Source of the DNA: Bacteroidales bacterium
Lineage (GTDB): Bacteria; Bacteroidota; Bacteroidia; Bacteroidales; GCA-2748055
Assembly (NCBI GenBank): GCA_029210725.1
Contig: JARGFM010000017.1
Location: 1-64,000, forward strand
Direction: 5' to 3'
Length of the DNA stretch: 64,000 bases
The notes beneath the pieces were generated by a model that was not told the origin of the DNA, did not search any database, and saw nothing but the letters and a program-made list of their open reading frames with translations. How positions within the stretch are numbered: position 1 is the stretch's first letter; each line of letters starts with the position of its first letter. Positions 1 to 64,000 of this stretch are shown one piece after another. The translations under genes and the position numbers were made by a program.

Positions 1-59
1 CCCAGCTTGTTTTTGCCCAAAAATTCCTTGATAATGCTCCAAATCAATTGTTTTTTCAT
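1..59 (-). CDS. N-terminal fragment of unidentified protein
   Basis: An ATG on the minus strand (bases 59-57) opens a frame that stays open to the window edge (19 full codons, beginning MKKQLIWSIIKEFLGKN). The start is lysine-rich and then hydrophobic, as in many cytoplasmic or membrane-proximal N-termini. The AT-rich stretch upstream (60-200) would be its leader. I do not recognise the family and the piece is too short to assign one. It could also be a chance frame. Confidence 0.35.
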   Translation of the reverse strand, partial: MKKQLIWSIIKEFLGKNKL

Positions 60-302
60 GGTAAAGGATATTTACTAACTAGTTAAAGTATTTTATAGAT
101 GCTAAATTAGATATTATTTATCCATTCAAAGATAATTAGTATCCATATATGACATTTTATCATGAATTATGAAGATATTATTTATCCCTGAGTTCTTTTT
201 TATACAGCCCCGGCTACGATAAATCTCCGGTTTACCACATTTACAAATACAAAGGTCACTGCGATACCTGACGAGAATACCGGGAAACCTGCCGTAAACA
301 CA
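60..302. other. AT-rich spacer with possible decayed coding tail
   Basis: Divergent spacer between the fragment at 1-59 and the PLD-like gene. Bases 60-200 are very AT-rich with no clear TAnnTTTG element. From about 203 to 300 one plus frame reads like protein (…YKYKGHCDT, then a TGA, then REYRETCRKHN) with Cys pairs resembling the C-terminal part of some transposases. This may be a decayed gene remnant, but it is weak. Confidence 0.3.
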
Positions 303-1157
303 ATGAAACTGATCAAACCATCAGAGATCTCAGCCAAGATTCTCACATTGCTTGATGAGAGCAATGAAAGAGTCATTCTGGTATCTCCCTATATGAAGAT
401 TTCGAAATGGTATAAACTCCTGCATAAGATCAATAGATTGAAAAAGAGAAGGATCCTCACAGAGATATATGTCAGAGAAGATCCTGACAACACAGCCACC
501 TATCGTGACCTGGATCAATTGACATTGCAATATATAAAGATTCCTCACCTGCACAGCAAACTCTACATGAATGAAAAATACGGCATCGTAACTTCCATGA
601 ATTTGCTATTGAGCTCAGAAATCAATTCTCTTGAAATTGGATATTTGACGGAAACCCAGACAGAATACAAGGAATTACTTCACTACTATCAAAGATATAT
701 TTGCAGCAAACTACAGGTACACAATGATACTTTCGCTGGTCAGTCTGCTGCAGACCTGAAAGAGATGATGTATAACATCAGGGAAAAACTCAAAGAAACA
801 GGGATAAATTCATGGCTCTGGTTTGCGGAAAATACCTTGCATATCTGCACTGGCAGGAATAATTATAAAGTTATGCTCAATGATGGACACCTGAGGATCA
901 CAGCTTGTCTGAGCACTGTTCCCGGGGTAAAGCAGCAAAGCATTCAGCGTTCCTTATTGATCTTGAAAAAGATAGGAGATCTAAGCGCCATGAAGATCGA
1001 AATGCATGTCGGCCCTCAGCCTGACATTCTGCAATTGTCGGGACAGGCACAGTACGCATTGAAAAGTACTTGTATTACAGGGATCCTGGAAACAGAATCG
1101 GTTTATCTGATGGAATCTGTGGTAAGGTTCATTGACGCCTTGGACGACCAGAAATGA
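303..1157 (+). CDS. PLD-like (single HKD) protein
   Basis: A 284-residue protein. Residues 1-130 resemble a phospholipase D-like domain: a strand near 24-29 (VILVSPY) followed by a single HKD-type motif, H84-x-K86-x4-E91-x6-S98-x-N100. The usual Asp is Glu91. Single-HKD proteins act as dimers in families such as Nuc-type nucleases and DNA-repair or restriction helpers, so a nuclease or phosphodiesterase role is possible but not shown. Residues 150-284 are a separate C-terminal region I do not recognise. No signal peptide or membrane segment is seen, so it is probably cytoplasmic. ATG start. The next gene is convergent and the 3' side is a repeat-bearing spacer. Confidence 0.7.
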   Translation: MKLIKPSEISAKILTLLDESNERVILVSPYMKISKWYKLLHKINRLKKRRILTEIYVREDPDNTATYRDLDQLTLQYIKIPHLHSKLYMNEKYGIVTSMNLLLSSEINSLEIGYLTETQTEYKELLHYYQRYICSKLQVHNDTFAGQSAADLKEMMYNIREKLKETGINSWLWFAENTLHICTGRNNYKVMLNDGHLRITACLSTVPGVKQQSIQRSLLILKKIGDLSAMKIEMHVGPQPDILQLSGQAQYALKSTCITGILETESVYLMESVVRFIDALDDQK

Positions 1158-1236
1158 AACGAAGCACTAAATAGCTCCTGAAGCCCAACTTGCATAGTAC
1201 AACATTGTTCTTTCCAGGAAGCGGGAACGGGTGAGA

Positions 1237-1321
1237 GATCCCGGGCAGAACCCAGGCCAGGATCCCGGGCAGAACCCAGGCCAGGATCCGGGGCAGAACC
1301 CTGATCAGTATCCCGGGCAGA
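1237..1321. repeat. 24-bp tandem repeat, about 3.5 copies
   Basis: Units start at 1237, 1261, 1285 and 1309. The first two are identical (GATCCCGGGCAGAACCCAGG followed by CCAG). The third and fourth diverge (GATCCGGGG…, TATCCCGGG…). Direct head-to-tail copies without spacers, between two convergent genes. Confidence 0.9.
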
Positions 1322-1447
1322 GTGCCGCTAAAAGCCGCCCGGGGTGTCCCGATGATGAAAACAGGAAACAGATCCATAGCCTTTAGCCACTCAGATTACA
1401 GTTTTTTAGTATGGACTGCAACAGCTTGAGGAATAATACGAAAGGCT

Positions 1448-1478
1448 AATAAAAGAAAGGGGGCCTACATTGCCCCCT
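1448..1478 (-). terminator. Terminator of EF-G2-like gene
   Basis: On the minus strand AGGGGGC (1478-1472), a 7-base loop and GCCCCCT (1464-1458) form a perfect hairpin, followed by a T-rich tract (TTTCTTTTATT, from 1457 down). It lies about 100 bases past the EF-G2 stop. Its 5' arm can also pair elsewhere (1460-1470 with 1515-1525), so an alternative fold is possible. Confidence 0.65.
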
Positions 1479-1572
1479 ATAATTAATTATGCTTTCTGCT
1501 GCGAAATAACCTTTATGTAGGCCCCTGCAATATTTTGCGTAGCAAAAGATTTAAGGGCTGAATAAAGGTTAT
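1460..1572. repeat. Interleaved inverted repeats in EF-G2 3' region
   Basis: GGGGCCTACAT (1460-1470) is the exact complement of ATGTAGGCCCC (1515-1525). ATAACCTTTAT (1506-1516) is the exact complement of ATAAAGGTTAT (1562-1572). A small hairpin TTTTGC-GTA-GCAAAA (1533-1547) sits between. The first pair competes with the terminator hairpin, so the 3' end of the EF-G2 transcript can form alternative structures. Confidence 0.7.
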
Positions 1573-1576
1573 GAGC

Positions 1577-3733
1577 TTAATCATCGTCCTGTTCAGCAGC
1601 GTAGGCTTTCAGCAGCTCGTCCTGGATCTCTCCCGGTACCTGCGCATACTCGTCAAACTTCATCGAGTACATGGCACGGCCGCTGGTCAGTGAGCTCAGC
1701 GCGGTGGAGTATTTGTTCATCTCTGCCAGGGGCACCTTGGCCGTGATCTTTTCAAAACCCTTCTCACTGGCCATTCCCTGTACGATGGCACGGCGTCCCT
1801 GCAGGTCGCTCATCACATCACCCATGTAGTCGGAAGGTACCAGCACCTCCACTTCGTAAACCGGCTCCATGATTTTCGGACCGGCCTCTTTAAAGGCTTT
1901 ACTGAAAGCGTTCCGGCCTGCCAGCATAAAGGAGATCTCATTGGAGTCCACCGGGTGCATTTTGCCGTCATAGACATAGACGCGGATATCACGGGCGTAA
2001 GAACCTGTAAGCGGTCCCTCATCCAGTTTCTCCATGATCCCTTTCAGGATAGCGGGGAGGAAACGGGCATCGATCGATCCGCCCACAATACAGTTTACAA
2101 ACTCCAGTTTACCACCCCAGCTTAACTGGTGGGTGTCCACTCCGCGATTGGCCATTTTATACTCTTTCCCGTTCAGCTTGAACATGGGTTTAGGCTCGCT
2201 GCCTTCCGTATAAGGTTCGATGATCATATGCACCTCGCCAAACTGCCCGGAACCTCCCGACTGCTTCTTGTGACGGTAGTCGCTCTGGGCCGCTTTGGTG
2301 ATGGTCTCCCGGTAGGGAATCCTGGGCGCCACAAATTCGGTCGACACCTTAAAGAGGTTGTCAAGCTGCCACTTAACAATATTGAGGTGGTACTCGCCCT
2401 GGCCGGAAAGAATAATCTGTTTCAGCTCCTTGCTGTATTCAATCCGGACGGTAGGATCCTCCTGGTTGATTCTGGTCAGCGCCTCGCCCAGCTTCTCCTC
2501 GTCTCCTTCCGTCAGGGTCTTGATGGCGGTCCTGAACTTGGGCTCCGGGAAAGGGATCTTGTCAAACACATAAGATACATTGGGAGAACTTAGTGTATGG
2601 TTGGTTTTGGTATTCTTCATCTTCACGGTACAGCCAATATCTCCGGCCGACATGCTGGCAACCTTCTCACGATTTTTGCCCTGGGAGGCAAAGATTTGCG
2701 AAAGGCGTTCCTTGTTCCGGGTGGTGTTGTTGGTCAGATCGTCTCCCTCCTTGACAGTGCCCGAAACCACTTTGAAGAAATTGATCTCCCCGATATGAGA
2801 CTCCACAGCGGTCTTAAAAACAAAGATGGAAGTGGGGCCACCGGCATCACATTTGACCTCGGTCCCGTCCGTGGTCGTAAAAGTCCCCATTTCGTTGGTC
2901 GAAGGAGCCACATTGGTCAGGAATTCCATAAAACGTCCCACACCCATGTTGCGTTTGGCCGACATACAGAAAACGGGGAACATGCCTCGTGCAATAACAC
3001 CGGCAGTGATTCCGGAACGCATCTCATCTTCGGTGAGACCGTCGTTTTCAAAAAAGAGTTCCATCAGCGCCTCATCATTTTCGGCAGCTTTTTCGATCAG
3101 TTCGTTACGCAGCTCTTCCGCACGTTCCATTTCTGAATCCGGAATATCAATAACCTCAGGCTTTCCACCCTCTTTGGGATATTTAAATAACTTGAAGAGA
3201 ATAATATCCACGATAGAGTCAAAATCGGGGCCGGCATTCACCGGGTACTGGGCCAGAACAACATTCGCTCCCAGGCTGTCCTTGATGCTTTCAAAAGCCT
3301 TGTCAAAGTTGGCATGATCGTGGTCACACTTATTTACCACCACCACAGCCGGTTTATTAAATTTTTCCAGCCAGCGGCTGTGAATCTCAGTCCCCACCTC
3401 GATACCATTCTGGGCGTTGATCAGGATCACGCCCGTATCAGCCACATGCAGGCTGGACACGGTGCCTCCGACGAAATCGTCCGCTCCGGGAACATCAAGA
3501 ATGTTGATTTTCTTGCCATTATATTCGGTGTACATCACAGAGGAATACATCGAAGTCTGGTTATCCTGTTCGATTTGGTGGAAGTCCGATACGGTATTTT
3601 TATGATCCACGTCCCCCCTGCGGTCGATCACACCACCTTCGAAAAGCATGGCCTCTACAAGTGTGGTTTTCCCTGCTCCGGCGTTTCCAAGCAGGGCAAT
3701 GTTTTTAATCTGGTCGGTCGAGTATGTCTTCAT
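1577..3733 (-). CDS. EF-G2-like elongation factor paralogue
   Basis: A 718-residue EF-G family protein with the full domain layout (GTPase, domain II, III, IV, V). The P-loop is G16-NAGA-GKT (16-23) and the NKCD guanine motif is present. The G3 motif is D80-V-P-G83-A84-D-D-F, so the His that activates water for GTP hydrolysis in EF-G (DTPGHVDF in the fusA gene at 5041) is Ala84. The switch I motif RGITI is also replaced (NQTSM near 59-63). The family matches the Bacteroidetes EF-G2 group, for which translocation without GTP hydrolysis has been reported in Bacteroides (established knowledge, recalled). It is transcribed alone, away from the ribosomal operon, from a promoter at 3806-3835. fusA2 would be a reasonable name. 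Confidence 0.92.
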   Translation of the reverse strand: MKTYSTDQIKNIALLGNAGAGKTTLVEAMLFEGGVIDRRGDVDHKNTVSDFHQIEQDNQTSMYSSVMYTEYNGKKINILDVPGADDFVGGTVSSLHVADTGVILINAQNGIEVGTEIHSRWLEKFNKPAVVVVNKCDHDHANFDKAFESIKDSLGANVVLAQYPVNAGPDFDSIVDIILFKLFKYPKEGGKPEVIDIPDSEMERAEELRNELIEKAAENDEALMELFFENDGLTEDEMRSGITAGVIARGMFPVFCMSAKRNMGVGRFMEFLTNVAPSTNEMGTFTTTDGTEVKCDAGGPTSIFVFKTAVESHIGEINFFKVVSGTVKEGDDLTNNTTRNKERLSQIFASQGKNREKVASMSAGDIGCTVKMKNTKTNHTLSSPNVSYVFDKIPFPEPKFRTAIKTLTEGDEEKLGEALTRINQEDPTVRIEYSKELKQIILSGQGEYHLNIVKWQLDNLFKVSTEFVAPRIPYRETITKAAQSDYRHKKQSGGSGQFGEVHMIIEPYTEGSEPKPMFKLNGKEYKMANRGVDTHQLSWGGKLEFVNCIVGGSIDARFLPAILKGIMEKLDEGPLTGSYARDIRVYVYDGKMHPVDSNEISFMLAGRNAFSKAFKEAGPKIMEPVYEVEVLVPSDYMGDVMSDLQGRRAIVQGMASEKGFEKITAKVPLAEMNKYSTALSSLTSGRAMYSMKFDEYAQVPGEIQDELLKAYAAEQDDD

Positions 3734-3805
3734 CGGGATATAAATAAAAGGTATTCAGTAAATTATATAAATATTTATGGTAAATCAGCCTGGGAAATAG
3801 TGATG

Positions 3806-3835
3806 CAAAAGTAATAAAATTTTATATCTAAACAA
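3806..3835 (-). promoter_or_regulatory. Bacteroidetes promoter for EF-G2 gene
   Basis: On the minus strand the -7 element is TACTTTTG (3813-3806), matching TAnnTTTG. A TTG (3835-3833) lies 19 bases upstream, the usual -33 spacing. The predicted RNA start near 3800 leaves a leader of about 65 bases. Confidence 0.7.
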
Positions 3836-4017
3836 CTGATAAAAAAGGAGGAAACTCGTCAAAAATTACGTTTTAAAGGCTGGTTTCTGGAAGGAAGCAG
3901 GATGTTCAAAACAGGGGCGTTTAAAAAAATCCGTGGCGGGAGAAATAGCGAAACCCTTGTAAAATATGTAATTCGAAGGGGACCAGGAATATTGGGGAAT
4001 TATTCATTAAAATATTA

Positions 4018-4046
4018 TTGTTTTTTGAAAATATATTCTACCTTTG
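4018..4046 (+). promoter_or_regulatory. Promoter of the ribosomal superoperon
   Basis: TACCTTTG at 4039-4046 matches the Bacteroidetes -7 consensus, with TTG at 4018-4020 giving an 18-base spacer. RNA would start near 4053, about 40 bases before rpsL. The rest of the 3734-4090 spacer holds the divergent EF-G2 promoter and no recognised leader structure. The rpsL start has A/T-rich sequence instead of a Shine-Dalgarno site. Confidence 0.75.
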
Positions 4047-4090
4047 CGAACCGAAATTAACGACGTTTATATAATAAAGATCAATACAAT

Positions 4091-4468
4091 ATGCCCACGA
4101 TTCAGCAATTAGTTCGTAAAGGCCGGAAGAAACTGAACGACAAGAGCAAGGCTCCTGCCCTGGATTCATGTCCCCAGAGGCGCGGTGTATGTGTGCGTGT
4201 TTACACCACCACGCCCAAGAAGCCAAACTCAGCCATGCGTAAGGTGGCAAGGGTTCGCCTGACCAACCAGAAGGAGGTCAATGCCTATATCCCGGGTGAG
4301 GGACACAACCTCCAGGAGCACAGTATTGTGCTGATCCGTGGTGGCAGGGTGAAGGACCTTCCGGGTGTCAGGTATCACCTCATTCGTGGTGCCCTGGATA
4401 CCTCAGGGGTGGAAGGCCGTACCCAGCGAAGAAGTAAATATGGTACCAAAAGACCCAAGAAGAAATAG
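4091..4468 (+). CDS. rpsL: 30S ribosomal protein S12
   Basis: 125 residues, normal length. S12 lies at the decoding centre. The two conserved loops are present: [18 protein letters not shown] (the lysine classically changed in streptomycin resistance is wild-type) and the [28 protein letters not shown] region. The C-terminal tail is basic (KRPKKK). It is the first gene of the str-S10-spc-alpha run, 49 bp before rpsG, and is preceded by a TAnnTTTG promoter. It is followed directly by rpsG and fusA, the classic str order but with no tuf after fusA. Confidence 0.98.
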
Positions 4469-4517
4469 TGCACGGCACAAAGTGTACAGTACTCGATAGT
4501 ATATATATATTATTATA

Positions 4518-4994
4518 ATGAGGAAGACAAAACCAAAGAAGCGAATTTTACTGCCCGATCCAAGATTCCAGGATCCCTATGTAACGCAGTTTGTAAACAA
4601 TATGATGCTCGACGGTAAGAAGAGCATTGCCTACGATATTTTCTATAAAGCCATGGACCTGGTTGACGCCAGGACCAAGGAAGAAGGGAAAACAGCCCTG
4701 GATATTTTCAAGCAGGCGCTGGATAACATCACCCCCCAGGTAGAAGTAAAAAGCCGCAGGGTTGGTGGAGCCACCTTTCAGGTTCCCATGGAAGTAAGAA
4801 ACGAGCGTAAGACCTCCATTTCCATGAAGAACATGATTCTTTTTGCCCGTAAACGTCCGGGTAAATCGATGGCGGAAAAACTGGCAGCCGAGACCATTGC
4901 TGCATATAACAATGAAGGTGGTGCTTATAAGAAAAAAGAAGATACGCACCGCATGGCAGAAGCCAATAAGGCTTTCGCCCATTTTAGGTTCTAA
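4518..4994 (+). CDS. rpsG: 30S ribosomal protein S7
   Basis: 158 residues, matching bacterial S7. S7 nucleates assembly of the 30S head and contacts tRNA in the E site. The N-terminus ([20 protein letters not shown]) and the C-terminal segment ([18 protein letters not shown]) are typical. The ATG follows an AT-only run (tatatatattattata) with no Shine-Dalgarno sequence, as usual in Bacteroidetes. It lies between rpsL and fusA in one transcript. Confidence 0.98.
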
Positions 4995-5040
4995 AACAAT
5001 ATTGAAATAGCATTTATTGCAAGGTAAGTGTGTGACACTT

Positions 5041-7143
5041 ATGAGCCCAGATTTAAAACATACTAGGAATATCGGGATCATGGCACACATCGATGCCGGG
5101 AAAACTACCACCACAGAACGCGTATTGTTCTATACGGGTATCACCCACCGCATCGGTGAAGTCCATGACGGAGCCGCTACAATGGACTGGATGGTACAGG
5201 AGCAAGAGCGCGGTATCACCATTACATCAGCAGCCACAACCACTTTCTGGAAGCACAACGACAAGGAGTTCAAGATTAATATTATTGATACTCCGGGACA
5301 CGTTGACTTCACTGTAGAGGTGGAACGTTCGTTGCGGGTGCTGGATGGTGCCGTGGCAGTATTCTGTGCCGTCGGGGGTGTTGAGCCTCAGTCGGAGACC
5401 GTCTGGCGCCAGGCCGATAAGTACAAAGTTCCCCGTCTGGCCTTTATCAATAAGATGGACCGTGTGGGCTCCGATTTCTTTGGAGTTGTTCAGGAGATCA
5501 GCGATAAACTGGGCTCCAACCCCGTACCCATGCAAATCCCCATCGGCTCTGAAGAGAATTTCAGAGGGATCGTCGATTTGATCGAGCGTAAGGCCATCGT
5601 CTGGAAAGAGGATGAGACTCTGGGGATGAAATACGAGTACTGCGAGATTCCGGAGGACATGGTTGAAACAGTGGAAGAGTGGAGAGAGAAGCTGGTAGAG
5701 GCCGTCTGTGTTTCCGATGATGATCTGCTGAATAAATTCCTGGAAGACAGGGATTCCATCAGTGTGGATGAGTTTATGTCCTATGCCCGCAGGGCGACTA
5801 TCAATATGAATATCGTTCCGGTCCTGTGTGGATCGGCCTTTAAGAATAAAGGGATCCAGCGAATGCTGGATGCCATCTGTGATCTCCTTCCCAGTCCCAT
5901 GGATGTGGGTGCTGTCAGGGGAATTGATCCCAGGAACGATCAGGTGATCACCAGGGAACCCAATGATGATGAGCCTCTGACCGGACTGGTGTTCAAGATT
6001 GCCACCGATCCTTTCGTAGGACGTCTGGCCTATGTCCGCGTTTACTCCGGGAAACTGCAGGAGGGGGTGATGATTTATAACAACCGTACGGAAAAGAAGG
6101 AGCGCATCAGCCGCATCTACCAGATGCATGCCAATAAGCAGAATCCCAAGAAGGAGATCGGAGCCGGAGATATTTGTGCGGTAGTTGGTTTGAAGGAGCT
6201 CCGAACAGGAGACAGCATCACTTCGGTGGGCAAACCCATGATTCTGGAAGCCATTGAATTTCCCGAGCCGGTTATTGGAATCGCGATTGAGCCCAAAACC
6301 CAGGCCGATATCGATAAGCTGGGCATTGCCCTGAATAAACTGGCAGAGGAGGATCCAACCTTCCAGATCCGCAGTGATGTGGATTCCGGGCAAACCACCA
6401 TCAACGGCATGGGCGAGTTACACCTGGAGATCCTCATGGACCGTCTGAAGCGCGAGTTCAAGGTGGAATGTAATGTAGGAGCCCCTCAGGTCAATTATAA
6501 GGAGGCCCTGACCACCGAGGTGAAGCACCGTGAAGTCTTTAAGAAGCAGACCGGCGGACGTGGCAAGTTTGCCGATATCGAAGTATTTATCGGTCCGGCC
6601 GAAGATGGCACCAAGGGACTCGATTTTAAAAATGAGATCAGGGGAGGAAATATCCCCAGGGAGTATGTCCCCTCGGTGGAAAAAGGTTTTACAAATGCCA
6701 TGTTCAACGGTCCGCTTGCAGGATTCCCCCTGGAGGGAATGAAAGTGCGGCTGACCGATGGCTCCTTTCATTCGGTCGATTCCGATCAACTCTCCTTTGA
6801 GATTTGCGCACGCCAGGCCTTTAAGCATGCCGCTGCCAAAGCCGGTCCGGTGATGCTGGAGCCCATCATGTCTGTGGAGGTGGTCACCCCCGAAGAGTAT
6901 ATGGGCGATGTGATCTCGGACCTGAACAAGAGACGCGGACAGGTGGAAGGGATGGATTCCAAGGCAGGAGCCAGGGTCATTAAGGCCAAGGTGCCCCTGT
7001 CGGAGCAGTTCGGTTATGTAACCGTGCTCAGGACACTTTCTTCAGGACGGGCCAGTTCCACGATGGAATTCAGCCATTACGAGCAGATGCCACCCAACCT
7101 GTCCAGGGAGGTATTAGAAAAAGTAACAGGAAAAAGTTTATAA
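5041..7143 (+). CDS. fusA: Elongation factor G
   Basis: Canonical EF-G of 700 residues, counted from the ATG at 5041. A TTG at 5017 would add eight residues with no conservation, so the ATG is preferred. Motifs: P-loop AHIDAGKTT (15-23), switch [12 protein letters not shown]3 DTPGHVDF with the catalytic His, G4 NKMD. Domain IV ends in SFHSVDSD and the C-terminal region carries [17 protein letters not shown]. It drives mRNA-tRNA translocation. It contrasts with the His-less paralogue at 1577-3733, so the genome encodes one GTPase-competent and one probably GTPase-deficient EF-G side by side. Confidence 0.98.
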
Positions 7144-7154
7144 TCAGATAGATA

Positions 7155-7460
7155 ATGAGTCAGAAGATTAGGATTAAATTGAAGTCATACGATCACAACC
7201 TCGTTGATAAATCGGCCGAGAAGATTGTAAAGACAGTAAAGTCCACCGGAGCTGTGGTTAGCGGACCCGTTCCACTACCCACCCACAAGCGGGTGTACAC
7301 AGTGCTGAGGTCTCCCTTCGTAAATAAGAAATCCAGGGAGCAGTTCCAGTTAAGCTCGTTTAAAAGGCTGCTGGATATTTACAGTTCCACTCCCAAGACC
7401 ATTGATGCACTCATGAAATTGGAGTTGCCCAGTGGAGTGGAAGTAGAAATCAAAGTCTAA
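7155..7460 (+). CDS. rpsJ: 30S ribosomal protein S10
   Basis: 101 residues. S10 is a 30S head protein and also the NusE antitermination factor. The conserved block [20 protein letters not shown] is intact and the C-terminus ([11 protein letters not shown]) is typical. It starts 11 bp after fusA; in many bacteria tuf would stand here, and it is absent. First gene of the S10 section. Confidence 0.98.
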
Positions 7461-7481
7461 CACAGCTAAAAACAGAATACG

Positions 7482-8099
7482 ATGCCAGGATTAATTGGTA
7501 AGAAAATTGGAATGACTTCCATTTTCGACAAAGACGGAAAAAACATCCCCTGTACGGTGATACAGGCCGGACCCTGCACAGTAACGCAGGTTAAGACCGT
7601 TGAGACTGATGGTTATGCTGCAGTTCAGCTGGCTTTTGACGATAAGAAAGTGAAGAATACCCCCAAGGCTGAACAGGGCCATTTTTCTAAGGCAAATGCC
7701 ACGCCGAAGAAGAAGGTCATTGAACTGAAGGGTTTTGTAAAGAACTGGAAAGCGGGTGACGTAATCACCGTGGACTATTTTCACGATGACATCTGGCTCG
7801 ATGTATCCGGTTTGTCCAAAGGAAAAGGATTTCAGGGGGTGGTGAAGCGTCACAACTTTGCAGGTGTGAACGATGCCACTCACGGTCAGCATAACCGGAT
7901 GCGCGCCCCGGGTTCCCTGGGTGCCTCTTCCTACCCGTCCAGGGTATTCAAGGGCATGCGCATGGGAGGCCAGACCGGGAATAAGAAGGTGAAAATTCTT
8001 AACCTGCGTGTGATGAAGATTGTTCCCGAGAACAATCTGCTTATTCTGAAAGGTTCTGTTCCCGGATCTAATGGTTCATATTTAATTATAGAGAAGTGA
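7482..8099 (+). CDS. rplC: 50S ribosomal protein L3
   Basis: 205 residues, an early-assembly 50S protein near the peptidyl-transferase centre. It starts [15 protein letters not shown]. The central loop with [20 protein letters not shown] and [17 protein letters not shown] is the conserved extension, including the Gln of GGQTG that is methylated in E. coli. Its TGA stop overlaps the rplD ATG (TGATG at 8097-8101), which suggests coupled translation. Confidence 0.98.
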
Positions 8100-8722
8100 T
8101 GGAATTAGAGGTAATGAATATATCCGGCGAGAGCACCGGAAAAAAGGTCAAACTGAGCGAGGAGATCTTCGGAATTGAGCCCAATGATCATGCCATCTAT
8201 TTGGATGTGAAGCAGATCATGAACAATAAGCGCCAGGGTACGCACAAAACAAAGGAGCGTGGTGAGATCCGGGGAAGTCGCAAGAAGATCAAGCGTCAGA
8301 AGGGAACCGGTACTGCACGTTTTGGTGATATCAAGAACCCTCTGTTCAGAGGTGGCGGACGTATATTTGGTCCCAGGCCCAGGACTTACGGGGGTAAGCT
8401 GAACCGCAAAGTGAAGGAACTGGCCCGCAAATCTGCCCTTGCCTACAAAGTGAAAAACAAGCAAATGATGGTTGTGGAGGACTTCAACCTGGAGACCCCA
8501 AAAACCAGTGAATTTGCTGCCATTCGGAAAAACCTGAAACTGGACGACAAAAAGTCGGTTTTCGTCATCAGCGAAAGAAATAATAATGTATATTTGTCGT
8601 CGCGAAATTTACGGAATTCAAAAGTCGTAACTCTCACAGAATTAAATACATACGAAATTATGAATGCTTCGGCGCTCTGTTTCGTTGAGAGTTCACTTGA
8701 CGTTCTGCAAAAGAATGCTTAA
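8099..8722 (+). CDS. rplD: 50S ribosomal protein L4
   Basis: 207 residues from the ATG at 8099, which shares a base with the rplC stop. A GTG one codon earlier is less likely. The exit-tunnel loop carries the [12 protein letters not shown] and [20 protein letters not shown] signatures. In proteobacteria L4 also represses its own operon; no matching leader was recognised here. Confidence 0.97.
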
Positions 8723-8734
8723 AGAGAAGAAGTC

Positions 8735-9025
8735 ATGAATATTTTAATTAAGCCCATAGTAACCGAAAAGATGACCGCCCAGGGGGAGGACTTCAACAGG
8801 TATGGTTTCGTTGTAGCGAAAGATGCTAACAAGCTGCAGATCAAGCAAGCAGTGGAAGAACTTTACGAAGTGAAAGTAGCGGAAGTGAACACCATGAGGT
8901 ATGCCGGAAAGCGCAAGCAACGGTACACAAAGAGTGGCATCTCAGTGGGCAAAACCTCTTCCTATAAAAAGGCAGTGGTTACCCTGGCCGAAGGTGAAGT
9001 AATTGATTTTTACAGCAACATTTAA
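8735..9025 (+). CDS. rplW: 50S ribosomal protein L23
   Basis: 96 residues. L23 lies at the tunnel exit and docks trigger factor and SRP. The start (MNILIKPIVTEKMT) and the C-terminal KRQRYTKSGISVGKTSSYKKAVVTL segment of the family are recognisable. It begins 12 bp after rplD with an A-rich leader. Confidence 0.97.
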   Translation: MNILIKPIVTEKMTAQGEDFNRYGFVVAKDANKLQIKQAVEELYEVKVAEVNTMRYAGKRKQRYTKSGISVGKTSSYKKAVVTLAEGEVIDFYSNI

Positions 9026-9031
9026 GAAAAG

Positions 9032-9865
<834 letters not shown>

Positions 9866-9872
9866 ATAGAGC

Positions 9873-10139
9873 ATGAGCCGTTCACTGAAAAAAGGACCAT
9901 TTATCGATTTCAAGCTGGAGAAGCGAGTTCTGGATATGAACGATTCCGGAAAGAAATCAGTGATCAAAACCTGGTCGAGGAGGTCTGTGATTTCTCCAGA
10001 TTTTGTGGGCCATACCATTGCTGTTCATAACGGAAACAAGTTTATTCCGGTGTATGTAACAGAGAACATGGTAGGGCACAAATTAGGCGAATTTGCACCT
10101 ACCCGGATGTTCAGGGGTCATGGTGGAAAGCAGCGATAA
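9873..10139 (+). CDS. rpsS: 30S ribosomal protein S19
   Basis: 88 residues. The typical start [19 protein letters not shown] and the [19 protein letters not shown]-terminal part are clear. It pairs with S13 in the 30S head. Located 7 bp after rplB in standard S10 order. Confidence 0.98.
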
Positions 10140-10157
10140 TATTTTAATCCGACAGAA

Positions 10158-10598
10158 ATGGGTGCAAGAAAAAGAAACAGAGCAAATCAATTAAAAGAAG
10201 AGAGGCAGAACAAGTATTACGCCGTGCTGCGCAACTGCCCGACTTCTCCGCGGAAAATGAGGCTGGTAACCGATATGATCAAGGGTGTTGAGGTGAACAA
10301 GGCGCTGGATATGTTAAAATTCTCTTCCAAAGAGGCATCGGCCAAAGTGGAAAAGCTTCTGCTTTCAGCCATTGCCAACTGGCAGGCTAAGAACGAAGGA
10401 GCGAAGATTGAAGAAAGCAATCTGGTGGTGAAAGAGGCCAGGGTGGATGTTTCCCGGACCCTGAAAAGAATCCAGCCTGCCCCGCAGGGAAGAGCTCACA
10501 GGATCAAGAAGCGTTCAAATCACGTGACCCTTGTCATTGACAGTCTGAATGCGACAGCTGAACAAGAAGTTGTACAAGAACAAGAAAATCAAGCATAG
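10158..10598 (+). CDS. rplV: 50S ribosomal protein L22
   Basis: 146 residues, about 30 longer than E. coli L22. The core ([19 protein letters not shown] … [24 protein letters not shown]) carries the beta-hairpin that lines the exit tunnel. The extra length is a basic N-terminal stretch and an acidic, Gln/Glu-rich tail ([12 protein letters not shown]). Its stop abuts the rpsC ATG at 10599. Confidence 0.97.
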
Positions 10599-11324
10599 AT
10601 GGGACAAAAAGTAAATCCAATAGGTAATCGTCTGGGAATCATAAAAGGATGGGATTCCAACTGGTACGGTGGAAAAGATTATTCTTCCAAGCTTGTTGAG
10701 GACAACAAAATCAGGGAATATCTGAATGCCCGTTTGGCCAAAGCCAGCATTTCCAAGATTATCATTGAGCGTACGCTGAAGCTTATCACCGTTACCGTAA
10801 ACACGGCCCGTCCGGGTATCATCATCGGTAAAGGCGGTCAGGAGGTGGACAAGCTGAAAGAAGAATTGAAGAACATTACCAAGAAGGAGGTTCAGATCAA
10901 TATCTTCGAAGTAAAACGTCCCGAACTGGATGCCACCATCGTTGCTAACAATATTGCCCGGCAGGTGGAAGGTAAGATCTCCTACCGGAGAGCCATAAAA
11001 ATGGGGATTGCCTCTACCATGCGCATGGGAGCCGACGGGATCAAGGTCCTGATCAGTGGTCGCCTGGGCGGAGCCGAAATGGCCCGTACCGAGTCTTATA
11101 AAGATGGCAGGATTCCGCTTCATACCCTGCGTGCCGATATCGATTACGCACTGGCCGAAGCTCATACCAAAGTGGGGGTGATTGGTATCAAGGTATGGAT
11201 TTGTAATGGAGAGATTTTTGGAAAGCGCGACCTGAGTCCGAACATTGGTGCCAGCAGCGTGAAACCGAAAGCCGGAGGACGTGCTCCCCGGAAAGACCGT
11301 GATAACCGTGACCGGAGGAACTAG
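10599..11324 (+). CDS. rpsC: 30S ribosomal protein S3
   Basis: 241 residues. The KH domain loop [19 protein letters not shown] is present, and the C-terminal domain has the [18 protein letters not shown] mRNA-entry signature. The tail ([16 protein letters not shown]) is basic and disordered-looking. It begins directly after the rplV stop, so the two are probably translationally coupled. Confidence 0.98.
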
Positions 11325-11367
11325 AACGGGCCGCAAGAATCAAGTATAATCAGGAAAAACTTATACA

Positions 11368-11790
11368 ATGTTACAACCGAAGAAAACCAAATACCGGAGA
11401 ATGCAGAAGGGGCGGATGAAAGGAAATGCCCAGAGGGGAAATCAGCTCGCATTCGGTAGTTTTGGGATCAAAGCGATGGAAAGTGCATGGATCACCGGAC
11501 GCCAGATTGAAGCAGCCCGTCAGGCCATCACCCGCCATATGAAGAGGGAAGGCCAGCTCTGGATCCGTATTTTCCCGGCCAAACCCATTACCAAGAAGCC
11601 CGCCGAAGTACGTATGGGTAAAGGAAAGGGTGCTCCCGAAGGATTTGTATATCCTATTACTCCCGGAAGAGTCATATTTGAGCTTGAAGGAGTGTCCTTC
11701 GAGGTTGCCAAAGAGGCACTGCGTCTGGGGTCCCAGAAGTTTCCCATTACCACCAAATTTGTGGTGCGCAGGGATTTTGAAGAAGAATAG
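11368..11790 (+). CDS. rplP: 50S ribosomal protein L16
   Basis: 140 residues. [19 protein letters not shown] start. The conserved [20 protein letters not shown] and [18 protein letters not shown] blocks match L16, which lies at the A-site tRNA elbow. Separated from rpsC by 43 bp, one of the larger gaps in the operon, in which I see no hairpin. Confidence 0.98.
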
Positions 11791-11825
11791 AAACCGATCA
11801 GATATTGAATTCAAAATAGAGAGTG

Positions 11826-12032
11826 ATGAAGAGTTCAGAAATAAAAGAGTTAACAATGCAGGAGCTGCAGGAGCGCCTCGAAAGCGAGGAGACTCTGATG
11901 GTACGCATGAAAATGAACCATGCTGTTTCTCCCCTTGATAACCCCAATAAGATTGTTGAGACACGCAGGAACATCGCCAGGTTGAAAACAGAATACAGGG
12001 CCAGGCAAATTCAGGAGCAGTCTGAAAAGTAA
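11826..12032 (+). CDS. rpmC: 50S ribosomal protein L29
   Basis: 68 residues from the ATG at 11826 (a GTG precedes it by one codon). A two-helix protein at the tunnel exit next to L23: [18 protein letters not shown], then [20 protein letters not shown], which is the L29 signature. Five bases before rpsQ. Confidence 0.96.
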
Positions 12033-12037
12033 TACAT

Positions 12038-12298
12038 ATGGAAACGACAAGAAATACAAGACGCGAGCGTATTGGTGTTGTGGTAAGCAACAGCATGGAT
12101 AAGTCCATTGTGATCTCTGTGAAGCAGAAATTAAAGCACCCCATATACGGCAAGTTCGTGAATAAGACCTCCAGGTTTATGGCTCACGATGAGGAGAATA
12201 CCTGTAATGTGGGTGATATGGTGAAGATCAGCGAAACCAGGCCCCTGAGCAAGAACAAGAGATGGAGATTAGTAGAAATTATCGAAAGAGCTAAGTAA
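12038..12298 (+). CDS. rpsQ: 30S ribosomal protein S17
   Basis: 86 residues, an OB-fold primary 16S-binding protein. [19 protein letters not shown] and the [22 protein letters not shown]-terminal signature are intact. It lies between rpmC and rplN in the usual order, with the rplN ATG two bases after its stop. Confidence 0.97.
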
Positions 12299-12300
12299 TC

Positions 12301-12666
12301 ATGGTACAACAAGAGAGCAGACTAGCCGTAGCCGATAACAGTGGAGCCAAAGAGGTTCTTGTTATTCGTATACTTGGAGGAACAAAGAAACGGTATGCAT
12401 CCATTGGCGACAAAGTGGTCGTTACCGTCAAGAGCGCCATTCCTTCCGGTGAAATTAAAAAAGGAACCGTATCCAAGGCGGTGGTGGTAAGGACCAGGAA
12501 GGAAATCAGGCGGAAGGATGGTTCATACATCCGCTTTGACGATAATGCGGTGGTGTTGCTGAACAACGTGGATGAGATGCGCGGAACCCGTATTTTTGGT
12601 CCCGTTGCCAGGGAACTCAGGGATCATTATATGAAGATTGTTTCACTGGCTCCTGAAGTATTATAA
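12301..12666 (+). CDS. rplN: 50S ribosomal protein L14
   Basis: 121 residues. The start [20 protein letters not shown] and the block [28 protein letters not shown] are diagnostic of L14, which forms intersubunit bridges and binds the silencing factor RsfS. First gene of the spc section. Confidence 0.98.
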
Positions 12667-12686
12667 CCTAGTAAATGATCAATCCC

Positions 12687-13010
12687 ATGAATAAGAAATT
12701 GCATATTAAAAAGGGTGACCAGGTGATCGTCAACAGTGGCGAGTACAAGGGACAAAAGGGCAGGGTTCTGGATGTGAACCGTGACAAGAACCGGGCCATC
12801 GTAGAGGGCGTGAATATGGTGTCGAAGCATACCAAGCCCAATGCCAGCAATCCCCAGGGTGGAATTACCAAGCAGGAAGCTCCTGTTCATATTTCCAACC
12901 TGAACCTGGTAGATCCGTCTTCCGGAGGAGCCACCAGGATTGGCAGGAAACTCAATGATAAAAACAAACTGGTGCGTTACGCCAAAAAATCAGGTGAGGA
13001 GATCAAGTAA
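12687..13010 (+). CDS. rplX: 50S ribosomal protein L24
   Basis: 107 residues from the ATG at 12687 ([15 protein letters not shown]), which fits Bacteroidetes L24 better than the ATG four codons earlier (12675). KOW motif near the N-terminus; the body has [18 protein letters not shown] and the tail [11 protein letters not shown]. The stop TAA shares a base with the rplE ATG (TAATG, 13008-13012). Confidence 0.95.
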
Positions 13011-13570
13011 TGGAGAAGAAATACATAGCTGGTTTACAGAAGAAATATACCGACGAGATCGTGCCTGCTCTGAAAGAGCAGTTCGGTTATACCTCGGTGA
13101 TGCAGACCCCGCGCCTTCAGAAGATTGTACTTAACAGTGGTGTCGGACAGGCAATTGCCGATAAGAAACTGATAGAGGTTGCACAGGAAGAGATGACCCT
13201 GATTGCAGGGCAGAAGGCCGTGCAAACTATATCCACCAAAGATATCTCGAACTTCAAGCTTCGTCGCGGAATGCCCATCGGGGTGAAGGTGACCCTTCGT
13301 CGCGAGCGCATGTACGAGTTCCTGGAGCGACTGATTGTGGTCGCACTTCCCAGGATCCGTGACTTTAAGGGGATATCCTCGAAGTTAGACGGACGCGGCA
13401 ATTACACCCTGGGGATCACGGAACAGATCATCTTCCCGGAGATTGACCTGGACAAGATCAGCAAGATCATGGGACTTGAGATTACTTTTGTAACCTCGGC
13501 AAAAACAGATGAAGAGGGAGCAGCATTGCTCAAAGCATTTGGTATTCCCTTCAAAAACGAAAAAAAATAG
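13010..13570 (+). CDS. rplE: 50S ribosomal protein L5
   Basis: 186 residues, a 5S rRNA-binding protein of the central protuberance. Characteristic blocks: [33 protein letters not shown] and [20 protein letters not shown]. It overlaps the rplX stop by one base and precedes rpsN by 4 bp. Confidence 0.98.
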
Positions 13571-13574
13571 AGCA

Positions 13575-13844
13575 ATGGCCAAAGAATCAATGAAAGCTCG
13601 CGAAGTGAAGCGTCAGAAACTGGTTGAAAAGTACGCTGAGAAGAGAGCAAAACTGAAAGCTGATGGCGATTACGTGGGACTGAGCAGGTTGCCGCGCAAT
13701 TCAAATCCCATCAGGCTTCACAACCGCTGTAAACTGACCGGTCGTCCAAAAGGATATATGCGTCAGTTCGGTATCAGCAGGATTACCTTCAGAGAGATGG
13801 CTTCCTCAGGATTGATTCCTGGAATTAAAAAAGCCAGCTGGTAG
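13575..13844 (+). CDS. rpsN: 30S ribosomal protein S14, zinc-free type
   Basis: 89 residues from the ATG at 13575; upstream frame extension runs inside rplE and is not used. The long S14 form without the CxxC…CxxC zinc ribbon: only one Cys ([20 protein letters not shown]). The C-terminal [15 protein letters not shown] is standard. Confidence 0.96.
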
Positions 13845-13878
13845 ATATTGGTTTAAAGAATTTATAAAGAGAGAAAAA

Positions 13879-14274
13879 ATGACAGATCCGATTGCAGATT
13901 ATCTGACCCGCATCCGAAATGCTGTAATGGCCAAACACAAAGTGGTGGAGATTCCTGCTTCCAATATGAAGAAGGACATGACCCGCATTCTGTTCGAAAA
14001 GGGTTATATCCTGAACTACAAATTTGAAGAGGAAGGTCCTCAGGGAAATATCAAGATTGCCCTGAAGTACAATCCCGATACCAAGGCGAATGCCATCAAG
14101 AGTTTGCAGCGCATCAGCAAGCCCGGTTTGAGGAAATACGTAGACAGTACAAACCTTCCCAGGGTACTTAACGGACTGGGTGTAGCGATTATATCCACCT
14201 CACAGGGGGTTATGACCGATAAGGAAGCCCGGAGCCTGGGTATCGGCGGCGAGGTCTTAGCATATGTATATTAA
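13879..14274 (+). CDS. rpsH: 30S ribosomal protein S8
   Basis: 131 residues. [20 protein letters not shown] at the start and the C-terminal [20 protein letters not shown] signature match S8, which organises the 16S central domain and in E. coli represses the spc operon. No obvious mimic of its 16S site was identified near rplE here. Confidence 0.98.
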
Positions 14275-14294
14275 TTGAATAAGAGAAGAAGCAA

Positions 14295-14852
14295 ATGTCA
14301 AGGATAGGAATTTTACCCATCGACCTCCCCGCAGGTGTAAGCGTCGAGATAAACGGCGACAACCTGGTAACTGTGAAAGGACCCAGGGGGGAACTGCAGC
14401 AGCAGGTGGATAAAAGTATCACCGTGAAGGTGGAAGAGAACCAGGTGACGCTTTCCAGGAAAACAGAGGAGAAGGACCACAAAGCCAGGCATGGATTATA
14501 CCGTTCATTGCTGAATAATATGGTCGTGGGGGTATCAGAAGGTTATACCATTCAGCAGGAGCTGGTGGGCGTTGGATACAGGGCCGAAGTGAAAGAGAAC
14601 AACCGGCTGGAACTGGCGCTCGGGTATTCGCACGATATCATGATACAGCTGCCGCCCGAGGTTAAGGTGGAGGCAAAAACAGAAAGGCGTGCCAATCCGG
14701 TTATTACGCTGACCAGCATCGACAAGCAGCTGATCGGTGAGGTTGCTGCCAAGATTCGCTCACTTCGCCCGCCGGAGCCTTATAAGGGCAAGGGTGTGAA
14801 ATTTGTCGGAGAACAGGTGAGGCGTAAAGCTGGTAAAACAGCTTCGGTCTAG
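14295..14852 (+). CDS. rplF: 50S ribosomal protein L6
   Basis: 185 residues, two alpha/beta repeats. MSRIGILPIDLPAGVSVEI start and the C-terminal RSLRPPEPYKGKGVKF block are diagnostic. L6 lies near the sarcin-ricin loop. 20 bp after rpsH. Confidence 0.98.
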   Translation: MSRIGILPIDLPAGVSVEINGDNLVTVKGPRGELQQQVDKSITVKVEENQVTLSRKTEEKDHKARHGLYRSLLNNMVVGVSEGYTIQQELVGVGYRAEVKENNRLELALGYSHDIMIQLPPEVKVEAKTERRANPVITLTSIDKQLIGEVAAKIRSLRPPEPYKGKGVKFVGEQVRRKAGKTASV

Positions 14853-14902
14853 GGCCCCCTTGCCAGGAAAAAGAAAATAAATAGCATAAATACAGTAATA
14901 AG

Positions 14903-15259
14903 ATGGCTTTAACTAAAGCAGACAGAAGGCAGAGAATCAAGTACCGGATCCGGAAGCGGCTCGCAGGAAGCGGAGATCGTCCCCGGATGACTGTGTACCG
15001 CAGCAATAAGCAAATCTACGTCCAGCTGGTCGATGATGTAACCGGCCAGACGCTGGCATCGGCCTCCTCCAAGGAGAAGGAGATTGCCTCTCAGAAGGTC
15101 AACAAGATCGAGCAGGCCAAGCTTGTGGGTAAGCGGATTGCAGAGAAAGCAAAGGAAAAAGGAATTAACACAGTCGTATTCGACCGAAACGGCTATCTGT
15201 ACCATGGCAGAGTAAAAAATTTAGCTGATGCTGCCAGGGAAAGCGGACTTAAAATATAA
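14903..15259 (+). CDS. rplR: 50S ribosomal protein L18
   Basis: 118 residues, binds 5S rRNA with L5. Basic N-terminus ([19 protein letters not shown]) followed by [20 protein letters not shown] and the C-terminal [20 protein letters not shown]. 50 bp after rplF; nothing notable in that gap. Confidence 0.97.
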
Positions 15260-15267
15260 ATAAAGAT

Positions 15268-15783
15268 ATGTCGACAGGTATCAGAAAAGTTAAGACGAGT
15301 GACCTCGAGTTAAAGGACCGCCTGGTTAGCATTCAGCGGGTAACCAAGGTAACCAAGGGTGGCCGTACCTTTAGTTTCTCTGCCATTGTGGTAGTGGGTA
15401 ACGAAGAAGGCATTGTGGGACACGGACTCGGCAAGGCCAATGAAGTAACCACAGCCATTGCCAAGGGTGTGGAAGATGCCAAGAAGAACCTGATCAAGGT
15501 GCCCATCATCAACGGAACCATTCCCCACGAGCAGTACGGGAAATATGGCGGAGCCAAGGTATTTATAAAGCCGGCTTCCAGTGGTACAGGGGTGAAGGCA
15601 GGTGGTGCCATGCGTGCGGTACTGGAGAGTGTGGGTGTGAAAGATGTACTGGCTAAGAGTAAAGGCTCATCCAATCCGCACAACCTGGTAAAAGCCACCT
15701 TTGATGCACTCCTGGAACTGAGGGATGCCAACTCGGTTGCTCAGCAGAGGATGGTTTCTCTGAACAAAGTATTTAACGGATAA
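15268..15783 (+). CDS. rpsE: 30S ribosomal protein S5
   Basis: 171 residues. The double-stranded RNA-binding N-terminal half ([20 protein letters not shown], then [19 protein letters not shown]) and the C-terminal half ([19 protein letters not shown]) are intact. S5 affects decoding fidelity. 8 bp after rplR. Confidence 0.98.
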
Positions 15784-15795
15784 TTCAATCATACG

Positions 15796-15978
15796 ATGGG
15801 AAAAATCAAAGTTACCCAGATAAAAAGTGCCATCAAAAAGCCAGCCAGGCAGAAGCGGACCTTAGAGGCACTCGGTATCAGAAAGCTTCACCAGACCATT
15901 GAGGTGGAAGCCACTCCCCAGATCCTGGGAATGGTTCAGAAGGTTCTGCACCTGGTGAAAGTGGAGGAAGTCAAGTAG
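15796..15978 (+). CDS. rpmD: 50S ribosomal protein L30
   Basis: 60 residues, the short bacterial L30: MGKIKVTQIKSAIKKPARQK, then RTLEALGIRKLHQTIEVEAT. Located in the normal place between rpsE and rplO. Confidence 0.96.
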   Translation: MGKIKVTQIKSAIKKPARQKRTLEALGIRKLHQTIEVEATPQILGMVQKVLHLVKVEEVK

Positions 15979-16000
15979 AAACATATATAGACGAAAGAAA

Positions 16001-16447
16001 ATGGATTTAAGCAACTTAAAACCGGCAAAGGGTTCTACCAGGAATAGGAAAAGGATCGGGCGCGGACAGGGCTCGGGTACTGGCGGTACTTCCACAAAAG
16101 GTCATAAAGGACAGAAGTCCCGTTCGGGATACTCCCGCAAGACCGGATTTGAAGGTGGACAGATGCCGCTGCAGCGCAGGGTTCCCAAATTTGGTTTTAA
16201 AAATATCAACCGCAAGGAGTTCAAGGGGATTAACATTAGTACCCTTCAGGAGCTGGCCGGTGCACGGAAGATCACTGATATTGATGTGGATCTGCTGGTG
16301 GAAGCCGGACTGGTAAGGAAGAACAGCCTTGTGAAGATCCTCGGTAACGGGGAACTGAAAACTAAACTGAATGTAAAAGCCCATGCCTTCTCCAAATCAG
16401 CGGTAACGGCCATTGAAGCGGTAAAGGGAACAGTGGAAATTGTCTGA
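16001..16447 (+). CDS. rplO: 50S ribosomal protein L15
   Basis: 148 residues. The Gly/Arg-rich N-terminal extension (GRGQGSGTGGTSTKGHKGQK) followed by GFEGGQMPLQRRVPKFGF is diagnostic. A late-assembly 50S protein. 24 bp before secY. Confidence 0.97.
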   Translation: MDLSNLKPAKGSTRNRKRIGRGQGSGTGGTSTKGHKGQKSRSGYSRKTGFEGGQMPLQRRVPKFGFKNINRKEFKGINISTLQELAGARKITDIDVDLLVEAGLVRKNSLVKILGNGELKTKLNVKAHAFSKSAVTAIEAVKGTVEIV

Positions 16448-16471
16448 TAATCAGATAAATAAAGAAATCGG

Positions 16472-17812
16472 ATGAAAAAGTTTATTGAAACCATAAAGAA
16501 CATCTGGAAGATTGAGGACCTGCGCTCAAGGATTATCTATACCCTTGGGATCATCCTGATCTATCGCCTGGGGACGCACATTGTTCTCCCGGGGATCGAT
16601 CCGGTCATTATCTCCGAGCTGGCCGGCAACCGGCAGGGAGGGGCAGGGATTCTCGATCTGCTTAACCTCTTTACAGGCGGGGCCTTTGCAAGAGCCTCGA
16701 TTTTCGGACTGGGGATCATGCCCTATATCTCCGCATCCATCGTGGTGCAGTTGCTGGGCATCGCTGTTCCTTATTTCCAGAAGTTACAGCGTGAGGGCGA
16801 GAGTGGAAGAAGGAAGATCAATCAGATCACCAGGTACCTGACGGTGGCCATTCTGATTCCCCAGGGTTTAAGCTACATCACCAGTCTTCGTTACCAGCTT
16901 CCTGCCGAGGCTTTTTCAGAACATTTCTCCCGCATGGCTGCCATGATCATCCTCACCGCAGGAACCATGTTTATCATGTGGCTCGGGGAACGGATTACAG
17001 ACAAAGGAATCGGAAACGGAATCTCCCTGATCATTATGATCGGGATTATAGCCCGTTTGCCCCAGTCGCTGGGCATGGAGTTTCTTTCACGCCTGGAGCA
17101 ACAGGGTGGCGGACTGGTCGCCTTTCTGGTAGAGCTGCTTATTATGTTCGTGGTTTTCATGGCTACGATCCTGCTGGTGCAGGGTACGCGGCGGATTCCG
17201 GTGCAGTATGCCAAGCGGATTGTGGGTAACAAGCAGTACGGCGGTGTGCGTCAGTATATTCCACTGAAAGTGAATGCAGCGGGTGTGATGCCCATTATCT
17301 TTGCCCAGGCATTTATGTTTATTCCCATCACCGTGGCAGGTTTTGCCAAGGCTGATGCAGCATCCGGTTTTGCAGCGGTGTTCAGCAATCCGGTTGGTTT
17401 CTGGTATAATTTTACCAATGCCATGCTGATTATCCTCTTCACCTACTTCTATACAGCCATCACTGTGAATCCCACACAGATGGCAGAAGATATGAAAAAG
17501 AACGGCGGGTTTATTCCCGGGGTAAAACCGGGTCGCAAGACCGCCGATTTCCTGGATAGTGTGATGTCCAGGATTACCCTTCCGGGTTCATTTTTCCTGG
17601 CCGTTGTGGCTATTATGCCTGCCTTCGCTATGATGGGCGGCGTAAACCAGAGTTTTGCCCAGTTTTTCGGCGGAACCTCCCTCCTGATTATGGTGGGTGT
17701 GATCCTCGATACCCTGCAGCAGATCGAAAGCCACCTGTTGATGCGTCACTACGACGGATTGACCAAGTCGGGCAGGATCAAGGGCCGGACCGGCAGTGCA
17801 GCTGCCATTTAA
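16472..17812 (+). CDS. secY: Protein translocase subunit SecY
   Basis: 446 residues with ten predicted transmembrane helices. This is the channel of the Sec translocon, and it serves the many signal peptides encoded in this window. Recognisable blocks: the N-terminal YRLGTHIVLPGIDP, the plug-side LLNLFTGGAFARASIFGLGIMP split, the cytoplasmic loop QGTRRIPVQYAKR and the C-terminal RHYDGLTKSGRIKGR tail. Standard position between rplO and map. Confidence 0.98.
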   Translation: MKKFIETIKNIWKIEDLRSRIIYTLGIILIYRLGTHIVLPGIDPVIISELAGNRQGGAGILDLLNLFTGGAFARASIFGLGIMPYISASIVVQLLGIAVPYFQKLQREGESGRRKINQITRYLTVAILIPQGLSYITSLRYQLPAEAFSEHFSRMAAMIILTAGTMFIMWLGERITDKGIGNGISLIIMIGIIARLPQSLGMEFLSRLEQQGGGLVAFLVELLIMFVVFMATILLVQGTRRIPVQYAKRIVGNKQYGGVRQYIPLKVNAAGVMPIIFAQAFMFIPITVAGFAKADAASGFAAVFSNPVGFWYNFTNAMLIILFTYFYTAITVNPTQMAEDMKKNGGFIPGVKPGRKTADFLDSVMSRITLPGSFFLAVVAIMPAFAMMGGVNQSFAQFFGGTSLLIMVGVILDTLQQIESHLLMRHYDGLTKSGRIKGRTGSAAAI

Positions 17813-17831
17813 GAGAGTAGAACGTTCTTTG

Positions 17832-18617
17832 ATGATATTAATAAAGACTGCGGACGAAATTGAGTTATTAAGAGAGAGCAATCAATTGGTTTCCAGGACG
17901 CTGGCCGAGCTTGCCAACTTTATCAGGCCGGGAGTGTCCACCGAAAAGCTCGACCAGATTGCAGAAAGCTTTATCCGCGACCACGGTGCAGTCCCCGGAT
18001 TCCTGGGATACCAGGGTTATCCAAAGACGCTCTGTACCTCGCTGAATTCAGAGGTAGTGCATGGAATTCCTTCAGACAAGGTGATCCTGCAGGAGGGCGA
18101 TCAGCTTTCGGTCGATTGTGGTGTGATAAAAAACGATTTTTACGGGGACACGGCTTTCAGCTTCGAAGTAGGCGAAGTCAGGGCTGAGATCTGCAGGCTT
18201 TTAGAGATAACACGCGAATGCCTCCTGAAGGGAGTCGAGCAGGCTGTGGAAGGAAAGCGTATCGGAGATGTGGGATATGCCATCCAGAACCATGCCGAGA
18301 GCAACGGCTACAGTGTAGTCAGGGAGATGGTCGGACACGGTTTGGGTCGTCATTTACATGAGGCCCCTGAAGTGCCCAACTACGGAAGACGGGGAACCGG
18401 CCCCAAATTGAAAAAGGGGATGGTGATCTGCATCGAACCCATGATCAATATGGGTCGCAGGCAGATCCGTCAGGAGCCCGACGGATGGACCATTCGCACC
18501 GCCGACAAGTTGCCTTCGGCTCACTTTGAATGGGCCGTGGCAGTTGATAAAGGGAAGGCCGATGTACTATCAACCTTCTCGTATATTGATAAGGAGTTAA
18601 CAAAACAGAGCAAGTAA
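17832..18617 (+). CDS. map: Methionine aminopeptidase, type I
   Basis: 261 residues from the ATG at 17832 (MILIKTADEIELL), which gives the usual type I length; an in-frame upstream CTG at 17796 would overlap secY. It removes the initiator Met. Metal ligands of the pita-bread fold are present: SVDCGVIKNDFYGD (two Asp), GHGLGRHLHEAPEVPN (His), CIEPMIN (Glu) and a final Glu in AHFEWAVAV. It is co-transcribed with secY and infA and its stop abuts the infA ATG. Confidence 0.97.
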   Translation: MILIKTADEIELLRESNQLVSRTLAELANFIRPGVSTEKLDQIAESFIRDHGAVPGFLGYQGYPKTLCTSLNSEVVHGIPSDKVILQEGDQLSVDCGVIKNDFYGDTAFSFEVGEVRAEICRLLEITRECLLKGVEQAVEGKRIGDVGYAIQNHAESNGYSVVREMVGHGLGRHLHEAPEVPNYGRRGTGPKLKKGMVICIEPMINMGRRQIRQEPDGWTIRTADKLPSAHFEWAVAVDKGKADVLSTFSYIDKELTKQSK

Positions 18618-18836
18618 ATGGCAAAACAAGCATCTATTGAGCAGGATGGTGTAATCATCGAAGCATTGTCAAATGCGATGTTCCGGGTGGAGTTGGAAAA
18701 CGGACACATTATTACTGCTCATATCTCAGGAAAGATGAGAATGCATTACATTAAATTGTTGCCAGGCGATCGTGTCAAAGTGGAAATGTCGCCCTATGAT
18801 TTGTCAAAAGGAAGGATTTCGTTTAGATATAAATAA
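18618..18836 (+). CDS. infA: Translation initiation factor IF-1
   Basis: 72 residues, a single S1-like OB fold: [17 protein letters not shown], then [40 protein letters not shown] split over the family's strands, ending GRISFRYK. It blocks the A site during initiation. ATG directly follows the map stop. Confidence 0.98.
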
Positions 18837-18842
18837 GAACTC

Positions 18843-18959
18843 ATGAAGGTAAGAGCATCTGTAAAAAAGCGTAGCGCCGGCTGCAAAATAGTCAGGAGAA
18901 AAGGACGCTTGTACGTGATTAATAAGAAAAATCCCAAGTTTAAACAGCGCCAGGGATAA
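18843..18959 (+). CDS. rpmJ: 50S ribosomal protein L36, zinc-free form
   Basis: 38 residues starting with the ATG at 18843, only 6 bp after inf[21 protein letters not shown], ending [12 protein letters not shown]. The zinc ribbon of the classical form (CxxC…C…H) is reduced to one Cys, so this is the C-minus type common in Bacteroidetes and would be stable under zinc limitation. Confidence 0.96.
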
Positions 18960-18989
18960 AGATTTTAAAAAAAAACAATACAAAGCATT

Positions 18990-19373
18990 ATGGCTAGAAT
19001 AGTTGGTGTTGACCTGCCCAAAAACAAAAGAGGTGAAATAAGCCTGACTTACATTTATGGAATTGGTCGCAGCCGTGCGCAATCCATTCTTGATGCTGCA
19101 GGCGTCGATCGTAATATCAAAGTGCAGGACTGGAATGATGATCAGATTGCTGCCATCCGGAAAGCGATCAATGAAAACCCGGAAATCAAGGTGGAAGGTG
19201 AACTGAGATCCTCCATTCAGCTGAACATTAAACGACTGATGGATATCGGTTCTTACCGGGGTATCCGCCACCGTATTGGCCTTCCCACCCGCGGACAGAG
19301 CACGAAGAACAATGCCCGTACCCGGAAGGGAAGAAGAAAGACAGTAGCAAACAAGAAGAAAGCAACCAAATAA
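18990..19373 (+). CDS. rpsM: 30S ribosomal protein S13
   Basis: 127 residues. [20 protein letters not shown] start, helix-two-turns-helix ([18 protein letters not shown]), [25 protein letters not shown] split signature. S13 forms head bridges to the 50S. First gene of the alpha section, 30 bp after rpmJ. Confidence 0.98.
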
Positions 19374-19386
19374 GAGTTAAGAGGTT

Positions 19387-19776
19387 ATGGCTAAAAAGAC
19401 AGGATCGTCAAAAAAGCGAACAGTTAAGGTTGAACCTATAGGGCAGGCGCATATTCACGCCTCCTTTAACAATATCATCATTTCCCTGACCAACAATCAG
19501 GGACAGGTGATCTCCTGGGCCTCATCCGGTAAAATGGGTTTCAGGGGTTCCAAGAAAAATACACCCTATGCTGCACAAATGGCAGCGCAGAACTGCGCCA
19601 AGGTGGCTTATGACCTGGGGCTGCGAAAGGTGAAAGTATTTGTTAAGGGACCCGGCTCGGGCAGGGAATCGGCCATACGTAACATTCATGCCTCGGGCAT
19701 CGAAGTGACCGAAATTGTGGATGTAACACCGCTGCCGCACAACGGCTGCCGTCCCGCCAAAAGGCGGAGGGTATAA
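19387..19776 (+). CDS. rpsK: 30S ribosomal protein S11
   Basis: 129 residues. Conserved [39 protein letters not shown] and the end [18 protein letters not shown] platform protein near the mRNA exit and, in Bacteroidetes, next to the sequestered anti-Shine-Dalgarno tail (established for Flavobacterium ribosomes, recalled). 13 bp after rpsM. Confidence 0.98.
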
Positions 19777-19836
19777 TTCAGCCTTAAGGTATATACCAAG
19801 CTGGAGAGGATTATTAACAATTAATCAGATAAATAA

Positions 19837-20445
19837 ATGGCAAGATACAGAGGTCCAAGAACCAAAATTGCTCGTAAATTTTCAGATCCCATCTTTGGGA
19901 CCGACAAGTCGTTCGAAAAGAAGAACTATCCCCCGGGAATGCACGGGAACAATAAGCGAAGACGCAAAGCATCTGAATATGGTATTCAGTTGAAAGAGAA
20001 GCAGAAGGCCAAATATACATATGGGGTGTTGGAGAAGCAGTTCAGGAATATGTTTGAAAAGGCGTCCAGAAGTAAGGGTGTGACCGGCGAGGTGCTCCTT
20101 CAGTTGCTGGAATCCAGGCTCGACAACGTGGTTTACAGACTGGGTCTGGCACCCACGCGTGCTGGTGCCCGTCAGCTTGTTACACACAGACATATCACCG
20201 TGAACGGTGAGATCGTAAATATTCCTTCTTACACATTAAAGCCAGGAGATACGGTGGGTGTAAGGGAGCGTTCAAAATCCCTGGAGGTGATCACCGATTC
20301 ACTTTCCACTGCCAGGTACGGTTCGTCATCATGGCTGGAATTTGATGAGGCTGCCATGACCGGAAAATTCCTGAACCGCCCCGAGCGGGAGGAGATTCCC
20401 GAGAACCTCAAGGAGCAGCTCATCGTTGAACTTTATTCAAAATAA
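19837..20445 (+). CDS. rpsD: 30S ribosomal protein S4
   Basis: 202 residues, zinc-free S4. [20 protein letters not shown] start; the S4 RNA-binding domain ([20 protein letters not shown], then [12 protein letters not shown]) is in the middle. A 16S assembly initiator and, in E. coli, the alpha-operon repressor. 60 bp after rpsK, enough for a regulatory site, but none is recognised. Confidence 0.98.
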
Positions 20446-20461
20446 AATAATCATTCCTATT

Positions 20462-21454
20462 ATGGCCATTTTAGCTTTTCAAAAACCAGATAAGGTCATC
20501 ATGCTTGAAGCAGATGACAGGTATGGTAAATTTGAGTTCAGACCTCTCGAGCCCGGCTATGGCATTACCGTAGGAAACGCCCTCAGGCGTATTCTGCTCT
20601 CTTCCCTGGAAGGGTATGCCATTACCAACATCAAGACCAACGGTGTGGAACATGAATTTTCCACTGTCACTGGTGTGATAGAAGACCTTACAGAAATCAT
20701 ACTGAACCTTAAGCAGATACGCTTCAAGAAACAGATCGATGATGTAAACGATGAAAAGATTGTCGTTACCATTACCGGCCAGGAGGAGTTCAAAGCCGGA
20801 GACCTGCAGCGTTTCCTCAGCGGATTCAAAGTGTTGAATCCGGATCTGGTTATCTGCCACATGGAGAAGGATGTGAAACTTCAAATGGAGATTTCCATCA
20901 GTAAGGGACGCGGATATGTGCCTGCTGACGAGAACAAACCGACCGAAGCCGAATTCGGACTGATCGCCGTGGACTCCATCTTTACCCCCATTAAGAATGT
21001 GAGGTTCGAAATCGAGAACTACCGGGTCGAGCAAAAGACCGACTATGAAAAACTGTTTATAGAGATAGAGACCGACGGATCTATTCATCCCAAGGAAGCC
21101 CTGAAGGAGGCGGCAAAAATTCTGATCTACCACTTCATGCTCTTCTCCGACGAGAAGATTACCCTCGATACCGACGAGAAATTTGCCAACGAGGAGTTCG
21201 ATGAAGAGGTGCTGCATATGCGCCAGCTGCTGAAGGCCAAACTGGTTGACCTGGATCTTTCTGTTCGCGCACTCAACTGCCTGAAAGCAGCCGAGGTGGA
21301 TACCCTGGGCGACCTGGTGAAATTCAATAAGAACGATCTGCTGAAATTCAGGAACTTTGGAAAGAAGTCCCTCACCGAGCTTGAAGAACTCCTGGTGAAC
21401 ATGAACCTGACCTTCGGCATGGATACAAGTAAATACAAACTGGACAAGGATTAA
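20462..21454 (+). CDS. rpoA: RNA polymerase subunit alpha
   Basis: 330 residues from the ATG at 20462 ([14 protein letters not shown]); an upstream frame extension overlapping rpsD is not used. The N-terminal assembly domain has [20 protein letters not shown] and the C-terminal domain has the helix-hairpin-helix region [20 protein letters not shown], then [15 protein letters not shown], which contacts UP elements and activators. It is co-transcribed with S4 and L17 as in most bacteria. Confidence 0.98.
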
Positions 21455-21459
21455 GAGCA

Positions 21460-22149
21460 ATGAGACATAAGAAGAGTTTTAATCACTTAGGGAGGACGAG
21501 TGCACACCGGAAGGCCATGTTATCCAATATGGCAAGTTCGCTGATTATGCACAAGAGGATCGAGACCACAACAGCCAAAGCCAAGGCCCTCAAGAGGTTT
21601 ATCGAGCCTATGATCACCCGGAGTAAAGACGATACAACCCATTCGCGCAGGGTGGTTTTTAGTTATTTGCAGGATAAAGACGCCGTTGCAGAGCTGTTTC
21701 GTGAGGTCTCCCCAAAAGTGGCTGACCGTCCCGGGGGATATACGCGGATCATCAGGCTGGGTACCCGCCTGGGCGATAATGCAGATATGTGCCTGATCGA
21801 ACTGGTGGATTTCAACGAGAATCTGCTGGCCGAAAAGGTAGGAACCAGGAAGTCTGCAAGCCGTCGTCGTCGCGGAGGAAGCAAGAAGAAAGCGGAAGGA
21901 AGCAGTGCTGTTGCAACCGGCGCAGCAAAGACGGAAGTTGCTGATAATGAAGTTGTTAAAGAAGCTGTTGTCGAAGAAGAAGCTGTGGCTGAGGCAGAAG
22001 TTGTCGAAGAAGAGGCTGTGGCTGAGGCAGAAGTTGTCGAAGAAGAGACTGTGGCTGAGGCAGAAGTTGTCGATGATGCTGTAACAGAAGAAGACGAGAC
22101 GGCCGGGGAAGAGGAGCACACCAAAGACGATGACAAAAAAGAAGCATAA
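21460..22149 (+). CDS. rplQ: 50S ribosomal protein L17 with acidic repeat tail
   Basis: 229 residues against about 120 in E. coli. Residues 1-130 are a normal L17 ([38 protein letters not shown]). A basic linker ([16 protein letters not shown]) follows, then a roughly 75-residue Glu/Val/Ala-rich tail with three 11-residue repeats of [11 protein letters not shown], ending [12 protein letters not shown]. Bacteroidetes L17 proteins commonly have some C-terminal extension; the perfect repeats are unusual. Last gene of the superoperon, directly before a strong terminator. The tail probably projects from the 50S near the tunnel exit (inference). Confidence 0.97.
21967..22065. repeat. 33-bp in-frame tandem repeat in rplQ, 3 copies
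   Basis: Three 33-bp units (21967, 22000, 22033) differing by only a few substitutions, encoding [11 protein letters not shown] twice and [11 protein letters not shown] once, and followed by a degenerate fourth (VVDDA). Near-identity at the DNA level, including synonymous positions, points to recent slippage or duplication. Confidence 0.92.
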
Positions 22150-22179
22150 AATTAATATGACTTCTTCTTAGAATATCCG

Positions 22180-22215
22180 GGGATAGAGTACCTTTATACT
22201 TTATCCCTTTTTTTT
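22180..22215 (+). terminator. Terminator of the ribosomal superoperon
   Basis: An 11-bp stem GGGATAGAGTA (22180-22190) / TACTTTATCCC (22197-22207), with one G-T pair, encloses the loop CCTTTA and is followed by eight T residues (22208-22215). It lies 30 bp after rplQ and separates the operon from eno. Confidence 0.92.
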
Positions 22216-22357
22216 ATTTCTCCGGGATATTTTGAGACAGGGAGGCCGGGGAATATCACCGGGCCTGCCTGCCCGTTTGCTACAAAAAAAGTCCGGCTTG
22301 CTTAAATACAAACCGGCGAACAAAATAAAAGTCTGATAACCAATAAAAATTTTTTAG

Positions 22358-23632
<1,275 letters not shown>

Positions 23633-23662
23633 CTGAAGTTTTTCGCGAAGTAAGCAAAACCT

Positions 23663-23694
23663 GGAGGCTGTATCAAAAGGTACAGCCTCCTTTT
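23663..23694 (+). terminator. First terminator after eno
   Basis: A 10-bp perfect stem GGAGGCTGTA (23663-23672) / TACAGCCTCC (23681-23690), 8-base loop, then TTTT. About 30 bp after the enolase stop. Confidence 0.85.
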
Positions 23695-23696
23695 CC

Positions 23697-23728
23697 AGAT
23701 CGTCCGGGACAGGACGGTCTTTTTTTTT
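23697..23728 (+). terminator. Second terminator after eno
   Basis: Stem AGATCGTCC (23697-23705) / GGACGGTCT (23712-23720), one G-T pair, 6-base loop GGGACA, followed by nine T residues (23720-23728). It lies immediately after the first hairpin, so enolase transcription is ended by a tandem pair. Confidence 0.9.
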
Positions 23729-23888
23729 GGAACAAAAGCCAGTCTCTTTTGTCTGAAATAACAGATGCGAGAAGAAAAATAATCCGCCGAAAATTTGCGC
23801 GGACCATGTTATTATATTGACATATCTTCATATTTATATTATATTGTGTAACCCTAATTTTTTACTCACCTGATAAAACCTGAATAAT

Positions 23889-25238
23889 ATGTCAATCTTA
23901 AAAGAGAGGCTCCACCAGAAGATCGAAGAGTGGAGGCCCAGAACCAGAAAATTACTTACAGATTATTGTGATGTGGTGGTAGACCAGGTAACCATTGCGC
24001 AGGCCATTGGAGGCATGCGGGGTTTGAAAAGTCTGGTTACAGATATTTCTTACCTGGACCCCCAGGAAGGAATCCGGTACCGCGGATATACGCTGCCGGA
24101 GGTATTTGAAAAGCTTCCCAAGCCGCCAAATGCGGAGATGCCTTATGTAGAGGGCCTCTATTTCCTGCTGTTAACGGGCGATATTCCTACCGATAGCGAG
24201 GTAGCCGAACTGGTCGATGAATTCAGAAAGCGCCGGATCCTGCCAAGGTATGTGTACGAGGTAATTGATGCCTTCCCCTCCTTTTCACCCCCAATGGCCA
24301 TCTTCTCCGCGGCTATTCTTACCATGCAGCGTGAATCGTTTTTTGCCAAGAAGTACCAGGGAGGGATCAGTAAGATGGATTACTGGGATCCTACTTTCGA
24401 GGATTCCCTGAACCTGCTGGCCAAGCTTCCGGAGGTAGCTTCCTACATTTATGCGAAGCTTTACCGGGATGGCAAACGCATCCAGTCCAATCCCAATCTG
24501 GATATGGGAGCCAATTTTGCCCATATGATGGGGATCCCTAAGCCTTACGATGATGTCTCCAGGCTTAATTTCATCATTCATGCCGATCATGAGAGTGGAA
24601 ATGTCAGTGCTCATACCGGCCACCTGGTAGGAAGCTCCCTGTCGGATATTTACCTGTCCATTTCAGCCATGATCAATGGCCTGGCGGGACCCCTGCATGG
24701 ACTGGCTAACCAGGAGGTACTCAGGTGGCTGCAGGACCTGGTGGAGAAGATGGACGGCCAGGTTCCCACCGAGGAGGAAATGAAGCAGTTTGTATGGGAT
24801 ACGCTTAATTCGGGTCAGGTGATCCCCGGTTTCGGTCATGCAGTATTGCGTAAGACGGATCCCCGCTACACCCTTCAGCGCGAGTTCTGCCAGACCCACA
24901 TGAAGGACGACCTCCTTTTTCAGTACACCGATATGTTATACAAGGTGGTGCCACCCATCCTCAAGGAGCAGGGCAAAGCCAAGAACCCGTGGCCCAATGT
25001 GGATGCCCAGTCAGGGATCATCCACTGGCACTACGGGATCACGGAATACGAGTTTTACACCGTGCTCTTTGGTATTGGAAGATCCATTGGTATTACGGCC
25101 AACCTGATCTGGGACAGGGCCCTGGGTTACCCGCTGGAAAGGCCCAAGTCGGTGACTACCGATATGCTCGAAAAGATGGCCATGGAAGCCAGGGCCGCCA
25201 GGGGGGACAAAGCATCCAAAAACTGCAAGGAAGAATAG
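23889..25238 (+). CDS. gltA: Citrate synthase, eukaryotic-like type
   Basis: 449 residues. Condenses acetyl-CoA and oxaloacetate at the entry to the TCA cycle. Active-site blocks are present: GLAGPLHGLANQEVL (His that polarises acetyl-CoA), IPGFGHAVLRKTDPRY (oxaloacetate His) and NVDAQSG (catalytic Asp). The N-terminal half (MRGLKSLVTDISYLDPQEGI, then RYRGYTLPEV) resembles mitochondrial-type citrate synthases more than the NADH-regulated hexameric E. coli enzyme. It stands alone, after enolase and its double terminator. No TAnnTTTG element was found in the 160 bp upstream. An inverted repeat follows at 25278. Confidence 0.96.
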   Translation: MSILKERLHQKIEEWRPRTRKLLTDYCDVVVDQVTIAQAIGGMRGLKSLVTDISYLDPQEGIRYRGYTLPEVFEKLPKPPNAEMPYVEGLYFLLLTGDIPTDSEVAELVDEFRKRRILPRYVYEVIDAFPSFSPPMAIFSAAILTMQRESFFAKKYQGGISKMDYWDPTFEDSLNLLAKLPEVASYIYAKLYRDGKRIQSNPNLDMGANFAHMMGIPKPYDDVSRLNFIIHADHESGNVSAHTGHLVGSSLSDIYLSISAMINGLAGPLHGLANQEVLRWLQDLVEKMDGQVPTEEEMKQFVWDTLNSGQVIPGFGHAVLRKTDPRYTLQREFCQTHMKDDLLFQYTDMLYKVVPPILKEQGKAKNPWPNVDAQSGIIHWHYGITEYEFYTVLFGIGRSIGITANLIWDRALGYPLERPKSVTTDMLEKMAMEARAARGDKASKNCKEE

Positions 25239-25277
25239 AGAGACCGGGAACCGTTTCCCGCAAGCTCATAGCATGAA

Positions 25278-25319
25278 CCAGGAGGGTGGCAAAAGGAAAC
25301 TATTCAGCCACCCTCCTGG
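25278..25319 (+). terminator. Probable terminator after citrate synthase
   Basis: A perfect 13-bp inverted repeat CCAGGAGGGTGGC (25278-25290) / GCCACCCTCCTGG (25307-25319) with a 16-base loop, 39 bp after the gltA stop. It lacks a clear T tract (followed by CCTTAAAG), so it may act as an RNA-stability hairpin instead. Confidence 0.6.
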
Positions 25320-25332
25320 CCTTAAAGCGTGT

Positions 25333-25412
25333 ACCAGTCTTGATCCCGGAACCAGTCTTGATCCCGGAACCAGTCTTGATCCCGGAACCAGTCTTCTTTT
25401 CTGAGCCAGTCT
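25333..25412. repeat. 18-bp tandem repeat, 3 perfect copies plus decayed ones
   Basis: ACCAGTCTTGATCCCGGA at 25333, 25351 and 25369, followed by two partial copies (ACCAGTCTTC…, GCCAGTCTTC…). Intergenic, downstream of citrate synthase. Confidence 0.92.
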
Positions 25413-25718
25413 TCATATATCATAAATTTCATCAAAGCCGGCAAAAGGGCATATCCTGTTTTCGGATTTTTTGCATGTAACAGAGTTGCAACTTTTTAAC
25501 AAGTATCAGACATGCAATTTTAAATTGCCCATTTCTGATATAATTGTATAATATTGTAATTCAATATGTTATACCGGCATCAAAATATTTGGATAAAAAC
25601 TAAAATGTAACAAATTTGAAAAATGTAATCCCTTTGTTACACCCGGATTTTGCCAAAACAGACTACCCGGCTTTCAGTCCCTGTGCAGAGCCTACAATGA
25701 ACACCCGGGGCATAGAAT

Positions 25719-25781
25719 GGCCGCCGCACGCCTCACAGGCCGCCGCACGCCTCACGGGCTGCCGCACGGCTCACGGGCCGC
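25719..25781. repeat. 19-bp GC-rich tandem repeat, 3.3 copies
   Basis: Units begin at 25719, 25738 and 25757 (GGCCGCCGCACGCCTCACA, then two variants ending CACG), with a partial fourth. The unit is unrelated to the 18-bp array in the same spacer and is much richer in G+C than the flanks. The 19-bp period is one of the few here not divisible by 3. Confidence 0.9.
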
Positions 25782-25851
25782 TTCTGATTTCCCCTGTTTT
25801 TTATCGGCAACATTTTCATCTGTTTATGTAATAAATTAGATCATTTACATC

Positions 25852-25859
25852 TATATTTG
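25852..25859 (+). promoter_or_regulatory. Promoter -7 element for SpoIIE-type gene
   Basis: TATATTTG matches TAnnTTTG exactly, 41 bases before the ATG at 25901. No good -33 TTTG is seen at the usual distance. Confidence 0.55.
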
Positions 25860-25900
25860 ATCCGTTAATCTTTATAACCAAACTGTTTGTCAAAGTCAAC

Positions 25901-26716
25901 ATGGAATGGATTCCCGGAGCCATAGATATCCTCCAAAAGCATTTCATTTTGCTCCTGATTCTCTTTCTGCTGGTAAGTTTTGTGCTGCACATCCTTCTGT
26001 TCAGGATAAGGATCAGGAAGTTCCAACAGGATTACCACCGGATGAAGGAGCAGGAGCAGGAGTCGCGGGTAGTCCTGCAGCATCGTAATAAGTTGCGCGA
26101 CCGGAACAGAAGCTATGAACAGAGCCTTACCTATGCCCAGCGGATCCAGGGTGCCATGTTTTTTACCTCGGGGCAGTTAAAAGCATATTTCCCGGAATCT
26201 TTTATTTATCAGAGACCCAAGGAGATTGTAAGTGGTGACTTTAACTGGGCCAGGAGGATCAACGGGAAGATGCTTTTTTCGGTGGCCGATTGTACGGGGC
26301 ATGGTGTTCCCGGGGCTTTTATGTCGCTGCTTGGACTGGAGTATGCCGGTGCATTTAGTCCGCTTTACATCATCCGGGATCACGAGATCCTGGAGGTGAA
26401 GGGCGAGCGGATTATCGTCGGACCCGATTACGGATTGCAGCGGGGATTATTTCAGAACAGGAGCATGGAGATTCAGGAGAATGATATGCTCTACCTGTTT
26501 ACCGACGGGTACCCGGATCAGTTCGGCGGGCCGGAGGGAAAGAAGTTTAAATACAGGCGTTTCAGGCACCTGCTGATGTCCATTCACCACCTCCCCATGG
26601 CTGAACAGTTGCGTAAACTGGAAGAGAGTATGAACGAGTGGATGGGCAACAGAGAGCTTCAAATTGATGACCAGACCATTATGGGTATCAGGCCAGCAAG
26701 TTTTTCATCTTCCTGA
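25901..26716 (+). CDS. SpoIIE/RsbU-type phosphatase, internally deleted
   Basis: 271 residues: one transmembrane helix (14-37), a basic coiled linker (38-85) and a PP2C-like SpoIIE domain (86-265). Metal-binding Asp candidates are kept: SGDF (D113), VADCTGHGVPGAFMS (D130), LFTDG (D202) and DDQT (D257). Compared with typical Bacteroidetes relatives, the chain jumps from GAFMSLLG (138-145) straight to LEYAGAFSPLYIIR (146-159), so the intervening 50-70 residues (LNE… to the DGMD strand) appear to be missing, in frame, at about 26330-26340. It may be a minimal or inactive phosphatase. It is membrane-anchored and faces the cytoplasm. The 3' end overlaps the convergent hybrid kinase by 29 bp. Confidence 0.8.
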   Translation: MEWIPGAIDILQKHFILLLILFLLVSFVLHILLFRIRIRKFQQDYHRMKEQEQESRVVLQHRNKLRDRNRSYEQSLTYAQRIQGAMFFTSGQLKAYFPESFIYQRPKEIVSGDFNWARRINGKMLFSVADCTGHGVPGAFMSLLGLEYAGAFSPLYIIRDHEILEVKGERIIVGPDYGLQRGLFQNRSMEIQENDMLYLFTDGYPDQFGGPEGKKFKYRRFRHLLMSIHHLPMAEQLRKLEESMNEWMGNRELQIDDQTIMGIRPASFSSS

Positions 26717-28421
26717 TAAGCAGCTCAGTGGTAAAGGGTTTGGCGATATACTCATCCGCACCCCCGGCCAGGCAGTTCTCCCGGTCCCCCGCCAGGGCAT
26801 TGGCTGTAACGGCAATAATGGGGACGTGACTATCCCCGGTGGATTCAATTTCCCGGATTTTTTTAGTGGCCATTATACCATCCATCACAGGCATCATGAT
26901 ATCCATCAGGATCAAATCATATTTCTTGAGCCCGAACATTTCCAGGGCCTGTTTCCCGTTTAAGGCCACATCGATCTGGCTGACAGCCTTACTAAGACTG
27001 AGCAGCACAATTTTCTGGTTAATCACGTTGTCCTCCACCAGCAGAATCTTGGCATCTTTCAGTGCGATCCCCCGTTTAACGGCTCTCTTTTCAAGTTGCA
27101 GGGTATCATGCTTCGGGATGCTGGATTTGGTGGGATCCTTGGTGAAATCCTGGAGAAAGCGGATGCTTGTTCCGTCCGCTACCCGTTCGGCCAGGATGGT
27201 ACTGTCGATTTCGTGCAAAAGGATATAGGCATTAGCCAGATTGGAGCCGGGATGGGCATTTCCATGGTAAAGCGACCGGATGTACTCCACCAGGGAGCCG
27301 CTCTCATCGGTCTCCACATGAAATGCGAACTCCAGCCTGACCTGGCTGGGAGTCTCCTTCAGGGAGCGGATTTCCAGTTTCACCGGATTGCCGGTTACCC
27401 GGTAGTCATTGATGCCGTGAATAATATTGACAATCAGGGTACGTAAAAGGCTGGGATCGCCGATAATGTAGTGACCCAGATTATCGCTGCGCGAAATGGA
27501 TATCTCATCGCCGGTTCCTCCGCCCGATTTCAGAATACTCACAGACTTCTCCAGGACCGAAGTCAGATCAAAGGAGGTGATGCTCTTCTGATAATCCACG
27601 ATTCCCGAGGAGGCGATTTGAACAATCCTGTTCACATCTTCAATGAGCAGATTGGTGGAAGCCTTCAGGGTTTCCATCAAATCCTTCTGCTCCGAGTTCA
27701 GTCTTTCATCGTGTACCAGATTATTGATCAGGGCAATATTGCTGAGCGAGGTTCGAAGCTTGTGGGATAGTTTACCAATAAAGTCATCCTTGTTCACAAT
27801 GGTCAATTCAGCCTGTTTCCTCGATTCCTGCAGGTTGTTCATCAGTTTACTGTTGATTCTTTCCATATAGACGGCAATCAGAATCACCAGGATATAGGCA
27901 AAGTAGAAGACCAGCGAGTTAAGCAAGTCCAGATGAATGGAGCTCTCAAAAAGCCCCAGTGAATTAATGATTATGCTTAGAATGCCCAGTCCAACGGGAA
28001 CATAGATCCCGTGGCGGCCATTCATACTGACTGCCGCCAGGGGGAAGAGCAGATAGAATGCCAGTACCAGGAGGGAGGATACCCCTTCATTAAAAATGTA
28101 GGCATTCAGAAGCACAACCGCAGCCAGAACCAGGGCAAGCAGGCTGCTCAGGTCGATCTTACGGCCAGCGGGCACATAGAGGAACAGGAACAAACCCAGT
28201 CCCAAAGAAATTCCATGGACCACCAGGAGTTCATACCGGCTGGAAATTACCGCGTAAATGACGGACACCAGGAGCAGGAACATCAGGATCACATAAAAGA
28301 AATTGATCCGCCTGGCCCTGACAGCCAGGGACTGCTCCATCTGTTCATCTACCCGGAGAGAAACAAGTCTTTGTAGAAATTCAAGAAACATACAATTCCA
28401 AGATGTGGCTAGTTTTTCCAA
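26688..28421 (-). CDS. Hybrid histidine kinase with degenerate ATPase domain
   Basis: 577 residues: six predicted membrane helices (about 41-187) as the only sensor region, a HisKA dimerisation helix with SHKLRTSLSN (H220; the usual Glu after His is Lys), an ATPase-like region (about 285-425) and a receiver domain (457-577). The receiver is complete (ED 463-464, D507 in LMDIMMPVMDG, TAN, KPF). The ATPase region lacks the second N-box Asn (VNIIHGIND), a DxGxG box and the GLGL lid (PGSNLANAY). It probably cannot bind ATP normally and may act as a phosphatase or scaffold. A second ATG (28391) would drop ten residues. It ends inside the SpoIIE-type gene, tail to tail. Confidence 0.82.
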   Translation of the reverse strand: MEKLATSWNCMFLEFLQRLVSLRVDEQMEQSLAVRARRINFFYVILMFLLLVSVIYAVISSRYELLVVHGISLGLGLFLFLYVPAGRKIDLSSLLALVLAAVVLLNAYIFNEGVSSLLVLAFYLLFPLAAVSMNGRHGIYVPVGLGILSIIINSLGLFESSIHLDLLNSLVFYFAYILVILIAVYMERINSKLMNNLQESRKQAELTIVNKDDFIGKLSHKLRTSLSNIALINNLVHDERLNSEQKDLMETLKASTNLLIEDVNRIVQIASSGIVDYQKSITSFDLTSVLEKSVSILKSGGGTGDEISISRSDNLGHYIIGDPSLLRTLIVNIIHGINDYRVTGNPVKLEIRSLKETPSQVRLEFAFHVETDESGSLVEYIRSLYHGNAHPGSNLANAYILLHEIDSTILAERVADGTSIRFLQDFTKDPTKSSIPKHDTLQLEKRAVKRGIALKDAKILLVEDNVINQKIVLLSLSKAVSQIDVALNGKQALEMFGLKKYDLILMDIMMPVMDGIMATKKIREIESTGDSHVPIIAVTANALAGDRENCLAGGADEYIAKPFTTELLIRKMKNLLA

Positions 28422-28461
28422 AGAAAGTTAAAATATGATCAATCCTGAAAAATATTGGCTC

Positions 28462-28500
28462 TATTTTTGTGCCTGAAACACATTATAGTTAGTAATTTTG
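28462..28500 (+). promoter_or_regulatory. Two candidate -7 elements before the hisS cluster
   Basis: TATTTTTG (28462-28469) and TAATTTTG (28493-28500) both fit TAnnTTTG. The second would start RNA near 28507, about 20 bases before the ATG at 28526. Neither has a convincing TTTG at -33, so which one is used is open. Confidence 0.45.
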
Positions 28501-28525
28501 TGTTAATATAGTGAAAGACCGCAAT

Positions 28526-29224
28526 ATGAGAAGCTTTGTTTTTTTCATAGTACTGTATTTGTGTCCTTTGCTGCTTGCACAGGAGGGCGGGGAGAGGGAG
28601 ATGGTTATGTATACTCCGGAGTTTGAGTTTACGGACGGGCTTTTTCCCAACTTTGAGAGTGTAAAAGCAAACAATCCCATTCCTCCGGCGCGCATCGTGA
28701 CCGATGAGGATCTTGCCGACCGGGCTTTTTATGACAAAATAACAGCGCAGAAGGAGATTATTATCTACGATGACAATGGGGTGAAAACGGTCCTGAAAAC
28801 GGAGGATATATGGGGGTACAGCCGCAGCGGAATCCTTTACATCAATGTGGGTTCCGCCTTTCACCGCATCAGCTTCATGGGAAGCATTTGTCATTTTGTT
28901 GCCACTGTAACCACCTACAATCCAAACTATTACGATCCTTACTATTACAACCCATACTACTCCAGCTCCTACTATTACAACCGCTACTCCATGCCCCAGT
29001 CGAATGTGGGAAGCACCGATCTCCGACAGTATCTGCTCGATTTCGAGACGGGCGATGTGTTGGAATATGATACAGAGAGCGTGGAGGTACTGTTGATGAA
29101 GGATCCCGAGCTGGCAGATGAGTATCATGCCCTTCGTAAGCGGAAGAAGAAGCAGATGAAGTTCGTTTTCATACGACGGTTTAATGAAAAGCATCCGCTC
29201 TATTTTCCGGCCGGCCAATTTTGA
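28526..29224 (+). CDS. Exported Tyr-rich protein of unknown function
   Basis: 232 residues from the ATG at 28526, which begins a clean signal peptide (MRSFVFFIVLYLCPLLLA-QE). The GTG five codons earlier is less likely. The mature protein has a GVKTVLKTEDIWGYSRSGIL strand region and a short Tyr/Asn/Ser-rich stretch (about 133-158: YYDPYYYNPYYSSSYYYNRY), then a charged C-terminal part ending FNEKHPLYFPAGQF. I do not recognise a family. It is followed 21 bp later by a second exported protein, and then by hisS, so these probably share a transcript. Confidence 0.75.
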   Translation: MRSFVFFIVLYLCPLLLAQEGGEREMVMYTPEFEFTDGLFPNFESVKANNPIPPARIVTDEDLADRAFYDKITAQKEIIIYDDNGVKTVLKTEDIWGYSRSGILYINVGSAFHRISFMGSICHFVATVTTYNPNYYDPYYYNPYYSSSYYYNRYSMPQSNVGSTDLRQYLLDFETGDVLEYDTESVEVLLMKDPELADEYHALRKRKKKQMKFVFIRRFNEKHPLYFPAGQF

Positions 29225-29245
29225 ACACCTAATCCATAGCAAATA

Positions 29246-30103
29246 ATGAAAAAGTATTATGCCTTCCTGCTACTGTTGATCCCTTTGATGCAGCTGCAGG
29301 CTCAAAGAGAGTATCTTCCCAACCAGGAGGACCTGGACCATTTTTATACCACCAAAACCTATGTAGTTTTGGAGAGTAATGCCATTTCGGACTATAACAT
29401 CGAGATCCAGGATGCGGTGAACAAATTCTGGGATATCACGGAATTTGAGTTTCTCCCGATGAAAGATTTTGCCGGGAAGAGTAAGGATAAGAATGCCTCT
29501 TTTCTTTACCTGGCCGGAGTAAGTTTTGAGAAAGACAAATCAAATGCCCGGTACCAGTTCCTCTGTCTTTCCCTTGGAGGAGACCGGGTCTCCATCGATG
29601 ATCTGAGGGATCTGGCCAATATTCCCATGGGCTACTATGGAGTGGACGGAGATCATTATGCCTACAAGTTGGGGATCATGATCCGCTTCCTCCAGTACCA
29701 TGTGAGGCTGATTACCGGGAACCAGAGTATTGTCAGCCAGAATATATATAAATACTACAACGAGAATATGGCCGATTTGAGGGGGAAGACCCTTTATCTG
29801 GTTGATGAAGAGCTGGACCGGGATGTCAACTCGCTTTCGAAAATCAAAGCCCTCTATCCGGGCGAGGTCAAACTGGTGGACCGCGAGGCCATCAAGGAGC
29901 TGATTATGTCTGCGGATAAGAATGCAGTGGTGCTGCATAAGGTTGGACCCGAGGGAAAGAAAATGAATGCCCGGGTTTATAAGATTCTGATCGGGCTCGC
30001 AGAAGCCAAGTTTTATTATTTTGATTACCACAAAGTCAATTCAAAAAACCCGGATGCATTTCTGGCCAGCGATTTCAAAAAACTGGCCAGGGCCACCGAA
30101 TAA
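29246..30103 (+). CDS. Exported protein of unknown function
   Basis: 285 residues with a signal peptide ([21 protein letters not shown]). The mature part is mixed alpha/beta with [20 protein letters not shown], then [18 protein letters not shown], and ends in a helix ([12 protein letters not shown]). It looks periplasmic and soluble, since no membrane span, lipobox or T9SS tail is seen. It sits between the Tyr-rich exported protein and hisS (11 bp gap). Function unknown; the pair is probably a lineage-specific envelope module. Confidence 0.75.
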
Positions 30104-30114
30104 AAGAGCAATAC

Positions 30115-31482
30115 ATGGCCGATAAACCATCCATTCCCAAAGGAACCCGTGATTTTTCGCCCCTGGAAATGGCCAGGAGGAACTATATATTTGATACCAT
30201 CCGAAGGATCTTTCTGGTGCATGGCTTTCTTCCCATCGAAACACCGGCCATGGAGAAGCTTTCATCACTTATGGGAAAGTACGGGGATGAAGGAGATAAA
30301 CTACTGTTCAAGATCCTGAATTCGGGCGATTTTAAAGCGAAACTGCGTCCGGGAGAGCTTGACGAAGTTGCCGGGAGCCTGGCGGGCAAAATTTCGGAGA
30401 AGGGACTGCGCTATGACCTGACGGTTCCCTTTGCCCGTTACGTGGTACAGCACCGCAACGAGATCACCTTTCCTTTCAGGCGTTTTCAGATACAGCCCGT
30501 GTGGCGGGCCGATCGCCCGCAGAGGGGCCGTTACAGGGAGTTTTACCAGTGCGATGTGGATGTCATCGGCAGTAACTCACTGCTCAATGAATTTGAGCTG
30601 ATCCAGATCATTGATGAAGTTTTCGGGGCCCTGGGACTAAAGGTGGTGATCAAACTCAATAACCGGAAGGTACTGGCAGGAATTGCTGAGGCCATTGGGG
30701 CAACGGAACAAATGAGCGATATCACCGTGGCCATAGATAAGCTTGAAAAGGTCGGGCAGGAGGGGGTTATGAAGGAACTGGAACAGAAGGGCCTGAGCAG
30801 GGCTTCCCTGGAGAAGCTCGACCCTCTGTTGAAGACGGAGGGGACGACTCTGGAAAAACTTGCTTTCCTGGAGGAATTCCTGGCAGGATCGGAAAGCGGT
30901 CTGGAGGGCCTGGGTGAGGTACGCCTCCTGTTGGATTACCTGAAGAGCGATCCTGTAGGATCCGTGCTTGAATTCGATCTGACCCTGGCCAGGGGCCTGA
31001 ATTACTACACGGGAAGCATCCTGGAGGTGAAATCGGCCGAGGCTGAGATGGGGAGCATCTGTGGAGGGGGAAGGTATGACGATCTGACCGGTATTTTTGG
31101 GCTGGAGGGTGTTTCGGGAGTGGGCGTCTCCTTTGGCGCCGACCGCATCTATGACGTCCTGCTTCAGCTGGACCGCTTCCCGGAACGGGCTGCCCTGGAT
31201 ACACAACTGCTCTTTGTGAACTTCGGAGAAACAACAGTAAAGCACATCCTTCCCATCCTGAGTCTTCTCCGGAAAAACCACATCGCCTCTGAACTTTACC
31301 CCGACGAGGCCAAGATGAAAAAGCAGCTCAACTATGCCGACAAACGCCATATTCCCTTTGTGGCACTGGCAGGTGAGCAGGAAATCAGGGAAGGGGTGCT
31401 TACTCTTAAGGAAATGGACTCGGGCAGGCAGGAGAGGCTCACCCCGGAGGAGCTGGTAGAAAGATTATCCTCTGCCAAATAA
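30115..31482 (+). CDS. hisS: Histidyl-tRNA synthetase
   Basis: 455 residues, class IIa synthetase. N-terminal [11 protein letters not shown], motif 2 [17 protein letters not shown] (131-147), the His-binding block [15 protein letters not shown], and motif 3 [15 protein letters not shown]-terminal anticodon-binding domain about 355-455. It charges tRNA-His. It starts 11 bp after the preceding exported-protein gene and is followed by a histidine ammonia-lyase gene, a suggestive His-related pairing. Confidence 0.97.
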
Positions 31483-31545
31483 CATTTCATATTCCATCAC
31501 CGGCTCATTTTTTTTTCTGTACTTGGATTTCTAATTCTCAAGGAT

Positions 31546-33117
31546 ATGGATAAGGTGCATAAGGATAAGGATAAGGATAAGGTGCATCTGGTAAGCACAG
31601 AGGAAATCGGGTGGAAGAAGTTTGAAGAGATCATTTCGGGAGGAACAAAGATTGTCCTGTCGGACGAGGTGATTAAGAAGATCAGGGTCTGCAGGGACTA
31701 TCTGGATCGGAGGATGGAGCATACGGATGAGATCCTCTACGGGATCAATACCGGCTTCGGCTCCCTCTGCAATAAGATAATATCGGCGGAGAACCTGGGA
31801 TTGTTGCAGAAGAACCTGGTGATGTCGCATGCCTGCGGGCTTGGGGAGGAGGTCAGTGAGGAGATTACCAGGCTGATGCTCCTTCTGAAAATCCAGTCGC
31901 TCTCCTACGGGCACTCCGGAGTTCAGGTGGCCACCGTGGAACGCCTGGCCGATCTCTATAACAACGATATCCTGCCGGTGGTTTATACCTATGGTTCGCT
32001 GGGAGCCTCGGGCGACCTGGCTCCCCTGGCCCATATGAGCCTGCCCCTGCTGGGCATGGGTGAAGTGAATGTGAAAGGGAAACGGAGAAAGGCCGCGGAG
32101 GTCATAAAAGAGATGGGCTGGGATCCCATTGAACTGAAATCCAAGGAAGGACTGGCCCTGTTGAACGGAACGCAGTTTATGAGTGCCTACGGGGTATACC
32201 TTTGTTTAAGAGTCTTTAAGCTCTCCCGGCTGGCCGATATTATCGCAGCCCTGTCGCTGGAGGCCTTCGACGGCAGGATCGAGCCATTCCATGAATTGAT
32301 TCAGCAGATCCGGCCCCACCAGGGACAGCTGGTCACCGCCCGGAGAATCCGGTGGCTGCTGGAGGGAAGCGAGTTGATCGGCCGTCCCAAGGCCCATGTG
32401 CAGGATCCTTACTCCTTCAGATGCATCCCCCAGGTTCACGGAGCTTCCAAGGATTCCATCAACTACGTGGCCTATGTGTTCCGGAATGAGATCAATGCAG
32501 TTACCGATAATCCCACCATCTTCCCGGAGGAGGATCTGATCATTTCTGCCGGGAACTTCCATGGTCAGCCCCTGGCCCTGGCCCTGGATAATTTAGCCAT
32601 CGCCATGAGCGAGATGGGGAATATTTCCGAACGGCGAACCTACCAGCTGGTGAGCGGCTCCCGGGGCCTGCCGCCTTTCCTGGTGGCCAATCCCGGCCTC
32701 AATTCCGGATTTATGATTCCCCAGTATACGGCAGCCTCCATGGTTAGTCATAACAAGCAGCTCTGTACCCCCTCATCGGTCGATTCCATTGAATCGTCGC
32801 AGGGTCAGGAGGATCATGTCAGTATGGGGGCCAATGCGGCTACCAAAGCCTATCAGGTGATGCTGAACCTGGAACGGATCCTGGCTATTGAACTCTATAA
32901 TGCAGCTCAGGCCATCGAATTCAGGCGACCTGTGCGCACCAGTCCCTTTATGGAAAATTTCCTGAAAGAGTACAGAAAAGGAGTATCATTTGTGGAGGAC
33001 GACAAGGTGATGTACCAGGATATCGATCGCAGTGTGAAATTCCTGCAGGAGATTGAACCGGACCTGCCGGAGGACCTGATCATGATGCGCGACTACTCGC
33101 CTGAAGATATGCGCTAG
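31546..33117 (+). CDS. hutH: Histidine ammonia-lyase family
   Basis: 523 residues. The MIO cofactor triad Ala154-Ser155-Gly156 is in TYGSLGASGDLAPLAHM. The catalytic Tyr is in YGINTGFGS (65-72). Substrate-selectivity residues Ser94-His95 (NLVMSHACG) are those of His-specific lyases rather than Tyr or Phe lyases. It releases ammonia from His to give urocanate. No hutU, hutI or formiminotransferase gene is nearby, so the pathway is completed elsewhere or the enzyme has another use. The first 14 residues (MDKVHKDKDKDKVH) come from a short DNA repeat and are probably not part of the fold. Confidence 0.88.
   Translation: MDKVHKDKDKDKVHLVSTEEIGWKKFEEIISGGTKIVLSDEVIKKIRVCRDYLDRRMEHTDEILYGINTGFGSLCNKIISAENLGLLQKNLVMSHACGLGEEVSEEITRLMLLLKIQSLSYGHSGVQVATVERLADLYNNDILPVVYTYGSLGASGDLAPLAHMSLPLLGMGEVNVKGKRRKAAEVIKEMGWDPIELKSKEGLALLNGTQFMSAYGVYLCLRVFKLSRLADIIAALSLEAFDGRIEPFHELIQQIRPHQGQLVTARRIRWLLEGSELIGRPKAHVQDPYSFRCIPQVHGASKDSINYVAYVFRNEINAVTDNPTIFPEEDLIISAGNFHGQPLALALDNLAIAMSEMGNISERRTYQLVSGSRGLPPFLVANPGLNSGFMIPQYTAASMVSHNKQLCTPSSVDSIESSQGQEDHVSMGANAATKAYQVMLNLERILAIELYNAAQAIEFRRPVRTSPFMENFLKEYRKGVSFVEDDKVMYQDIDRSVKFLQEIEPDLPEDLIMMRDYSPEDMR
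31549..31587. repeat. 6-bp (GATAAG-type) repeat at the hutH start
   Basis: The first 14 codons consist of GATAAG units interrupted by GTGCAT twice (…GATAAGGTGCAT-AAGGAT-AAGGAT-AAGGAT-AAGGTGCAT). It encodes DKVHKDKDKDKVH. A 12-bp segment GATAAGGTGCAT flanks the shorter run on both sides. Confidence 0.75.
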
Positions 33118-33122
33118 GGACC

Positions 33123-33659
33123 TTAATAGGGACAGGGTAATGACCCCATTGTAAAGGGCTCATTATCTGTTCCTTTATTTCCGGATCCTCCGCCCTGGCT
33201 GCGCCTTCCCTGTCCGTCATCGCGTAGTTTATGCAGGAGATGCCGGCGGAAATCCCACTCCACCTTGCCCAGTTTCAAAACCTTTTTGGCCGGCAGGGCA
33301 TCCAGGAATTTCCCCTGGTAATACTCCCTTTCAAGCTCTAACCGGCTCTCTTTCAGGTTATAAACCTTTCTGAGGGTTTCCAGGATCTCCTTGTCGCTGA
33401 GATTGTCCGCATTTTTATGGGCATAGGTCCAGGTATTACGCTCATCCTCAACCAGTTTCATCTTCCGGTTCTGGAAGTCATTATAGAGTGGCCAAAAAGC
33501 ATTGCTTTCCTTATCGGTCAGTTTCAGCTCTTCCGTGAAGTAGGCCTTTCGTTCCTCGTTAAACTTTTCAATCTGCTCCTTCGACTGGGCAATCAGATTA
33601 CCTGAAGTGCAAAACAGGAACATGGCGGCGCTAAGAAAATAAAGGATTCTGGTTTTCAT
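33123..33659 (-). CDS. Spy/CpxP-like periplasmic protein
   Basis: 178 residues from the ATG at 33659, which begins the signal peptide (MKTRILYFLSAAMFLFCTSG-NLIAQ). An ATG six codons upstream is possible and would touch the preceding stop. The mature part is all helix and highly charged (EQIEKFNEERKAYFTEELKL; LKESRLELEREYYQGKFLDA), resembling the small periplasmic proteins encoded with ECF sigma factors. It lies last in a sigma/anti-sigma operon, so it probably buffers or reports envelope stress (inference). The C-terminus is Gly/Arg/Ser-rich and low in complexity. Confidence 0.7.
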   Translation of the reverse strand: MKTRILYFLSAAMFLFCTSGNLIAQSKEQIEKFNEERKAYFTEELKLTDKESNAFWPLYNDFQNRKMKLVEDERNTWTYAHKNADNLSDKEILETLRKVYNLKESRLELEREYYQGKFLDALPAKKVLKLGKVEWDFRRHLLHKLRDDGQGRRSQGGGSGNKGTDNEPFTMGSLPCPY

Positions 33660-33676
33660 AATATTACGTCTTTTCA

Positions 33677-34108
33677 CTATTCAAAAATGAGATCCATTTC
33701 CACGTCATTGATGGCCAGGTATTCGATGGCCTGAGAGGCAAATGCTTCCTGCTCATCCAATTCTCCCGACTCTTCTTCCTCCAGAAGTTCATAGAGGAAG
33801 CGGTCATCATCCAGGACCTGCATCTGTTCCAGAAGGGCCATATCCGGATAAAGACTCTCTGCTCCGGTGGAGGAGCTGAGCCGAATGATCGAAGAGGTAA
33901 TCAGGGCCGCGGCCAGCACTGCTGCAGCCGTGGCCATCCAACGGGTGACTGTTCCGATCTTTCGAACCGGAACTCTGGAGGATTCTTCCTCTTTAATTCG
34001 CGCATGGAGCCGATCCGAAAAGCTTTCAAAGTACCCTTCAGGCACTTTAAATGGACTTTTCTTCAGCGCTTCCTGCTGCAAATCCGGTTTTTTATGATCC
34101 ATTTTCAT
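33677..34108 (-). CDS. Putative anti-sigma factor
   Basis: 143 residues. A cytoplasmic N-terminal helix region (PFKVPEGYFESFSDRLHARI), a single transmembrane helix (about 60-77, MATAAAVLAAALITSSII) and an acidic periplasmic tail (DRFLYELLEEEESGELDEQE; IEYLAINDVEMDLIFE). The size and topology fit the membrane anti-sigma proteins that follow ECF sigma genes in Bacteroidetes. It has no HxxxCxxC zinc motif. It starts 43 bp after the sigma gene stop. Confidence 0.75.
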   Translation of the reverse strand: MKMDHKKPDLQQEALKKSPFKVPEGYFESFSDRLHARIKEEESSRVPVRKIGTVTRWMATAAAVLAAALITSSIIRLSSSTGAESLYPDMALLEQMQVLDDDRFLYELLEEEESGELDEQEAFASQAIEYLAINDVEMDLIFE

Positions 34109-34151
34109 TTCTTATTCAGGTATTGGTTTGACTATGATGGTTGTAAAAGGT

Positions 34152-34691
34152 TTAATCCTTGTTCAGCATGCTTTCTATCTTTTTAACGGCATGGTGATAA
34201 GAAGCTTTCAGGGCACCTACCGAAGTACCCAGTATCTCCGACATAGCTTCATACTTCAGGTTGTCAAAATATTTCATGTTAAATACGATCCGTTGCTTTT
34301 CGGGCAGCCTGAGGATCGCCTTTTGTAATTTCAGCTGAATATCATCCCCGTTAAACCAGGGATCGGCTTCCAGCTTATCAAACATCTGCTCCTCCATATC
34401 TACCCAGGGGGCAAAGGCCTTCTTCTTTTTCTGTTTCAAAAAGGAGAGGGCCTCATTGGTGGCGATCCGGTAAAGCCAGGTGTACAAACCCGATTCGGAA
34501 CGGAACGAGCCCAGGGACCGCCATATTTTGACCATGGTGTTCTGCAACACATCATCTGCATCCTCATGGCAAAGCACAATTTTACGGATATGCCAGTAGA
34601 GCCGCTCCTGGTATTTGATCACCAGCTGGTTAAAGGCAAGTTCTTCCTTGCCCAGGGTATTAAAGCCTTCGATTATCTCTCGGTCTTCCAT
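34152..34691 (-). CDS. ECF RNA polymerase sigma factor
   Basis: 179 residues. Region 2 (about 21-90) contains YQERLYWHIRKIVLCHEDAD and DVLQNTMVKIWRSLGSFR; region 4 (about 120-175) has LPEKQRIVFNMKYFDNLKYE and GTSVGALKASYHHAVKKI. RpoE-like group. It heads a three-gene operon with the anti-sigma factor and the Spy-like protein, the usual autoregulated envelope-stress arrangement. No TAnnTTTG promoter is seen upstream, which fits a sigma gene read from its own sigma-dependent promoter (inference). Confidence 0.9.
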   Translation of the reverse strand: MEDREIIEGFNTLGKEELAFNQLVIKYQERLYWHIRKIVLCHEDADDVLQNTMVKIWRSLGSFRSESGLYTWLYRIATNEALSFLKQKKKKAFAPWVDMEEQMFDKLEADPWFNGDDIQLKLQKAILRLPEKQRIVFNMKYFDNLKYEAMSEILGTSVGALKASYHHAVKKIESMLNKD

Positions 34692-34748
34692 TCCGGCATA
34701 TTCCTTCAGACGATGATTGTTAGATTTGTTTCGGAGTGATGAGTTTAA

Positions 34749-36167
34749 TTAAAAGAATTTAATGGTTTCCGGCTTTCCTTCCCCGACTTTAAAATCCTTG
34801 ACCATGGAATAAGAGGAAGATTTATGGTCGTCCCTTCGGAACACCACCCGGTAGGAACCGGGCTGAAGGAGATAGGACTGTACCCTGGTTTTCTCCTGAA
34901 GGTTCATCACCCAGAGTTGCTCTCCGGAGGTTTTCATCTGGTAGAGGGAACCCACTCCCGGCTGTCCTGTATTGAAAGTGACGTACCCGGGAGCCGGAAT
35001 CTCCACGGTGGTTGTATTACCCTGGCTGATCTCCAGGTCATGAAGCTCCATAACCGGGAAAACAGGTATCAGCAGGTCATAGGCCCCCACCAGGTATTTC
35101 TCCATAGTCCCCATTTCCTGCATATTGATTAACTCCTGATCGCCGGCCCGTTTCACCAGGACTTTTTCACTTTCGTAGGCATCCCCTCTGCGCGTGCGGA
35201 TATAGAGGTAGCCCTGCGGGGCCTCCACCGAAATGGTATTGTGCCTGCCGGCCACCAGCCTGACACTATCGATCCGTATGGGCGGAATGGTCTGTAATCC
35301 GATATCGTAGGTGACCATAGGATTCAGGGAGAGGGTATCCGGATTTCCTTTAGCATTGAGGGTATGGATCATGTAATAATGGATGATTCCTGTATAGCGC
35401 TCGTAGAATGTCATATTTACATCCGTCTCGGTGGGCCTCTGCTGACTATCCAGCAGATTCACCTGGGCCGAGGTTGTATTCAGTGCCTGGCTGATTACCT
35501 TTTTCAAAGCTTTCCGGTACTCTTCCCGGGTGGGAGTGTCATAATACTCCCCGATGCAGTCAAAGGTTTTCCTGAATCCCGGATCGCTCCCGATCCCGAT
35601 CACAAAAGGCCTCAGGATAATTCCTTTTTTCTGAAGATCGAGCGAAACCTGGCAGGGATCACCATCGCAGGCTTCTATTCCGTCAGTGATCAGCACGATG
35701 ATATTCCGGCAGGTTCCGCAGGCAGGAAAATCTTCCGGAGCCTGAGCCAGGGACCAGGCGATGGGAGTGGTACCCTTGGGTTGAATCCTGTTCAGGGTCT
35801 CTCTGATTTTGTCGGCATTCAGGCGACCAAAGGGAACCTCCAGCCTGGTATCGCTGCAGTCCTGCGGGGAGACCGGGCTCTGGTGGCCGTAGACCCGCAG
35901 GGCCAGTTGCAGATCTTCCTTTTGTTCCAGGGTATCGAGCATTTCAAACAGTATGTCCCGGGCCAGATCAATTTTCAGTTCCCCTTCCCACTGTCCGGAC
36001 ATGCTGTTGGAGGCATCAAAAATAAACAGGATGCGTGAGGTAGGGGCTTCGCCGGCGCTCACCCTTTGCGCATGCAGCAGGCCGGCCTGATCGCTCAGAG
36101 GGAGCGCCCAGAGGCAGAGGAGCAGCCAAAAAGCGCTTTTACATAAGGTTCCGGTTCTGTTCTTCAT
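34749..36167 (-). CDS. Exported VWA-domain protein
   Basis: 472 residues. Signal peptide (about 1-34, hydrophobic AFWLLLCLWALPL). Von Willebrand A domain at about 45-235 with a full metal site: DASNSMS (DxSxS), the GTTPI Thr and ITDGIEACDGD Asp. The remainder (about 240-472) is beta-rich and may be two or three Ig-like modules. It has four or more Cys in the VWA domain (DCSD, ACGTC, ACDGDPC, DCIG), typical of an oxidising compartment. No lipobox or T9SS tail. It probably binds a protein ligand at the cell surface or in the periplasm. Its start is divergent from the LytS-like kinase. Confidence 0.82.
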   Translation of the reverse strand: MKNRTGTLCKSAFWLLLCLWALPLSDQAGLLHAQRVSAGEAPTSRILFIFDASNSMSGQWEGELKIDLARDILFEMLDTLEQKEDLQLALRVYGHQSPVSPQDCSDTRLEVPFGRLNADKIRETLNRIQPKGTTPIAWSLAQAPEDFPACGTCRNIIVLITDGIEACDGDPCQVSLDLQKKGIILRPFVIGIGSDPGFRKTFDCIGEYYDTPTREEYRKALKKVISQALNTTSAQVNLLDSQQRPTETDVNMTFYERYTGIIHYYMIHTLNAKGNPDTLSLNPMVTYDIGLQTIPPIRIDSVRLVAGRHNTISVEAPQGYLYIRTRRGDAYESEKVLVKRAGDQELINMQEMGTMEKYLVGAYDLLIPVFPVMELHDLEISQGNTTTVEIPAPGYVTFNTGQPGVGSLYQMKTSGEQLWVMNLQEKTRVQSYLLQPGSYRVVFRRDDHKSSSYSMVKDFKVGEGKPETIKFF

Positions 36168-36374
36168 AGCAATAAATCGAGTAATCCCGCCTAAAAGTAC
36201 GAATTCCGCTTCAGAACTCAGGTGGAGTTACCAACAAAACCTATTCATACAAAAAAACGCCTGGTTCATCCATGAAATCAGGAGCTTGAATAAAAAATCT
36301 AACATTTACGCGGTGACAGGTAAAGGAATAAAGATTTTTTAAGTATCTCGCTTCAAACCTTCGGACTAATCTGA

Positions 36375-38471
36375 TTGATGCGAAGAAATACATTGCCTGG
36401 CAGCAGGCAGACAGAGTTAATCGGGGCGATGATCCTTGTCGGAGTCTTGTTTTTCATATGGCTCGGAGCCAATGATTTTCGCATCACCCCTTTCAGGCTG
36501 GAGGAGATGGGCCAGGTCGTACAGCGAGATATCTGCTCCAGGTTTTATGACCTGTCGGGCGACGGAGTTGCAGAACAGATACATTTCCTTGATTATGGAG
36601 ATTTCGCAACCATCGAAGTTTATTCCCTGGAAGGACGGCTTCTCTACCTGACAAAACTGGAGGGGAAGTTTCCGCACAAAAGATACTTCCATATTTTCGG
36701 CGATCATGACCTGGATGGAAAGGGAGAGAGTTATTGCATTACCCGCTCGGGCGACAGTCTTTTTTTAAACCAGCTGTACAACTTCAGTAATCTGACTTCA
36801 CAACTTGACAAAATATACCTGGATACAACCATGCAACGGAACGGCGGATATGATTATTCTATGCCTCAGGGTTTGGTTGCAGACCTGGATGGCGATTCCC
36901 TAGGGGAGGTAGTATTCGGAATTCATGGAGGATATTCCCTGATCCCCAGAAAGATATTTGTGTATCATCCGGAGACACGGGCCCTGCAGAGTTCAAGAGA
37001 TATGGGTGTAAGCTATGCTGGATGGTCCATCTTCGATCTGGACCAGGATGGGAAGAGTGAACTGATTACGGGATCCAGATCCACAGAAAATTTCGGACCT
37101 GACGAAAATATGATTTTCGGTGATCACCAGGCCGGGATCTTTATTTTCAACAGCGACCTCTCTCTTCGCATATCTTCCCTGCTTTACGAAGAAGGAAGGC
37201 CCTATGTGACAGCTTTTCCCATAGTGAGTGGCAAGGATACCCTGCTCTGCTCCCTCCTGCATATGATGGAGGCGGAAGAGCATGATTCCCTCTGTATCTA
37301 TGATTTGTCATTAAAGCACCTTAAATCCGTTCCGGTTCCAGATAAACTAGAGCTTAGAGTTTACATCTTCGGGGCGGGTGGTGACAGGAATTACTATATG
37401 GGAAGAAGCAGCAATCTTTACCGTTTTGATGCAAAAAGGCTGGATATTTCACCCGTAAAAAGAAAGGGTTACCTGTTGAACTCTCGTGAGCAGGATCCCG
37501 GTTTTGACCTGCAGTATAAATTTCTCCGGTTTAACAATCAGATTACCCTGGTTGACCAGCACCTGAATAGCTGCAGTAATGAGTTGACCATCCCGGGATC
37601 AATCTTGGAGATGAACCTGTATAGTGCTTATGGAGATCAGGAAAGGATTTATGCCCTGCATGATGATAGAGCCCTGACCAGCAAGATGATCAGGCTGTCG
37701 TATAGAAACACCTACCCCTTCAGGCTGGTGTTTTATGGTCTGGCTTTTCTTATTTGCGGGATCTTATTCTATGCGATCATTTGGGGGGCTCACTACCTGT
37801 ATTTGAGAAGAAAGATGTTCGAATACAGGCTACAGCTGGCTGAGCTGAAATCGGTCCATAATCAAATGCACCCTCATTTTACCTTTAACGTTCTCAATGC
37901 CATTGGTTCATTCATTTATTCGGAAGAGCGGGATAAGGCCTATCGTTACCTGAACGATGTTTCCGACATGCTGAGAGTGGTCCTGGACACCAGTCATCAG
38001 TCCTTATGGAGACTGCAGGATGAACTGGAGTTTATCCGCTTATATATAAAACTGGAGAACGTAAGGTTTTCCGGTAAATTCATTTACCTGGAGGAGATTG
38101 ACAAAGAGGTGGACCCTGAAAGCCTGGTCCCCAAAATGATGATCCAGACCTTCGTGGAGAATGCCATCCGCCATGGTCTGTCGCAGAAGGAAAAGGAAGG
38201 GGAGTTGAAACTGGAGGTAACACGGACAAACAGAAGCCTCCGGATTACTATCGAAGATAACGGAATTGGCAGGATAGAGGCCAGACAGTTTTACAGGAAC
38301 GGATCCGGAAACGGGATCCGTTTTGTGGAACGCTATATGGAAAACTATAACCGCATATATGGGAAGGGATTTGCAATTCAAATATCGGACATCCTTGACT
38401 TTCAAGGTCATATATCTGGTACCCGGGTACATCTGATCCTTCCGCTGCAACTCAAAACCAATGAGGTATGA
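36375..38471 (+). CDS. LytS-family sensor kinase with FG-GAP-like sensor
   Basis: 698 residues. Membrane helix 1 at about 15-31, a large periplasmic part (35-450) with Asp-rich calcium-type loops (DLSGDGVAE, DHDLDGKGE, ADLDGDSLGE, DLDQDGKSE) like FG-GAP/VCBS propeller blades, membrane helix 2 at about 455-475, then a His_kinase/HATPase module: HNQMHPHFTFNVLNAIG (phospho-acceptor H501), N-box FVENAIRHG (N596) and DNGIG. The Ca-binding propeller suggests sensing of a polymer or surface ligand. Its stop overlaps the response regulator ATG (ATGA), so the pair is co-translated. Confidence 0.88.
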   Translation: MMRRNTLPGSRQTELIGAMILVGVLFFIWLGANDFRITPFRLEEMGQVVQRDICSRFYDLSGDGVAEQIHFLDYGDFATIEVYSLEGRLLYLTKLEGKFPHKRYFHIFGDHDLDGKGESYCITRSGDSLFLNQLYNFSNLTSQLDKIYLDTTMQRNGGYDYSMPQGLVADLDGDSLGEVVFGIHGGYSLIPRKIFVYHPETRALQSSRDMGVSYAGWSIFDLDQDGKSELITGSRSTENFGPDENMIFGDHQAGIFIFNSDLSLRISSLLYEEGRPYVTAFPIVSGKDTLLCSLLHMMEAEEHDSLCIYDLSLKHLKSVPVPDKLELRVYIFGAGGDRNYYMGRSSNLYRFDAKRLDISPVKRKGYLLNSREQDPGFDLQYKFLRFNNQITLVDQHLNSCSNELTIPGSILEMNLYSAYGDQERIYALHDDRALTSKMIRLSYRNTYPFRLVFYGLAFLICGILFYAIIWGAHYLYLRRKMFEYRLQLAELKSVHNQMHPHFTFNVLNAIGSFIYSEERDKAYRYLNDVSDMLRVVLDTSHQSLWRLQDELEFIRLYIKLENVRFSGKFIYLEEIDKEVDPESLVPKMMIQTFVENAIRHGLSQKEKEGELKLEVTRTNRSLRITIEDNGIGRIEARQFYRNGSGNGIRFVERYMENYNRIYGKGFAIQISDILDFQGHISGTRVHLILPLQLKTNEV

Positions 38472-39217
38472 AAAAGGAAATTGGCATATTAATCGTGGAC
38501 GATGAGGATCAGGCAAGAAATTTGCTGAGTGCCATGATCGGTGAGATGAAGGGCTTCAGGGTGGCCGGCTCGGCTTCAGGTGTCGATGGGGCTATAAAGA
38601 TCCTGGCGGTGCAGGCCATTGACGTTATCCTGCTGGATATCCAAATGCCCGGTAAGAACGGATTTATGCTGGTAGAGTTTCTCAGGGAGGCAAGGATTAC
38701 CCCTGCCATTGTATTTGTTACTGCTTTCGAAAACTATGCCCTGAAGGCCATTAAATCCATGGCTTTCGACTACCTGCTGAAACCGGTTCGTAAAGAAGAG
38801 TTATCTGAAACTCTGCTCCGTTTTCAGGATGAGAAAGTAAACTGGGAACTTACGGATTATATAGAGAGTCTATACAAAACACTGGAAACAAAAAGGAAAC
38901 TGGTATTCTCCGATCACAAAGGCATTTTTATGCTGTCCCCTGGAAAAATAGTCTATTTCGAAGCCGAAGGAAATTACACCTATGCCATGGTAGATTCGGG
39001 AGAAAGTTTTTGCATATCCAAAAATATCGGGGCCATTGAAGAAAGTCTTCCCCGCAACTTCATCCGCATCAGCCGCAAACATATTATCAACTTACAATTC
39101 CTGACCCGGGTCAATAACAAGAATCATCTTTGCATTTTGGAGGGAGACGATCCGGTGAAACTAACATTTTCCAGGAGCCGCCGCACCGCTCTGGAAGCCC
39201 GGCTGCTGGACGTTTAG
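38468..39217 (+). CDS. LytTR response regulator
   Basis: 249 residues. Receiver domain 1-120 with DD (11-12), phospho-acceptor D57 (LLDIQMPGKNG), T85 and K105 (LLKPV); LytTR DNA-binding domain about 145-249 (IVYFEAEGNYTYAMVDSGES; FIRISRKHIINLQF). It overlaps the kinase gene by 4 bp and is its cognate partner. LytTR regulators bind direct repeats upstream of exported-protein operons; targets are not visible here. Confidence 0.93.
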   Translation: MKKEIGILIVDDEDQARNLLSAMIGEMKGFRVAGSASGVDGAIKILAVQAIDVILLDIQMPGKNGFMLVEFLREARITPAIVFVTAFENYALKAIKSMAFDYLLKPVRKEELSETLLRFQDEKVNWELTDYIESLYKTLETKRKLVFSDHKGIFMLSPGKIVYFEAEGNYTYAMVDSGESFCISKNIGAIEESLPRNFIRISRKHIINLQFLTRVNNKNHLCILEGDDPVKLTFSRSRRTALEARLLDV

Positions 39218-39274
39218 CCTGAGGATCGGAGCAGTTTAATCGAACCTGATCCGGATCGGAGCTGATCTGGGTTC

Positions 39275-40846
39275 CTAGCGCTTTAACACGAGCAGTCTCT
39301 CCGTCTGCCAATAACTTCCGGTATGCAGGTGCAGCAGGTAGATGCCGGGTTCCAGGTGATCCAGGCGCAGCTCCAGCGGGGATCCGGACCAGGGCAGGGT
39401 GTTCCGGTTCAGAATTCGGCCATCCGGAGAGTAAAACATCAGTTCCAGCGGTCCGGGGGGAAGCTGGTCCGCAGCTATCCATATGGCCTGCGTGGCCGGA
39501 TTGGGATAGATCCGGAACCGCGGCGCCTCTTTCTCAGGGATGGATGTTTCATAGGCATTCAGCTGAATATCCAGGAGGCTTGCCTGGTAGTCGTTTACCG
39601 TCACCGCCTGGAGGGTGTCGTTGAAGTAACCCGGAGAGGAGACAAGCAGGTCGTAAACCCCTTCCTTAATCAGCCTGTAGAAATCACCGTGAGTTTCGGA
39701 GCTGTACACCACCGAGCTGGTGGTGTCGTGGTCCTCCACCGAGATTCGTGCCTTCAGCGGGGCGCCGCTCTCCCGGTCGCTCACCTTCCCCCGGATCCCG
39801 TAGAGGCACTGCGAAATATAGTTGATCAGGGAGCGCCGGTTAATGTCCCAGTGATGTTCCAGTTCTGCCGAGGGCAGAAGAAATTCGTCCGACAGTTCCA
39901 GGGTCACCTCCCTGCCTCCCAGGTAGTAATTCACATAGTCCTGACGGGTCCCCAAGGCCACGTACCAGTCCCAGCCGTTGGTGATTCCGTCGTCGGGCCA
40001 TCCCCACATATAGTCGGGATCCACCGCCATGGCCTCATCAGCATATTCCCTGGAGATAAAACGGTACCAGTTATCATCCACATGCCGTACCGGAGTGTGG
40101 TCCCAGGGATAGTTCACCACTTCGGCTCCGTTGTGCAGGTTGGCCGACAGGGTGAAACGGTGCTCCCTCAGGAATTCCATCATATACCTGTTCTCCAGGG
40201 CCCGGCCTGTGGTATCATCGGCTTCGCCACTCCCCGGGTTCGGGAAGTCCCGGTTCAGATCGGTTCCGTCCCTGGCGTTGCGCACCGAATTCCGCAGTGA
40301 AAGGTTGTTATCCTTGGAAAAGCTGCCATCGGGATTGGCCAGGGGATTGATCCATATCTGCAGTCCATCCACCAGGGTACTTATCTCGCTGTCCGTGCCA
40401 TAGCCACTGAGCAGAGTGCCGGCAAGGCGCAGCAGCAAAACGAATCCTGCCACTTCGTTGCCGTGCATGGTGGAGCTGTACAGAAAGTTGGCCTCGGCTT
40501 CATCCTCTCCCACCCGGTCGCTGATCTTCAGGGCCAGCAGCAGCCTTCCCTCCTGGGAGCGGCCAAAGGTGTCGAGCCTGCAGATTTCCGGGTAGGAGGA
40601 GGCAAAGCCCTGCATCATCTCCAGGTACTGGTCGTAGGTGGGATATTTCAGGAAGGTGCGTGCTTCGGTCAGGTCGAGGGCCATATCACTGTCGTCGAAA
40701 CGGACCGACTTGGTCCATTGTGCATGCCCGGGAGCAACTGCCAGGAGGACCGGGAGGACAAACAGGAGCAGCTTCAGGGAAGCGTTGCGGACCATCCGGC
40801 GCCCCATCATACTCCGGCGCCCCATCATACTCCGGCGTCCCATCAT
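39275..40846 (-). CDS. M14 zinc carboxypeptidase with T9SS tail
   Basis: 523 residues from the first ATG. The real start may be the ATG at 40795 (MVRNASLKLLLFVLPVLLAV… signal peptide), because the first 17 residues are DNA-repeat-derived (MMGRRS twice, then MMGRR). Peptidase M14 domain: zinc ligands in STMHGNEVAG (His, Glu) and the His of SANLHNGAEVVNYPWD, Arg in DLNRDFPN, catalytic Glu in VTLELSDEF. Then a carboxypeptidase-regulatory/CnaB-like domain (GIRGKVSDRESGAPLKARIS) and a type IX secretion sorting domain (FRIYPNPATQAIWI … GIYLLHLHTGSYWQTERLLV). It is exported and probably surface-bound or released. The first ATG overlaps the ychF stop (ATGA). Confidence 0.92.
   Translation of the reverse strand: MMGRRSMMGRRSMMGRRMVRNASLKLLLFVLPVLLAVAPGHAQWTKSVRFDDSDMALDLTEARTFLKYPTYDQYLEMMQGFASSYPEICRLDTFGRSQEGRLLLALKISDRVGEDEAEANFLYSSTMHGNEVAGFVLLLRLAGTLLSGYGTDSEISTLVDGLQIWINPLANPDGSFSKDNNLSLRNSVRNARDGTDLNRDFPNPGSGEADDTTGRALENRYMMEFLREHRFTLSANLHNGAEVVNYPWDHTPVRHVDDNWYRFISREYADEAMAVDPDYMWGWPDDGITNGWDWYVALGTRQDYVNYYLGGREVTLELSDEFLLPSAELEHHWDINRRSLINYISQCLYGIRGKVSDRESGAPLKARISVEDHDTTSSVVYSSETHGDFYRLIKEGVYDLLVSSPGYFNDTLQAVTVNDYQASLLDIQLNAYETSIPEKEAPRFRIYPNPATQAIWIAADQLPPGPLELMFYSPDGRILNRNTLPWSGSPLELRLDHLEPGIYLLHLHTGSYWQTERLLVLKR
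40796..40846. repeat. 18-bp tandem repeat at the carboxypeptidase start, 2.8 copies
   Basis: Plus-strand unit ACTCCGGCGCCCCATCAT at 40811 and 40829 with a partial copy before. Read on the minus strand each unit starts with ATGATG, so the array supplies a series of in-frame start codons between the ychF stop and the signal peptide. Confidence 0.88.
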
Positions 40847-41940
40847 ACATTAAATCTGATGTGAAGAATATCGGCCTCCTCCACCACGTAGTTTTTTCCT
40901 TCCACCGATAATTTGCCCTTATCCTTGCAGGCCTGCTCCGAGCCCAGGGTAATAAAATCTTCATACTTCATCACCTCGGCACGGATAAACCCGCGCTGCA
41001 GGTCCGAGTGTATGGCCCCGGCCGCTTCGGGGGCCAGGGCACCCTTCCGGATGGTCCAGGCCCGGATCTCTTTGGGGCCCACGGTGAAAAAGGAAATCAG
41101 GTTCAGCATGGAGTAGGCCGATCGTATGAGCTTGCTCACCCCCGGCTCTTCCAGTCCGGCATCGGCCAGGAAGGCTTTGCGGTCTTCCTCGTCCTCCAGT
41201 TCGGCAATCTCCGATTCCAGACGGGCCGCCAGCACCAGGATCTCGGCCTTTTCGCCGGCCAGGTATTCCTTTACCTGATCCACATAGGCGTTGCCTGCGA
41301 TGGCCGCCTCATCTTCCACGTTGCACACATACATAAGCGGCTTGCTGGTCAGCAGAAAGAGGTCTTCAATATATTTACGGTCCGTTTCGCTCACTTCCAG
41401 GGTACGGGCATTCTGAAAATCTTCCAGGTGGTCCTTATATCTTGCCAGCACTTCGAGCCCTCTTTGGGCATCCTTATCCCCTGTTTTGGCAATCCTGGCC
41501 AGCCGTTCCATCTTTTTTTCCACCGACTCGAGGTCCTTGACCTGCAGTTCCAGGTTGATGGTCTCCATGTCGCGGACCGGGTTCACCGATCCGTCGATAT
41601 GGGGCAGCTGTTCGTCATCAAAACACCGGATCACCTGAATCAGGGCATCGGTATTCCGGATATCGGAGAGAAACTTGTTGCCCACACCTTCTCCCTGGTT
41701 GGCCCCCCTGGCGAGTCCGGGGATATCCACAATTTCGACAGAGGCCGGGATGATCTTTTCAGTGGGCTGGAAATTCTCCAGCTTATAGAGCCTGGGTTCT
41801 GGCACATTCACCATTCCAACATTGGACTTACTGGAGGTAAAGGCAAAGCTGGAAGTTTCCACCCTGGTATTGGACATACAGTTGAAGAGTGTGGATTTGC
41901 CCACGTTGGCTACCCCGATAATCCCGCATTTTAGTGCCAT
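40843..41940 (-). CDS. ychF: Ribosome-binding ATPase YchF
   Basis: 365 residues, Obg-like P-loop protein that prefers ATP. GVANVGKSTLFN (P-loop), DIPGLARGANQGEGVGNKFL (G3 region), the NVED specificity motif in place of NKxD, and the C-terminal TGS-like domain ending ADILHIRFNV. It associates with ribosomes and with stress responses. It is divergent from transketolase, with a -7 element at 41958-41965, and its TGA overlaps the carboxypeptidase ATG. Confidence 0.97.
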   Translation of the reverse strand: MALKCGIIGVANVGKSTLFNCMSNTRVETSSFAFTSSKSNVGMVNVPEPRLYKLENFQPTEKIIPASVEIVDIPGLARGANQGEGVGNKFLSDIRNTDALIQVIRCFDDEQLPHIDGSVNPVRDMETINLELQVKDLESVEKKMERLARIAKTGDKDAQRGLEVLARYKDHLEDFQNARTLEVSETDRKYIEDLFLLTSKPLMYVCNVEDEAAIAGNAYVDQVKEYLAGEKAEILVLAARLESEIAELEDEEDRKAFLADAGLEEPGVSKLIRSAYSMLNLISFFTVGPKEIRAWTIRKGALAPEAAGAIHSDLQRGFIRAEVMKYEDFITLGSEQACKDKGKLSVEGKNYVVEEADILHIRFNV

Positions 41941-41957
41941 CTGTGTTAAATTTGGCT

Positions 41958-41965
41958 CAAAATTA
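41958..41965 (-). promoter_or_regulatory. ychF promoter -7 element
   Basis: Minus-strand TAATTTTG matches TAnnTTTG, 18 bases upstream of the ychF ATG, implying a leader of about 10 bases. The -33 match is poor. Confidence 0.5.
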
Positions 41966-42011
41966 GCAAAAAAGAACCACCACCCGGTGACCTGTTTTAA
42001 ATATTAATGGG

Positions 42012-42019
42012 TAATTTTG
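42012..42019 (+). promoter_or_regulatory. Transketolase promoter -7 element
   Basis: TAATTTTG matches TAnnTTTG, 25 bases before the ATG at 42045. It faces away from the ychF element 46 bp to the left, so the 104-bp spacer is a compact divergent promoter pair. Confidence 0.55.
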
Positions 42020-42044
42020 GGCTTCGTTCTAAAACAGCAAATTC

Positions 42045-44084
42045 ATGAACCTTCAGATTCACAGCCTCGCTTCAGACAACATTCGTATCCTTGCCGCTGC
42101 CATGGTGGAAAAGGCCAGATCGGGACACCCGGGTGGAGCCATGGGCGGTGCCGATTTTGCAGAGATGCTTTATTCCAGGTTTCTCCGCTTTGATCCGGAC
42201 GATGGAGCCTGGCCGCTGAGAGACCGTTTTTTTCTGGATCCCGGGCATATGTCGCCCATGCTCTACGGAATACTGGCGCTCACCGGGCATTATTCCCCGG
42301 AGGAGCTTCGCTCTTTCCGGCAGTGGGGAAGTCCCACCCCCGGACACCCCGAAGTGGATGTGAAGCGTGGGGTGGAGAATACCTCCGGACCGCTTGGACA
42401 GGGCCATACCATGGCTGTGGGAGCGGCCATTGCGGAGCGCTTCCTGGCTGCCCGCTTCGGGGAGTGGCTTTCCCACAAGACCTATACTTTTATTTCCGAC
42501 GGGGGCGTTCAGGAAGAGATTTCACAGGGAGCCGGCCGTATAGCGGGTTTCCTGGGCCTGTCGAACCTGATCATGTTTTATGACTCCAACGATATCCAGC
42601 TCTCCACCCGGACCGAAGAGGTTTCGGCCGAAGATACTGCCGCCAAGTACAGGGCCTGGAACTGGAGCGTTTGCCTGATCGACGGCAACGATCCTTTCCA
42701 AATCTTCCAGGCACTGGAGTCGGCACTGTCCGAAAAGGAGCGTCCCAGCCTGATCATAGGAAAAACCATTATGGGCAAAGGGGCCCTGGATGAGAACGGA
42801 AACAGCTTCGAAGGAAAGACCTCCATGCACGGGATGCCATTGTCGGAAGCCGGGGCCTCTTTTGAGAAGACCATCGCCAACCTGGGAGGGGATCCGGAGA
42901 ATCCTTTCGTGATTTTCGGGGAGGTCCGGGAGGCCTACCATGCGATCCTGGAAGAGAAACGGAAGGAAGCGGCCAAAAAAAGGGCGGAACAGGCGGCCTG
43001 GGAAAAAGCCAACCCGGCACTGGCTGAGAAGTACAGGAGCTTCCTGGAGGGAAAGCTCCCGGAGATTGACTTCGCGGCCATCGGGCAGAAGGCCGGGGCA
43101 CCTACCCGTGGAGCCTCCGGAGCGGTGCTGGCCAGCCTGGCCGGAAAGATCGGGAATATGATCGTGGCTTCGGCCGATCTTTCGAACAGTGACAAAACAG
43201 ATGGGTATCTGAAAAACACCAGCGCTTTTAAACGTGGCGATTTCAGCGGCTCCTTCCTCCAGGCAGGAGTCAGTGAGCTGACCATGGCCGCCATGGCCAA
43301 CGGAATGGCCCTGCATGGCGGAGTGATCCCGGTGATCGGGACCTTCTTTGTGTTCAGCGATTATATGAAGCCCGCGGTCCGGATGGCTGCCCTGATGCAG
43401 CTGCCTGTAAAATATGTGTGGACCCACGATGCCTTCCGGGTCGGAGAAGATGGTCCCACCCATCAGCCCGTGGAGCAGGAGGCACAGATCCGCCTGCTGG
43501 AACATTTGAGAAATCACCATGGCAGGCGCTCCATGCTGGTCCTGCGTCCGGCCGATGCCCTGGAGACCTCGGTAGCCTGGAAAATGGCGCTGGAAAACGA
43601 GGCTTCCCCCACGGCACTGATCCTCTCCAGGCAGGGAGTAAAGGATATTCCGGCCCTGCCCGGCTCTGACAGGTACACCGATGCGCTGCAGGCGGAGAAG
43701 GGAGCTTATGTGGTGCTGGACTGTAAGGGGACTCCCGATGTGGTGATGGTGGCCTCTGGTTCGGAGGTATCCACCCTTCTGGCGGGAGCAGAACTGCTGA
43801 TAAAGGATAAAGGACTGAATATAAAAGTGTTATCCCTTATTTCTGAGGGACTCTTCCGCGACCAGCCAGAGGAGTACCAGGAAGAAGTGATTCCCTCAGG
43901 AGTTCCGGTGTTTGGACTTACGGCCGGCCTGCCTGTGACCCTTCAGGGACTGGTGGGAGAACATGGAATCGTGTTCGGACTGGAAAGTTTCGGTTATTCC
44001 GCACCCTACCAGGTGCTGGACGAAAAGCTGGGCTTTACCGGTGAGAATGTTTGTAAACAGGTGAGTGCCCTGCTGGGGGTGTAA
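42045..44084 (+). CDS. tkt: Transketolase
   Basis: 679 residues in the usual three-domain form. The thiamine-diphosphate motif is in the N-terminal half (FISDGGVQEEISQGAG … FYDSNDIQ), with KARSGHPGGAMGGADFAEML at the start and SGPLGQGHTMAVGAA in the cofactor region. The pyrimidine domain has WTHDAFRVGEDGPTHQPVEQ. It moves two-carbon units in the pentose phosphate pathway. Its stop codon lies in a 15-bp tandem duplication. Confidence 0.97.
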   Translation: MNLQIHSLASDNIRILAAAMVEKARSGHPGGAMGGADFAEMLYSRFLRFDPDDGAWPLRDRFFLDPGHMSPMLYGILALTGHYSPEELRSFRQWGSPTPGHPEVDVKRGVENTSGPLGQGHTMAVGAAIAERFLAARFGEWLSHKTYTFISDGGVQEEISQGAGRIAGFLGLSNLIMFYDSNDIQLSTRTEEVSAEDTAAKYRAWNWSVCLIDGNDPFQIFQALESALSEKERPSLIIGKTIMGKGALDENGNSFEGKTSMHGMPLSEAGASFEKTIANLGGDPENPFVIFGEVREAYHAILEEKRKEAAKKRAEQAAWEKANPALAEKYRSFLEGKLPEIDFAAIGQKAGAPTRGASGAVLASLAGKIGNMIVASADLSNSDKTDGYLKNTSAFKRGDFSGSFLQAGVSELTMAAMANGMALHGGVIPVIGTFFVFSDYMKPAVRMAALMQLPVKYVWTHDAFRVGEDGPTHQPVEQEAQIRLLEHLRNHHGRRSMLVLRPADALETSVAWKMALENEASPTALILSRQGVKDIPALPGSDRYTDALQAEKGAYVVLDCKGTPDVVMVASGSEVSTLLAGAELLIKDKGLNIKVLSLISEGLFRDQPEEYQEEVIPSGVPVFGLTAGLPVTLQGLVGEHGIVFGLESFGYSAPYQVLDEKLGFTGENVCKQVSALLGV

Positions 44085-44104
44085 GATGTGGGGGTGTAAG
44101 ATGC
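44075..44104. repeat. 15-bp tandem duplication over the transketolase stop
   Basis: GGGGGTGTAAGATGT (44075-44089) is followed at once by GGGGGTGTAAGATGC (44090-44104). The TAA stop of transketolase is in the first copy; the second copy lies outside the gene. Confidence 0.9.
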
Positions 44105-44127
44105 TTGCATTCGAAAAAGACAGGATT

Positions 44128-45777
44128 ATGGAAAGAAGCCGTTTACCCTGGGCAGGAATTTTAGTGCTGATGGCAGTAGGGTCGGTATCGCTGCAGGGAC
44201 AGAAGATCCCGCCGCAAAAACCCAGGCTGATCGTGGGGATCACGGTTTCGGGAATGCAGTACGACTACCTGTCGGTTTACTGGGACAAGTTTTCGGAGGG
44301 CGGATTCAAAAAAATGGCCACCACCGGAGCCAACTGCAAGAATGCCCGGTACAACTATCTGATTACCGATCCGGCAGTGGGTTTTGCGTCCATTGCAACG
44401 GGCACCCGGCCCAGCGAACATGGGATTGTATCGGATTACTGGTACCACCGCCTCTCCAATGAGGTCGTCCACAGCATCGGGGACAGCGAACAGACGACCC
44501 TGGGAGGATCCTACGGGACCGGAACCTACTCCCCCCGGGCCCTGCACAGCCGCACGCTGTCGGACCAGATCAGGGTGCAGAGCCGTTTCAAATCGCGTTC
44601 CATCGGAGTTTCCATGGACCCCGGGGCAGCGGTGCTGATGGCCGGACATGCCGCTTCGGGGGCCTACTGGCTCGATCCCGTGCGTGCCAACTGGGTCACC
44701 AGCAGTTATTACATGGACTCTCTTCCCGCCTGGGTGAATGAATTTAATGCCAGGAACTTCCGGGATCTCTATCTGGAACGGACCTGGGAGACCCTTCGTC
44801 CCATCGCCGATTACGAAGAAAGCATGCTGGATAATAATCCTTATGAAACAGGGATCCACGGGCAGATTACCTTTCCCTATGATCTGGCCCGGATCAGCTC
44901 CGACGGTAAGGGCGGAAAGGACTACAGCATACTGATGAACACCCCCTGGGGGAACACCTATACCAAGGACATGGCCATCGCGGCCATCGTTCACGAAGAG
45001 CTTGGTCGGCACGAATACACCGATTTGATCCACATCGGATTTTCGGCTACCAAATACCTGGCCAATCACTACTCCACCTGGTCGGTGGAGACACAGGATA
45101 TGTACCTGAGGCTGGATGCAGACCTGGCTCATCTGCTTCAATTTCTGGACGAGCAGCTTGGCCTGGAAAATGTCCTGATCTACCTGACCGCTGAAAATGC
45201 CCTGGCGGTGGACCCGGACTATCTGGCCGAAAGCCGCATCCCCTCTGGTTTTTTTAACTACCGGACCAGCATCTCGCTTCTGAAATCTTATCTGAATGCC
45301 ATTTATGGAAGAGGCGACTGGGTCACCTTTTATTATGCCCAGCAGATTTATCTGAATCACCAGCTGATCGAGGACTCCAACCTTTCCCTGGAGGATGTTC
45401 AGGATAAGGTGGCCCGGTTTATGGTGCAGATTAACGGGGTCTCCAATGCCCTTCAGGCTTATGTATTGCAGCAGAATTACTTCACCGACGGGGTTTTGAA
45501 CCGGATACAGAATTCCTATTACCAGAAGCGCTCCGGGGATGTGATCCTCTACCTGACCCCCGGATGGGTGGAGCACAGCAATTTGGGAGACGGGGTCTAC
45601 CAGGAGTTCAGGTATGCTCCCCACGTACCCCTGATCTTCTATGGCTGGAAGATAAACCGGGTGAGTATCCCCTCCCGGGTGTCTCCCACCGATATCGCCC
45701 CTTCCATTGCATCCTTTATGGAGATTTCCATGCCTGATAATGTGACGGGCGAGGTGATCCGGGAGTTGGTTAAGTAA
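44128..45777 (+). CDS. PafA-like protein lacking the active site
   Basis: 549 residues from the ATG at 44128, which begins the signal peptide (MERSRLPWAGILVLMAVGSV). An earlier start would run through the 15-bp repeat. The fold is the alkaline phosphatase/phosphodiesterase type seen in PafA (KPRLIVGITVSGMQYDYLSV; YWDKFSEGGFKKM; APHVPLIFYG). Key residues are changed: the first metal Asp is Ser41, the nucleophile region TxxGH reads PAVGF (Pro82, Phe86), the DxxGH metal pair reads K309-YLA-N313, and the DH of LTADH is E356-N357. It is therefore probably a non-catalytic periplasmic binding or scaffold protein. It overlaps the convergent GGGP synthase by 8 bp. Confidence 0.85.
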   Translation: MERSRLPWAGILVLMAVGSVSLQGQKIPPQKPRLIVGITVSGMQYDYLSVYWDKFSEGGFKKMATTGANCKNARYNYLITDPAVGFASIATGTRPSEHGIVSDYWYHRLSNEVVHSIGDSEQTTLGGSYGTGTYSPRALHSRTLSDQIRVQSRFKSRSIGVSMDPGAAVLMAGHAASGAYWLDPVRANWVTSSYYMDSLPAWVNEFNARNFRDLYLERTWETLRPIADYEESMLDNNPYETGIHGQITFPYDLARISSDGKGGKDYSILMNTPWGNTYTKDMAIAAIVHEELGRHEYTDLIHIGFSATKYLANHYSTWSVETQDMYLRLDADLAHLLQFLDEQLGLENVLIYLTAENALAVDPDYLAESRIPSGFFNYRTSISLLKSYLNAIYGRGDWVTFYYAQQIYLNHQLIEDSNLSLEDVQDKVARFMVQINGVSNALQAYVLQQNYFTDGVLNRIQNSYYQKRSGDVILYLTPGWVEHSNLGDGVYQEFRYAPHVPLIFYGWKINRVSIPSRVSPTDIAPSIASFMEISMPDNVTGEVIRELVK

Positions 45778-46513
45778 GGCTTTTATTGAAGCTGTCCCTG
45801 GATTCGCAGAAGACTTTGATCAGGCCGGGATCTTTCTCCACGGCATTTCCAACCACAATCATATCGGCCCCGGCCCGGAAAAGCTCCAGGGCCGTTTCCG
45901 CGGAACGGATCCCGCCACCCACCATCAGGGGAAGTGAAATTCCCTGCCTGACGGCACTGATCATAGTGGGGGCAACAGGCTGGACCGCACCGCTTCCTGC
46001 CTCCAGGTAGAGGGCTTTCAGTCCCAGCATCTCTCCGGCCATGGCAGTGGCTACGGCAATATCTGTCTTATCTCCGGGTATAGGCCGGGTGTGGCTCATA
46101 TACTCCACCGAGCTCGCCGGCCCGTTTTCTATCAGTATATATCCGGTGGGAATCACCTCAATTCCGGTTCTGCGAAGGTGGGGGGCTGCCAGCACGTGGT
46201 TTCCGATGAGGAATTCAGGATTGCGTCCGGAGATCAGAGAGAGAAACAGGATTCCGTCTGCCAGCTCCGACAACTGAAAGACATTTCCCGGAAAGATAAA
46301 GACCGGCAATCTGGTCCCCAGCTTCAAAGCGGTAATGCTTATGTCAATGGGTTTAAAGAGGATGCTTCCGCCTACCAGCAGAAGGTCGGGCGGATGCAGA
46401 TTGATCAATTCAATCAACTCCTCCAGACTCCCGTTGTCATACCCGTCGGGGTCCACCAGCAGAGCGATCCGTTTCTTGCTCCTGTCCTTAAGCTCCTGAT
46501 AGAAACCGTTCAT
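45770..46513 (-). CDS. Geranylgeranylglyceryl phosphate synthase family
   Basis: 247 residues from the ATG at 46513, which overlaps the upstream stop (ATGA); an ATG four codons earlier is possible. TIM barrel of the PcrB/GGGPS family: ALLVDPDGYD (glycerol-phosphate loop), LLLVGGSILF, PTGYILIENG, ALYLEAGSGA and phosphate-binding LMVGGGIRS / VVGNAVE. It couples a long prenyl diphosphate to sn-glycerol-1-phosphate, the first step toward archaeal-type ether lipids. Group II enzymes in Bacteroidetes are known, but the role of the product is unclear. It is the last gene of the ssb-gldE-gldD run. Confidence 0.9.
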   Translation of the reverse strand: MNGFYQELKDRSKKRIALLVDPDGYDNGSLEELIELINLHPPDLLLVGGSILFKPIDISITALKLGTRLPVFIFPGNVFQLSELADGILFLSLISGRNPEFLIGNHVLAAPHLRRTGIEVIPTGYILIENGPASSVEYMSHTRPIPGDKTDIAVATAMAGEMLGLKALYLEAGSGAVQPVAPTMISAVRQGISLPLMVGGGIRSAETALELFRAGADMIVVGNAVEKDPGLIKVFCESRDSFNKSLT

Positions 46514-47142
46514 TTCTTGACGCACCAGACCAGGGCGTAATTTTCGTGTTGAAGATACTCCATTTCAAAGCTTTCATCCCCGTTGCCATTCACCACATGG
46601 CCTTTCATAAAACCGTGCTCCTCCGGTACGAAAGGCGCGATGGTGATACCGTCCCGGAAGTTGATGTCCTGTTTGTCACAAATCTTGTACAGGGCTTCTT
46701 TGGCACACCAGTGCAGGTAGAGGTGAAACTTCGACAGCTCCGGATCCCGGGTGATGGTCTCCCGTTCGTTTATGAATTTATTGGCCACCTTGCTTATCTT
46801 TCCGGACATGTACTCCAGGTCGATCCCTACGCGCTGGTCTTTGCTGATCAGCACAGCAGTCAGGTTATTCGAGTGGGAGATGCTGATGTTGTGAGTGTTG
46901 CCTCTTACGAAGGGCTTGTTTTCGGAATTATAGAGGATCCGGGTATCTTTCCCGATCATGGTTTTCACCAGTGCACGGACGCTGAGCCATTCAATTTTCC
47001 TGCTGATGTTCCTGAAGCTGTCGAGTTTTGTTTTCTCTACTTCAACCAGGTTGACCATGCCGTAGAGTGTATCAAAATCCTCCGTTATCTCCCACACACC
47101 TAAATGGCAATCCGGTAATATTTCTGTTTTCAAAAATACTCC
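46510..47142 (-). CDS. 4'-phosphopantetheinyl transferase
   Basis: 210 residues from a GTG at 47142 (MGVFLKTEILPDCHLGVWEI), which fits Bacteroidetes relatives better than a TTG 16 codons upstream. Sfp-type family: NISISHSNNLTAVLIS, the metal site VGIDLE, and HWCAKEALYKIC. It transfers phosphopantetheine from CoA to carrier proteins, here probably ACP, since no polyketide or peptide synthase is near. Its stop overlaps the GGGP synthase ATG. Confidence 0.88.
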   Translation of the reverse strand, partial: GVFLKTEILPDCHLGVWEITEDFDTLYGMVNLVEVEKTKLDSFRNISRKIEWLSVRALVKTMIGKDTRILYNSENKPFVRGNTHNISISHSNNLTAVLISKDQRVGIDLEYMSGKISKVANKFINERETITRDPELSKFHLYLHWCAKEALYKICDKQDINFRDGITIAPFVPEEHGFMKGHVVNGNGDESFEMEYLQHENYALVWCVKK

Positions 47143-47196
47143 CACAATATCTCGGTTAGATCCCCGGAGAGGGGTGACTAAGTTAAACAAATTTGA

Positions 47197-47904
47197 TTAA
47201 TACTTCCACTCGGTGGTTTCGATCAGATGCAGGATGTCTTCTCTGAGGAATTCTATGACCGGGTTCAGAGAATCGCGGTTGGGCCTGCAGTTGAAATAGA
47301 GCGAGCCTCTCAGGAAATGATCGGTACTGTCGGTGATAAAGAACTGGACCGCGGATGCCACATCTCCCTGCAGATCGTAAATCATTCCGAACCGCCTGTG
47401 ATCCCTCTGGATGAACGGGGTTTCATCGATCCCGTATGCCTTCACCGTATGTTTGTAAACCAGTTCCCGGCTATCGGTAATCAGCTCGTTCAACCGGCCA
47501 TCCACCGCTACGTAACTCAGGTGGATCTTCCCGTTGAGCTGGGGAACGGAGACATTGATCCATCCATCTGCGGCCCTGGGGCCACTGTCTTTCTCTATCA
47601 GGGCATAGTCGGGGATCTCGAAGCGGTAGGCGTCCTGCAAGTCGTACAGATGGTAGGCTTTTTCCGGGTAACTGATCTTCAGGTACCCCATGGGTTTGGG
47701 GGTATAGGATTGCTTGCAGGAGGCGGACAGTAGCAGCAGGCAAAGGGCCAGGATCTGCCATCTCCCCGTACCCGGGTTCCTGTCTGTGAGTCCCGCACCT
47801 GTCTGTGCTCTGAGTTTCTCTGAAACTCTCCGTCTTTCCGGATCTCTCCGTCTTTCCGGATCTCTCCGTCTTTCCGGATCTCTCCGTCTATAGCTTTTAC
47901 TCAT
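47197..47904 (-). CDS. gldD: GldD gliding/T9SS-associated lipoprotein
   Basis: 235 residues from the only in-frame ATG. The GldD core follows a lipobox (LALCLLLLSASC, Cys about 66): YTPKPMGYLKISYPEKAYHL, YVAVDGRLNELITDSRELVY, and the C-terminal RGSLYFNCRPNRDSLNPVIE. GldD is an outer-membrane-associated lipoprotein needed for gliding and linked to type IX secretion in Flavobacterium (established). The roughly 45 residues before the hydrophobic signal are odd: they are coded by an 18-bp array (RRRDPE three times) plus Arg/Gly-rich filler. I see no ATG, GTG or TTG nearer the signal, so either this tail is translated or a rare start is used. Confidence 0.9.
   Translation of the reverse strand: MSKSYRRRDPERRRDPERRRDPERRRVSEKLRAQTGAGLTDRNPGTGRWQILALCLLLLSASCKQSYTPKPMGYLKISYPEKAYHLYDLQDAYRFEIPDYALIEKDSGPRAADGWINVSVPQLNGKIHLSYVAVDGRLNELITDSRELVYKHTVKAYGIDETPFIQRDHRRFGMIYDLQGDVASAVQFFITDSTDHFLRGSLYFNCRPNRDSLNPVIEFLREDILHLIETTEWKY
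47826..47889. repeat. 18-bp tandem repeat in gldD 5' end, 3.6 copies
   Basis: Plus-strand unit CTCTCCGTCTTTCCGGAT at 47826, 47844 and 47862 with a partial copy to 47889. In the gldD frame it encodes RRDPER repeats right after MSKSY. Perfect copies. Confidence 0.93.
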
Positions 47905-47915
47905 GCTTTCTCCTC

Positions 47916-47987
47916 TGCGTATTCGTTCTTCACTGCGTATTCGTTCTTCACTGCGTATTCGTTCTTCTCCGCTTATTCGTTCTTCTC
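47916..47987. repeat. 18-bp tandem repeat across the gldE stop, 4 copies
   Basis: Plus-strand unit TGCGTATTCGTTCTTCAC at 47916, 47934 and 47952 (last two bases vary), and a diverged copy at 47970. The gldE stop codon (47973-47975) is inside the fourth copy; the other copies fill the spacer up to gldD. The unit is unrelated to the array 26 bp away in gldD. Confidence 0.93.
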
Positions 47988-49295
47988 CGGGTTTTTTAAA
48001 AATACCTTCACCTCTTTGATCCTTCGCTGGTCCATGGCCATCACGGTGAACTGGATCCCTTTGCAGGGCATCATATCATTCAGGCGCGGAAACCCGCCCT
48101 TTAATTCGAGCAGAAGTCCGGCCACCGTCTCCGCATCTCCCTTTACCTCGTCGAAGAGTTCGTCGTCCAGCTCCGTCACCTTATAAAAATCATTCAGCAG
48201 TGTTTTCCCGTCAAATATATAGGTGTGGGAATCGATCCTCCTGTAGAACTCTTCCGTGCCGTCCGATTCGTCCGTAATTTCACCCACCACCTCTTCCAGG
48301 ATATCCTCCATGGTGACGATCCCTTCCGTACCCCCGTATTCATCCACCACAATGGCCAGATGAATCTTTTTCTCCTGGAACTCCTTCAGGAGGTCGTTGA
48401 TCTTTTTGGTTACGGGAACAAAGAAGGGCTCGCGGATCAGCTTCTGCCAGTTGAACATGTTTTTTTGCCTGATATGGGGCAGAAGGTCCTTCACATACAG
48501 GATCCCCTTCAGGTGATCGAAGGTTTCTTCGTAAACCGGAATGCGGGAAAACCCCGATTCGATAAGCACCCGGATCAGGGTGGAGAGATCGGTTTTTAAA
48601 TCCACAGCCACCACATCGGTCCTTGGTTTCATGATCTCACTCACCTCCAGGTTGCTGAAGCGTACAATTCCCTCCAGCATCTCCTTTTCGTTTTCCACCA
48701 CATCGGTGGCCAGATCGAGCGCCTCCGACAGGTCCTCCATGGAGATATTCTGCCTCTTTTTGGCCAGCCTGCGGTTCACCAGGGTGGTCGAGCTGACCAG
48801 GATAAAGATCAGGGGTTGAAAAATTTTGTCCAGGATCATCAGCGGGCCCGCCATCCGTCTGGCGACCTTCAGGGCAAAGCGGTTGGCATAGACCTTGGGC
48901 ATGATCTCCCCGAAGAGCAGCAGCAGGAAGGTGATTATGACGACCTGGATAAAAAATCCAAGCAGGGGTGCGTGCGAAAAGTTAAAGATGGAGCTGGTGA
49001 CAAAGGAGGCAATAATTACAATGCCAACATTAATAAAATTATTGGTAATCAGTATATTAGCCAGAAGCCTCTCGGGCCTTTCCAGCAAATAAAGCACCAG
49101 GGTCTCCTTGCGGGAGGGGTGCTCCTTCAGATCAGAGATGTGCATGGGGCCCAGGCTGAAAAAGGCTACTTCCGAACCTGAAATCATGGCCGAGAAGAAA
49201 AGCAAAACAGCCACGACCACCATCGCGATGATGGCCTCCGAAGTAAGAGGCATCAGTACCGTTTGAAGCAAAATGACTGAAAAACCTGGTTCCAT
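47973..49295 (-). CDS. gldE: GldE, CBS/CorC-domain membrane protein
   Basis: 440 residues from the ATG at 49295, which shares a base with the ssb stop. Domains: DUF21/CNNM-like membrane region with about four helices (15-190; AMISGSEVAFFSLGPMHISD, FGEIMPKVYANRFALKVARR), a pair of CBS domains (about 200-320; EIMKPRTDVVAVDLKTDLST, FQEKKIHLAIVVDEYGGTEG) and a CorC/HlyC C-terminal domain (355-435). Paired with GldD in gliding Bacteroidetes. In non-gliding relatives it may be a metal-ion transporter. The last residues (NPEKNE) fall in the start of an 18-bp array. Confidence 0.92.
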   Translation of the reverse strand: MEPGFSVILLQTVLMPLTSEAIIAMVVVAVLLFFSAMISGSEVAFFSLGPMHISDLKEHPSRKETLVLYLLERPERLLANILITNNFINVGIVIIASFVTSSIFNFSHAPLLGFFIQVVIITFLLLLFGEIMPKVYANRFALKVARRMAGPLMILDKIFQPLIFILVSSTTLVNRRLAKKRQNISMEDLSEALDLATDVVENEKEMLEGIVRFSNLEVSEIMKPRTDVVAVDLKTDLSTLIRVLIESGFSRIPVYEETFDHLKGILYVKDLLPHIRQKNMFNWQKLIREPFFVPVTKKINDLLKEFQEKKIHLAIVVDEYGGTEGIVTMEDILEEVVGEITDESDGTEEFYRRIDSHTYIFDGKTLLNDFYKVTELDDELFDEVKGDAETVAGLLLELKGGFPRLNDMMPCKGIQFTVMAMDQRRIKEVKVFLKNPEKNE

Positions 49296-49810
49296 CAAAA
49301 CGGAAGATCATCCGGTCCGTTGTCCCCTTCATCAAAAGGATCATCCTCCGGCCCCGTCTCCCGGGAGGGGGAGCGCTCCTGTGCCTGTGGTTTATCCTGG
49401 GAGCTTTGAGCTCCGGAAGAAGCCGGGCTTGTTCTTTCTGTGTATCCGCCACTGCCCTGAGTATCCCCGTCTGCATCGTCCGGCTTCCGTCCCAGCAGTT
49501 GCATCTGGTCGCCCACAATTTCTGTGATGTATTTCTTGTTCCCGTCGGCATCCTCATAGGAGCGGGTTTTGATCCGTCCCTCAATATAGATCTGGGTCCC
49601 TTTCTTCACGTACTTCTCCGCCACCTGTGCCAGTCCCCGCCACAGCACGATGTTGTGCCATTCGGTGGTGGAGACACGCTCACCGGCCTTGTTTTTATAA
49701 GTCTCGCTGGTGGCCATGGGAAATTTCGTAATGGCCGTTGATTCATCCAGGTACCTTGTTTCGGGGTCCTTACCCACGTTCCCCACAAGGATTACTTTGT
49801 TTACTGACAT
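49295..49810 (-). CDS. ssb: Single-stranded DNA-binding protein
   Basis: 171 residues. N-terminal OB fold 1-110 (MSVNKVILVGNVGKDPETRY; EWHNIVLWRGLAQVAEKYVK; IYIEGRIKTRSYEDADGNKK), disordered Gly/Ser/Asp-rich linker, and the acidic tip DNGPDDLPF that docks repair and replication proteins. The first gene after the promoter at 49833-49860; its stop overlaps gldE. Confidence 0.97.
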   Translation of the reverse strand: MSVNKVILVGNVGKDPETRYLDESTAITKFPMATSETYKNKAGERVSTTEWHNIVLWRGLAQVAEKYVKKGTQIYIEGRIKTRSYEDADGNKKYITEIVGDQMQLLGRKPDDADGDTQGSGGYTERTSPASSGAQSSQDKPQAQERSPSRETGPEDDPFDEGDNGPDDLPF

Positions 49811-49832
49811 AGATTGTAATTAAGTATGGATT

Positions 49833-49860
49833 CAAAGATACTAAATTTTGACTGATTCAA
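49833..49860 (-). promoter_or_regulatory. Promoter of the ssb-gldE-gldD operon
   Basis: Minus-strand TATCTTTG (49840-49833) matches TAnnTTTG; TTG at 49860-49858 lies 17 bases further up, inside the end of mutY. RNA would start near 49827, about 17 bases before the ssb ATG. Confidence 0.6.
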
Positions 49861-50929
49861 GGTACCTTTGAATCAGCCGGGGTACCGGATATTGATCCAG
49901 CTGTCCCACGGGTACAACGATCCAGCCTGCAGGGAGGCCGGCACCGAATGAGGGCAGTTCGACGTGGATAAAACGGGCGTGAATGGTGCGATGCGACAGC
50001 TGATGCCGGATCGTGGGGGAGAGCTGCCGGATCGTCGGGGAGAGTTGATTGATTGTGGGGGAGAGCTCCTGAATGCCTGACTCCCCTCCCCGGTAGAGCG
50101 CTTCGATTTCCTGCACCATCTCCGAATCGCTCTGCGGGGCCTGGTATTCGGCCAGTGGAAACTGGTAGAGCGACCTCCAGATACCGGAGTCGCCCCGTTT
50201 CTCCAGGATGGTTTCCCCCCGGGAGGTCATAATATAGAAATAGAACCAGCGGTTTACCGGCTTTTTTCCCCGGATCTTTACCGGAAACTGTTCCACTGTT
50301 CCGCTAAGCCGGGCATGGCAGCGGTCAGAAAGCGGACACTCCTGGCACCGGGGCGATACCGGGGTGCAGAGCAAAGCCCCGAAATCGATCATGGCCTGGT
50401 TGTGCTCCCCGGGATCGGAGCCTTCGAGCAGCTCCGTGGCCAGGGCATATATCTGCCTTTCTCCCGCGGGAGTGTTGATGGCTTCCCCGATCCCGTATAG
50501 GCGGGCAATAAGCCGGGAGACATTTCCATCGACCGCTGCCAGGGGCTCTTTGTAGCACCAGGAGGCGATGGCCGCCGCGGTATATTTCCCCACCCCCTTC
50601 AGAGCCAGTAATCCCTGGTAATCAGCCGGCATAACCCCGTTCATCTCTTCTGCCACCTGCCTGGCTGAAGCATGCATATGGCGTGCGCGGCTGTAGTAGC
50701 CCAGTCCCTGCCACAGCCTGAGCACTTCATCCTCCCGGGCCCGGGCCAGGGTTCTTACATCGGGAAACGCTTCCAGAAAATTTTTCAGGTATGGAAGTCC
50801 TTGATCCATACGGGTTTGCTGCAGTATTACCTCGGCCACCCAGGTGCGGTAAGGGTCTCTGGTCGAGCGCATGGGAAGGTCTCTGCCATTTTTTTCATAC
50901 CACCCTCGGATTTTTCCGCCAAATTTCAT
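49841..50929 (-). CDS. mutY: Adenine DNA glycosylase MutY
   Basis: 362 residues. Removes A mispaired with 8-oxoguanine. Catalytic Glu33 (EVILQQT), helix-hairpin-helix LKGVGKYTAAAIAS (110-123), catalytic Asp134 (AVDGNVSRL) and the Fe-S ligands Cys188, 195, 198 and 204 (CTPVSPRCQECPLSDRC). The C-terminal NUDIX-like 8-oxoG recognition domain (about 225-362) is split by an insertion of three heptads, LSPTINQ-LSPTIRQ-LSPTIRH (289-309), coded by a 21-bp DNA array. Divergent from hup; upstream neighbour of ssb as in many Bacteroidetes. Confidence 0.95.
   Translation of the reverse strand: MKFGGKIRGWYEKNGRDLPMRSTRDPYRTWVAEVILQQTRMDQGLPYLKNFLEAFPDVRTLARAREDEVLRLWQGLGYYSRARHMHASARQVAEEMNGVMPADYQGLLALKGVGKYTAAAIASWCYKEPLAAVDGNVSRLIARLYGIGEAINTPAGERQIYALATELLEGSDPGEHNQAMIDFGALLCTPVSPRCQECPLSDRCHARLSGTVEQFPVKIRGKKPVNRWFYFYIMTSRGETILEKRGDSGIWRSLYQFPLAEYQAPQSDSEMVQEIEALYRGGESGIQELSPTINQLSPTIRQLSPTIRHQLSHRTIHARFIHVELPSFGAGLPAGWIVVPVGQLDQYPVPRLIQRYLESVKI
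50000..50068. repeat. 21-bp in-frame tandem repeat in mutY, about 3 copies
   Basis: Plus-strand units begin near 50000, 50021 and 50042 (for example GAGCTGCCGGATCGTCGGGG followed by A). They encode LSPTI-(N/R)-(Q/H) heptads in the C-terminal domain of MutY. Copies differ at several bases. Confidence 0.85.
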
Positions 50930-51022
50930 TACATTCGCCTCCGCAAATTGATAATACTCTTATTTATAGCGTACTAAAATAAAAATTAATTCAAAACAAT
51001 TTCATATTCACGTAAAAGTATT

Positions 51023-51030
51023 TATATTTG
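51023..51030 (+). promoter_or_regulatory. hup promoter -7 element
   Basis: TATATTTG matches TAnnTTTG exactly, 55 bases before the hup ATG; the best -33 candidate is a weak TTTC at 51000-51003. On the other strand a near-match (TCAATTTG, 50951-50944) could serve mutY. Confidence 0.6.
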
Positions 51031-51084
51031 CAATTCGCAACGTAGAAACTAATGTAAATCATTGATAATTAAAGGTTTTTTAAA

Positions 51085-51369
51085 ATGACTAAAGCAGATA
51101 TCGTAAACGAGATTTCCAAGAACACGGGAATAGAAAAGGTAACTGTCCAGAAAACTGTAGAAGCTTTCATGGAGACAGTGAAAGACTCACTAAGTAAAGA
51201 CAAAAATGTATACCTAAGAGGATTTGGAAGTTTCATCGTGAAGAAAAGGGCCAAGAAAACTGCCCGTAATATTTCCAAGAACACGACCATTATTATTCCT
51301 GAACACTCCATTCCTGCTTTCAAGCCAGCCAAAACTTTCGTTAGCAAGGTAAAAACCAATGTAAAGTAA
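51085..51369 (+). CDS. hup: HU-family DNA-binding protein
   Basis: 94 residues. MTKADIVNEISKNTGIEKVT start, the RGFGSFIVKKRAKKTARN arm region and PAFKPAKTFVSKVK at the end. It bends and packages DNA as a dimer. Followed 12 bp later by the COX24-like peptide gene and a shared terminator. Confidence 0.96.
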   Translation: MTKADIVNEISKNTGIEKVTVQKTVEAFMETVKDSLSKDKNVYLRGFGSFIVKKRAKKTARNISKNTTIIIPEHSIPAFKPAKTFVSKVKTNVK

Positions 51370-51381
51370 AAAAATCCTGAG

Positions 51382-51474
51382 ATGCCAAGCGGAAAAAAAA
51401 GAAAAAGACATAAGATGGCTACCCACAAACGTAAGAAGCGTTTGAGGAAAAACAGGCACAAGAAGAGGAAATAG
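51382..51474 (+). CDS. AURKAIP1/COX24-type ribosomal peptide
   Basis: Only 30 residues: MPSGKKRKRHKMATHKRKKR and then LRKNRHKKRK. Nineteen are Lys or Arg and three more are His. This matches the Bacteroidetes mini-protein family annotated with an AURKAIP1/COX24 domain, related to mitochondrial ribosomal protein mS38 and mycobacterial bS22 (recalled, not searched). It probably binds 16S rRNA at the decoding-centre helix 44. Twelve bases after hup and before a terminator, so both are likely on one RNA. Usually missed by length cut-offs. Confidence 0.85.
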   Translation: MPSGKKRKRHKMATHKRKKRLRKNRHKKRK

Positions 51475-51497
51475 ATACGTAACCTCCTTAATGAACT

Positions 51498-51536
51498 AAA
51501 CCTAAAGCATCCGGACAGGGCTTTAGGTTTATTTCT
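51498..51536 (+). terminator. Terminator after hup and the COX24-type gene
   Basis: An 11-bp perfect stem AAACCTAAAGC (51498-51508) / GCTTTAGGTTT (51520-51530), 11-base loop, then ATTTCTGTTTT. 24 bases after the small ORF. Confidence 0.75.
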
Positions 51537-51574
51537 GTTTTATAATCAGCTTAATCTTCATAAATGCAGATATT

Positions 51575-53134
51575 GTGAGCAGTGAATTGGTAATCAACTC
51601 TACGAATGAGAGGGTTTCGATTGCTCTACTTGAAGATGGTAAGCTCGTTGAATTAAATGAATCATCGCTTAAGCAGCGCTTTTCGGTAGGAGACATCTAC
51701 CTGGCCAGGGTAAAGAAGATCATGCCCGGGTTAAATGCTGCATTTATTGATGTGGGTTACGAGAAGGATGCTTTTCTTCACTACCTTGATCTGGGCCCAC
51801 AATTCAGTTCCCTGAACAAATACCTGGGACAGGTCCTTGACAAGAAGGGACGGCCTATCCCCATCAGTAAATTCAAGCGTCTTCCTGATATTAACAAACA
51901 CGGGAAGATCAACGAGATTCTCAAGCAGGGGCAATATATCCTTGTACAAATCGCCAAAGAACCCATTTCAACAAAGGGTCCGAGGCTGACTTCCGAAATT
52001 TCCATTGCGGGAAGGAACATCGTTTTGATGCCCTTCTCCGATAAAATTTCAATCTCTTCCAAAATCTCCTCCCAGGAGGAGAAAGACCGGCTTAAAAATC
52101 TCCTGCAGGCCATCCGGCCGCAGAACTTCGGTATCATCGTGCGTACCGTGGCTGAGGGAAAAAAAGTGGCCGAGCTGGATAATGAATTGCGTAACCTGGT
52201 GAAAAAGTGGGAACAGTCGTTCGACCACCTCACCACCAAAGGGATCCCACGCCTGGTTATCAGTGAACTGAGCCGTGAATCGGCGGTAGTCCGCGATCAC
52301 CTGAACCGAAATTTCGACGGCATCCATATCAGTAACGAAAAGGTGTACGGCGAAATAAAAGACTATATCCGGGAGGTGGCTCCCGAAAAAGAGAAGATCG
52401 TCAAGTTATATACGGACAAGGAACCGATCTTCGACAAGCTTGGGGTGCTGAAGCAGATCAAAGCGGCATTTGGAAAAACAGTCTCATTTAAGCAGGGGGC
52501 CTACCTGATCATTGAGCATACCGAGGCTCTTCATGTCATTGATGTGAACAGCGGGAACCGTTCCCGTTCATCCAGCGACCAGGAAACCAACGCCGTGGAG
52601 GTAAACCTCTCAGCGGCAGATGAAGTAGCCCGCCAGCTCAGGCTGAGGGATATGGGTGGCATTATTGTGGTCGATTTTATCGATATGCACCGGCAGGAGA
52701 ACAAGCAGAAACTTTTCGACAGGATGAAGGAGGCCATGTCGGCCGATAAGACCAAACACAACATCCTTCCCCTGAGTAAATTCGGCCTGATGCAGATCAC
52801 CCGTCAGCGTGTGCGCCCGGAGATGCATATCGAAACCGCCGAAAACTGTCCGACCTGCGCGGGAAGCGGAAAAGCTCAACCGCCCATTCTCTTTCCGGAA
52901 CTGGTCAAGAACGAGCTTTCCCTGCTGATCACCGAGAACCAGAGTAAGAAACTGGATGTGGCCCTGCATCCCTTTGTGGCCACCTACCTGACCAAAGGCT
53001 TTAACTCGGAGGAGCGCAAGTGGCGTAAGGAGCTGAAATGCAAGATCAAGATCAACGCGTTGGAATCGCTCCATTTTCTGGAGTACAGGATCTACAACGA
53101 ACAGGGTGAAGAACTGCGCCGGAAACGGCACTAA
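51575..53134 (+). CDS. rng: Ribonuclease G (RNase E/G family)
   Basis: 519 residues from a GTG (51575; MSSELVINSTNERVSIALLE). N-terminal S1 domain (about 38-125), 5'-sensor/RNase H-like region, catalytic Asp pair in IDVNSGNRS and VVDFIDMHRQ, and the zinc-link CPTCAGSG. It has no long C-terminal scaffold, so it is of RNase G type. It cleaves single-stranded AU-rich RNA and matures rRNA. It lies after hup, an arrangement common in Bacteroidetes. No own promoter was recognised. Confidence 0.94.
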   Translation: MSSELVINSTNERVSIALLEDGKLVELNESSLKQRFSVGDIYLARVKKIMPGLNAAFIDVGYEKDAFLHYLDLGPQFSSLNKYLGQVLDKKGRPIPISKFKRLPDINKHGKINEILKQGQYILVQIAKEPISTKGPRLTSEISIAGRNIVLMPFSDKISISSKISSQEEKDRLKNLLQAIRPQNFGIIVRTVAEGKKVAELDNELRNLVKKWEQSFDHLTTKGIPRLVISELSRESAVVRDHLNRNFDGIHISNEKVYGEIKDYIREVAPEKEKIVKLYTDKEPIFDKLGVLKQIKAAFGKTVSFKQGAYLIIEHTEALHVIDVNSGNRSRSSSDQETNAVEVNLSAADEVARQLRLRDMGGIIVVDFIDMHRQENKQKLFDRMKEAMSADKTKHNILPLSKFGLMQITRQRVRPEMHIETAENCPTCAGSGKAQPPILFPELVKNELSLLITENQSKKLDVALHPFVATYLTKGFNSEERKWRKELKCKIKINALESLHFLEYRIYNEQGEELRRKRH

Positions 53135-53192
53135 GCAGTAAACATTTCGCTTTGAGAATTGTTTAGCATTGGTGATAATAACTAAAGAATTC

Positions 53193-55268
53193 ATGAAGAT
53201 CAGAACGATACTAACGGGCGTGGCTGTCCTGATGGCCACTTCCGTTTTTGCACAGGTGGAGGATCCGGTAAAATGGACCTTTACCATTCAGAATGTAAAC
53301 GGGCAGGAGGCCGAACTGGTCTTTTCTGCCGATATCGATCATCCCTGGCACCTCTATTCTGCCCATCTTCCCCCCGGAGGGCCCATCCCCACCAAACCCT
53401 GGTACGATGAATCGGACTCCTACAGCCTGGTGGACGATATTATGGAGGTAAGCAAGCCCAAAGTCAAATTTGACGAGGGCTTTCAGATGGAGGTGGGTAC
53501 CATTGAGAAAAAAGCCGAATTCAGGCAGAAAGTAAAATTTGAAGGTACTGGCACCCGGACCGTAAGCGGCGAGATCGAATACCAGGTGTGCGACGACGAG
53601 GTATGTCTGCCTCCGATGTCTGTGCCCTTTACCTTTGAGGTGAACATCGGTGGTGAAGCCGTGGAAGCAGCTGCTGAGGCCCCCGGAGAGCTCGCTGCAT
53701 CAGAGAGCGGTGAGGACGGCCCGGCGGAAACCCCGGGAGCCGGGACTCCCGGAGAGGACGGCCCGGAGATAAGCTTTGGAGCTGCGGCCGGTGAAGAGGA
53801 TGGTACTGCCGTGGCAGGGGTTCCCGCCCTGGAAGATGAGCGCTCGCTCTGGCGCTTCTTCTGGCTGGCCTTCGGACTGGGGCTGCTGGCTCTGCTGACC
53901 CCCTGTGTCTTCCCCATGATCCCCATGACTGTCAGTTTCTTTATGCAGGGCAGTGCAAGCAAGGCCCGCGGGATTTTCCGGGGACTGGTTTTCGGACTCT
54001 CCATTACGGCCATCTACACCCTGCTGGGAGTCATCGTCAGCATTTCCAACGTGGGCCCCAATGCAGCCAATGCGCTGAGCACCCACTGGATTCCCAACCT
54101 GATCTTCTTTGCCCTTTTTATTGTATTTGCCTTCTCTTTCTTTGGCATGTTCGAGCTGGTGCTGCCTTCCAGCTGGTCCAACAAGGCCGACAGCCAGGTG
54201 GATAAAGGCGGACTGGGGGGAGTCTTCTTCCTGGCCGTGACCACCGTTCTGGTCTCCTTCTCCTGCACCGGTCCCATCGTGGGTGCGCTGCTGGTCGAAG
54301 CGGCCGGGGGACTGGCCCTGAAGCCCATCCTGGGAATGTTTGGCTTTGGACTGGCCTTTGCCATTCCCTTCACTCTTTTTGCCATCTTCCCTTCCTGGCT
54401 GAAGGGACTGCCCAGGTCGGGTGGCTGGCTCAACGCCGTCAAGGTGGTGCTTGGCTTTATAGTACTGGCTTTCAGTATGAAGTTCCTGATGGCCCTGGAT
54501 CCCACCAATAAGATACTGACCCGCGAGCTATACCTGGCCGTCTGGATCGTACTCTTCTTTCTGCTGGGTTTGTACCTGCTGGGAAAGATCAAATTTGCCC
54601 ACGACAGCGACCTGCCGCATGTTTCCGTGCCCCGCCTCCTGCTGAGCGTGGCTTCCTTCACCTTTGTGGTTTACCTCTTCCTGGGACTTTTTGGTTACGA
54701 GCTGAAAACCATTTCGCCCCTTCTGCCGGCCAAGTCGCCCAATGGGATCGATCTGACACAGCGGGCGGTCTACAGCGGGACTCCCCTGGCAGCAGCCGAT
54801 CAGCAGGAAGAGTGCACCCCGGTCAGGCATGCCGGTCTGTTTCATATGCCTTTCGGCCTGACAGGCTTTTACAGCCTGGAAGAAGGACTGGCCTGTGCCA
54901 GGGTAAGCGGAAAGCGGGTCCTGATCGATTTCAAGGGTCATTTTTGCTCCAACTGCAAGAGGATGGAAGCGGCTGTATGGTCCGACCCGGAAGTGCTCAG
55001 CACCCTGCGGAACGACTTTGTGATCGTGGCTCTCTATACCGACGACCGCACCCGGCTCCCCGAATCGGAGTGGTACACCTCGGAGGTGGACGGGAAGGTT
55101 AAAAAAACCATCGGACAGCAGAATATCGACTTTGAAATAGCCAACTTCCGCACCAATACCATCCCGCTCTATGTGATTATGGATGCCGATGGCGAGGTAT
55201 TGGGCGAGCCCAAAGGCACCGACCTGGATGTGGCGAGCTATCTGAGCTGGCTGAAGGGCACAGGCTGA
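53193..55268 (+). CDS. dsbD: DsbD-type thiol:disulfide interchange protein
   Basis: 691 residues from the ATG at 53193 (signal peptide MKIRTILTGVAVLMATSVFA-QV); the upstream GTG is not preferred. N-terminal immunoglobulin-like DsbD-alpha domain (20-160) with the Cys pair in QVCDDEVCLPP; a Gly/Pro/Glu linker (about 165-215) with an imperfect GEDGP duplication; eight membrane helices with redox Cys in LTPCVFPMIP and SFSCTGPIVG; C-terminal thioredoxin domain with C585-SN-C588. It passes electrons from cytoplasmic thioredoxin to exported proteins. Confidence 0.94.
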   Translation: MKIRTILTGVAVLMATSVFAQVEDPVKWTFTIQNVNGQEAELVFSADIDHPWHLYSAHLPPGGPIPTKPWYDESDSYSLVDDIMEVSKPKVKFDEGFQMEVGTIEKKAEFRQKVKFEGTGTRTVSGEIEYQVCDDEVCLPPMSVPFTFEVNIGGEAVEAAAEAPGELAASESGEDGPAETPGAGTPGEDGPEISFGAAAGEEDGTAVAGVPALEDERSLWRFFWLAFGLGLLALLTPCVFPMIPMTVSFFMQGSASKARGIFRGLVFGLSITAIYTLLGVIVSISNVGPNAANALSTHWIPNLIFFALFIVFAFSFFGMFELVLPSSWSNKADSQVDKGGLGGVFFLAVTTVLVSFSCTGPIVGALLVEAAGGLALKPILGMFGFGLAFAIPFTLFAIFPSWLKGLPRSGGWLNAVKVVLGFIVLAFSMKFLMALDPTNKILTRELYLAVWIVLFFLLGLYLLGKIKFAHDSDLPHVSVPRLLLSVASFTFVVYLFLGLFGYELKTISPLLPAKSPNGIDLTQRAVYSGTPLAAADQQEECTPVRHAGLFHMPFGLTGFYSLEEGLACARVSGKRVLIDFKGHFCSNCKRMEAAVWSDPEVLSTLRNDFVIVALYTDDRTRLPESEWYTSEVDGKVKKTIGQQNIDFEIANFRTNTIPLYVIMDADGEVLGEPKGTDLDVASYLSWLKGTG

Positions 55269-55293
55269 TCCGGATACACAAAAACTGATCCTC

Positions 55294-55983
55294 ATGGAAA
55301 CGGGCGACTATAAATTACTGATCGTGGACGATGAGGAGGATCTTTGCGAAATTCTCCAGTTCAACCTGGAAGGAGAGGGTTTCCAGGTGGAAGTGGCCTA
55401 TTCGGCCAGGGAGGCTCTGAAGAAAGATATGGAATCCTTCCATCTTATTCTGCTGGATGTGATGATGGGGGAGATGTCGGGCTTCAAGCTGGCCAAGTTG
55501 CTCCGGAAGGAGCGCGGGCTGTCCGTTCCCATCATATTTATTACCGCCAAAGCCGCCGAGGATGAGTTACTGACCGGTTTCAGCCTGGGAGCCGACGACT
55601 ATATTACAAAACCCTTTTCCATCAAGGAGCTGATTGTCCGGGTAAAAGCCGTCCTGAAGAGGACTTCCCGGGAAAAGCCCGGGGGAAAGTCGTCCGTCAC
55701 GGTAGATGACCTGGTTCTGAATCTGAAGAAGCGAAAACTAAAGATCAAAAAAGAGGAGATTGAGCTCACCCGGAAGGAGTTTGAAATACTCACCATGCTG
55801 GTGAAAGCCGAAGGCCATATTCATTCCAGGGAGGAGATCCTGGAGCGTGTATGGGACGAAGACGTGGTGGTCAGCAAGCGGACCGTGGATGTACATATCA
55901 CCCACCTGCGGAAAAAAATGGGAAGCTACGGGAAATACATCAAGAACAAACAGGGCTATGGCTATGCCTTTGAAAAAGATTAG
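55294..55983 (+). CDS. OmpR/PhoB-family response regulator
   Basis: 229 residues. Receiver with DDEED (12-16), phospho-acceptor D55 (LLDVMMGEMSG), T85 and K106 (TKPFS); C-terminal winged helix about 130-228 (ELTRKEFEILTMLVKAEGHI; SKRTVDVHITHLRKKMG). The next gene is its kinase. PhoB-like, but without a visible phosphate gene nearby. Confidence 0.95.
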   Translation: METGDYKLLIVDDEEDLCEILQFNLEGEGFQVEVAYSAREALKKDMESFHLILLDVMMGEMSGFKLAKLLRKERGLSVPIIFITAKAAEDELLTGFSLGADDYITKPFSIKELIVRVKAVLKRTSREKPGGKSSVTVDDLVLNLKKRKLKIKKEEIELTRKEFEILTMLVKAEGHIHSREEILERVWDEDVVVSKRTVDVHITHLRKKMGSYGKYIKNKQGYGYAFEKD

Positions 55984-55987
55984 TTCC

Positions 55988-57739
55988 ATGAGTTTCAGGC
56001 AGCGTTTATTTCTTTCTTTTTCAGCCATTTTTACAGTTTTTACCCTCCTTGTCCTGGTTTTCCAGTACGAGCGCGAGAAGAATTTCAAGAAACTGCAGCT
56101 GGAAAGCACCCTGGATAATATCACGGAGATTGCTCATAAATATTTGGAAAACAAAGCGATTACCCGCTCGGGCCAGTATATGCTCATGGACTCTATTCTG
56201 GAAATCCTTCCGGCCCGGAACATCCGCCTGACCATGACCGACCGGGGGGGTACCGTGTTGTACGACAGCGAGGTTCCGGATTACAGCTCCATGGAAAACC
56301 ATTTGAGCCGGACTGAGTTTCAGGAGGCACTGGAATCCGGTTCGGGCGGAAATATCAGAAAATCGACCACCACCGGGAAAAGTTACTACTATTATGCGAA
56401 ACGTTACCCGGAATACTATATCAGAACCGCAACCCTCTATGATGTGGGGATCAGGGACCTGCTGAATGTGGAGAGTCTGTTCATTTTCTACCTGGCCCTG
56501 CTCTTCCTGGCGACCTCCATTGTCCTGTTCTATATGACCCGGAGGTTTTCGGAGACCATTAATAAACTTAAGGATTTTACGATCCGCCTGCGCGGCGGCG
56601 AGGAGATCAATGAATCGTTCCAGTTTCCCAAAGATGAACTGGGGATCATTAGCACCCAGATCACATCCTTATACAAGGATTTTAATGATGCACGGAAGAA
56701 GCTGGTGATCGAGAAGAACAAATTGTACAGCCATCTGAGCGTCCTAAACGAAGGGATTGCGTTTTTCTCCCCGCAGAAGGAAAAAGTGCTGGCCAACAAC
56801 CATTTTATACAGAACCTGAACCTGCTGTCGGAAAAGTCGGCCCTTACCGCCGAAAAAATATTCAAGATCCGGGAGTTAAGACCGGTGATAAAGTTTATCG
56901 ACCGGCACCTGGAGGAATCCAGTATGCTCCAGGAGGACGAGCTTCCACATATGGACATGGATCTGCAAAAGGGCAACCGCTACTTCAATGTGAAGTGCTT
57001 CTTTTTCCAGGATAAAAGCTTTGAGATCGTCATCCTGGATACGACCAAACTGGAGAAGCGAAAGCTGATCAAGCAGCAGATGACCTCCAATATTGCCCAT
57101 GAACTGAAAACGCCTGTGGCCACGGTGATGGGATATCTGGAGAGCATCCAGCATGAAAGCATCACACCTGAAAAGAAAGATTACTTCGTGGAGAAGGCTC
57201 ATGCCCAGGCTCAGCGCCTCTCGGAACTGATCGATGATCTCTCCACCCTCAACCGGATTGAGGAAGCAGGCGAGTATTATGAGTTAAATCCCGTATCCAT
57301 AACGCAGGTGGTGGAGGAGGTCCGGGAACAGCTGAGAATGAAACTGGACCAACACCATATCCAGGTACATCTGGATCTTCCCGGGAAACTGGAAATCGAA
57401 GGAAACAGATCCCTGCTGTTCTCCATCTTCTATAACCTCTTCGATAACGCGATCAAATACGGGGGCGATCACATCCAGATCTTTCTTTCCAGCTACCTGG
57501 AAGATAAAAAGAACTACTACTTCTCCTTTGCCAACACAGGTAAGGGTATCGATGACATCCACCTGAACCGCATCTTTGAAAGGTTTTACAGGATCGACGA
57601 CGGACGTTCCAGGAAGACCGGCGGGACCGGCCTGGGCCTGGCCATCGTGAAGAACGCCATCCAGCTGCATAACGGCGAGATCTCCGCCAGGAATTACAGG
57701 GACGGGGGACTGGAGTTCCTCTTCTCCCTGGAAAAGTAG
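55988..57739 (+). CDS. PhoR-like sensor histidine kinase
   Basis: 583 residues from the ATG at 55988, 4 bp after the regulator stop (an ATG at 55964 would overlap it). Membrane helices at about 7-26 and 163-184 flank a periplasmic sensor (27-160). HAMP (185-235), PAS-like (245-352), HisKA NIAHELKTPVATVMG (H371), N-box NLFDNAIKYG (N487), NTGKGID, and the lid GGTGLGLAIVK. All catalytic boxes are intact, unlike the hybrid kinase at 26688. A 21-bp repeat array follows directly. Confidence 0.94.
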   Translation: MSFRQRLFLSFSAIFTVFTLLVLVFQYEREKNFKKLQLESTLDNITEIAHKYLENKAITRSGQYMLMDSILEILPARNIRLTMTDRGGTVLYDSEVPDYSSMENHLSRTEFQEALESGSGGNIRKSTTTGKSYYYYAKRYPEYYIRTATLYDVGIRDLLNVESLFIFYLALLFLATSIVLFYMTRRFSETINKLKDFTIRLRGGEEINESFQFPKDELGIISTQITSLYKDFNDARKKLVIEKNKLYSHLSVLNEGIAFFSPQKEKVLANNHFIQNLNLLSEKSALTAEKIFKIRELRPVIKFIDRHLEESSMLQEDELPHMDMDLQKGNRYFNVKCFFFQDKSFEIVILDTTKLEKRKLIKQQMTSNIAHELKTPVATVMGYLESIQHESITPEKKDYFVEKAHAQAQRLSELIDDLSTLNRIEEAGEYYELNPVSITQVVEEVREQLRMKLDQHHIQVHLDLPGKLEIEGNRSLLFSIFYNLFDNAIKYGGDHIQIFLSSYLEDKKNYYFSFANTGKGIDDIHLNRIFERFYRIDDGRSRKTGGTGLGLAIVKNAIQLHNGEISARNYRDGGLEFLFSLEK

Positions 57740-58256
57740 CGTGGCGGCCCCCGGACAGTTTAGTTTGATCCCCGGAATGTTCATCCAGTCTCCGTACTGT
57801 TTTGTTTGGTCCCCGGACAGTTTGGTTTGATCCCCGGACAGTTTGGTTTGGTCTCCGGACAGTTTAGTTTGGTCTCCGGACAGTTTAGTTTGATCCCCTG
57901 ACTGTTTAGTTTGATCCCCTGACTGTTTAGTTTGATCCCCTGACTGTTTAGTTTGATCCCCTGACTGTTTAGTTTGGTCCCCGGCTTGTTCAGGATTTTG
58001 TGAACGGGAGGATCGCATCGGTTTCTTGGAGGGTTTAAAGAGGGTTGGGGGGGTCGTTTCCCAAAATTTGGAGCGAACAAGGCTGTTACATTTTGTGATT
58101 ATGTTGCATTTCTTATTTTCTTAACCTTTCACGGAGAGTCTTGTAACAGTCACAAATACAATGAGATATAAAACATCAGGCCTGAAATGGCAGATAAATG
58201 GGAAGTAATAGTATTAACAGGATATAACCTGGTTGTTACCACCAAAAAACCGGAAA
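57740..58256. other. 517-bp spacer, mostly a 21-bp repeat array
   Basis: Bases 57749 to about 57990 are the array. From 57990 to 58256 the sequence is ordinary AT-rich leader with no clear hairpin, tRNA or exact TAnnTTTG (nearest is TACATTTTG at 58088-58096, one base too long). Frames over the array on the minus strand are open only because the unit has no stop. Confidence 0.8.
57749..57990. repeat. 21-bp tandem repeat, about 11 copies
   Basis: The largest array of the window. Core unit CCCCGGACAGTTTAGTTTGA followed by T, with sub-variants (CCCCGGACAGTTTGGTTT…, CTCCGGACAGTTTAGTTT…, CCCCTGACTGTTTAGTTT…). Variants are grouped: the four CCCCTGACTG copies are contiguous and identical, which indicates stepwise local amplification. 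There are no spacers, so this is not CRISPR. Confidence 0.95.
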
Positions 58257-59354
58257 ATGAATACCCCCTTTCTTTCCTTCGGGCAGATGTCTGAATTGTT
58301 CAACGTGGAGCATGATTGGCTTTTTGAGAAGTTCCTGGGAAAGTTGAATTCGCACAGGCATTTAATACTCACTGCGGATCAGCACTGGGGGATACAGCAA
58401 TATGTAGAAGAACTGGGATTCCAGCTGGAAGAAAAGCACCGGGATATCCAAATCTGTTATATAGATGTGAGACTGGCTCAGACATCTGCATCCTTTCTCG
58501 ACCTCTTCCAGACCATGCTCCGTCAAAAATTCCAAGAGGTGGTACAAGTGGAAGAAGTCCCCTCTGGCAGTGTGGCATCGCTCAGGCTGCCCTCTGTCAT
58601 AGCCCGAAAAAAAAGAATTCGTGTGGGGGTCTTCCTGTCCAATGTCCATTTGTTTCACCGCTTCAGGGATGCAGATTCCTTCCTGAGAATATTCAGACGA
58701 TATTCCATAAATCAAAAGAATTGCATTTTCTGCCTCTATGGTATTAATACGGTTCATTTCAGGAAACTGGTCCACGCTCCCGGCCCCCTTTCCGGCCTGG
58801 GCCAGCTTTTTGAGTTAAGGCACGATCCTGCAAAACACCGGTCTGCCGGCATTAGAAAGCTTTTCCACGAAAACAATAAAAGGATGGGCTATCAAATTTC
58901 GATCCTGATGTCCTACATCGTAGACAACCATCCATTCTATCTGAAGCTTTTTGCCTGGCATGTATTGATCAGGACCCGGAACCAGTGTACAATGAAGATC
59001 ATGGACGTGGCATTGAATGATCTTCTCCTTCATTTTGAGCCTCAATTCCTAAAGACCGTGGAAAAACTAACACCCAGGCAGTTAAATTATTTGCATGCCC
59101 TGGTGAAGGAAGGTTCTAAACTCTGTTCTCAGAAAACCATGAAGGCTTACCAGCTTGGATCGTCCGGTCATGTCTCCCGGATTAAACAAAGCCTGGAAAG
59201 CAAGGAAATCATTGACACAGGCGGCCATACCACTGTTTTTGCGGATCCTCTTTTCAGAGAATGGCTTAAAAACCGCTATTTCAAATCCGGCTCGCTGCTG
59301 CATCCCGGCTCGCTGCATCATCGCCGGAGGACCCCGGTGATCTCCCCCATGTAG
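58257..59354 (+). CDS. STAND-like pseudo-ATPase with winged helix
   Basis: 365 residues from the ATG at 58257 (a TTG eight codons earlier is not preferred). The layout resembles the archaeal-type/STAND AAA ATPases common in Bacteroidetes: an N-terminal NTPase-like region, a DNHPFYLKLFAWH helix (223-235) and a C-terminal winged helix (270-340; LTPRQLNYLHALVKEG … YQLGSSGHVSRIKQSLESKE). But the P-loop position reads LILTADQHWGIQQYV (36-50) with no GKT/S, and the Walker B strand reads RVGVFLSNVHLF with no acidic pair. So it probably does not hydrolyse ATP and may be a DNA- or partner-binding protein. The C-terminus contains an 18-bp duplication and overlaps the convergent gene by 37 bp. Confidence 0.7.
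   Translation: MNTPFLSFGQMSELFNVEHDWLFEKFLGKLNSHRHLILTADQHWGIQQYVEELGFQLEEKHRDIQICYIDVRLAQTSASFLDLFQTMLRQKFQEVVQVEEVPSGSVASLRLPSVIARKKRIRVGVFLSNVHLFHRFRDADSFLRIFRRYSINQKNCIFCLYGINTVHFRKLVHAPGPLSGLGQLFELRHDPAKHRSAGIRKLFHENNKRMGYQISILMSYIVDNHPFYLKLFAWHVLIRTRNQCTMKIMDVALNDLLLHFEPQFLKTVEKLTPRQLNYLHALVKEGSKLCSQKTMKAYQLGSSGHVSRIKQSLESKEIIDTGGHTTVFADPLFREWLKNRYFKSGSLLHPGSLHHRRRTPVISPM
59288..59323. repeat. 18-bp tandem duplication in the pseudo-ATPase 3' end
   Basis: CGGCTCGCTGCTGCATCC (59288) is followed by CGGCTCGCTGCATCATCG (59306). It codes for the GSLLHP/GSLHHR pair beyond the last conserved residues and ends just before the overlap with the flavin reductase-like gene. Confidence 0.7.
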
Positions 59355-59869
59355 AAGCGGTGAAAATCCCCGGCAGCGTAGTGTTTTCGGGCAATCTCCG
59401 GAACCAGGAAGTTTTCGGCTTTCAGGTCATCCACGTAGAGTTTGCGGCACTCCATCACCAGCCGGGCCTCCCGGAAGAAGACATTCCCGCTTTCCGTAGC
59501 CACGGGAGTCAGTCCGGTCTCGGCGGCCTTATCATGGTCGCGGCCCGAGCGGGAACCGCAGAACTGCAGGGCCTTACGGTATTCCTCGGTAAAAAAGCTC
59601 AGGGTGAAGTAGCTGTATTTCTCGGCAAATTCGAAGGTGTAGCGTTGGGGGCGTATCCACCCGATGGCCACCGGCAGGTTCCACATGATGCCCATATGGC
59701 CCCAGCTGGCGGTCATGGTGTTGTAGTCCTCCGGGGTGCCGGCGGTAATCAGCATCCAGTCCTTATCCAGCAGTTTGAATACGTTGTCGGTGATCTCTGT
59801 GGGTTTGATGGCTGAAAAATCTTGCATGAATTTGTCTGTTTTTCCTGGAAGGGATTTGGTTTTATTCAT
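59318..59869 (-). CDS. Flavin reductase-like (FMN-binding split barrel) protein
   Basis: 183 residues from the ATG at 59869, which overlaps the lnt stop (ATGA); an ATG at 59827 (MQDFSAIKPTEI) is an alternative. Split-barrel features: DKDWMLITAGTPEDYNTMTA, SWGHMGIMWNLPVAIGWIRP, QRYTFEFAEKYSYFTLSFFT. Residues in this family bind FMN and reduce flavins or small substrates with NAD(P)H; the true substrate cannot be read. Co-transcribed after lnt. Confidence 0.82.
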   Translation of the reverse strand: MNKTKSLPGKTDKFMQDFSAIKPTEITDNVFKLLDKDWMLITAGTPEDYNTMTASWGHMGIMWNLPVAIGWIRPQRYTFEFAEKYSYFTLSFFTEEYRKALQFCGSRSGRDHDKAAETGLTPVATESGNVFFREARLVMECRKLYVDDLKAENFLVPEIARKHYAAGDFHRFYMGEITGVLRR

Positions 59870-61518
59870 TTTTTAATATACCGGAACACAAAGCTGTAGA
59901 GCAGCAGGATCACGGTCAGCAGGACCGCAATGCGTCCCAGGTAGTCGCCGTGCTTTACATAGAAGGTCAGCCGGTCGTTTTTGTTGAGGGTGCCGCGAAG
60001 GCCCGAGCGCTCCCACCATCCGATGCGGGCCAGTTCCACGCCCCGCTGGTCGATCAGCGAGCTGATGCCGGTATTGGCACTGCGGGCTACGCTGCGGCGG
60101 GTTTCGATGGCCCTCAGGCGGGCATAGCTGTTGTGCTGGCGGTGGCCCGGAGTGTTTTTCCACCAGCCGTCGTTGGTAATAATAAAGAGGAAATGGGCGC
60201 CCGCCTCACTCACGTAGTCGGTCACATATTCGCCAAATACCGACTCCCAGCAAATGACCGGGGCCACCCGGGTACCGTCCCGGGGGGAGGCAAAGGTCTC
60301 CCGGAACTCCTGGGTGCCATTGCCCCGCATGGTCCCTCCCAGCTCCACCACCAGATTCTCCAGGAAACTTAGCAGCTCCTTGTGAGGCATTTTTTCGACC
60401 CCGGTGACCAGCATGGACTTGTGATACACGGGAATCTCCCCGCTGGCATCCAGCTGGAAGGCCGAGTTAAAATAGTCCCAGCGGTCGGGCCCCTGGCGGT
60501 AGGGCCGGCTGGTGGAGGTGAATTCCGAGGGCTCCTTGTAAAGCTTGTAGGTGCTGGCCCCGATCACCAGCTTGGCTTTCGGATAATCTTTCAGGAAAGC
60601 CTGCAGCTTCCGGACCTCGGGATGCTGGTCGATCAGTGATAACCACAGGCCCGGACTGTTAATAAAGGTCTCCGGGCCAATGATATATTCGGTCTCCGCG
60701 GTCACCAGCGAATCGGCAATTTGCAGCAGGAATTCGGTTTGCTGCTCCTGCGGAATGGCCCCGAACTTCTCAAAGGGATCAATATTGGGTTGCAGCACCA
60801 CCATCTCGTAGGGGTCCTCCATCTCCTCGTAACTCAGGAAACGAACCAGGGAGATAAGCATGGGGATGACCAGCAGTCCCAGTACCCAGCCGATCCGGGT
60901 TCGGTTGGCCGCTATCGAGGCTTTGACTCCCGAAGAGCCTCTGGTACCCAAAGTGCGTTTGGCCAGCCAGCCCTTCACCAGTTTAAAGAAAAAAACATTC
61001 ATCAACAGCACCCAGAGCGATCCTCCCAGGGCCCCGGTCCACTCGTACCACTGGATCAGAACTACGTCATTGGCAAATCCGTTCCCCAGCACCAGCCAGG
61101 GAAAGTTGACCTGGGCCCTCAAATACAGAAATTCGAAGGCCAGCCAGAAGACCACAAAGGCGGCATAGCCCAGCCGGTCGCCCAGCTTTCTGCGCACCCG
61201 GTGAAACAGCAGGAAGGTCAGCGTCATGTAACCGCCATTGACGATCACCGAGGCCACGATACCGGTCCAGGTGGCCCAGTAGACCCACCAGGTGGTCAGG
61301 ATCACAAACAGCCCAAAGGCGAGCATGGCATATCCCGTGACCGAGCCTTTGCGGTCTTTCCGGGCGTGCTTTGCCTTCCGTTTTGCGATCTCCTCCTCCA
61401 CAAAGAGCAGCGGCACAAAGCCCACCATCAGATAAAAACCGGTCCCCCAGCGAAAGAAGGGAAAGGAGAGCAGGAGGGCCGACAGCAGGGCCAGCAGGAG
61501 CAAACGGGAACGTTTCAT
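59866..61518 (-). CDS. lnt: Apolipoprotein N-acyltransferase
   Basis: 550 residues. About seven membrane helices in the N-terminal 225 residues, then a periplasmic nitrilase-type domain with the catalytic triad Glu (YIIGPETFIN), Lys (PVYHKSMLVTGVE) and Cys (PVICWESVFGEYV), and a last helix near the C-terminus. It adds the third acyl chain to lipoproteins such as GldD here. An extra soluble loop with Lys/Arg (KRKAKHARKDRKGS) is present near residue 50. Divergent from the acyltransferase at 61678. Confidence 0.95.
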   Translation of the reverse strand: MKRSRLLLLALLSALLLSFPFFRWGTGFYLMVGFVPLLFVEEEIAKRKAKHARKDRKGSVTGYAMLAFGLFVILTTWWVYWATWTGIVASVIVNGGYMTLTFLLFHRVRRKLGDRLGYAAFVVFWLAFEFLYLRAQVNFPWLVLGNGFANDVVLIQWYEWTGALGGSLWVLLMNVFFFKLVKGWLAKRTLGTRGSSGVKASIAANRTRIGWVLGLLVIPMLISLVRFLSYEEMEDPYEMVVLQPNIDPFEKFGAIPQEQQTEFLLQIADSLVTAETEYIIGPETFINSPGLWLSLIDQHPEVRKLQAFLKDYPKAKLVIGASTYKLYKEPSEFTSTSRPYRQGPDRWDYFNSAFQLDASGEIPVYHKSMLVTGVEKMPHKELLSFLENLVVELGGTMRGNGTQEFRETFASPRDGTRVAPVICWESVFGEYVTDYVSEAGAHFLFIITNDGWWKNTPGHRQHNSYARLRAIETRRSVARSANTGISSLIDQRGVELARIGWWERSGLRGTLNKNDRLTFYVKHGDYLGRIAVLLTVILLLYSFVFRYIKK

Positions 61519-61564
61519 GAAATGGGCTGCTTTAATAGATTCATGCGTAAAGATAAACTTTCTC

Positions 61565-61572
61565 TATCTTTG
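61565..61572 (+). promoter_or_regulatory. Promoter -7 element of the fused acyltransferase
   Basis: TATCTTTG matches TAnnTTTG; RNA would start near 61579, giving a leader of about 100 bases. On the opposite strand TATCTTTA (61555-61548) is a one-mismatch candidate for lnt, so the 159-bp spacer looks like a divergent pair. Confidence 0.55.
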
Positions 61573-61608
61573 TAACACATTCTGGGTGTATGCCGGGGGC
61601 GAATCTTA

Positions 61609-61648
61609 GGCTTCAGCAATAAATCCCGGGCTCCGGCGATAAACCCTT
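61609..61648. repeat. 20-bp imperfect duplication in acyltransferase leader
   Basis: GGCTTCAGCAATAAATCCCG (61609-61628) and GGCTCCGGCGATAAACCCTT (61629-61648) agree at 14 of 20 positions. Two copies only, so chance or old duplication is possible. Confidence 0.45.
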
Positions 61649-61677
61649 GGCACCAACTTTATATTAAAACTACGAGA

Positions 61678-63483
61678 TTGAAACTGGTCGAAACAGACGA
61701 ATTTATTAAAGCCGCGCGTCTGAAAAGAGGGATGGGAGGCGCAAGTGCCGCAAAGGTGCTGATGACTGTGCTGCGTATTAACAAGCTGAACAAGCTTTAT
61801 GAGGAGATCAGTCACCTCAGGGGCATGGACTTCATCGATGCACTCATCGACAGGTTGAAACTGGACTATGAGATCAGCGGGGAGGAGCTGGCCAAGTTTC
61901 CCAAAACCGGGGCCTTTATCACCGTTTCCAACCATCCCTTCGGGGGGATCGACGGGATGCTGCTGGTGAAGGTCCTTTCGGCGGTACGTCCCGACATCAA
62001 GGTGATGTCCAACTTTGTGCTCAACAAGATCGAACCGGTGTCGGAATATATGCTGCCGGTGAATCCCTTTGAACGCAGAAAGGAGGCCAAATCCAGCCTG
62101 GGCGGCGTGAAGATGGCTCTCGAGCAGCTGCAGAGCGGGGGAGTGCTGGGGATGTTCCCGGCAGGAGAAGTGTCCAGCTACAACGAAGATAATTACGGGA
62201 TCAGCGACCGGGAATGGCAGTACCCGGCCATGAAGATGATCAAGAAGGCAGAGGTTCCGGTGGTTCCGGTCTATTTCCAGGGTTCCAACTCCCGGCTCTT
62301 CCATATCCTTGGGCTCATCCACCCCTCCCTGCGTACCGTTCGCCTTCCTGCCGAAGTATTTAATAAGAAACACAAAAAGATCCGGATCCGCATAGGAAAT
62401 CCGGTAAGCGTAAAGGAGCAGGAGAGTTTTACCGATATCAGCACCTATGGGCGCTACCTGCGGGCCAAAACCTACGCCCTGGGTTCGGTCCTGGAAGTGA
62501 AAAAGTTCTTCAGGCCCCGCATCAACCGGAACAAAAAGCCCGAGGCCATTGCCGAAGCCATCCCCGCAGGGCTCATCCTGGATGAAATCGAGAAGATCCG
62601 CGAGGAATATTCCCTCTTTTCCAGCGATCAGTTTGATGTATTCTGCACCCCCAGTACGGAGATCCCGCAGATCATGCAGGAGCTGGGCAGGCTCCGGGAG
62701 ATCACTTTCCGCGAGGTGGGCGAGGGAACCAACCGCTCCGTGGACCTGGATGAGTACGACCTCTACTACAACCAGCTCTTTGTCTGGGATAACCAGGAAA
62801 ACAAGATTGTCGGGGCCTACCGGGTGGGAAAGGGCGAGGAGATCCTGCGGCGTTACGGGGTCAAGGGCTTCTACCTGCAGAGCCTCTTCCGGATGAACCG
62901 CCGTTTCCATCCCACACTCAGGCAGTCGCTGGAGCTGGGGCGTTCCTTTATCATCAAGGAGTACCAGCGCCGGCCCATGCCGCTCTTCCTGCTCTGGAAA
63001 GGGATCCTTTACTTCCTGCTGAAGCACAGCGAGTACCGCTACCTGATCGGTCCGGTCAGTATCAGCAACTACTTCTCGCAGTTTTCACGCGGACTTATCA
63101 TGCAGTATATCCGTGCCCATCACTTCGACCGGAAGCTTGCGCGTTATGTGAGGCCACGTACCCGCTACAATGTCCCCGGTTTCAACGTGGACGAGGAGGT
63201 CATCCTGGAGAACACCGACGATTTGAACAAGTTTGACCGTTTAATCAAAGAGGTGGAGCCCAACGACTATTCCATGCCCATCCTGCTCAAGCGCTACCTG
63301 AAACTCAACGGACGCATCATCGGCTTCAACCTGGATCCCAAGTTTAACGATGCCCTTGACGGCTTGCTGGTGCTCGACCTGTATGATGTGCCCATGGAGA
63401 CCATTGCCTCTCTCTCCAAAGAGATCAACGACGATTCCATCCTGGAGCGTTTCATGGCCGGGAAAAATGATCCTCTCCTGTAA
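61678..63483 (+). CDS. Fused O-/N-acyltransferase (OlsF/GlsF type)
   Basis: 601 residues from a TTG (MKLVETDEFIKAARLKRGMG); no ATG is available close by. N-terminal half (about 20-280): PlsC-type acyltransferase with SNHPFGGIDG (H86, D92) and the GMFPAGEVS substrate block. C-terminal half (about 300-590): OlsB/hemolysin-like N-acyltransferase of GNAT type (FREVGEGTNRSVDLDEYD; VGAYRVGKGEEILRRYG; LELGRSFIIKEYQRRP; IGPVSISNYF). Fused enzymes of this kind make ornithine or glycine aminolipids in Serratia (OlsF) and some Bacteroidetes; Bacteroides uses separate GlsB/GlsA (recalled). It probably makes acylated amino-acid membrane lipids. Confidence 0.88.
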   Translation: MKLVETDEFIKAARLKRGMGGASAAKVLMTVLRINKLNKLYEEISHLRGMDFIDALIDRLKLDYEISGEELAKFPKTGAFITVSNHPFGGIDGMLLVKVLSAVRPDIKVMSNFVLNKIEPVSEYMLPVNPFERRKEAKSSLGGVKMALEQLQSGGVLGMFPAGEVSSYNEDNYGISDREWQYPAMKMIKKAEVPVVPVYFQGSNSRLFHILGLIHPSLRTVRLPAEVFNKKHKKIRIRIGNPVSVKEQESFTDISTYGRYLRAKTYALGSVLEVKKFFRPRINRNKKPEAIAEAIPAGLILDEIEKIREEYSLFSSDQFDVFCTPSTEIPQIMQELGRLREITFREVGEGTNRSVDLDEYDLYYNQLFVWDNQENKIVGAYRVGKGEEILRRYGVKGFYLQSLFRMNRRFHPTLRQSLELGRSFIIKEYQRRPMPLFLLWKGILYFLLKHSEYRYLIGPVSISNYFSQFSRGLIMQYIRAHHFDRKLARYVRPRTRYNVPGFNVDEEVILENTDDLNKFDRLIKEVEPNDYSMPILLKRYLKLNGRIIGFNLDPKFNDALDGLLVLDLYDVPMETIASLSKEINDDSILERFMAGKNDPLL

Positions 63484-63544
63484 TTCAGCTTTGATTTATC
63501 CGCTTTTTTGGCTTATTTGCGTCTTCATTTAATCCCGTTTTTTC

Positions 63545-64000
63545 ATGCGAACATGGATCCCCCTGCTGGTCACAGTCCTGGTTCTTACAGGCTGTGCCGA
63601 TTCTGAAACCAGACTGGTAAAAAAAGCCGCCCGTATTCATGAGGCGGCTTATACGGTTGACAGCCATACCGACACCCCCCTGCGGCTGAACCGGATGGGT
63701 TACGATTTTGGAGTGCGGAACGATCCCCGCGAGACCCGCAGCAAGATCGACCTGCCCAGGATGAAGGAGGGCGGCATGGACGGGATCTGGTTCGCCGTCT
63801 TTGTGGGGCAGGGCGAGCGCAGCCCGGAAGGCAACCGGAGGGCCATGGAAGAGGCCCTGGAGATCACGAAGCAGATCTACCAAACCGTGGAAAAGTACCC
63901 GGCTGACCTGGAGGTGGCCACCCGCTCCGGCGATCTGGCCCGGATCGCCAAAAAAGGGAAACATGCCATCTACATAGGCCTGGAGAACGGCTATCCCCTG
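63545..64000 (+). CDS. Membrane dipeptidase (M19) lipoprotein, 3' truncated by window
   Basis: 152 codons to the window edge, frame open throughout. The start MRTWIPLLVTVLVLTGCADS is a lipoprotein signal with Cys17. Then AYTVDSHTDTPLRLNR, holding the HxD zinc pair of renal-dipeptidase-type M19 peptidases, IDLPRMKEGGMDGIWFAVFV, and AIYIGLENGYPL, which carries the bridging Glu. It cleaves dipeptides, probably at the cell surface. 61 bp after the acyltransferase gene. An 8-bp hairpin (63624-63631 with 63643-63650) lies inside the coding region. Confidence 0.88.
   Translation, partial: MRTWIPLLVTVLVLTGCADSETRLVKKAARIHEAAYTVDSHTDTPLRLNRMGYDFGVRNDPRETRSKIDLPRMKEGGMDGIWFAVFVGQGERSPEGNRRAMEEALEITKQIYQTVEKYPADLEVATRSGDLARIAKKGKHAIYIGLENGYPL

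What the first reader, a model, noticed from the sequence alone, without database searches (positions are those of the whole stretch)
44128..45777. PafA-like exported protein with the whole active site replaced
The alkaline phosphatase fold is recognisable, but the nucleophile Thr (Pro82), the first metal Asp (Ser41), the DxxGH pair (Lys309, Asn313) and the DH pair (Glu356-Asn357) are all changed, while the frame and signal peptide are intact. Loss of every ligand without gene decay suggests a selected non-enzymatic role, for example binding phosphorylated glycans or acting as a chaperone.
Basis: partly seen in the sequence, partly recalled or inferred. Interest (0 to 1): 0.6.

Follow-up and report, generated by a model that had tools for sequence, protein, structure and literature searches.

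The report
Dead PafA phosphatase, conserved cap
This exported protein is built like the alkaline phosphatase PafA but has lost its catalytic centre; more than a hundred related Bacteroidales keep equally dead versions and conserve a different part of the protein, so it probably works by binding something rather than by cutting phosphate.

Summary
Confirmed and extended. Window 44128-45777 (+) encodes a 549-aa PafA-fold protein with a signal peptide (AlphaFold2 pLDDT 93; Z 55.8 to PafA 5tj3 over 508 residues). Nine of ten PafA catalytic or metal residues are changed; one ligand, His486 (window His499), is kept, so "every ligand lost" is slightly too strong. The change is not local: of 151 Bacteroidales homologues examined, 137 lack the site and none of these keeps both zinc sites, while 28 of 29 homologues outside the order keep all ten residues. 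Purifying selection is as strong as on neighbouring genes (dN/dS 0.08-0.16). No residue is lost in all inactive copies, implying at least two inactivations unless residues reverted. Seven intact orthologues fall among the inactive ones, some at the same locus. Constraint has moved: the catalytic half varies more, while the cap segment (373-485) is far more conserved than in active PafAs elsewhere, and the seven intact orthologues already share that cap. Best reading: a periplasmic non-catalytic binding or scaffold protein acting through its cap; partner unknown. Phosphate binding in the old pocket is unlikely, and an exclusive type IX secretion role is not supported.

The parts
44128..45777 (+). 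CDS of the PafA-fold pseudophosphatase, 549 aa plus stop
   Evidence: NCBIfam NF042991 531 bits (cut-off 650), PF01663 80 bits; model m863ab7f450e2
44128..44202 (+). Sec signal peptide, about residues 1-25 (hydrophobic core, cleavage near SLQG|Q); no lipobox; the protein has no T9SS C-terminal domain
   Evidence: read from the sequence; similar N-termini in relatives; Pfam finds only PF01663
44248..44250 (+). codon of Ser41, in place of PafA Asp38 (zinc ligand)
44371..44373 (+). codon of Pro82, in place of the nucleophile Thr79
44434..44436 (+). codon of Asp103, in place of Asn100
44617..44625 (+). codons 164-166 (Asp-Pro-Gly), in place of Lys162-x-Arg164
45052..45066 (+). codons 309-313 (K...N), in place of Asp305...His309
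45193..45198 (+). codons of Glu356-Asn357, in place of Asp352-His353
45622..45624 (+). codon of His499 = PafA His486, the one retained zinc ligand
   Evidence: kept in 101 of 137 inactive homologues
45244..45582 (+). cap segment, residues 373-485 (predicted beta-alpha-beta-beta-alpha-beta plus helices), where constraint has been gained; includes F376 L384 Y388 Y393 W398 Y402 L413 Q425 A429 F431 G455 W480
45770..46525 (-). context: pcrB-like gene (geranylgeranyl/heptaprenylglyceryl phosphate synthase type, named by eye), convergent, overlapping by 8 bp; conserved neighbour
46510..49298 (-). context: 4'-phosphopantetheinyl transferase, gldD and gldE (named from the sequence by eye); neighbourhood kept in many lineages of the order

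Best explanation
The gene encodes a Sec-exported, correctly folded pseudo-alkaline phosphatase of the PafA family. It is the window genome's copy of an order-wide Bacteroidales subfamily whose selected function is non-catalytic. Shown: the catalytic residues are gone here and in about 90% of the Bacteroidales homologues examined, the genes are under strong purifying selection, and constraint lies in the cap segment (373-485) instead of the pocket. Inferred: the protein sits in the periplasm and works as a binding or scaffold protein through its aromatic-rich cap, on a protein or glycan partner in cell-envelope building or export. The ancestor of the locus probably had this cap while still a working phosphatase (the intact orthologues share it), so catalysis was a second activity that became dispensable and was lost more than once.
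For: Fold: AF2 pLDDT 93.3, pTM 0.91; 5tj3 Z 55.8, rmsd 1.9 A, 508 aligned. Catalytic loss: SPDDGKNENH instead of DTNKRDHDHH; in 137 inactive homologues a complete Zn1 set occurs 4 times, a Zn2 set 5 times, both together never. Control: 28 of 29 homologues outside the order keep all ten residues. NCBIfam's curated cut-off separates the scored intact (696-716 bits) from dead (297-610 bits) members. Selection: dN/dS 0.08-0.16, like transketolase and pcrB next door. Shift of constraint: in sets of similar overall identity (0.43 and 0.45), residues 373-443 and 444-485 have 0.84 and 0.66 bits less entropy in the dead set, whereas the catalytic segments have 0.24-0.49 bits more; confirmed by pairwise alignment of each region: cap identity 0.448 in dead, 0.264 in active ones outside the order, catalytic segments the reverse. 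Cap before loss: the seven intact orthologues share most of the 24 gained residues, 16 of them at 100%, and their cap is 0.517 identical to dead ones but 0.266 to outside PafAs. Same locus in intact and dead lineages: L184 and L198. No position is lost in all dead copies, so at least two inactivations without reversion.
Against: No partner or ligand is identified. The pocket of the window's own family keeps four invariant residues (S41, D103, D164, H499), so a small residual or new site there cannot be ruled out. The number of losses is not settled by the tree: an AU test does not reject a single clade of dead copies (p 0.385). Part of the cap signal could reflect substrate-driven diversity of caps in active PafAs outside the order. 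No coordinates were available to show that the conserved cap residues form one exposed surface rather than a core.
Confidence: 0.68

Rival explanations
1. It is a gliding or type IX secretion factor: the dead PafA works together with GldD and GldE, its conserved neighbours, in secretion or motility.
For: gldE and gldD lie beside it in about 40 of 139 loci, including deep branches such as L077, L079, L176, L164 and L167. In L164 and L167 it stays next to gldD or gldE although pcrB and the PPTase are not there.
Against: The orientation is convergent, so not one operon. T9SS is nearly universal in the order (GldL in 268 of 295 genomes), so co-occurrence has no power. Near-complete genomes without a GldL match still carry the dead gene (G082, G187, G235, G129). 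In a gut-type group it lies between an Lnb_N/5TMH gene and a secA-like gene instead.
Confidence: 0.17
2. Neo-enzyme: the pocket has been rebuilt for another reaction or another metal.
For: S41, D103, D164 and H499 are invariant in the window's family (22 rows); N100->D and K162->D recur in many lineages.
Against: Other pocket positions vary freely even inside the family (166: 92nd, 309: 82nd, 313: 89th percentile of variability). Across the order no constellation is shared, and 14 positions that are nearly invariant in active PafAs, all but one at or beside the known active-site motifs, fall below 50%. Constraint has risen elsewhere.
Confidence: 0.09
3. The old pocket is kept as a binding site for phosphate or phosphorylated glycans.
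For: The fold and the pocket's position are kept, and His486 is kept in 101 of 137 dead copies.
Against: The phosphate-contact trio is never kept and is mostly replaced by acidic residues; the two zinc sites are never complete together.
Confidence: 0.04
4. A regulator or oligomer partner of an active PafA in the same cell, as in other enzyme and pseudoenzyme pairs.
For: Some genomes carry both a dead copy and an intact PafA (G026, G087).
Against: The window's genome (98.6% complete) has no other PafA; three of its four other PF01663 hits read as sulfatase-like proteins, and the fourth is a separate PF01663 member without a PafA-level match.
Confidence: 0.02

Closest known systems
PafA alkaline phosphatase (Elizabethkingia meningoseptica, PDB 5tj3; NCBIfam NF042991)
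   Same: whole fold and length, signal peptide; 34% identity over 508 aligned residues
   Different: nine of ten catalytic or metal residues replaced; below the curated family cut-off (531 against 650 bits); cap conserved in a different way
SPAP/PhoK-type alkaline phosphatase (Sphingomonas, 3q3q/5xwk)
   Same: same fold, Z about 40
   Different: more distant (22% identity), a working enzyme
Pseudophosphatases and other pseudoenzymes (for example STYX and MK-STYX; review PMC10211241)
   Same: catalytic residues lost, fold kept, selected for a non-catalytic role
   Different: unrelated fold and organisms; no member of the PafA family was found described as a pseudoenzyme in the papers searched

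Membership tests
PafA alkaline phosphatase (equivalog) | two-zinc site (D38, T79, D352, H353 / D305, H309, H486) with Thr nucleophile | tested here: not met
   S41, P82, E356, N357, K309, N313; only H499 kept
PafA alkaline phosphatase (equivalog) | phosphate-contact residues N100, K162, R164 | tested here: not met
   D103, D164, G166
PafA alkaline phosphatase (equivalog) | NF042991 curated score of 650 bits or more | tested here: not met
   531 bits
PafA alkaline phosphatase (equivalog) | PafA three-dimensional fold | tested here: met
   Z 55.8, 1.9 A, 508 residues
PafA alkaline phosphatase (equivalog) | phosphomonoesterase activity | not testable with these tools
   needs the purified protein
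Alkaline phosphatase superfamily, Pfam PF01663 | domain score over the gathering cut-off | tested here: met
   80.2 bits against 23
T9SS cargo | C-terminal sorting domain (Por_Secre_tail or CHU_C) | tested here: not met
   Pfam finds only PF01663; the protein ends ...GEVIRELVK
Pseudoenzyme | loss of catalytic residues in an intact, selected gene with retained fold | tested here: met
Pseudoenzyme | measured absence of catalysis and a known non-catalytic role | not testable with these tools
   needs the purified protein and a mutant

The most novel reading that the evidence does not exclude
An order-wide, hitherto unnamed family of exported pseudo-alkaline phosphatases in Bacteroidales, in which a phosphatase acquired a second, cap-borne function and then lost catalysis repeatedly at the same chromosomal locus; the protein is a general envelope or export factor (near gldD/gldE in many lineages, between an Lnb_N gene and a secA-like gene in a gut-type group).
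Probability: 0.35. Interest if true: 0.75.

Novelty: new variant of a known kind. Interest (0 to 1): 0.58.

Why it matters
PafA is treated as a major phosphate-insensitive phosphatase of Bacteroidota, and its gene counts are used to infer organic-phosphorus turnover. In the window's order most homologues examined are dead, so naming them alkaline phosphatases would be wrong; the main survey removed every sequence with a change at a key residue before drawing its tree (PMC8812569), so a dead family would have been set aside. Intact and dead orthologues at one locus are a natural series for asking how an enzyme becomes a pseudoenzyme, and the conserved cap points to a testable surface for an unknown envelope function.

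Tried and rejected
Misalignment with ligands elsewhere: rejected by the outside-order control and the structure superposition. Gene decay: rejected by dN/dS and intact frames. A first structure model from 32 close sequences was poor around the active site (pLDDT 69) and was discarded for the 101-sequence one. Many independent losses from the tree: the trees suggest it but the AU test does not reject one clade; only the residue argument (at least two events without reversion) is kept. Linkage to T9SS by presence and absence: no power, GldL is nearly universal. Shared locus outside the order: none except a gldE-like gene about 4 kb away in one genome. Literature on an inactive PafA, on gldD-linked phosphatases, or on the Lnb_N-secA neighbour: nothing found in the held library. 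A first per-locus read-out of residues used the wrong strand for some loci and was redone.

Full report
What is there. The ORF at 44128-45777 (+) is intact and encodes 549 residues with a Sec-type signal peptide, no lipobox and no T9SS C-terminal domain. It matches PafA over its whole length (5tj3, E 1.9e-94), and an AlphaFold2 model from 101 family sequences (pLDDT 93.3, pTM 0.91) superposes on 5tj3 with Z 55.8 and 1.9 A over 508 residues.

The active site. Against PafA D38 T79 N100 K162 R164 D305 H309 D352 H353 H486 the window has S41 P82 D103 D164 G166 K309 N313 E356 N357 H499. The roles of these PafA residues are taken from general knowledge of the PafA structure; the mutant entry 5too (T79S, N100A, K162A, R164A) names four of them. 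An alignment artefact is excluded: of 29 homologues from outside the order, 28 show all ten residues and one lacks only H486.

How far it extends. 172 of 295 genomes of the order have a match at E 1e-40 or better, with almost no internal stops among the matches listed. In an alignment of 151 order homologues (22 of them from the window's own family), 13 keep all ten residues, one keeps nine, and 137 are inactive, most keeping one to four. The replacements differ between lineages. No inactive sequence has both zinc sites complete and none keeps the N100/K162/R164 trio. NCBIfam's PafA cut-off of 650 bits falls between the intact (696-716) and dead (297-610) members that were scored.

Selection. 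Against twelve close relatives dN/dS of the gene is 0.08-0.16, like transketolase (0.08-0.12) and pcrB (0.09-0.19), and lower than for the nearby M14 peptidase (0.19-0.36) (synonymous sites are near saturation in the more distant pairs). This is not a decaying gene.

Locus and history. In many families the gene lies in a conserved order: ychF, M14 carboxypeptidase, pafA-like, sometimes an S8 protease and an unnamed gene, then convergent pcrB, PPTase, gldD, gldE, ssb and mutY. Intact orthologues occupy the same place: L184 (ychF-M14-gene) and L198 (gene-S8-x-pcrB-PPTase-gldD-gldE). In a gut-type group the dead gene lies between an Lnb_N/5TMH gene and a secA-like gene (secA named by eye). Outside the order this neighbourhood is absent. 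Trees made without the active-site columns put seven intact orthologues inside the dead ones, but an AU test does not reject one clade of dead copies (p 0.385). Independently of the tree, no position is lost in all 137, so at least two inactivations are needed unless residues reverted.

Where the function went. In dead homologues and in active PafAs not at this locus, two sets of similar overall identity (0.43 and 0.45), the catalytic segments are more variable in the dead set (by 0.24-0.49 bits), but residues 373-443 and 444-485 are far less variable (by 0.84 and 0.66 bits; Mann-Whitney p 1e-15; 12 of 71 positions in 373-443 have newly gained conservation against 12 of 446 elsewhere, p 1.3e-5). 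Region-by-region pairwise alignment gives the same: cap identity 0.448 in dead ones and 0.264 in the active set, while the catalytic segments go the other way. The sequences are related by descent, so the p-values are descriptive. The seven intact orthologues already carry this cap (0.517 identical to the dead ones, 0.266 to the other active PafAs; F376, L384, Y388, W398, Y402, Q425, F431 and W480 at 100%). The distant gut-type members keep much of the same signature. The simplest reading is that the cap carried a second function in the common ancestor, and that this function, not catalysis, is what selection keeps.

What it does. Most likely it is a periplasmic binding or scaffold protein acting through the cap. 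The neighbours (gldD/gldE; Lnb_N/secA) hint at envelope or export work, but convergent orientation, a nearly universal T9SS (268 of 295 genomes) and dead copies in genomes without a GldL match speak against a role in T9SS alone. Binding of phosphate or phosphoglycans in the old pocket is unlikely because the phosphate-contact residues became acidic in most lineages. Regulation of an active PafA partner is unlikely in this genome, which has none.

Known or new. The fold and the enzyme family are well known, and pseudoenzymes are a known kind. A dead PafA family was not found in the papers searched, and the main survey of PafA removed all sequences with changed key residues (PMC8812569). It is therefore a new variant of a known kind: an order-wide pseudophosphatase family with a shifted site of constraint.

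Noticed in passing
40795-40848, 44074-44103, 47826-47889, 47908-47987, 50004-50067, 57749-57984, 25333-25395, 25719-25781, 1237-1321: Many tandem arrays of 15-24 bp units, several at or near gene starts, ends or spacers and some in frame (MMGRRS repeats at the start of the M14 ORF, RRRDPE repeats at the start of the gldD ORF).
   Followed up: no
L172-L179: In a gut-type group the dead pafA-like gene lies between an Lnb_N/5TMH gene and a secA-like gene on the same strand, a possible operon with the Sec motor.
   Followed up: partly
L075: A metagenome-assembled genome labelled Chitinophaga pinensis carries the Bacteroidales-type locus; the organism label is probably wrong.
   Followed up: no
window 39275-44084: In the window's genus the stretch ychF-M14 just upstream is inverted relative to related families and a transketolase gene now lies next to the pafA-like gene.
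   Followed up: no

Follow-up and report, generated by a model that had tools for sequence, protein, structure and literature searches.

The window examined here is a 64 kb stretch at the start of a Bacteroidales contig (C17), and its largest tandem array lies between a two-component regulatory gene pair and the leader of the gene that follows. The features discussed below are as follows.

55294..55983, + strand: OmpR-type response regulator gene
55847..57739, + strand: PhoR-like histidine kinase gene with HisKA, HATPase_c and weak sCache_like matches; the true start is probably downstream of 55847
57284..58018, − strand: 244-aa open frame, unlikely to be a gene, that crosses the array and continues antisense to the kinase
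57749..57984, + strand: 21-bp tandem array, unit CCCCGGACTGTTTAGTTTGAT and variants, 11 copies with copy 2 degenerate
57770..57789, + strand: degenerate copy 2, 20 bp, one base short, with a shift of register
57895..57978, + strand: homogeneous 3′ block, four copies of CCCCTGACTG type, placed last in the presumed order of events
58045..58260, + strand: leader of the downstream gene, with conservation in relatives; does not include the array
58260..59354, + strand: gene for a 364-aa product that has no Pfam match above cut-off, described in the earlier note as a pseudo-ATPase

Tandem Repeats Finder (TRF) reports the array with a period of 21, 11.3 copies, 85% matches and a score of 283. Both its score and its length are the greatest among the arrays of the window, as the earlier note had claimed for its length, and the highest score in 50 dinucleotide shuffles of the whole window is 73. 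The kinase stop codon (57737-57739) lies 9 bases 5′ of the array, whose other end is about 60 bases short of the conserved leader (58045); this bears out its placement between the stop codon and the next gene's leader. The count of eleven copies stands, with ten of 21 bp and the degenerate copy of 20 bp; the end point first given, 57990, falls a few bases past the last recognisable copy, and the TRF end is 57984.

Variants within the array are clustered. Copies 4-5 have TTTGG in common, copies 6-7 CTCC, and copies 8-11 CCCCTGACTG. Four identical copies, as described previously, are found in 11 of the 21 possible registers; in the CCCC register there are three identical 21-mers and a fourth with one base difference. 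When the ten full copies were permuted (copy 2 was dropped), the summed difference between neighbouring copies, 18, was reached in 519 of 20,000 random orders (p about 0.026). The clustering is moderate, and it supports the earlier suggestion of stepwise local expansion.

Four congeners have a kinase ortholog with an intact 3′ end (61-71% identity); a fifth ortholog, that of G003, is truncated by the end of its contig and is outside this comparison. The array is absent from the 700 bases 3′ of the kinase in all four. DNA homology with the nearest relative, G013, stops at 57734 and restarts at 58045, and the array therefore fills a spacer at a synteny break. The nearest relative has about 5.3 kb of other DNA between the homologous kinase end and leader. 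Elsewhere in the same order, a 21-bp array of 8.6 copies with a different unit is present in G026 (L131, 1600-1779), about 2.5 kb behind a kinase of 39% identity.

Within the genome that carries it (3.81 Mb, 70 contigs, 98.6% complete), the unit matches well at this one place. A degenerate form of the 21-mer gives 14 genomic matches at up to 3 mismatches, 10 of them inside the array, and the reversed pattern gives 2. A two-unit pattern is found in one of 18 genomes of the genus, that of the array itself, and in none of the 17 congeners. No tandem unit pair was found in named genome contigs, a set from which close relatives of the window may be missing, and blastn gave no match to the unit in plasmids or phages. 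The dispersed genome-wide repeat that the earlier note raised as a possible finding was thus searched for in the array's own genome and not found, and we rule it out. A MITE is likewise ruled out, since array and flanks occur once in the genome; terminal inverted repeats were sought to the right of the array. A comparison within the Bacteroidota is BrickBuilt, described as a minisatellite-bearing MITE of Porphyromonas gingivalis with internal tandem repeats of 23 nt, 19 genomic copies, a leader, a tail and terminal inverted repeats (PMC4596501). By that account it resembles the array in host phylum and internal tandem repeats, and differs from its single occurrence in copy number. The contig is unlikely to be a contaminant: RNase G and Lnt, each present once in the genome, are both on it. 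The composition of the contig is near that of the genome's other stretches, two of its pieces being the lowest apart from L039.

We consider it likely, with a probability of roughly 0.7, that the array is a private, locus-specific intergenic minisatellite that grew by slippage and for which no function need be invoked. It consists of head-to-tail repeats at a single locus, within the roughly 10-100 bp unit range of minisatellites and scoring above chance. Bacterial minisatellites and VNTR loci likewise have repeats of about 20 bp at one intergenic locus with copies clustered by similarity, and in these features the array shows no essential difference from them; the array density on this contig is, by comparison, unusual for the genome. 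Slippage between short repeats is discussed as a mechanism for small variable segments in PMC2884548. On such a model, 21 bp of the spacer that follows the kinase stop codon would have been duplicated first, at a site where the nearest relative has other DNA. Slipped-strand replication or unequal exchange between copies would then have extended it stepwise, and the 3′ block would be the latest expansion. The array may be tolerated because it sits where one gene has ended and the conserved leader of its neighbour has yet to begin, and it is probably functionless in itself. Among the roles proposed previously, that of "simply an unstable tract" is the best fit, since the array is private and missing from all four congener flanks; its copy number is presumably unstable. 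Taken by itself, the locus is an unexceptional VNTR candidate, of use at most as a strain marker.

The surroundings of the array are rich in repeats along the contig as a whole, a point beyond the earlier note. The window and the next 20 kb of the contig (84 kb, C17:1-84000) contain 19 arrays with a score of at least 60 and 11 with a score of at least 100, against 12 and 0, respectively, in 39 stretches from elsewhere in the genome (765 kb on 24 contigs). Array density is about 14 times that of the sampled 765 kb, and the binomial p is about 1e-11 at each threshold, for comparison stretches that were picked non-randomly, by contig number, and cover one fifth of the genome. Almost every place on C17:1-84000 has a different unit. 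A regional excess of arrays in this genome is likely.

An excess across the genus, weaker than that on this contig, is possible. Thirty congener loci related to the contig (332 kb) have 23 arrays scoring at least 100, with 6 outside long frames, whereas 58 control stretches (944 kb) have 12, with 1 outside long frames (p 0.0017 for the non-coding excess). Related loci match the contig in at least one gene, several of them in one or two. L132 and L133 were dropped as without homology to C17, L153, with 7 C17 hits, was shifted from the control to the related set, and L131 is in neither set. The main array was booked as coding in this comparison, since the antisense frame covers 86% of it. Much of the excess in relatives consists of repetitive tails of conserved genes, such as the rpL17 tail, and non-coding counts are given for that reason; some of these tails are presumably SSB linkers. 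The array could thus be the largest product of a ribosomal-protein/RNase G segment that is prone to new minisatellites, many of them at gene junctions and every one with a separate unit; the instability would then be genus-wide, with no single array common. We put this forward tentatively, as a doubtful proposition. No title among the literature matches listed concerned minisatellite hot spots in bacterial chromosomes. Taken with its setting, the array is most likely a rather unremarkable repeat within chromosomal DNA that is unusually rich in repeats, and the regional density is the part worth following up. If the excess holds, causes of slippage such as replication, transcription and repair could be compared between neighbouring segments of one genome.

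At 40795-40848 an 18-bp array spans a gene junction and repeats the beginning of the frame that follows, with MMGRRS present three times. Arrays on two different contigs, at window 1237-1321 (GATCCCGGGCAGAACCCAGGCCAG) and in contig C3 (L041, 310-371; GATTCCGGGCAGAACCCAGGTCAG), have almost identical 24-bp units; one unit at least is thus dispersed.

The main rival to a private minisatellite is that the array is an orphan end of an IS21-family element, an amplified terminal repeat carrying IstA binding sites whose element body has been lost. Read from outward to inward the unit is TGTTTAGTTTGATCCCCGGAC, which would place the lost body to the right. IS21 loci of the same order were examined because one half of the unit, TTTGATCCCC, resembled IS ends. 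IstB matches at E <= 1e-40 are present in 34 of 198 genomes of the order, and 13 of 30 istB-side flanks, some of them short, carry tandem repeats of 21-24 bp. Fifteen of 20 loci could be oriented by motif and represent 10 distinct elements (the 5 unoriented loci were left out); 9 of these 10 have tandem 21-24 bp end repeats. One of them (L228) has a 21-bp unit in 11.7 copies with the first copy 144 bases behind istB, similar to the array in layout, and in three identical IS21 copies of G155 the end array starts 5 bp inside the common element boundary. Arrays of 5 to 11.7 copies with units of 21-24 bp were seen at L228/L250 (G219:C74), L251 (G190:C184) and L262 (G155:C1). These exceed the two repeats per end given for the IS21 prototype in PMC10122671. 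The literature searched yielded no paper on IS21 tandem repeats in Bacteroides.

The similarity extends to a TGAYCCCC half. The core TGA[CT]C[AC]CC is present in 4 of the 15 array rows of period 18-26 from IS21 loci; of 83 rows from other places, this array alone has it. The core was, however, chosen after both sides had been seen. When the unit was scored against 20 IS21 end units, its mean score was reached by 114 of 2000 shuffles and its best match by 947 of 2000, and the array ranks fourth of 83 on mean score, below other arrays; overall unit similarity is not significant, the score failing to set the array clearly apart from shuffles. The layout of tandem 20-24 bp repeats at a boundary is that of an IS21 end, but no istA/istB gene or remnant was found beside the repeats or elsewhere in the contig (the best match has E 0.021 and is short), no inverted partner array is present in the genome on either strand, and the search of named genome contigs for a tandem unit pair was, as noted, negative. 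The IstB element that this genome does have carries different repeats. We therefore regard an orphan IS21 end as unlikely.

Exact-pattern scans made for the IS21 comparison gave nothing or gave matches judged unrelated. Fifteen exact-pattern stretches were judged unrelated to the array; nine of them, from Cytophagaceae, Spirosoma and Aquirufa, have in common one stretch that is coding in appearance, L060 has an unrelated 31-bp repeat, and a single viral contig match appears to be chance. No IstA/IstB-like frames were seen by eye in L060 or L071. A count of TTGATCCC-type motifs was set aside for its poor control, as CTAG, which is rare, forms part of the reversed pattern. The one strong IstB hit of the genome is at L039 (contig C60), behind an IstA-like frame and a frame that we take to be ParB-like; three spaced copies of GATTGTAAATGGGACCCCG lie upstream.

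The earlier note also suggested that the array is a transcript 3′ end. Starting just past the stop codon, it would be well placed to terminate the kinase message loosely or to stabilise it, and its + strand has four terminator-like stems against 1.3 +/- 1.1 in shuffles. The stems are weak, however, being rich in G-U pairs and having no real T run; folding is no better than in shuffles on either strand (z 0.11 and 1.18), and the array is missing in relatives. With neither a folding excess nor an Rfam match, the array does not resemble a structured or described RNA, and we consider a transcript 3′ end improbable. No sigma-70-like site was found at the array, and the region has no match to TTTG-N-TANNTTTG, the Bacteroidota-type promoter consensus.

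Still less probable is a protein-binding array, for example one for the adjoining OmpR-type regulator. The array adjoins the regulator/kinase pair, and its 21-bp phase, equivalent to two helical turns, is constant over most of its length, but the phase is broken by copy 2, the unit has 4 other genomic sites when up to 3 mismatches are allowed and the reversed pattern has 2, and the unit is not conserved in congeners. This proposal of the earlier note found no positive support. A repetitive antisense protein built on the heptapeptide SGDQTKQ can be practically discounted: the 244-aa frame does span the array, with variant positions mostly at third codon positions (a hand count, estimated not to be significant), but it runs on as kinase antisense, its best Pfam score is 17.8 bits against a cut-off of 30, copy 2 shifts the frame, and a second − strand frame is likewise open.

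In relatives, the conserved leader downstream of the array has palindromes at comparable positions, near −190 and −43 relative to the gene start (window 58045-58260; L127, L133-L137). Their letters differ among orthologs while the palindromic form is kept. G008 has AGTCACCA/TGGTGACT at both places, G011 has AGTCATAA/TTATGACT and G002 has AGTAACAG/CTATTACT; those of the array's own genome are degenerate. To judge from this pattern, the palindromes look like a pair of autoregulatory operators changing in step with their protein.
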